Made by a program: the position numbers and the translations under genes | Shown: positions 1 to 16,230 of the stretch, in pieces | Layout: each line of letters opens with the position of its first letter | Position numbering within the stretch: the first letter of the stretch is position 1 | Assembly: GCA_019313095.1 (NCBI GenBank) | Contig: JAFDBU010000277.1 | Location: forward strand, 1-16,230 | DNA from: Deltaproteobacteria bacterium | GTDB lineage: Bacteria; Desulfobacterota; Desulfobulbia; Desulfobulbales; BM004 | Direction of reading: 5' to 3' | Length of the DNA: 16,230 bases | The notes under the pieces: model-generated | Seen by the model: only the letters and a program-made list of their open reading frames with translations | Databases searched by the model: none | Told to the model about the DNA's origin: nothing

Positions 1-219
1 ACGGTATTCTTTTCCGTCATCATCCTGATCCGCCTCCCCGTGCATGTTCTCGCAGCTGCAATTGTCAATGCCGGTGCACAGCTCAACACATGCCTCCTGC
101 AACTCTGAGCCGTTCACTTCTGCTACCCATTTGCCGGAGCGTGTCATGTATGTCTTCCGGGCATTTACTTCTGTCTTCCTGCCAACGGCTTCATCATTTT
201 TTATTATTAATTTTTTCAT
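1..219 (-). CDS. Small Cys-containing hypothetical protein (5' part, runs off left edge)
   Basis: An open frame of 73 codons starts at ATG 219-217 on the minus strand and is still open at position 1, so its C-terminus is missing. A GGGGG-rich Shine-Dalgarno sequence lies about 8 nt upstream of the ATG, and an AT-rich stretch with a TATACA-like -10 lies around 247-252. The protein begins MKKLIIKNDE, is hydrophilic, and has a cluster of four cysteines (C44, C48, C54, C56) followed by an acidic tail (residues 62-69). There is no signal peptide or membrane segment. The Cys cluster could bind a metal or form disulfides; this is inference. I do not recognise the family. The plus-strand frame over the same bases lacks a ribosome site and is a shadow. 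Confidence 0.6.
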   Translation of the reverse strand, partial: MKKLIIKNDEAVGRKTEVNARKTYMTRSGKWVAEVNGSELQEACVELCTGIDNCSCENMHGEADQDDDGKEYR

Positions 220-330
220 TATGTTAACCCCCTTTTTCTATGATTGTATAATTTCCTTTTTCTCTATAAATAAAAGATAAGCCTGAAGTGTGGGGATGTT
301 AAGAGAAGGGGGGCAATACTTTTTGAAATG

Positions 331-360
331 GAAAAATTGAGAATGGGGAGTGGAGAAATG
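331..360 (+). repeat. Heptad-periodic repeat block 1
   Basis: A degenerate block with 7-bp period: units AAAATTG, AGAATGG, GGAGTGG, AGAAATG. It lies in the 277-bp AT-rich gap between the divergent left-edge gene and the methyltransferase relic. It is a weaker member of the family seen throughout the window (units of the AATTGAA / AATGGAG type). Apart from it I see nothing convincing in 220-496. Confidence 0.5.
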
Positions 361-496
361 AAAAGTTTGTATTTTCTTTAAATTAGTTTTTGTTTTTGAG
401 CTTGGGAAGCAAAATACGATAAATTTGTGTTAAGAAAGAGAACATGGTTATTTGAGATAGTTACAACCTCGGAAATGGTGGGAAAAAAATTAAAAC

Positions 497-1079
497 ATGA
501 CTAAACACCGCTCAAAAAAATATTCGCTCTCGCCGAAGCGAACGGGATTCGATTTCGAATCCGTTCTCATGAAAGCTTCTTTGGCCCACAGGGAAGGCAG
601 GCTTGCTGAAGCGGAAAAGGGTTACCGGGAGGTACTGAGAAGAAAGCCTGACTGGGGTCGATGTTTCACCAAAGATGCTTGAAAAGGCCGCGGAAAAGAA
701 GATTTACAACCAGCTCGAGGTTTTTGACATCCTCCGGGACTGGACCTTCCCCGAAAAATTCGACCTGATATACAGCTCCAACGTTTTTGTATATTTCGGC
801 AACCTTGACACGATCATCAGTTCCGCAGCTTCATACCTGGTTGGTGGAGGGATCCTTGCCTTTTCAGTCGAAAGACTTGAAGACAAAAGCAAAGAGTTCC
901 AGCTCTTTCCCAGCGGCCGCTATGCCCACTCACGGACATATATCCAGGATTGCCTGAAGCGTCATGATCTGCAATTATTGGAGGAAATCAGATCGGACAT
1001 CAGGAAAGAGTCAGGAAATCCGGTCAAGGGATTGTTGATTGTAGCGAAAAAGGAAGAGGGAAGGGAAATTGAAAAGTGA
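497..1079 (+). pseudogene. Broken TPR-containing methyltransferase (COG4976 type), internally deleted and frameshifted
   Basis: Two pieces of one protein lie in different frames. Piece 1 (497 to about 660) reads a lysine-rich start and the first half of a tetratricopeptide repeat (AHREGRLAEAEKGYREVL, then RRKPDW). Piece 2, from about 656 in the next frame, reads TGVDVSPKMLEKA, the strand and helix that follow the SAM-binding glycine motif of class I methyltransferases, then the rest of the fold: FDLIYSSNVFVYFGNLD (motif IV region), GGGILAFSVE, the family hallmark PSGRYAHS, and GLLIVAKK at the end. This order is that of COG4976 'methyltransferase with TPR repeats', but the remaining TPR units and the DxGxGxG motif are absent, and the length (583 bp) is not a multiple of three. 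An enzyme lacking the SAM glycine loop should be inactive. The last codons (EIEK, stop) come from a heptad repeat unit. Very probably a relic; an assembly collapse is the alternative. Confidence 0.75.
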
Positions 1080-1130
1080 GCAGTTATTTATGTTTGATTT
1101 TTTTACGGAACTTTACTGAAGGCATAAGCC

Positions 1131-1754
1131 ATGGGTCTGCTCAACCTGCTGTTAAAAAACCCGCTCGGGTTCATCATCATAGCCATCCCGCTGCTGTATG
1201 CCGTTATTTTTCATGAGCTGGCGCACGGCTGGGTGGCCTACCGGATGGGTGATCCAACCGCCAAATCGATGGGCCGCCTGAGCCTTAATCCGCTCAGGCA
1301 CCTGGACCCCATGGGCACGCTCATGCTCTTTCTTTTCGGCTTTGGCTGGGCCAAGCCGGTTCCGGTGAATTTCAACCTGCTGCACGACAGGCGCCTGGGC
1401 ATGATCCTGGTCTCTGCCGCAGGGTTTATCACGAACATCCTCCTGGCGTTTTGTGCTCTTTTTCTGTATCGACTGCTCTCCCCTCCATCATCAAGCATAT
1501 CTGCTCAGCTGCTCTATTATTTTGCCAGGATCAACATCATCCTGGCTGCTTTCAACCTGATCCCGCTGCCGCCGCTTGACGGGTCGAAAATCCTGTTGGG
1601 TTTTGCGCCTTCAAACGTCCGGAATTTCCTTTTCAGTATTGAACGGTATGGTTTGATTATTATAATCGCGTTGCTCTACCTAGGTGTTCTGGACCCGATA
1701 ATCCGTTTTTTCGAATGGATGATCATTTCGGTAATCAAGGTGATCATTCCTTAA
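1131..1754 (+). CDS. Site-2 protease family (M50) zinc metalloprotease, short integral membrane form
   Basis: A 207-residue membrane protein of the compact M50B type found widely in bacteria (YwhC/Rip2-like). The zinc motif HELAH is at residues 28-32 inside the first membrane helix. The distal aspartate motif NLIPLPPLDG is at 142-151; D150 is the expected third zinc ligand. A short SLNPLRHLDPMGT loop follows the first helix, as is typical of the family. Hydrophobic segments lie roughly at 12-30, 60-75, 92-115, 128-145 and 170-200. There is no PDZ domain, unlike RseP. The start ATG 1131 has GAAGG about 9 nt upstream. It would cleave membrane-embedded substrates; these are unknown. It is the first gene of a same-strand run with uup and srkA, but a 208-bp gap rich in heptad repeats separates it from uup, so co-transcription is uncertain. 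Confidence 0.88.
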   Translation: MGLLNLLLKNPLGFIIIAIPLLYAVIFHELAHGWVAYRMGDPTAKSMGRLSLNPLRHLDPMGTLMLFLFGFGWAKPVPVNFNLLHDRRLGMILVSAAGFITNILLAFCALFLYRLLSPPSSSISAQLLYYFARINIILAAFNLIPLPPLDGSKILLGFAPSNVRNFLFSIERYGLIIIIALLYLGVLDPIIRFFEWMIISVIKVIIP

Positions 1755-1788
1755 ATTGAAAATTTAAAATGGACAATGGAAAATGGTG
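1754..1788 (+). repeat. Heptad-periodic repeat block 2 (five exact 7-mers)
   Basis: Five consecutive heptads, AATTGAA, AATTTAA, AATGGAC, AATGGAA and AATGGTG, begin on the last base of the protease stop codon. The block faces two inverted copies further on (1858-1892 and 1922-1956), so the transcript between the protease and uup could pair with itself. Confidence 0.8.
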
Positions 1789-1857
1789 GGCTGATTTTGA
1801 TAGTGCCGAGAACTGACACTGCATTTAAGAAAGTGTCGGGATACCTGATTATTAGCT

Positions 1858-1956
1858 TTTCATTCCACATTTTACATTTTTAATTCTACATTAATAAAGT
1901 ATGGTGTCCCGGATTTTTGCTTTTCATTCTCCATTTTACATTCTCAATTCTACATT
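1858..1956 (-). repeat. Heptad-periodic repeat blocks 3 and 4, inverted
   Basis: Read on the minus strand, 1892-1858 gives AATGTAG, AATTAAA, AATGTAA, AATGTGG, AATGAAA, and 1956-1922 gives AATGTAG, AATTGAG, AATGTAA, AATGGAG, AATGAAA. The two blocks match each other at most positions and are separated by 29 bp. The second ends only 6 bp before the uup start codon, where a Shine-Dalgarno sequence would normally be. Confidence 0.8.
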
Positions 1957-1962
1957 TTAAAA

Positions 1963-3867
1963 ATGTCGCTTATCACTTTACAGAACGTGTCGCTCTCCTT
2001 TGGCGGCCTGCCTGTGCTTGACAGAATAAGCATGCAGATCGAGACAGGCGAACGTGTCTGCCTGGTCGGCCGCAACGGTGAAGGAAAATCCTCCCTCATG
2101 CGGCTGATTGCCGGAGAACAACCACCGGACAGCGGCCGCATCATCAAGCAGCAGGGCGTAAAAACTGCCCGGCTTGACCAGGAGGTTCCGACCGCTCTTG
2201 AAGGGACGGTCTATGGCGTCGTATCGGGCGGTGCAGGTAAATTCATGGCTCTCCTGGACCGTCACCATAAAGTGAGCAGCAAGCTGGCCGAGGATGGCAG
2301 CGAGAGGCTGCTGGCTGAACTGGCTGAAGTGGAGCACGAAATGGAGACAGCCGGAGTCTGGCAGGTACGGCAGCAGATCGAAACCGTGCTTTCCCGACTG
2401 CAGCTGGACGGAGACCAGAAATTTTCCGAGTTGTCCGGCGGCACGAAGAGAAGGGTTATGCTAGCCCGGGCCCTGGTCTGCAATCCTGACCTGCTGCTCC
2501 TCGATGAACCCACCAATCATTTGGATATAGATTCCATCACCTGGCTGGAGGAATTCCTGCTGACCTCATCCTGCACCCTTCTCTTTGTCACCCACGACCG
2601 TGACCTGCTCAGGAAACTGGCAACCAGAATACTTGACCTGGAACGCGGCTCCATCAGCAGCTGGCCCGGCAATTATGACACCTATCTGCAGCGCAAGGAG
2701 GAGATGCTGTCTGCCGAGAGCAGTCAATATGCCCGGTTTGATAAAAAACTGGCCAAGGAAGAAGCATGGGTCCGGCAGGGGCTCAAGGCGCGGCGGACCC
2801 GCAACGAGGGAAGAGTCCGGGCCCTGCTTGAAATGCGCCGTCAATACCAGGCCAGGAGACAGCAGGTGGGAAATGTCCGGATGGAGATCACCGAGGGAGG
2901 GCTTTCCGGCAAGCTGGTTGCGGTTCTCAAGGATGTGTCTCTCAGTTTTGGCGACAGGAAGGTGATCAGGAATTTTTCGGGCACGGTCATGCGCGGGGAC
3001 AGGATCGGCATTATCGGCCCCAACGGTGCCGGCAAGACCACCCTACTGCGTCTGCTGCTTGGCGAATTGCAGCCAAATACCGGCCGGGTTCGCCCCGGCA
3101 CCAACCTGCAGCCGGTTTATTTCGACCAGCAGCGGGCTCAGCTGAGTGCGGCAAAAACCGTGATCGACAACCTGGGTGACGGCAGTGATTTTGTCGAGAT
3201 CAACGGCCGAAAACGCCATATTATCGGGTATCTGCGTGATTTTCTTTTTTCCGCCGACCGGGCCCGTTCACCGGTTTCCATCCTATCCGGCGGCGAACGC
3301 AACCGTCTGCTCCTGGCAAAGCTTTTTGCCAGGCCGTCCAATGTTCTGGTGCTCGACGAGCCCACCAATGACCTGGATATTGAAACCCTGGAACTGCTTG
3401 AAGATCTTCTCATTGAGTACAGCGGCACAGTACTTGTTGTCAGCCATGACCGGGCCTTTCTCAACAACGTTGTGACCAGCACCCTGGTCTTTGAAGGAGA
3501 AGGGCGGGTGCGGGAGTATGCAGGCGGTTATGATGACTGGCTCCGGCAGCGACCCGAGCAGCAGGAAAAGACGGCCCCGGTCAGAAAAGAACGCAGGGAA
3601 CGGCTCAAGGTCAAACCTGCTGGTCCTCGCAAGCTGACTTTCAAGGAAACCAGGGAACTGGAGGAACTGTCCGGCCGGATCGAGACCCTGGAAAATGAAC
3701 AGAAGCTCCTTTACGAAGCAATGGCAGATGAATCGTATTACCGGGATGACGGCAAGGCTGCGGCTCAGGCCGGCACCAGACTGAACGAACTGGCCCAACT
3801 GCTGGAAGAGGCTTATGGACGCTGGGAGGAGTTGGAGAGTATACGGGAAGAATTTGAAAATAAGTGA
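1963..3867 (+). CDS. uup: ABC-F family ATPase, Uup type
   Basis: 634 residues with two ATPase cassettes on one chain and no membrane segment, as in ABC-F proteins that act on the ribosome or nucleic acids rather than in transport. Cassette 1: Walker A GRNGEGKSS (36-44), signature LSGGT (157-161), Walker B LLLLDEPTNHLD (177-188). The linker (about 245-310) is charged and helical. Cassette 2: Walker A GPNGAGKTT (352-360), signature LSGGE (441-445), Walker B VLVLDEPTNDLD (461-472) followed by IETLELLEDLL, a typical Uup sequence. The C-terminal 75 residues form a charged coiled coil, the Uup C-terminal DNA-binding domain. Uup is linked to limiting transposon excision and to ribosome and replication-structure functions in E. 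coli. The ATG 1963 has no visible Shine-Dalgarno sequence because an inverted heptad block occupies the leader. EttA and other ABC-F types are less likely given the tail. Confidence 0.93.
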   Translation: MSLITLQNVSLSFGGLPVLDRISMQIETGERVCLVGRNGEGKSSLMRLIAGEQPPDSGRIIKQQGVKTARLDQEVPTALEGTVYGVVSGGAGKFMALLDRHHKVSSKLAEDGSERLLAELAEVEHEMETAGVWQVRQQIETVLSRLQLDGDQKFSELSGGTKRRVMLARALVCNPDLLLLDEPTNHLDIDSITWLEEFLLTSSCTLLFVTHDRDLLRKLATRILDLERGSISSWPGNYDTYLQRKEEMLSAESSQYARFDKKLAKEEAWVRQGLKARRTRNEGRVRALLEMRRQYQARRQQVGNVRMEITEGGLSGKLVAVLKDVSLSFGDRKVIRNFSGTVMRGDRIGIIGPNGAGKTTLLRLLLGELQPNTGRVRPGTNLQPVYFDQQRAQLSAAKTVIDNLGDGSDFVEINGRKRHIIGYLRDFLFSADRARSPVSILSGGERNRLLLAKLFARPSNVLVLDEPTNDLDIETLELLEDLLIEYSGTVLVVSHDRAFLNNVVTSTLVFEGEGRVREYAGGYDDWLRQRPEQQEKTAPVRKERRERLKVKPAGPRKLTFKETRELEELSGRIETLENEQKLLYEAMADESYYRDDGKAAAQAGTRLNELAQLLEEAYGRWEELESIREEFENK

Positions 3868-3933
3868 AAATGTAAAAATTCAAGATTCAAAGTACCATAA
3901 ATTGCATAAAATTAGATATACAAATTCCTTAAA

Positions 3934-4920
3934 ATGAATAAATCAGATAAACCGAAACAGGAGACCGCCTTTCACAGTCTTACCCCGGACACGGTTATCA
4001 CCCTGGTGGAGGGAGCCTTGGGAAAGCGTTGTACCAATCTTTGCCGGCCACTGATCAGCTATATCAACCGGGTCTACGAACTACAGGCCGAGGACGGCAG
4101 CGGCCTGGTTGCCAAGTTCTACCGGCCCGGCCGCTGGACGCAGCAGGGGTTGCAGGATGAGCATGACTTCCTCCTTGAGCTTGCCGGAGAGGAGGTCCCG
4201 GTTGTGGCGCCGCTCCTGCTCCGCGACAGCTCCAGCCTTGGCAGTTACAATAACATTCATTTTGCCGTGTTTCCCAAAAAGGGCGGCCGCAGCTTTGATG
4301 AATACAATGATGACCAGTGGGAGGAACTGGGACGCCTGCTGGGCCGCACTCACAATATCGGGGCCATGCATCTGCCAAAGGACCGGCTTACCATGGCACC
4401 GGACATTTCAACCCGGCAGCAGGTTGATTATATCCTGGCCGGCAGCTTCATGCCGGAAGACCTGTTGGCACGGTTCAGGGATCTGACCGACTCCCTGATC
4501 AGGGAAATTACTCCCCTGTTTGACCAGAAAAGTATGATCCGAATTCACGGCGACTGCCATTTCTCCAATCTCATATACCGACCGGGTGAATCGTTCCACA
4601 TCATCGACTTTGACGATATGGTAACAGGTCCGCCGGTGCAGGATTTCTGGATGCTGCTCCCGGGCCACCGGGAAGATTCAACCGCCGAGATCGAGATATT
4701 TCTGGAAGGCTACGAGACGTTTCGAGCTTTTGACATGAACAGCCTGCGGCTGATCGAACCGCTGCGCGCCATGCGCTATATCCATTACACAGCCTGGTGC
4801 GCCTACCAGTTTGCCGAGGACGGTGAAACCAGGGTGGATGAGGAGTTCGGTTCCCGGCATTACTGGCAGACAGAGATGGGAGACCTGGAGGATCAGCTGG
4901 AAAGGATTTTGAAAATGTAA
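3934..4920 (+). CDS. srkA: SrkA/RdoA-like stress-response serine/threonine kinase (YihE family)
   Basis: 328 residues, the normal length for this family of aminoglycoside-phosphotransferase-fold kinases. VAKFYRPGRW (59-68) carries the ATP-binding lysine K61. E77 lies in the following helix (QDEHDFLLEL), in the pattern of the family. The catalytic loop is IHGDCHFSN (204-212) with D207 as base, and IDFDDM (224-229) holds the metal-binding aspartate; GPPVQDFWMLLPG (232-244) is the family hallmark. In E. coli the protein protects stressed cells from death and counteracts MazEF. It is 66 bp after uup. There is no clear Shine-Dalgarno sequence before ATG 3934. The last two codons and the stop (KM, TAA) are part of a heptad repeat block. 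Confidence 0.88.
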   Translation: MNKSDKPKQETAFHSLTPDTVITLVEGALGKRCTNLCRPLISYINRVYELQAEDGSGLVAKFYRPGRWTQQGLQDEHDFLLELAGEEVPVVAPLLLRDSSSLGSYNNIHFAVFPKKGGRSFDEYNDDQWEELGRLLGRTHNIGAMHLPKDRLTMAPDISTRQQVDYILAGSFMPEDLLARFRDLTDSLIREITPLFDQKSMIRIHGDCHFSNLIYRPGESFHIIDFDDMVTGPPVQDFWMLLPGHREDSTAEIEIFLEGYETFRAFDMNSLRLIEPLRAMRYIHYTAWCAYQFAEDGETRVDEEFGSRHYWQTEMGDLEDQLERILKM

Positions 4921-4941
4921 AATTGAAAATGTAAAATTGGT
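4914..4941 (+). repeat. Heptad-periodic repeat block overlapping the srkA stop
   Basis: Four exact heptads: AATGTAA, AATTGAA, AATGTAA, AATTGGT. The first contains the final Met codon and the stop codon of srkA, so the repeat forms the end of the reading frame. Confidence 0.8.
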
Positions 4942-4970
4942 GCACAGTTCTCGGTACAGGGGAAAGACAT

Positions 4971-5165
4971 TTGGACGGTACAAGACGGGCGGATATAAAG
5001 CCCGGAACAGAAGTTAGCATTGTGTTGAAGCAGGATCAGCGGTCAGGGAAATTGACCAGGGGCATAGTCAGGGACATCCTGACCAAATCTGCCACCCATC
5101 CCCATGGAATCAAGGTCCGACTGCAGAGCGGTGAGATCGGCCGGGTTAAAGAAATTAAAAAGTGA
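4971..5165 (+). CDS. ywbE: YwbE family protein
   Basis: A 64-residue protein that matches the YwbE (DUF2196) pattern over its full length: an N-terminal R-x-x-I-K-P-G-T-E-V segment, then VLKQDQRSGKLTRG, VRDILT, HPHGIKVRL and GRVKEI. These are conserved family features, and the fold is expected to be a small beta-rich domain; the function is not known. The start is TTG 4971, preceded by AGGGGAAA about 6 nt upstream; there is no in-frame ATG nearby that would keep the conserved N-terminus. The end (KEIKK, stop TGA 5163-5165) lies in a heptad repeat that also contains the start codon of the next gene 16 bp further on. Confidence 0.88.
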   Translation: MDGTRRADIKPGTEVSIVLKQDQRSGKLTRGIVRDILTKSATHPHGIKVRLQSGEIGRVKEIKK

Positions 5166-5187
5166 AGATTTGAAATTGAAAATGCGT
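5153..5187 (+). repeat. Heptad-periodic repeat block joining the ywbE stop and cupin start
   Basis: Five exact 7-mers, AATTAAA, AAGTGAA, GATTTGA, AATTGAA, AATGCGT. The second contains the TGA stop of ywbE and the fifth contains the ATG (5182-5184) of the cupin gene, so the whole junction between two genes is repeat. Confidence 0.8.
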
Positions 5188-5616
5188 ATCACTGAAGAAC
5201 TGCTTGAGGTTAGGGACCACACCACGGAAGGCTACAAGCCCGTGGTTGATTTCGAAGCCTGGCGCGTCGCGGTATTAAACTATTCCCCAAGCCTGCAGTC
5301 TGAAAACATCACCTCTATGCAGCGCCACAATGAAACCGATGAGGTGTTCGTACTGCTGCGTGGCCGTTGCATCCTGTTCCTCGGCCAGGGGGATGATGCT
5401 GCCGTGACACAGATATTTGCCGAGGATATGGTGCCCTTCAAAATATATAATGTCAAAAAAGCTGCCTGGCACACCCATATCCTGAGCGAGGATGGAATGG
5501 TGCTGGTCGTGGAGAACAGGGACACGACCTACGACAACTCACCCTTTTGCCGCTTAACCGAAGCGCAGCAGGAAGAGATTGTCGAACTGGCCCGGAGTTT
5601 GAAAATTGAAAAGTGA
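5182..5616 (+). CDS. Cupin-fold (RmlC-like) protein of unknown function
   Basis: 144 residues from ATG 5182 (MRITEELLEV); an upstream in-frame ATG at 5104 lies within ywbE and is not credible. The centre shows a cupin pattern: MQRHNETDEVFVLLRGRCILFLG, which corresponds to cupin motif 1 (H, E and G positions) and AAWHTHILSEDGMVLVVEN, which corresponds to motif 2 with its conserved histidines. Metal binding by H53, E57 and H97/H99-type residues is likely but inferred. It ends LTEAQQEEIVELARSLKIEK, an acidic helix whose last residues come from a heptad repeat. There is no Shine-Dalgarno sequence; the leader is repeat DNA. Substrate unknown; it sits behind ywbE with a 16-bp gap and is probably co-transcribed. 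Confidence 0.78.
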   Translation: MRITEELLEVRDHTTEGYKPVVDFEAWRVAVLNYSPSLQSENITSMQRHNETDEVFVLLRGRCILFLGQGDDAAVTQIFAEDMVPFKIYNVKKAAWHTHILSEDGMVLVVENRDTTYDNSPFCRLTEAQQEEIVELARSLKIEK

Positions 5617-5638
5617 TAATGGAGAATTAAAAATTGTC
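5604..5638 (+). repeat. Heptad-periodic repeat block at the cupin gene 3' end
   Basis: Five exact 7-mers, AATTGAA, AAGTGAT, AATGGAG, AATTAAA, AATTGTC. The first two encode the terminal IEK residues and the TGA stop of the cupin gene; the same AATTGAA-AAGTGA pair ends the methyltransferase relic at 1067-1079. Confidence 0.8.
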
Positions 5639-5704
5639 TTTTATCCTGATCGTTCTTAGTTTTTGGGTTCAGGAACTTGACCACATCAAATAAGGAACTG
5701 AAAA

Positions 5705-5974
5705 ATGGCATATTTTTATTGTTGGCTTACCTTTTTAATATTTCATTCATTGTACGCAGGGTATCAGAATTATAAAGAATTCCGTGATATAGGTTATAAT
5801 AAGCCTTATTTTGAGCAAACCGGCCAAAAGATTGAATTTACCGGGGGTTTTGGCGAAACTGTTTCCTGCACTCTGGTCAGTGCCTTACGGCAACTGTTCT
5901 CTCCTGCTTTTCTGATATCATCAACTATCTATTTCCTGCCAATAGCCATCCTGTTACTTTTTATCTCACAATAA
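5705..5974 (+). CDS. Small two-TM membrane protein, unknown function
   Basis: 89 residues starting at ATG 5705 with AAGGA 6-10 nt upstream. A hydrophobic N-terminal helix (about 2-18, WLTFLIFHSLYAGY) is followed by a polar loop with YKEFRDIGY, and a second hydrophobic helix spans about 66-88 to the C-terminus. Both a good ribosome site and a stop outside a long frame support a real gene. I do not recognise a family. The stop codon overlaps a two-unit heptad repeat (5973-5986). Base composition is more AT-rich than in the neighbouring genes. Confidence 0.6.
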   Translation: MAYFYCWLTFLIFHSLYAGYQNYKEFRDIGYNKPYFEQTGQKIEFTGGFGETVSCTLVSALRQLFSPAFLISSTIYFLPIAILLLFISQ

Positions 5975-6283
5975 TGTAAAATTTAACACTTTTTTTCACA
6001 GCTTTTTCTCCTCAGTACAAAGTTGCTTTATCGCTTTATGCACCACCCGGAACTGTTCAGCATTTTCCGCTAATTAGTTTTCCTTTTTTCCCTGTTCCGG
6101 GAAATTTCTTTATTTACTGCCAATACTTTCAGAAGGGAATGAGTTCCATCATCTTCTGTTTTCAATTCTCCATTAAAGCATTGGATATCCCAATGGCCTT
6201 CAGTCTGCAACAATATGGCGAAACTGCTCTTTAATGGTTAAAATTTAAGATACAATCCGTTCAACCCTTCCTGGAGGTGTGCT
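5975..6283. other. 309-bp gene-free stretch before nfeD
   Basis: AT-rich and without a convincing gene. It holds heptad units at 5973-5986 and an inverted pair at 6161-6174 (minus strand AATGGAG, AATTGAA). On the minus strand a frame from about 6233 to 6070 stays open for some 50 codons and contains a GHWDI string that recalls ISAs1-type transposase ends, but it has no ribosome site or clear start, so I do not call it. A strong GGAGG ribosome site for nfeD lies at 6273-6277. Confidence 0.4.
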
Positions 6284-6286
6284 ATC
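6273..6286 (+). promoter_or_regulatory. Strong ribosome binding site with an ATC in the start position
   Basis: GGAGG at 6273-6277 is followed after 6 nt by ATC (6284-6286), which is in frame with nfeD and would be the first codon of a complete signal peptide beginning [11 protein letters not shown]. No ATG, GTG or TTG lies in this frame between the upstream stop (6239) and TTG 6344, which has no Shine-Dalgarno sequence. Confidence 0.6.
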
Positions 6287-7681
6287 AAAACTGCAGCTTC
6301 AGAAAATAGAGGATGGCTTTCAGGCCCCCTCATTCTTCTTGTTTTGGCATTGTCAATCGGTCTCTATGCTGGCGGAGTGTCAATATCACAAGCCGATGAC
6401 ACAGGGAAGGCCGTCCTGTTGAATATCAAAGGCCCCATCGGACCGGCAGTCAGTAATTATGTCATACAAGGCATAGAAAAAGCCGAGGAGGAAGACGCTG
6501 CCATAGTTATCCTGCAGATGGACACCCCGGGCGGTCTTGTCGAGTCCATGCGTGATATCATTAAAAAAATCCTCACCTCCACGGTCCCGGTAGTGTCATA
6601 TGTTGCGCCGGGAGGCTCCCGGGCGGCAAGCGCCGGGACCTATATTCTTTATGCCGGCCATATTTCGGCCATGGCCCCGACCACTAACCTGGGCGCCGCG
6701 ACACCGATACAGATCGGCGGCATGCCGGGAATGCCTGATAAGGAAACCGCCCCGCCTGAAAATGAGGGAGACAAGGCCTCCAACAAAACACCCGATGCGC
6801 TGGAGCGCAAGATGGTTAATGATGCTGTGGCCTATATCAAGGCGCTTGCCAACAGGCACGGCCGCAACGCGGAATGGGCCGAACAGGCGGTGCGCGAAGC
6901 GGTGAGCCTCACCGCCGAAGAGGCATTGCAGCTCAAGGTTATTGACCTGGTGGCGGCCAGTCAGGCGGAACTGCTGCAGCAGATTGACTGCAGGGAAGTG
7001 GTCATGGAGAACGGCCGGCTCACCCTGGCTACCAGAGGGCTGATTATTGAACATTTTGAACCGGACTGGCGTATGAAGATCCTGACAGTCATCACTGATC
7101 CCAACATCGCCTATTTACTAATGCTGCTCGGCATCTACGGGCTGATTTACGAGCTGGCCCATCCCGGTTTTGTCCTGCCGGGCATCGTCGGCACTATCTG
7201 CCTGCTTCTTGCGCTCTATACCTTCCAAATCCTGCCGATTAATTATGCCGGGCTGGCATTAATCATCCTTGGTATCGCCTTCATGACTGCCGAAGCCTTC
7301 GTGCCCAGTTTCGGCGCCCTGGGAATCGGCGGGATTATCGCCTTTGTGGCCGGTTCCGTCATCCTGCTGGATGAAGAGACCATGCGCATATCACTGCTCC
7401 TGGTTGGCCCAATAGCCCTTATCTCCGCAGGGTTTATCCTGTGGATAATGACCCGGGTGTACACCATGCGGCGAAAAAAAATCATTACCGGCGCCGAAGG
7501 GATGATCGGCACAACCGGTGAAGCCATGGAGGATTTTACAGGACGGGGCCGGGTCTGGGTCCAGGGCGAATCCTGGCAGGCGCAGTGCGCCGAACCGGTC
7601 AAAAAAGGCCAGAAAATGCTGGTAACAGCAAAAGAAGGCTTACTGCTGGAGGTAAAAATTTCACAGGAGGATATGCCATGA
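6284..7681 (+). CDS. NfeD family membrane-bound ClpP-class serine protease (long form)
   Basis: About 465 residues if counted from 6284, or 445 from TTG 6344. The N-terminus is a signal peptide ending at SQA-DD. A ClpP-fold protease domain follows: [25 protein letters not shown], then ASAGTYI with catalytic Ser (residue 97 counted from 6344) and a probable Lys partner in [13 protein letters not shown] (K156). Then come a run of membrane helices (about 248-370) and a C-terminal OB-fold NfeD domain (about 385-445). Archaeal 1510-N of this family cleaves the C-terminus of its slipin partner, and here the slipin gene overlaps the stop by 4 bp (ATGA), so the two are translationally coupled. Start choice: the signal peptide is complete only from 6284, but that codon is ATC; see the finding. 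Confidence 0.9.
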
Positions 7682-8457
7682 TCTTACCATTTAATTTAGC
7701 TCCTTTCATTATACCTGTCCTGATAATCGTCCTATTTCTCTTCCTGTCCCTCAGGATTGTGCCGGAATACCAGCGTATGGTGGTTCTCTTTCTCGGACGG
7801 TTTCAGGCAGTCAAAAAACCGGGCCTGCGCATCGTGGTACCCGGCATTCAGCAGGCTTTCCGTGTCGACCTCCGGGTTATCACCATGGATGTACCCAGCC
7901 AGGACGTCATCTCACGGGATAATGTTACAGTGAGGGTTAATGCGGTTCTTTATTTTCGGGTGGTTGATCCTGAGAAGGCCATCATCCGGGTGGAGAACTA
8001 CCTGAATGCCACCAGCCAACTGGCCCAGACCACCCTGCGTTCCGTATTGGGACAGCATGAACTGGACGAGATGTTGGCCGAGCGCGAAAAGATGAACGCC
8101 ACCCTGCAGGAGATCATCGATAAGCAGTCAGATGCCTGGGGTATAAAGGTCACCAACGTTGAGATAAAGCATGTTGACCTGAATGAGAATATGGTGCGGG
8201 CCATTGCCAAACAGGCCGAGGCGGAACGTGAACGACGGGCCAAGATCATCAATGCCGAAGGTGAATTGCAGGCCTCGGAAAAACTGCTGGCAGCAGCCAA
8301 TGTCATTTCCCAGAACCCGCAGGCATTACAGCTCCGTTATCTGCAGACCCTGATTGATCTGTCAACCGAGAACCACACCACAGTGGCTTTTCCTCTACCG
8401 CTGGATATTCTGGAGGCTTTCGGGATAAAGATAGGTAAACAGGGCCAGGGGGGTTAA
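7678..8457 (+). CDS. Slipin (SPFH/stomatin family membrane protein)
   Basis: 259 residues from ATG 7678, with AGGAGG 7 nt upstream; an in-frame start further up inside nfeD is not credible. One hydrophobic helix (residues 9-26) anchors the protein, followed by the SPFH domain: [53 protein letters not shown]. The slipin hallmark [12 protein letters not shown] leads into a long charged helix with [20 protein letters not shown], a typical stomatin sequence. It forms oligomeric membrane microdomains and is the known partner and substrate of the long NfeD protease. The C-terminus is hydrophobic ([15 protein letters not shown]), the kind of segment cut by the partner protease in archaeal pairs. Confidence 0.93.
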
Positions 8458-8464
8458 TATTAAA

Positions 8465-8485
8465 AATGGAGAATGGAGAATGGTG
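8465..8485 (+). repeat. Heptad-periodic repeat block after the slipin gene
   Basis: Three exact heptads, AATGGAG, AATGGAG, AATGGTG, beginning 8 bp after the slipin stop. It lies in the 111-bp space before the selenoprotein gene. Confidence 0.7.
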
Positions 8486-8568
8486 CTCATTTACGATAAT
8501 AAATGATTATTTTTAGATGGATGCTTATGTTGACATTAACCCTGTAAAAATAATTGGACCCGGAAGTA

Positions 8569-8805
8569 ATGAAAAAACGTGTACGGATTGACATTGACTA
8601 CCGCAGGGATTGCTGATGGGGCTATAAAGACGTGCGGGCACGTCTCAGCAGCATGGCAGTCGGCCAGGAATTCTGTTTCCTCTGCATAGAAAAAATGGCA
8701 GAAAAGATGGACAGGGTCATGGCCCTGGCCGGAGGTGAAATATTCAACAGGGAAGACAGGTCCTACGGTGTTGTCATCTGTGTGCGGAAAAAGGCGCAAT
8801 TGTAA
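8569..8805 (+). CDS. Predicted selenoprotein, TusA-like (Cys-Sec motif), in-frame UGA at 8614
   Basis: A 79-codon frame begins at ATG 8569 (GGAAG 2-6 nt upstream) and runs to TAA 8803-8805, interrupted only by TGA at codon 16. Read with Sec it gives a 78-residue protein with RVRIDIDYRRDCU at the N-terminus, the DVRARLSSMAVGQEF segment, a hydrophobic strand, a Met-rich helix, an AGGEIFN turn and a final strand YGVVICVRKK. This order and length fit the TusA/SirA sulfurtransferase fold: in TusA the conserved Cys is followed by Pro (CPxP), and here by Sec. A perfect hairpin follows the TGA (see SECIS entry). TusA-like proteins carry a persulfide on that Cys and hand sulfur to partners; a Cys-Sec pair suggests redox or selenium/sulfur relay chemistry. 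If TGA were a true stop, only 15 residues, or a 50-residue piece from ATG 8653, would remain. Family assignment is by pattern only. Confidence 0.78.
8614..8645 (+). promoter_or_regulatory. UGA Sec codon and predicted bacterial SECIS hairpin
   Basis: TGA is at 8614-8616. After 11 nt, AGACGTG (8628-8634) pairs perfectly with CACGTCT (8639-8645) around a CGGG loop (8635-8638). The loop starts 18 nt after the UGA and has G in its second position, in line with the known bacterial SECIS pattern (loop about 16-37 nt downstream, G at the start of the loop) that binds SelB. The hairpin lies within the coding sequence, as bacterial SECIS elements do. Confidence 0.75.
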
Positions 8806-8875
8806 ATATAGAGCCGGTTTTTTCTTCAATACTTCATTTCGTTAATATAAGGATTCAAGACTTGTCTCCTCTTCT

Positions 8876-9430
8876 ATGAAGCGCATTCTAAAAAAAACCT
8901 TAAAAATCTTTACAGTTCTTAGCCTGCAGGGTTTGATCCTGGCAGGCTGTTCCGGGAATAAAGACTGGCGCACCGCCAGTCGGGAATCTGCCGGGATCGC
9001 ACCGGACCCTGCCAGCACACATGAGGCCGTTCTGCAGGTATATGGAGCCAAAGCCTGGGGCTGGCGGGGCTGGTTTTCCATCCACACCTGGATTGCGGCA
9101 AAGCACACCGGCGAAACCTCTTATACAGTCTATGACGTGGTTGGCTGGCGTCTCCATCGCAACCACCCTGTTTTAAGGATCGTCGAGGATATTCCGGACC
9201 GTTACTGGTATGGCGAGAAGCCCAGAATCATCAAAGAGTTTCGAGGAGAAAGAGTCGATACCCTGATTGATTCCGTAAACAGGGCTGCCAATGCTTATCC
9301 CTGGAAAACCACCTACAAGGCCTTCCCGGGCCCCAACAGCAATACCTTCACCGGTTGGATAGCCAGACAGGTCCCTGAACTGGAGCTGAATCTGCCCTTT
9401 TCAGCCATCGGCAGCGGCTACACTGACTAG
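8876..9430 (+). CDS. DUF3750 family lipoprotein
   Basis: 184 residues. A basic N-terminus (MKRILKKTLK), a hydrophobic stretch and the lipobox LAGC (C25) mark a lipoprotein signal peptide. The mature part contains VLQVYGAKAWGWRGWFSIHTWIAAK, whose Trp-rich core is the DUF3750 signature, then the DVVGWRLHRN and ANAYPW segments and a final GPNSNTFTGWIARQVPEL with the conserved N-S-N-T-F. A Cys-free mature chain with conserved H, N and T suggests an enzyme-like pocket, but the function of DUF3750 is unknown to me. There is no strong Shine-Dalgarno sequence before ATG 8876 (AGGA lies about 23 nt upstream). It is 70 bp after the predicted selenoprotein on the same strand. Confidence 0.85.
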   Translation: MKRILKKTLKIFTVLSLQGLILAGCSGNKDWRTASRESAGIAPDPASTHEAVLQVYGAKAWGWRGWFSIHTWIAAKHTGETSYTVYDVVGWRLHRNHPVLRIVEDIPDRYWYGEKPRIIKEFRGERVDTLIDSVNRAANAYPWKTTYKAFPGPNSNTFTGWIARQVPELELNLPFSAIGSGYTD

Positions 9431-9478
9431 ATAAAAATTTCTTTTCTGGGAAAAAGAATGGGAGAAACTTTCAAAACC

Positions 9479-10678
9479 CTATTTCTGGTACACGGGACTG
9501 GGTGATCCGTCAACATAGATGCCTTCCAGATATGAAAGTTTTCTTGGCAGCTGCTGCGCCATCCCCCTGCCTATAAGGAAGGTTGCCGGCCGCCCGACCC
9601 CAAGAGTTCCCAGCTTTTCCATAGCAAAGAACTTTGCGCCGTTTTCCGAGGCACATTGAATGGTTTCCTCCAGGCTATAACCGGCCTTGATGAACAACTT
9701 CATCTCCTCGACCATTGACTCGCCATGGAGGATACCGATACTGCCGGCACCTGTTCCCACAGCCGTTGTCACTCCAAGTTTTCTAGCAAGCCGTAGCTGG
9801 GACAGCTGTTCGGCGAGCATTTTTTTCCAGAAAGTTTCCGCACCTGGAACCGGCTTTCCCGGAGCTACGTAGCGTGTTGAGAAACGACAGCACACATCTC
9901 CGCTGCTGCCTGCAGCATCCAGCCTATTCCTGGCCCGCAGGACACTGGGAATCCACAGGACATTCCTGGCCGCCATTTTCCTGAGATTATCTTCGCCCAT
10001 GGCATATCCCTGTTCGATGGCATCGCATCCGGCCGCAAGCGCCTCCGCCACCTCCTGTTGGCCATTGGCTATCACCACTGCTTTTTTCCCGCCTCTATGC
10101 TGGAGGATACGATGCAGGTCTTCATTGCTGAACCCGGGTTCCTTGGGTTTTACGTCTTCGATGTTTCCGGAATAATCAATCTTGAGAAAATCGGAGCCTG
10201 CCGGGCCGACGGCTGGACAATCCTGTGTGTTCCGGCAGAGACGGCCGGATGTCCGGATGGCAATGATATTATCCGGCGCCCCGACCTGCTGGTCATATCC
10301 ACGCAGGTCTTCCAGGTCATCGCTTGCGGCTGCCCCCAGTACTCCGTGTATATGGCAGTAGTGCATATGCCTCTCCAGCATGGCTGCCTTTTTCGCCATA
10401 CCGACCTTATTGACGCTCGAACCCGATCTCCTGTCCACAGCAGGTGATTGTGTCAGGGAGACGCTGCAGTCAACCAGGGCCGGCACAACTGTACAGTAGG
10501 AAAAGTCATCAATCGAAGCCTCGTCGCTGCGGGGCAGTTCAGCTGCGGAGCCAATGGCTGTAATAAAGCTATCCTTGACCTCCAGAAATACCTTCCTGCG
10601 CCTGTCGGCACCGCTGCCGTCGATAAAACTTCCTGCCAGTATGTATCGTATTTTGCTCATGAATATTGTCAGTCCCAT
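9479..10678 (-). CDS. Amidohydrolase-superfamily protein lacking canonical metal ligands
   Basis: 399 residues from ATG 10678 (AGGA 6 nt upstream); ATG 10660 (MSKIRYILAG) is an alternative start that fits the usual family N-terminus better. The layout is that of imidazolonepropionase-like amidohydrolases: an N-terminal beta sandwich, then VVPALVDCSVS (64-74) where the family has PGxxDxHxH, FLKIDYSG (164-171) with the bridging Lys kept, VVIANGQQ (201-208) where a His is usual, AIEQG (220-224) in place of IEHG, and VGTGAGS (307-313) in place of GTDAG. The end, LGVGRPATFLIG, is the normal return to the sandwich. So all four His and the Asp are replaced while the fold motifs are intact. Either a non-metal enzyme, a binding protein or a decayed enzyme. 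It has no plus-strand partner and is transcribed against the DUF3750 gene. Confidence 0.82.
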   Translation of the reverse strand: MGLTIFMSKIRYILAGSFIDGSGADRRRKVFLEVKDSFITAIGSAAELPRSDEASIDDFSYCTVVPALVDCSVSLTQSPAVDRRSGSSVNKVGMAKKAAMLERHMHYCHIHGVLGAAASDDLEDLRGYDQQVGAPDNIIAIRTSGRLCRNTQDCPAVGPAGSDFLKIDYSGNIEDVKPKEPGFSNEDLHRILQHRGGKKAVVIANGQQEVAEALAAGCDAIEQGYAMGEDNLRKMAARNVLWIPSVLRARNRLDAAGSSGDVCCRFSTRYVAPGKPVPGAETFWKKMLAEQLSQLRLARKLGVTTAVGTGAGSIGILHGESMVEEMKLFIKAGYSLEETIQCASENGAKFFAMEKLGTLGVGRPATFLIGRGMAQQLPRKLSYLEGIYVDGSPSPVYQK

Positions 10679-10793
10679 GAAATCCTATACATTTATATAC
10701 CCATATGCCAAATACTTTCTACCATACCTGCAAAGCAATTCTACGCACAATTGGGCTTTCTGCGGCGATCCGGGAAAAATAATTATTTTACGA

Positions 10794-10839
10794 TATAATT
10801 TTCGGAGAATTGAGCGGAAATTTGAGATTTCCCTTTTTT
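10794..10839 (+). promoter_or_regulatory. Possible -10 box and small terminator-like hairpin upstream of the glycosyltransferase gene
   Basis: TATAAT at 10794-10799 is a perfect -10 sequence, but no good -35 lies 16-18 bp upstream. A short hairpin GGAAAT / ATTTCC (10816-10832, loop TTGAG) is followed by C and six T (10834-10839). If transcription starts near 10806, this weak intrinsic terminator would sit in the first part of the leader, 82 nt before the gene. The stem is short and AT-rich, so this is tentative. Confidence 0.3.
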
Positions 10840-10921
10840 GCTGGTACTATTTCTGTGAAGGCGCAGCTGCAAAATAAGTCCGGAGGCTGGTACTCGACCA
10901 TTAAAAGAGAGAGGTGTTTTC

Positions 10922-12208
10922 ATGAACTACCATACGGCATTAAGAGGGTATACTTCCAAAAGGATTGAAGAAATCGGCACAGCCGACATTCTCCTCGGCA
11001 TACCCTGCTATAACAATGAAACCACCATCACCCACGTTATACAGATGGTAACCCATGGACTGGCAAAACATTATCCGAATAAGAGATGTGTTTTATTTAT
11101 TGCTGACGGCGGTTCGACGGATGACACCCGGGAGGCGGCCAAGGAATTCCAGATTAAACCCTGGCAGGAGAAAATTGTCTCCATTTACCGGGGGCAGGCA
11201 GGTAAGGGAACGGCCCTGAGGTCTGTTTTCGAGGCGGCGGAAAGTTTAAAGGTAAAAGTGTGTGCTATGGTGGATTCCGACCTGCGGAGCATCACCGCCG
11301 ACTGGGTCCGATACCTGATCGACCCTATACTTGAAAAAGGCTACCAGTATGTTTCACCGGTCTATGTCCGGCATAAGTATGATGGCACCATAACCAACAA
11401 CATAGTCTACAATCTCACGCGGGCCCTTTACGGAAAACGTATCCGCCAGCCCATAGGCGGTGATTTCGCGATCTCACGGGATGTGGCCAAGTACTACATA
11501 GAACAGGATGTCTGGGACACCGACGTTGCCCGTTTCGGCATTGATATCTGGATGACCACAAACGCCGTAACCCATGGATTCCGCATTTGCCAGTCCAATC
11601 TGGGTGTCAAAATACATGATGTGAAAGATCCGGGTCAGCATCTTGGACCGATGTTCCGCCAAGTGCTTTCAGCCCTGTTCTCATTGATGGAACGGTATGA
11701 AGATGTCTGGAAAAAGGTGAAAGGAAGCGAGCCCCTCGATCTCTTTGGATTTGAAGGAACCTTTGAACCTGAGCCTGTGAATGTCAACCTTGATCTGATG
11801 GTTGAACATTTTAAAACCGGCTACCAGCAGTTTTCTTCCCTCTGGAAAGGTATATTCTGCCAGGATTGTTTTGAAGCAATAAAGAAGGCGTCGGGAACAG
11901 ATACCGCCCAGTTTCACATTCCGACCGAAACCTGGGTCAAAATGCTTTACGAACTGGCCGCGACCTATCATTTGTGGAGTGCCAACAGGAATAAACTCCT
12001 TGACCTGATGACACCCCTTTATTTCGCCCGGGTTGCATCCTTTGTCCGCCAGAGTTGGGATATGTCTTCAGCAGAAGCAGAAGCCCTCGTCGAAGAGCAG
12101 GCCATAAAATTTGAGGAACATAAAGATTACCTTATCAAGATCTGGGATGAAAAATCCGCTGAAAAAATGATGCAGGGGAAGGCATGTGAGCCCACGGTCT
12201 CCATTTAA
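10922..12208 (+). CDS. GT-A glycosyltransferase, glucosyl/mannosyl-glycerate synthase-like
   Basis: 428 residues; ATG 10922 with GAGAGG 7 nt upstream. The nucleotide-sugar domain begins ADILLGIPCYNNETTI (21-36) and ADGGSTDDT (61-69). GKG is at 94-96, the metal-binding DxD is MVDSDL (116-121), TADWV at 125-129, RQPIGGDFAIS at 175-185 and a C-terminal metal-site histidine probably H232 in VKIHDVKDPG. The pattern 'DSD, pause, QPIGGDFA' recalls retaining synthases of glucosyl-3-phosphoglycerate and mannosylglycerate (GT81/GT78), which make the compatible solutes glucosylglycerate and mannosylglycerate. The C-terminal 180 residues are helical and variable. The expected phosphatase partner is not next to it, so the product is uncertain. 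Monocistronic by layout. Confidence 0.75.
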   Translation: MNYHTALRGYTSKRIEEIGTADILLGIPCYNNETTITHVIQMVTHGLAKHYPNKRCVLFIADGGSTDDTREAAKEFQIKPWQEKIVSIYRGQAGKGTALRSVFEAAESLKVKVCAMVDSDLRSITADWVRYLIDPILEKGYQYVSPVYVRHKYDGTITNNIVYNLTRALYGKRIRQPIGGDFAISRDVAKYYIEQDVWDTDVARFGIDIWMTTNAVTHGFRICQSNLGVKIHDVKDPGQHLGPMFRQVLSALFSLMERYEDVWKKVKGSEPLDLFGFEGTFEPEPVNVNLDLMVEHFKTGYQQFSSLWKGIFCQDCFEAIKKASGTDTAQFHIPTETWVKMLYELAATYHLWSANRNKLLDLMTPLYFARVASFVRQSWDMSSAEAEALVEEQAIKFEEHKDYLIKIWDEKSAEKMMQGKACEPTVSI

Positions 12209-12287
12209 AATGGTCTTTAGCAGGTCTTTTTCAGCCTTGTTAAGTTTCGATAGTTTGCCCGCCTATGTTCCGAACGGAGTACTTAAA

Positions 12288-12551
12288 TCATGATTTGCAG
12301 AACTTCTTGACCCGTTCCCCGGTAATGGAGGCCTTGTCACAGCTGCTGCCCTCTTTGGGATTACAGTCAAGCAGAATGGTCATCACCCTGTCAGCCAGTC
12401 TGTAATGGCCTTCATCTTCCAGTCTGCCCAACAGGTCTGAGGTCAACTTGTTGAATTCAACACATTTGGCATAATCTGAAGTAGCACGCTGGTGGAGGTC
12501 GCAGGCCTTTTCCAGGTCTTTCTGGATATTTTCGGAAAGTTCTTTGGTCAT
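12288..12551 (-). CDS. Small Cys-containing helical protein, unknown function
   Basis: 87 residues from ATG 12551, mostly charged amphipathic helices, with five cysteines (C17, C30, C63, C70, C85) and no signal peptide or membrane segment. The regular Cys spacing with helix-forming stretches could suit helix-helix disulfides or metal binding. There is no strong ribosome site (the leader is AATTTTTAATATA). The frame is uninterrupted and codon use resembles its neighbours, so I keep it as a probable gene. No family recognised. Its 3' end faces the glycosyltransferase gene; the 79-bp gap holds no clear terminator. Confidence 0.55.
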   Translation of the reverse strand: MTKELSENIQKDLEKACDLHQRATSDYAKCVEFNKLTSDLLGRLEDEGHYRLADRVMTILLDCNPKEGSSCDKASITGERVKKFCKS

Positions 12552-12656
12552 TATATTAAAAATTCATTCATTTTATACTTGAGATACAAAGTTATGGGCA
12601 TCATCTTGCCTGGTTTTTAAATATAAGACCGCAGGGTGCATTTGGGAAGGGGGAGG

Positions 12657-12698
12657 GGATGGAAAGGGTAAATTGAGAAGGGAAAATGGGAAAAGGGA
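12657..12698 (+). repeat. G-rich heptad-periodic repeat block
   Basis: A purine-only stretch in the 220-bp gap between two minus-strand genes. Period-7 units can be followed from 12657: GATGGAA-like, AATTGAG (12671-12677), AAGGGAA, AATGGGA, AAAGGGA. It is a diverged member of the family, richer in G. The gap also holds GGGTAG (12707-12712) and CTACCC (12730-12735), a 6-bp inverted repeat without a clear role. Confidence 0.5.
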
Positions 12699-12771
12699 AA
12701 AAAGAGGGGTAGTGGATTATTTTTTTTATCTACCCGGCCAGGGGTTCCCGAGTCACGACAGTCCCCGTATC

Positions 12772-13143
12772 TTATTTCCCGATACTGAATTTTAATGTAT
12801 CAACATATTTCCCGGAACTATCATAGATCTGAAACGTATAAAAACCCACCGGCAGGTTCTTCCAGCAGGTCAGCACTTCATTATCACCTGTTTTATTTAC
12901 GTTTCCGGAATCAATACTTTCCAGTATGCCTTCTTTATATAACCTGTAGGAAAATGCTGAACTGCCATAACCGGATATTTTGACACATGGAGTTTCGTCT
13001 GCCCTGAAAGAGTCACGGCTGGCATTCACACCGGAGTATCTATCCAGTTTAGCGATGGCATATATTGCTTTGGCCGGAGTGTTTGGCGCTGCGCAGCCAC
13101 CGAGTAAAATAGGAACAATTAGTAAAAGTACCAGTTTTTTCAT
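12772..13143 (-). CDS. Hypothetical lipoprotein
   Basis: 123 residues. MKKLVLLLIVPILLGGC is a clear lipoprotein signal peptide with lipobox LGGC (C17). The mature part starts with AAPNTPAKAIYAIAKLDRYSG, then two Cys at about 53 and 93 that could form a disulfide, and a C-terminal beta-rich segment (VGFYTFQIYDSSGKYVDTLKFSIG), the pattern of an Ig-like or GLUG-type sandwich. No family recognised. It lies 56 bp after the stop of the DsbA-like selenoprotein on the same strand and may be co-transcribed; the Shine-Dalgarno sequence is weak. Confidence 0.7.
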   Translation of the reverse strand: MKKLVLLLIVPILLGGCAAPNTPAKAIYAIAKLDRYSGVNASRDSFRADETPCVKISGYGSSAFSYRLYKEGILESIDSGNVNKTGDNEVLTCWKNLPVGFYTFQIYDSSGKYVDTLKFSIGK

Positions 13144-13199
13144 GGAAGTCTCAATTTTAAGGATTGGCAGCAGTAAAGGTCAGATTCATTTTTTTCAGA

Positions 13200-13799
13200 T
13201 CAGAACATTGCCGGTTCCGGATCTCTCGCCAGAAGTTCCCTGAGCCGGTCCGTTGTCTGGACCCCGGCGGCAAGGACCCGGCCATTAGAGACAAACGAAG
13301 GTACAGCACGGATCCCTATCCGCCGGGCTTCCTCTTCGTCCCCGAGTACTTCACCGGTAAACCGATGGCTGTCAAGGGCCTGGGCAAGAGATTCAGGCGC
13401 AAGACCCATCTCGGCAGCGAGATTCATCAAGATTTGTTTATCTCCAATATCAAAACCGAACTCGAAAAAGCCCCGGAAGAGAGCCAGGTTGTATTCGGCA
13501 AGCCGATCGTGACTCCCGGCCCACTTTGCAGCCTCATGGGCCAGCCGGGAACGGGGCTGGATCGACGGCTTTTTCAAGGGCATGTTCATTTTCTCGGCCA
13601 GTGGATAGACATGGTCCCGCCAGGCGCTGGTCAGGTATTCGCCCTGCGGATCAAGCAAGGGCAATGGTTCCGGCCGCAGTTCAAAAGCCCGCCAGCAGAT
13701 AGTCAGGTTATTTTCTGATTTTGCCAGTTCCGCCATGGCCGGCTCCGCCAGCCAACAGAACGGTCAAAGATAGTCGGAAAAAATGTCGAGGGTTTTCAT
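13200..13799 (-). CDS. Predicted selenoprotein, DsbA/FrnE-family thioredoxin-fold oxidoreductase (Sec-x-x-Cys), in-frame UGA at 13766
   Basis: From ATG 13799 (AGGAAG 6 nt upstream) the frame reads MKTLDIFSDYL, then TGA (codon 12), then PFCWLAEPAMAEL and on to TGA 13202-13200: 199 residues with Sec12. The usual family opening is D-x-x-C-P-W-C; here it reads D-Y-L-U-P-F-C, so Sec replaces the first Cys of the CxxC active site. Further family features: the FELRPEPLP segment, a helical insert domain (EAAKWAGSHDRLAEYNLALFRGFFEFGFDIGD with the FrnE-like order), and GIRAVPSFVSNGR with the cis-Pro (about 166-178). A start at ATG 13736, the first that conventional calling would take, loses the active site. 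The protein would be a cytosolic oxidoreductase since no signal peptide is seen. The hairpin after the UGA supports decoding (see SECIS entry). Confidence 0.85.
13736..13766 (-). promoter_or_regulatory. UGA Sec codon and predicted bacterial SECIS hairpin
   Basis: On the minus strand TGA is 13766-13764. After 9 nt, TGGCTGGC (13754-13747) pairs with GCCGGCCA (13743-13736) as eight base pairs, one of them a G-U, around a GGA loop (13746-13744). The loop begins 17 nt after the UGA and its first base is G. Position and loop match the hairpin in the TusA-like gene, where the spacing is 18 nt. Confidence 0.75.
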
Positions 13800-13814
13800 A
13801 ATTTCTTCCTTGAC

Positions 13815-13844
13815 TATATAAAGATAAATGAGGGTTGTCATCAA
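13815..13844 (-). promoter_or_regulatory. Possible sigma-70-type promoter of the DsbA-like selenoprotein gene
   Basis: Read on the minus strand, TTGATG (13844-13839) is followed after 18 bp by TATATA (13820-13815). This would start transcription near 13808, just before the AGGAAG ribosome site. Prediction by eye only. Confidence 0.35.
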
Positions 13845-13877
13845 ACAATACTGGTGACGAGTAACGGACAGAGAGAA

Positions 13878-13898
13878 AATGCAAAATTGAGAATCGAA
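13878..13898 (+). repeat. Heptad-periodic repeat block at the 5' edge of the OadB relic
   Basis: Three exact heptads, AATGCAA, AATTGAG, AATCGAA. The second and third provide the first readable codons of the relic, so the block sits where the missing part of that gene should be. Confidence 0.65.
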
Positions 13899-14220
13899 CG
13901 ACCGATCAGCCGCAAGGAACTGCTCTGCTTACCGGTCATCGGCGCCATTCTCTGCTGTTACTGGCACCGGCATCGATCGCCACTGCGTCAGGGATCATCT
14001 TTGCCAAGATCATGAACCTGTTAATGAAGGAAAAAACAAACCCATTATTGGGGGCAGCAGGGATTTCCGCCGTGCCGGGGTCAGCCCGGGAAGTTCATTT
14101 GGTAGGACTGAAAGAGGATCCCGACAATTACCTGTTGATGCTAGCCATGGCCTGAATGCAACGGGATTTATCGGCTCGGTGATCTGTGCCGGTGTTCTCT
14201 GGAGCTTTATGATGAGATAA
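13887..14220 (+). pseudogene. Relic of a sodium-pumping decarboxylase beta subunit (OadB family)
   Basis: Three pieces in successive frames. Piece 1 (13887 to about 13950): RIERPISRKELLCLPVIGAIL, like the cytoplasmic-to-membrane segment of OadB. Piece 2 (13952-14152, other frame): LAPASIATASG, FAKIMNLLMKEKTNPLLGAAGISAVP, then LKEDPDNYLLMLAM, the highly conserved 'PLLGAAGISA' and 'NxLLMxAMGxN' regions. Piece 3 (14149-14220, third frame): GLNATGFIGSVICAGVLWS, the usual last helix. The shift between 2 and 3 fits loss of one G in the AMG codons. The normal protein is about 370-430 residues with roughly nine membrane helices; here at least the N-terminal two thirds and a middle part are gone. It is bounded by heptad repeats on both sides (13878-13898 and 14220-14240). 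Non-functional. Confidence 0.8.
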
Positions 14221-14240
14221 ATTGAGAATGTAAAATGAGG
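14220..14240 (+). repeat. Heptad-periodic repeat block at the 3' edge of the OadB relic
   Basis: Three exact heptads, AATTGAG, AATGTAA, AATGAGG, beginning on the last base of the relic's stop codon. Confidence 0.75.
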
Positions 14241-14262
14241 TATTACTTCATTCGGAAATAGC

Positions 14263-14409
14263 TCAGTCGTATCCGAGAATAATCCCCCTGGTTTCCTTGG
14301 GCAGCACCTTGCTGTATTCCGACGTGAGAGAACTGCGGAGGCTCTGCAGCATTTTCATGTAAACGGTTTGCGAGGTCTTGCGAACTTTTATTTTTCTGTT
14401 TTTTTTCAT
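14263..14409 (-). CDS. 48-residue basic protein, unknown function
   Basis: ATG 14409 is preceded by AGGAAAG 3-9 nt upstream, and the frame runs 48 codons to TGA 14265-14263. The product starts MKKNRKIKVRKTSQ, has a helical YMKMLQSLRSSL middle and ends KETRGIILGYD. It is strongly basic (near 13 Lys/Arg against 3 acidic residues), which would suit nucleic-acid or ribosome binding, but this is inference. The good ribosome site is the main reason to call it. No family recognised. Confidence 0.5.
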   Translation of the reverse strand: MKKNRKIKVRKTSQTVYMKMLQSLRSSLTSEYSKVLPKETRGIILGYD

Positions 14410-14430
14410 TTTCTTTCCTCATGAAAGAGA

Positions 14431-14466
14431 AGGTTTTAACAACCTCAGCCGGTTTGATCCAACCGG
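14431..14466. other. Two adjacent small hairpins upstream of the 48-residue gene
   Basis: AGGTT / AACCT (14431-14445, loop TTAAC) and CCGGTT / AACCGG (14449-14466, loop TGATCC) lie 3 bp apart. They fall in the minus-strand leader or promoter region of the 48-residue gene (start at 14409). Neither has a T-run on either side, so they are not plain terminators; they may be leader structures or operator sites. The stretch 14410-14825 holds no larger gene. Confidence 0.4.
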
Positions 14467-14617
14467 TGGCTATCCCGATTAATGTTACGTTGAAATATAT
14501 AATTCAAGTTTCGTGCCATTTCATCTGCTTGCTGGAAATTGCCAATATTCCAAGGTTGTTATGCCAAAAAATAGAAAAATTCAAGTGAAGTGCTGCAACA
14601 ATCTCGTCAAAGATATA

Positions 14618-14657
14618 TTACAAAATTGTAATACTTTTTACAATTTTGTAATACTTG
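14618..14657 (+). repeat. Two palindromic 14-mers in 20-bp tandem (operator-like)
   Basis: TTACAAAATTGTAA (14618-14631) and TTACAATTTTGTAA (14638-14651) are each inverted repeats TTACAA-N2-TTGTAA. Their centres are 20 bp apart, close to two helical turns, and the adjoining TTGTAATACTT is repeated exactly. Together they also form a 15-bp inverted repeat. This looks like a pair of binding sites for a dimeric regulator in the 416-bp space without a sizeable gene. Confidence 0.55.
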
Positions 14658-14679
14658 GCAGAAGGCAATTAAAGGAAAA

Positions 14680-14736
14680 ATGGAGATTAGAAACCTGGTC
14701 AGGCGGGTAAACGAAGGAGTCGATTATCGCTTTTAA
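14680..14736 (+). CDS. Possible 18-codon leader peptide or gene remnant
   Basis: ATG 14680 has AAAGGA 3-8 nt upstream and reads MEIRNLVRRVNEGVDYRF to TAA 14734-14736. It starts 29 bp after the second palindrome. No family can be assigned at this length. It may be the 5' end of a lost gene whose operator is the palindrome pair, or chance. Confidence 0.25.
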   Translation: MEIRNLVRRVNEGVDYRF

Positions 14737-14796
14737 TGTACCTGGCTCCGTGGCCGGACCAGCAGCACAAACCTGGTTGTTTTTATCTCCAAAGCA

Positions 14797-14831
14797 TTTC
14801 ATTTTTAATTCTATATTTTACTTTTTCAATG
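14797..14831 (-). repeat. Heptad-periodic repeat block at the 3' end of the FAD protein gene
   Basis: Read on the minus strand from 14831: CATTGAA, AAAGTAA, AATATAG, AATTAAA, AATGAAA. The first unit contains the last codon (His) and the TGA stop of the flavoprotein gene, the same relationship seen at plus-strand gene ends. Confidence 0.75.
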
Positions 14832-16106
14832 TTCCTTTACTATCCCGTCTGCCGCCCTGATGCCGCTGGCCCAGGCCCCGGTAATCCCCCTGCTGGTGCC
14901 TGCCCCGTCCCCTATCAGGTATATATTCTCCGCTGCCTGGAAATACTCGTCGATAAACCGCGGTTTGTTGGCATAGAGCTTGATCTCCGGATAATACATG
15001 ATGGTGCCGGGATGCAGAACCCCGGGTACGATGGTGTCCAGCATTTTCATGGCGTTCCACATGGGTTTTAATATCTTGGCCGGCATTGCCAGGCTGATAT
15101 CTCCTGCCGTACAATCCGGTAATGTCGGTTCAAAATCATAGAGATCCCTGTTAAAGGTCTTGGTCTCCGACCGTTTTCCCAGGCGAAAATCACCTACCCG
15201 CTGCATGATCGGTTTGTTTCCTCCCAGGAGCATGGCCTGGCAGCCGAGCATTTCAGCAAAATCCTGGCCGCTGGCCAAAGGCTCGGTCAGGCTTACCGTC
15301 TTGAGCAAAGCGAAATTGACCATACCGTTCGTGGGCAGTGAACTGCTGTAGGCGTGCCCGTTGACGCTGAAATATTCACGGCCGTCCCTGGTTTCGTAGC
15401 GTTCCCTCACCACATAGGCAGCGCCGCTATTGGTGCAGAAGGTGCGTACCCTGTGGGGAAAATTGAACTTGGGATCATAATAGTCTCTGACAATGGAAAA
15501 ACGTTCTTCGCGGGTCTCGACCCTGATGCCGATATCAACAACATTGTCGAGGAACGGAATACCTGCTTTAGCCATGGCACGCTGCAAAAAACGGAACCCC
15601 CCTCTTCCCGGCGCCAGGATAAGGTCCCGGTAGCCGATCTCCCGGCGGCTGGTAACTATCAGCCTGGCAGCGGGATCAACGTCGTTTACTGTCTCCTCTA
15701 GGCTCACCTCGACTTTGCGGCCTGCAAGCTCGTCCATGAGACGCTTGATCAGCTTAAGCCCTCCGTCGGTTCCCAGGTGGGCCTGGCGGATGTCAAGCAG
15801 GCTCACCCCCAGCCGCTCCGCCCTTTTATTATAGGTTTCCAGGTCAATCCTCTGCATGAACTCAGGGTTAAGACGCTGGATGACCAGCGGCAGGTACTGC
15901 TCCGCCTGTTCACCAGTCCAGCAGTCTACCGGGAACCCGACCGGGTAGGTAAAATTCATCTTGCAGTCGTGCCTGAGACCTCCGGTGCAGTGTTTTTCCT
16001 TATCTATTACCAGCAGCCGCAGACCAGGTTTCCGGTCGCTCAGACGAAAGGCCGCGCCCAGTCCGGCCGGACCTGTGCCGACAATGATGCAGTCATATAT
16101 CTCCAT
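14826..16106 (-). CDS. FAD-dependent dehydrogenase/oxidoreductase (COG2509 type)
   Basis: 426 residues from ATG 16106 with AAGGGG about 8 nt upstream. The N-terminal Rossmann motif DCIIVGTGPAGLGAAFRL (5-22) with GxGxxG binds FAD, and VIDKE (33-37) gives the acidic residue at the ribose. GGLRHDCKMNF (42-52) is the next conserved loop of the family. The middle carries LILAPGRGG and a substrate domain with FCTNSGAAYVV and NGHAYSSSLPTNGMVNFALL. The C-terminal FAD-contact segment is IYLIGDGAGTSRGITGAWASG. Proteins of COG2509 are widespread in anaerobes and have no fixed substrate; electron acceptor and donor are unknown. No membrane segment. The hemerythrin gene lies upstream on the same strand. 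Confidence 0.88.
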   Translation of the reverse strand: MEIYDCIIVGTGPAGLGAAFRLSDRKPGLRLLVIDKEKHCTGGLRHDCKMNFTYPVGFPVDCWTGEQAEQYLPLVIQRLNPEFMQRIDLETYNKRAERLGVSLLDIRQAHLGTDGGLKLIKRLMDELAGRKVEVSLEETVNDVDPAARLIVTSRREIGYRDLILAPGRGGFRFLQRAMAKAGIPFLDNVVDIGIRVETREERFSIVRDYYDPKFNFPHRVRTFCTNSGAAYVVRERYETRDGREYFSVNGHAYSSSLPTNGMVNFALLKTVSLTEPLASGQDFAEMLGCQAMLLGGNKPIMQRVGDFRLGKRSETKTFNRDLYDFEPTLPDCTAGDISLAMPAKILKPMWNAMKMLDTIVPGVLHPGTIMYYPEIKLYANKPRFIDEYFQAAENIYLIGDGAGTSRGITGAWASGIRAADGIVKEH

Positions 16107-16170
16107 AGGATGGACCCCTTGTTGCGGGAAACTTCAATTGTATCACCGCTGATGTCTTAAAAAATAGCAT

Positions 16171-16230
16171 TTAGAGATAAAAAGCCGGTTTTCTATCTTC
16201 TACAATGGTGTGGCTGAGAAACCAGTCTTG
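16171..16230 (-). CDS. C-terminal end of a bacteriohemerythrin (runs off right edge)
   Basis: The last 19 codons of a minus-strand gene ending at TAA 16173-16171: QDWFLSHTIVEDRKPAFYL. The pattern W-x2-x-H-x4-D-x-K is that of the last helix of hemerythrin domains, where the His and Asp bind the di-iron centre (HxxxxD). Bacteriohemerythrins carry oxygen or sense it in microaerophiles and anaerobes. Only the tail is in the window, so length and domain partners (for example a chemoreceptor) are unknown. It ends 65 bp before the FAD protein start. Confidence 0.6.
   Translation of the reverse strand, partial: QDWFLSHTIVEDRKPAFYL

Follow-up and report, generated by a model that had tools for sequence, protein, structure and literature searches.

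A probable Cys-Sec selenoprotein family of Desulfobacterota with a predicted TusA-like fold

A small frame on the forward strand of the window, the 16,230-nucleotide stretch of a Deltaproteobacteria bacterium contig analysed here, contains one in-frame TGA, raising the question of whether this codon ends a protein or is decoded as selenocysteine (Sec) and, if the latter, what the protein would do. In the reading favoured here, to which we assign a probability of roughly 80% taken as a whole, the locus encodes a selenoprotein with a TusA-like fold whose adjacent Cys and Sec would act as a carrier.

A UGA codon within a constrained reading frame

The frame (8569-8805, + strand) comprises 79 codons counting the stop, opens with ATG at 8569 and closes with TAA at 8803-8805, giving a product of 78 residues: MKKRVRIDIDYRRDC-U-WGYKDVRARLSSMAVGQEFCFLCIEKMAEKMDRVMALAGGEIFNREDRSYGVVICVRKKAQL. 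Its sole in-frame TGA is codon 16 (8614-8616, + strand), immediately 3' of the TGC codon of Cys15 (8611-8613, + strand), and these coordinates agree with those proposed in the initial annotation. Both residues lie in the conserved motif DYRxDCUx (D10 to W17; 8596-8619, + strand), the putative active site. A promoter scan of 8400-8900 returned no site on the + strand, and an Rfam scan of 8400-9000 gave two matches, both far under gathering scores.

Judged by pN/pS, purifying selection acts on the coding sequence both 5' and 3' of the UGA. Across 105 pairs drawn from 31 genes in the window's subfamily, the ratio is 0.09 5' of the UGA, where the codons are the most constrained, and 0.34 3' of the hairpin described below; against seven relatives, the post-UGA frame gives 0.14-0.46, compared with 0.97-2.59 in the other two frames. 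Relatives show no synonymous-site decay after the TGA.

The window's genome encodes part of the machinery for Sec. A tRNA-Sec (73 bits, anticodon TCA) is accompanied by two selD genes above cut-off, both with UGA at the motif TCGUAAK, and by a selB fragment (177 bits, below the cut-off of 242) that lies at the edge of a contig. The two selD genes (L020 and L021, on G000:C121 and G000:C2) are very similar and lie in one incomplete genome. The sel genes that the initial annotation expected are thus present as selC, selD and a partial selB under its cut-off, but selA, not found in this 64% complete MAG, is represented by the other genomes of the genus, seven of eight of which carry it. tRNA-Sec lies above cut-off in 215 of the 257 genomes of the order and is found at E < 1e-9 in 66 of 82 family-bearing genomes (hand count); since it is near-universal in the order, its co-occurrence with the family is not discriminating.

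The SECIS hairpin and the meaning of the UGA

The bacterial SECIS (bSECIS) hairpin AGACGTG-CGGG-CACGTCT occupies 8628-8645 (+ strand), with a 7-bp stem (8628-8634 with 8639-8645) and a CGGG tetraloop (8635-8638) that carries G at its second position and starts 18 nt past the UGA. The perfect pairing and spacing noted at the outset were confirmed. Published bSECIS limits comprise a loop of 3-9 nt, a stem of 4-16 bp, G in the first two loop positions, a spacing of 16-37 nt and an MFE of at most -7.5 kcal/mol (PMC13188914), and the window hairpin falls within every one of them (4-nt loop, 7 bp, G at position 2, 18 nt, -9.1 kcal/mol). In isolation, the hairpin has a z-score of -3.36 and is equalled in stability by 3 of 200 shuffles; longer stretches fold unremarkably, with z -1.19 and 26 of 200 shuffles for 39 nt, and z -1.88 and 9 of 200 for 66 nt. 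Single-sequence folding thus gives moderate evidence for the hairpin and, being weak for the 39- and 66-nt stretches, was replaced by comparative tests, which raise the hairpin far above chance.

The stem was compared with its coding constraint over six core pairs, which join codons 21-22 with codons 24-26, by redrawing synonymous codons from local usage 500 times. With G-U allowed, 5.90 of 6 core pairs form, versus 3.74 (sd 0.09) in the redraws, and the complete six-pair core is present in 113 of 120 UGA genes, whereas the 500 synonymous recodings average 4.1 such genes and never exceed 11. The complete stem is absent from 7 of the 120, G occupies loop position 2 in all 120, and four genes with Leu at the site are at chance for core pairs (3.0 vs 2.8 in redraws). 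Two UGA members, L110 and L111 (G103, G217), form only three of the six usual stem pairs; their SECIS may be shifted or of a different form.

The pair that closes the loop is formed by the third base of codon 22, a silent position in genes with Val there, and the second base of codon 24; it is A-T in 60, G-C in 49 and C-G in 3 of the 120 genes. Among 82 representatives below 80% identity, the mutual information of this pair (1.01 bits) exceeds that of every other two positions spaced by 4 nt or more within the 39 nt past the UGA, and the pair forms in 77 of the 82, versus a maximum of 63 in 1000 shuffles. The next-highest values (0.76 and 0.71) belong to loop positions flanking this pair rather than to stem pairs, so part of the covariation tracks subfamilies; the counts also ignore shared ancestry. 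In genes whose codon 21 has G in place of A at its second base, codon 25 carries C in place of T at its silent third position in 9 of 10 cases; the remaining four core pairs are nearly invariant. The stem is kept and covaries beyond coding constraint, so the covariance check suggested for the hairpin came out in its favour, with a signal that partly follows subfamilies.

This conservation bears on whether the UGA is a true stop, marking either a dead gene or the upstream limit of a short ORF starting at GTG or ATG after it. Such a reading would suit the database record, in which 57 of the 61 proteins retrieved with the window protein are fragments starting past the UGA (the other 4 are full-length with Trp there), and it would suit one relative, L058, that has TAA at the site. 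It fits poorly with the strong constraint on codons before the UGA, with a hairpin preserved beyond coding needs, and with the identity of the stop-like codon, UGA in 120 genes and TAA in the single remaining case read; moreover, the predicted fold draws its strand 1 and active-site turn from sequence that precedes or coincides with the UGA. We regard a true stop as very improbable. The fragments also qualify the expectation that conventional calling would skip the gene or take the antisense frame: an antisense ORF is present (8536-8829, 97 aa), but the relatives are mostly annotated as post-UGA fragments, and the family would explain a set of 'hypothetical protein' entries as 5'-truncated.

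A wider set of 115 proteins matching the family profile, which overlaps the 61, contains 73 motif-less fragments, 8 proteins with Cys-Trp and 34 full-length Sec-less proteins, in which the site holds Leu, Arg, Pro or Gln and the preceding residue is not Cys (by eye, Thr-Leu in P0189 and Thr-Arg in P0207). The 8 Cys-Trp entries could be taken as a sign that UGA encodes tryptophan, in a code-4-like organism or through special Trp recoding. Their Trp probably stems from a caller reading UGA under such a code, because near-identical DNA (L004) has TGA. UGA also terminates 7 of 16 ORFs checked in the window, the genome carries the tRNA-Sec and Sec-type selD genes described above, the SECIS hairpin is conserved, and TGG occurs at the site in none of 124 family genes, leaving decoding as tryptophan more remote even than a true stop.

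The locus at 8569-8805 is almost certainly, on sequence grounds, a selenoprotein gene. The initial proposal of an unannotated selenoprotein with adjacent Cys and Sec is borne out by UGA in 120 of 124 distinct genes, by a stem maintained beyond coding constraint, by selection on both sides of the codon and by the Sec machinery of the genome.

Distribution of the family and its Sec-less branch

A first search retrieved three close loci from Desulfobia and Desulfobulbaceae MAGs (76-82% identity), all three with TGA. Genome searches with profiles in which Cys stood in for Sec at that column matched 82 of 257 genomes in the order (48 of 148 among better genomes) and 34 of 395 genomes sampled evenly across the phylum, 30 of the 34 lying outside the order. 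The 124 distinct Desulfobacterota genes with a readable site comprise 120 with UGA, 4 with Leu and none with Cys. The initial site pattern admitted Sec or Leu only, and a recount without residue restriction gave the same result: 95 UGA, 4 Leu and 3 entries without the motif in the order, and 30 entries (repeats included), all Cys-Sec, across the phylum. The order set consists of matches of at least 25 bits with identical 120-nt cores merged, its 102 entries representing 101 genes as L036 is in two pieces. Outside the 124 stand L132 (cut at a contig edge), L058 (TAA) and the second piece of L036; the matches not read as DNA are G029:C69, G226:C108, G224:C227 (1 TAA) and G028:C155 in the order, and G454, G554, G352 and G343 in the phylum.

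The residue 5' of the UGA is Cys in 118 of the 120 genes, Thr in one and Ala in one, and the residue after Cys-Sec is mostly Lys, Trp or Arg. D10, R12, R25 and L26 are near-invariant across the order's 99 genes. One member, L090 of G069, has the motif DYRGDCURG. Viral contigs gave 21 pattern matches, with no relative among them. In L058 (G030:C24:17464-17682, minus strand), TAA takes the place of the Sec codon although both frame and hairpin appear intact, suggesting an error or recent inactivation; in L036 (G109:C14:4688-4903), UGA and hairpin are intact and a TAA lies directly past the hairpin.

A Cys-for-Sec version was seen in none of the 124 genes and in none of the 42 site-reaching database proteins (of 115), with profiles that carried Cys at the site. 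Because the database search can retrieve only relatives with short exact words in common, 'no Cys homologue' is to be read as none detected, and distant Cys-containing relatives may have been missed by the searches; TusA proteins, if homologous, are Cys proteins at very great distance. Inspection of codon 16 in UGA-masked homologues, suggested to distinguish Cys from Sec, thus returned Sec in 120 of 124 and Cys in none. As read from these sequences, a family with Sec after Cys (DYRxDCU) is shown to be present in many Desulfobacterota, with no Cys-for-Sec form found.

A tree was computed from 123 rows after masking residues 15 and 16; as this leaves just 69 columns, the deep forks are unsure. 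The four Leu genes and a UGA gene with a degraded stem, L029, form one well-supported branch, which nests within seven genes of the window's genus, each located directly downstream of tatC (named by eye). These seven have Cys-Sec in two cases, Thr-Sec in one and neither residue in four; this nesting and the residues together indicate that Cys and Sec were lost together in that one lineage. L029 (1501-1722; G006) has Thr before its UGA and a degraded hairpin within the Sec-less branch, as from a fresh nonsense mutation, an assembly error or a reversion. The window's own genome carries a Sec-less paralogue (G000:C219:5019-5234; L122, L015) with Thr-Leu for Cys-Sec, directly downstream of tatC.

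Within the genus, a copy of the window's subfamily occurs in G000 only, and the genus-mates with a match (6 of 8) carry the tatC-linked copy. A misbinned contig is unlikely: the window's ABC-F gene shares 81% identity with its counterpart in a genus-mate, and no more than 68% with any from the other 56 genomes searched. This patchy subfamily on a contig that fits the genus makes horizontal transfer or repeated loss likely, with the caveat of incomplete genomes.

In the window, the gene lies near genes for an NfeD protein and an SPFH/Band 7 protein, with a DUF3750 protein downstream, and no pathway is suggested; the neighbour search for this gene used a 3.2-kb locus, not the full window. Elsewhere, neighbours vary by clade, as expected of a stand-alone gene, and include a CxxCxxCC-domain protein, CreA and a NapH-like Fe-S protein (Pfam), TatC and polyphosphate kinase (by eye), and selB. 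Downstream of the Desulfobia pelagia member (L025/L006, G226) are, by eye, a NifS-like class V aminotransferase, a NapH-like Fe-S protein and a rhodanese-like protein. At 497-1079 of the window, two overlapping ORFs with a TPR-type start and a methyltransferase-like end (by eye) are possibly one broken or frameshifted gene.

Predicted fold, candidate function and known systems

An AlphaFold model built from 59 aligned sequences with Cys for Sec (pLDDT 91.9, pTM 0.80) predicts a β-α-β-α-β-β fold of the TusA/SirA/YeeD type, with Cys15-Sec16 placed at the turn opening helix 1. In the PDB comparison, YeeE-YeeD gives the best Z-scores, 10.7 (rmsd 1.9 over 71) and 10.3, followed by IscS-TusA (9.6 and 9.2), YhhP (1dcj, the NMR structure of TusA; 9.2) and a SirA-like protein (8.4); the first non-TusA fold appears at Z 7.8. 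Foldseek alone yields no match at E <= 0.001, its best being again YeeE-YeeD (1.6e-3). On this modelling, a TusA-like fold is very probable.

Sequence similarity to TusA, as far as the profiles detect it, stays at noise level. Four of 59 members match PF01206 at E up to 1, the best at 0.033 and short of the gathering cut-off, and the window protein has no such match; comparison with the profile of the genome's own TusA type gives E 0.054, and a sequence-profile search of the PDB returned five matches (best E 0.26) with no TusA among them. Pfam and NCBIfam scans of the 59 members gave no convincing match, and DUF7219 (Pfam, 0.0043, one member) and a CpcD model (NCBIfam, 0.021, one member) were taken as chance. 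The description 'TusA-like' therefore holds for the predicted fold, which is nearest to TusA, but sequence comparison does not establish a place in the TusA family.

A model of the genome's own TusA (pLDDT 87) places Cys18-Pro19 before helix 1 (20-31), with strand 2 at 37-42; the corresponding elements of the Cys-Sec protein model span 15-28 and 34-39. Anchoring on helix 1 and strand 2 gives an offset of 3, with Cys15 on the TusA Cys and Sec16 on Pro, in line with the initial suggestion that Sec replaces the residue after the active Cys; if the preceding D-x-R motif is the anchor instead, the offset is 2 and Sec16 lands on the TusA Cys. In these models, the active-site turn is equivalent to that of TusA, with a register ambiguous by one residue.

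On the sequence evidence, the UGA at 8614-8616 is almost certainly decoded as Sec with the aid of the hairpin at 8628-8645. In the proposed mechanism, the small protein would be soluble and act as a carrier for redox equivalents or chalcogen (sulfur/selenium). The nucleophile would be Sec16, accepting sulfane-sulfur, selenium or an oxidising equivalent from a donor; the adjacent Cys15 would resolve it, forming a Cys-Sec selenenylsulfide that a cellular thiol system would re-reduce. Mammalian thioredoxin reductase employs a Cys-Sec pair as a selenenylsulfide. A carrier role is suggested by the predicted TusA-like fold and the active-site motif, the active-site Cys of E. coli TusA taking a persulfide from IscS (PMC2854127). 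We propose the Cys15-Sec16 mechanism tentatively, at slightly short of even odds.

The vicinal Cys-Sec could instead bind or detoxify a metal or metalloid rather than carry sulfur, selenium or electrons. Several families with the CU motif are metal-related by name, including HgcA, MerB-like SaoL, MbdU and a CopZ-like 2Fe-2S protein (PMC13188914, Table 1), and a third Cys (Cys39, in 73 of 99 members), placed by the model at the end of strand 2, might complete a soft-metal site. Cys39 is, however, replaced by Val in 17 of the 99, the recurrent neighbours examined included no recognisable metal-handling gene, and the predicted fold is nearest to sulfur carriers; a metal role appears unlikely.

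Less likely still in our estimation would be a selenium-specific carrier or sensor for Sec synthesis, delivering, for instance, perselenide to SelD. A family gene follows a selB-like gene by 7-16 nt in three genomes of one genus, the one of these neighbours scanned being selB (381.9 bits), and the NifS-like aminotransferase downstream in L025, the lack of a detected Cys version, the persulfide transfer from IscS to TusA (PMC2854127) and a link between the SirA-like domain and selD through YedF, as described in passages of PMC5322559 and PMC2432076, are all compatible with it. This selB linkage is nevertheless confined to one genus, and a family matched in just 82 of 257 genomes of the order, where tRNA-Sec is near-universal, is not generally required for Sec synthesis.

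Returning to the carrier reading, a stronger version of it is possible, though we lean against it: an old, phylum-wide, selenium-only family in which loss of Sec takes Cys too and Cys never substitutes. In that case, the loss of Cys alongside Sec and the absence of substitution by Cys would imply that the pair does chemistry sulfur alone cannot, such as selenium-specific (perselenide) carriage or redox shuttling at very low potential, built on a TusA scaffold. The 78-residue protein would offer a system for asking what selenium does beyond sulfur, and the family enlarges the selenoproteome of sulfate reducers and relatives, to which it would add a TusA-type fold.

A 2026 compilation of 119 selenoprotein families and subfamilies (PMC13188914, Table 1) has no TusA/SirA entry by name or domain. 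SirA, TusA and YedF are absent from its main text and from PMC12013277, and SirA and TusA from PMC9312934; a literature search, with most subscription papers and preprints outside its scope, returned no report of a Cys-Sec TusA-like family. The 34 selenoproteins predicted in a marine deltaproteobacterium, according to a passage of PMC8318568, may include a member. Selenoprotein finders rely on Sec/Cys pairs, and here 120 UGA genes in Desulfobacterota have no Cys form found; the deep-Sep authors remark in a passage of PMC12013277 that selenoproteins lacking a Cys homologue may escape their method, and that every known selenoprotein now appears to have such homologues. GrdA (glycine reductase selenoprotein A) was likewise long thought to be without a Cys homologue (passages of PMC1794560 and PMC12013277), but Cys homologues have been reported for it (PMC12013277), unlike for the window family, where none was found.

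The family resembles the TusA/SirA/YeeD (TsuB) fold (PF01206; 3lvj, 1dcj, 8k1r, 3hz7) in predicted fold, size and the reactive residue or residues at the start of helix 1, and differs in having Cys-Sec for Cys-Pro, one residue fewer between D-x-R and helix 1, and no recognition by PF01206. The SirA-like proteins treated in passages of PMC5322559, PMC2432076 and PMC4607533 are of the YedF type, linked to selD or selenium use; these passages do not concern Sec in the SirA domain. YedF, a SirA-like and DsrE-like fusion, similarly ties a SirA/TusA-type domain to selenium use, but it has CPXP in its SirA-like domain and a second, DsrE-like domain, and the passages of PMC5322559 on it do not describe it as a selenoprotein. 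The selenoproteins HgcA, SaoL, SaoC, KCU-star (DUF466), MbdU and the Csac_0668-type 2Fe-2S protein (PMC13188914, Table 1) share the vicinal Cys-Sec of the CU motif, whereas NCBIfam scans of the 59 window-family members returned no convincing match (best E 0.021). The Sec-containing DsrE-like, OsmC-like and rhodanese-like selenoproteins (PMC13188914, Table 1) likewise set Sec in domains of sulfur and thiol chemistry, but they do so in other domains and through the Sec motifs UxxC, UxxT and UxxS/UxxG/CxU.
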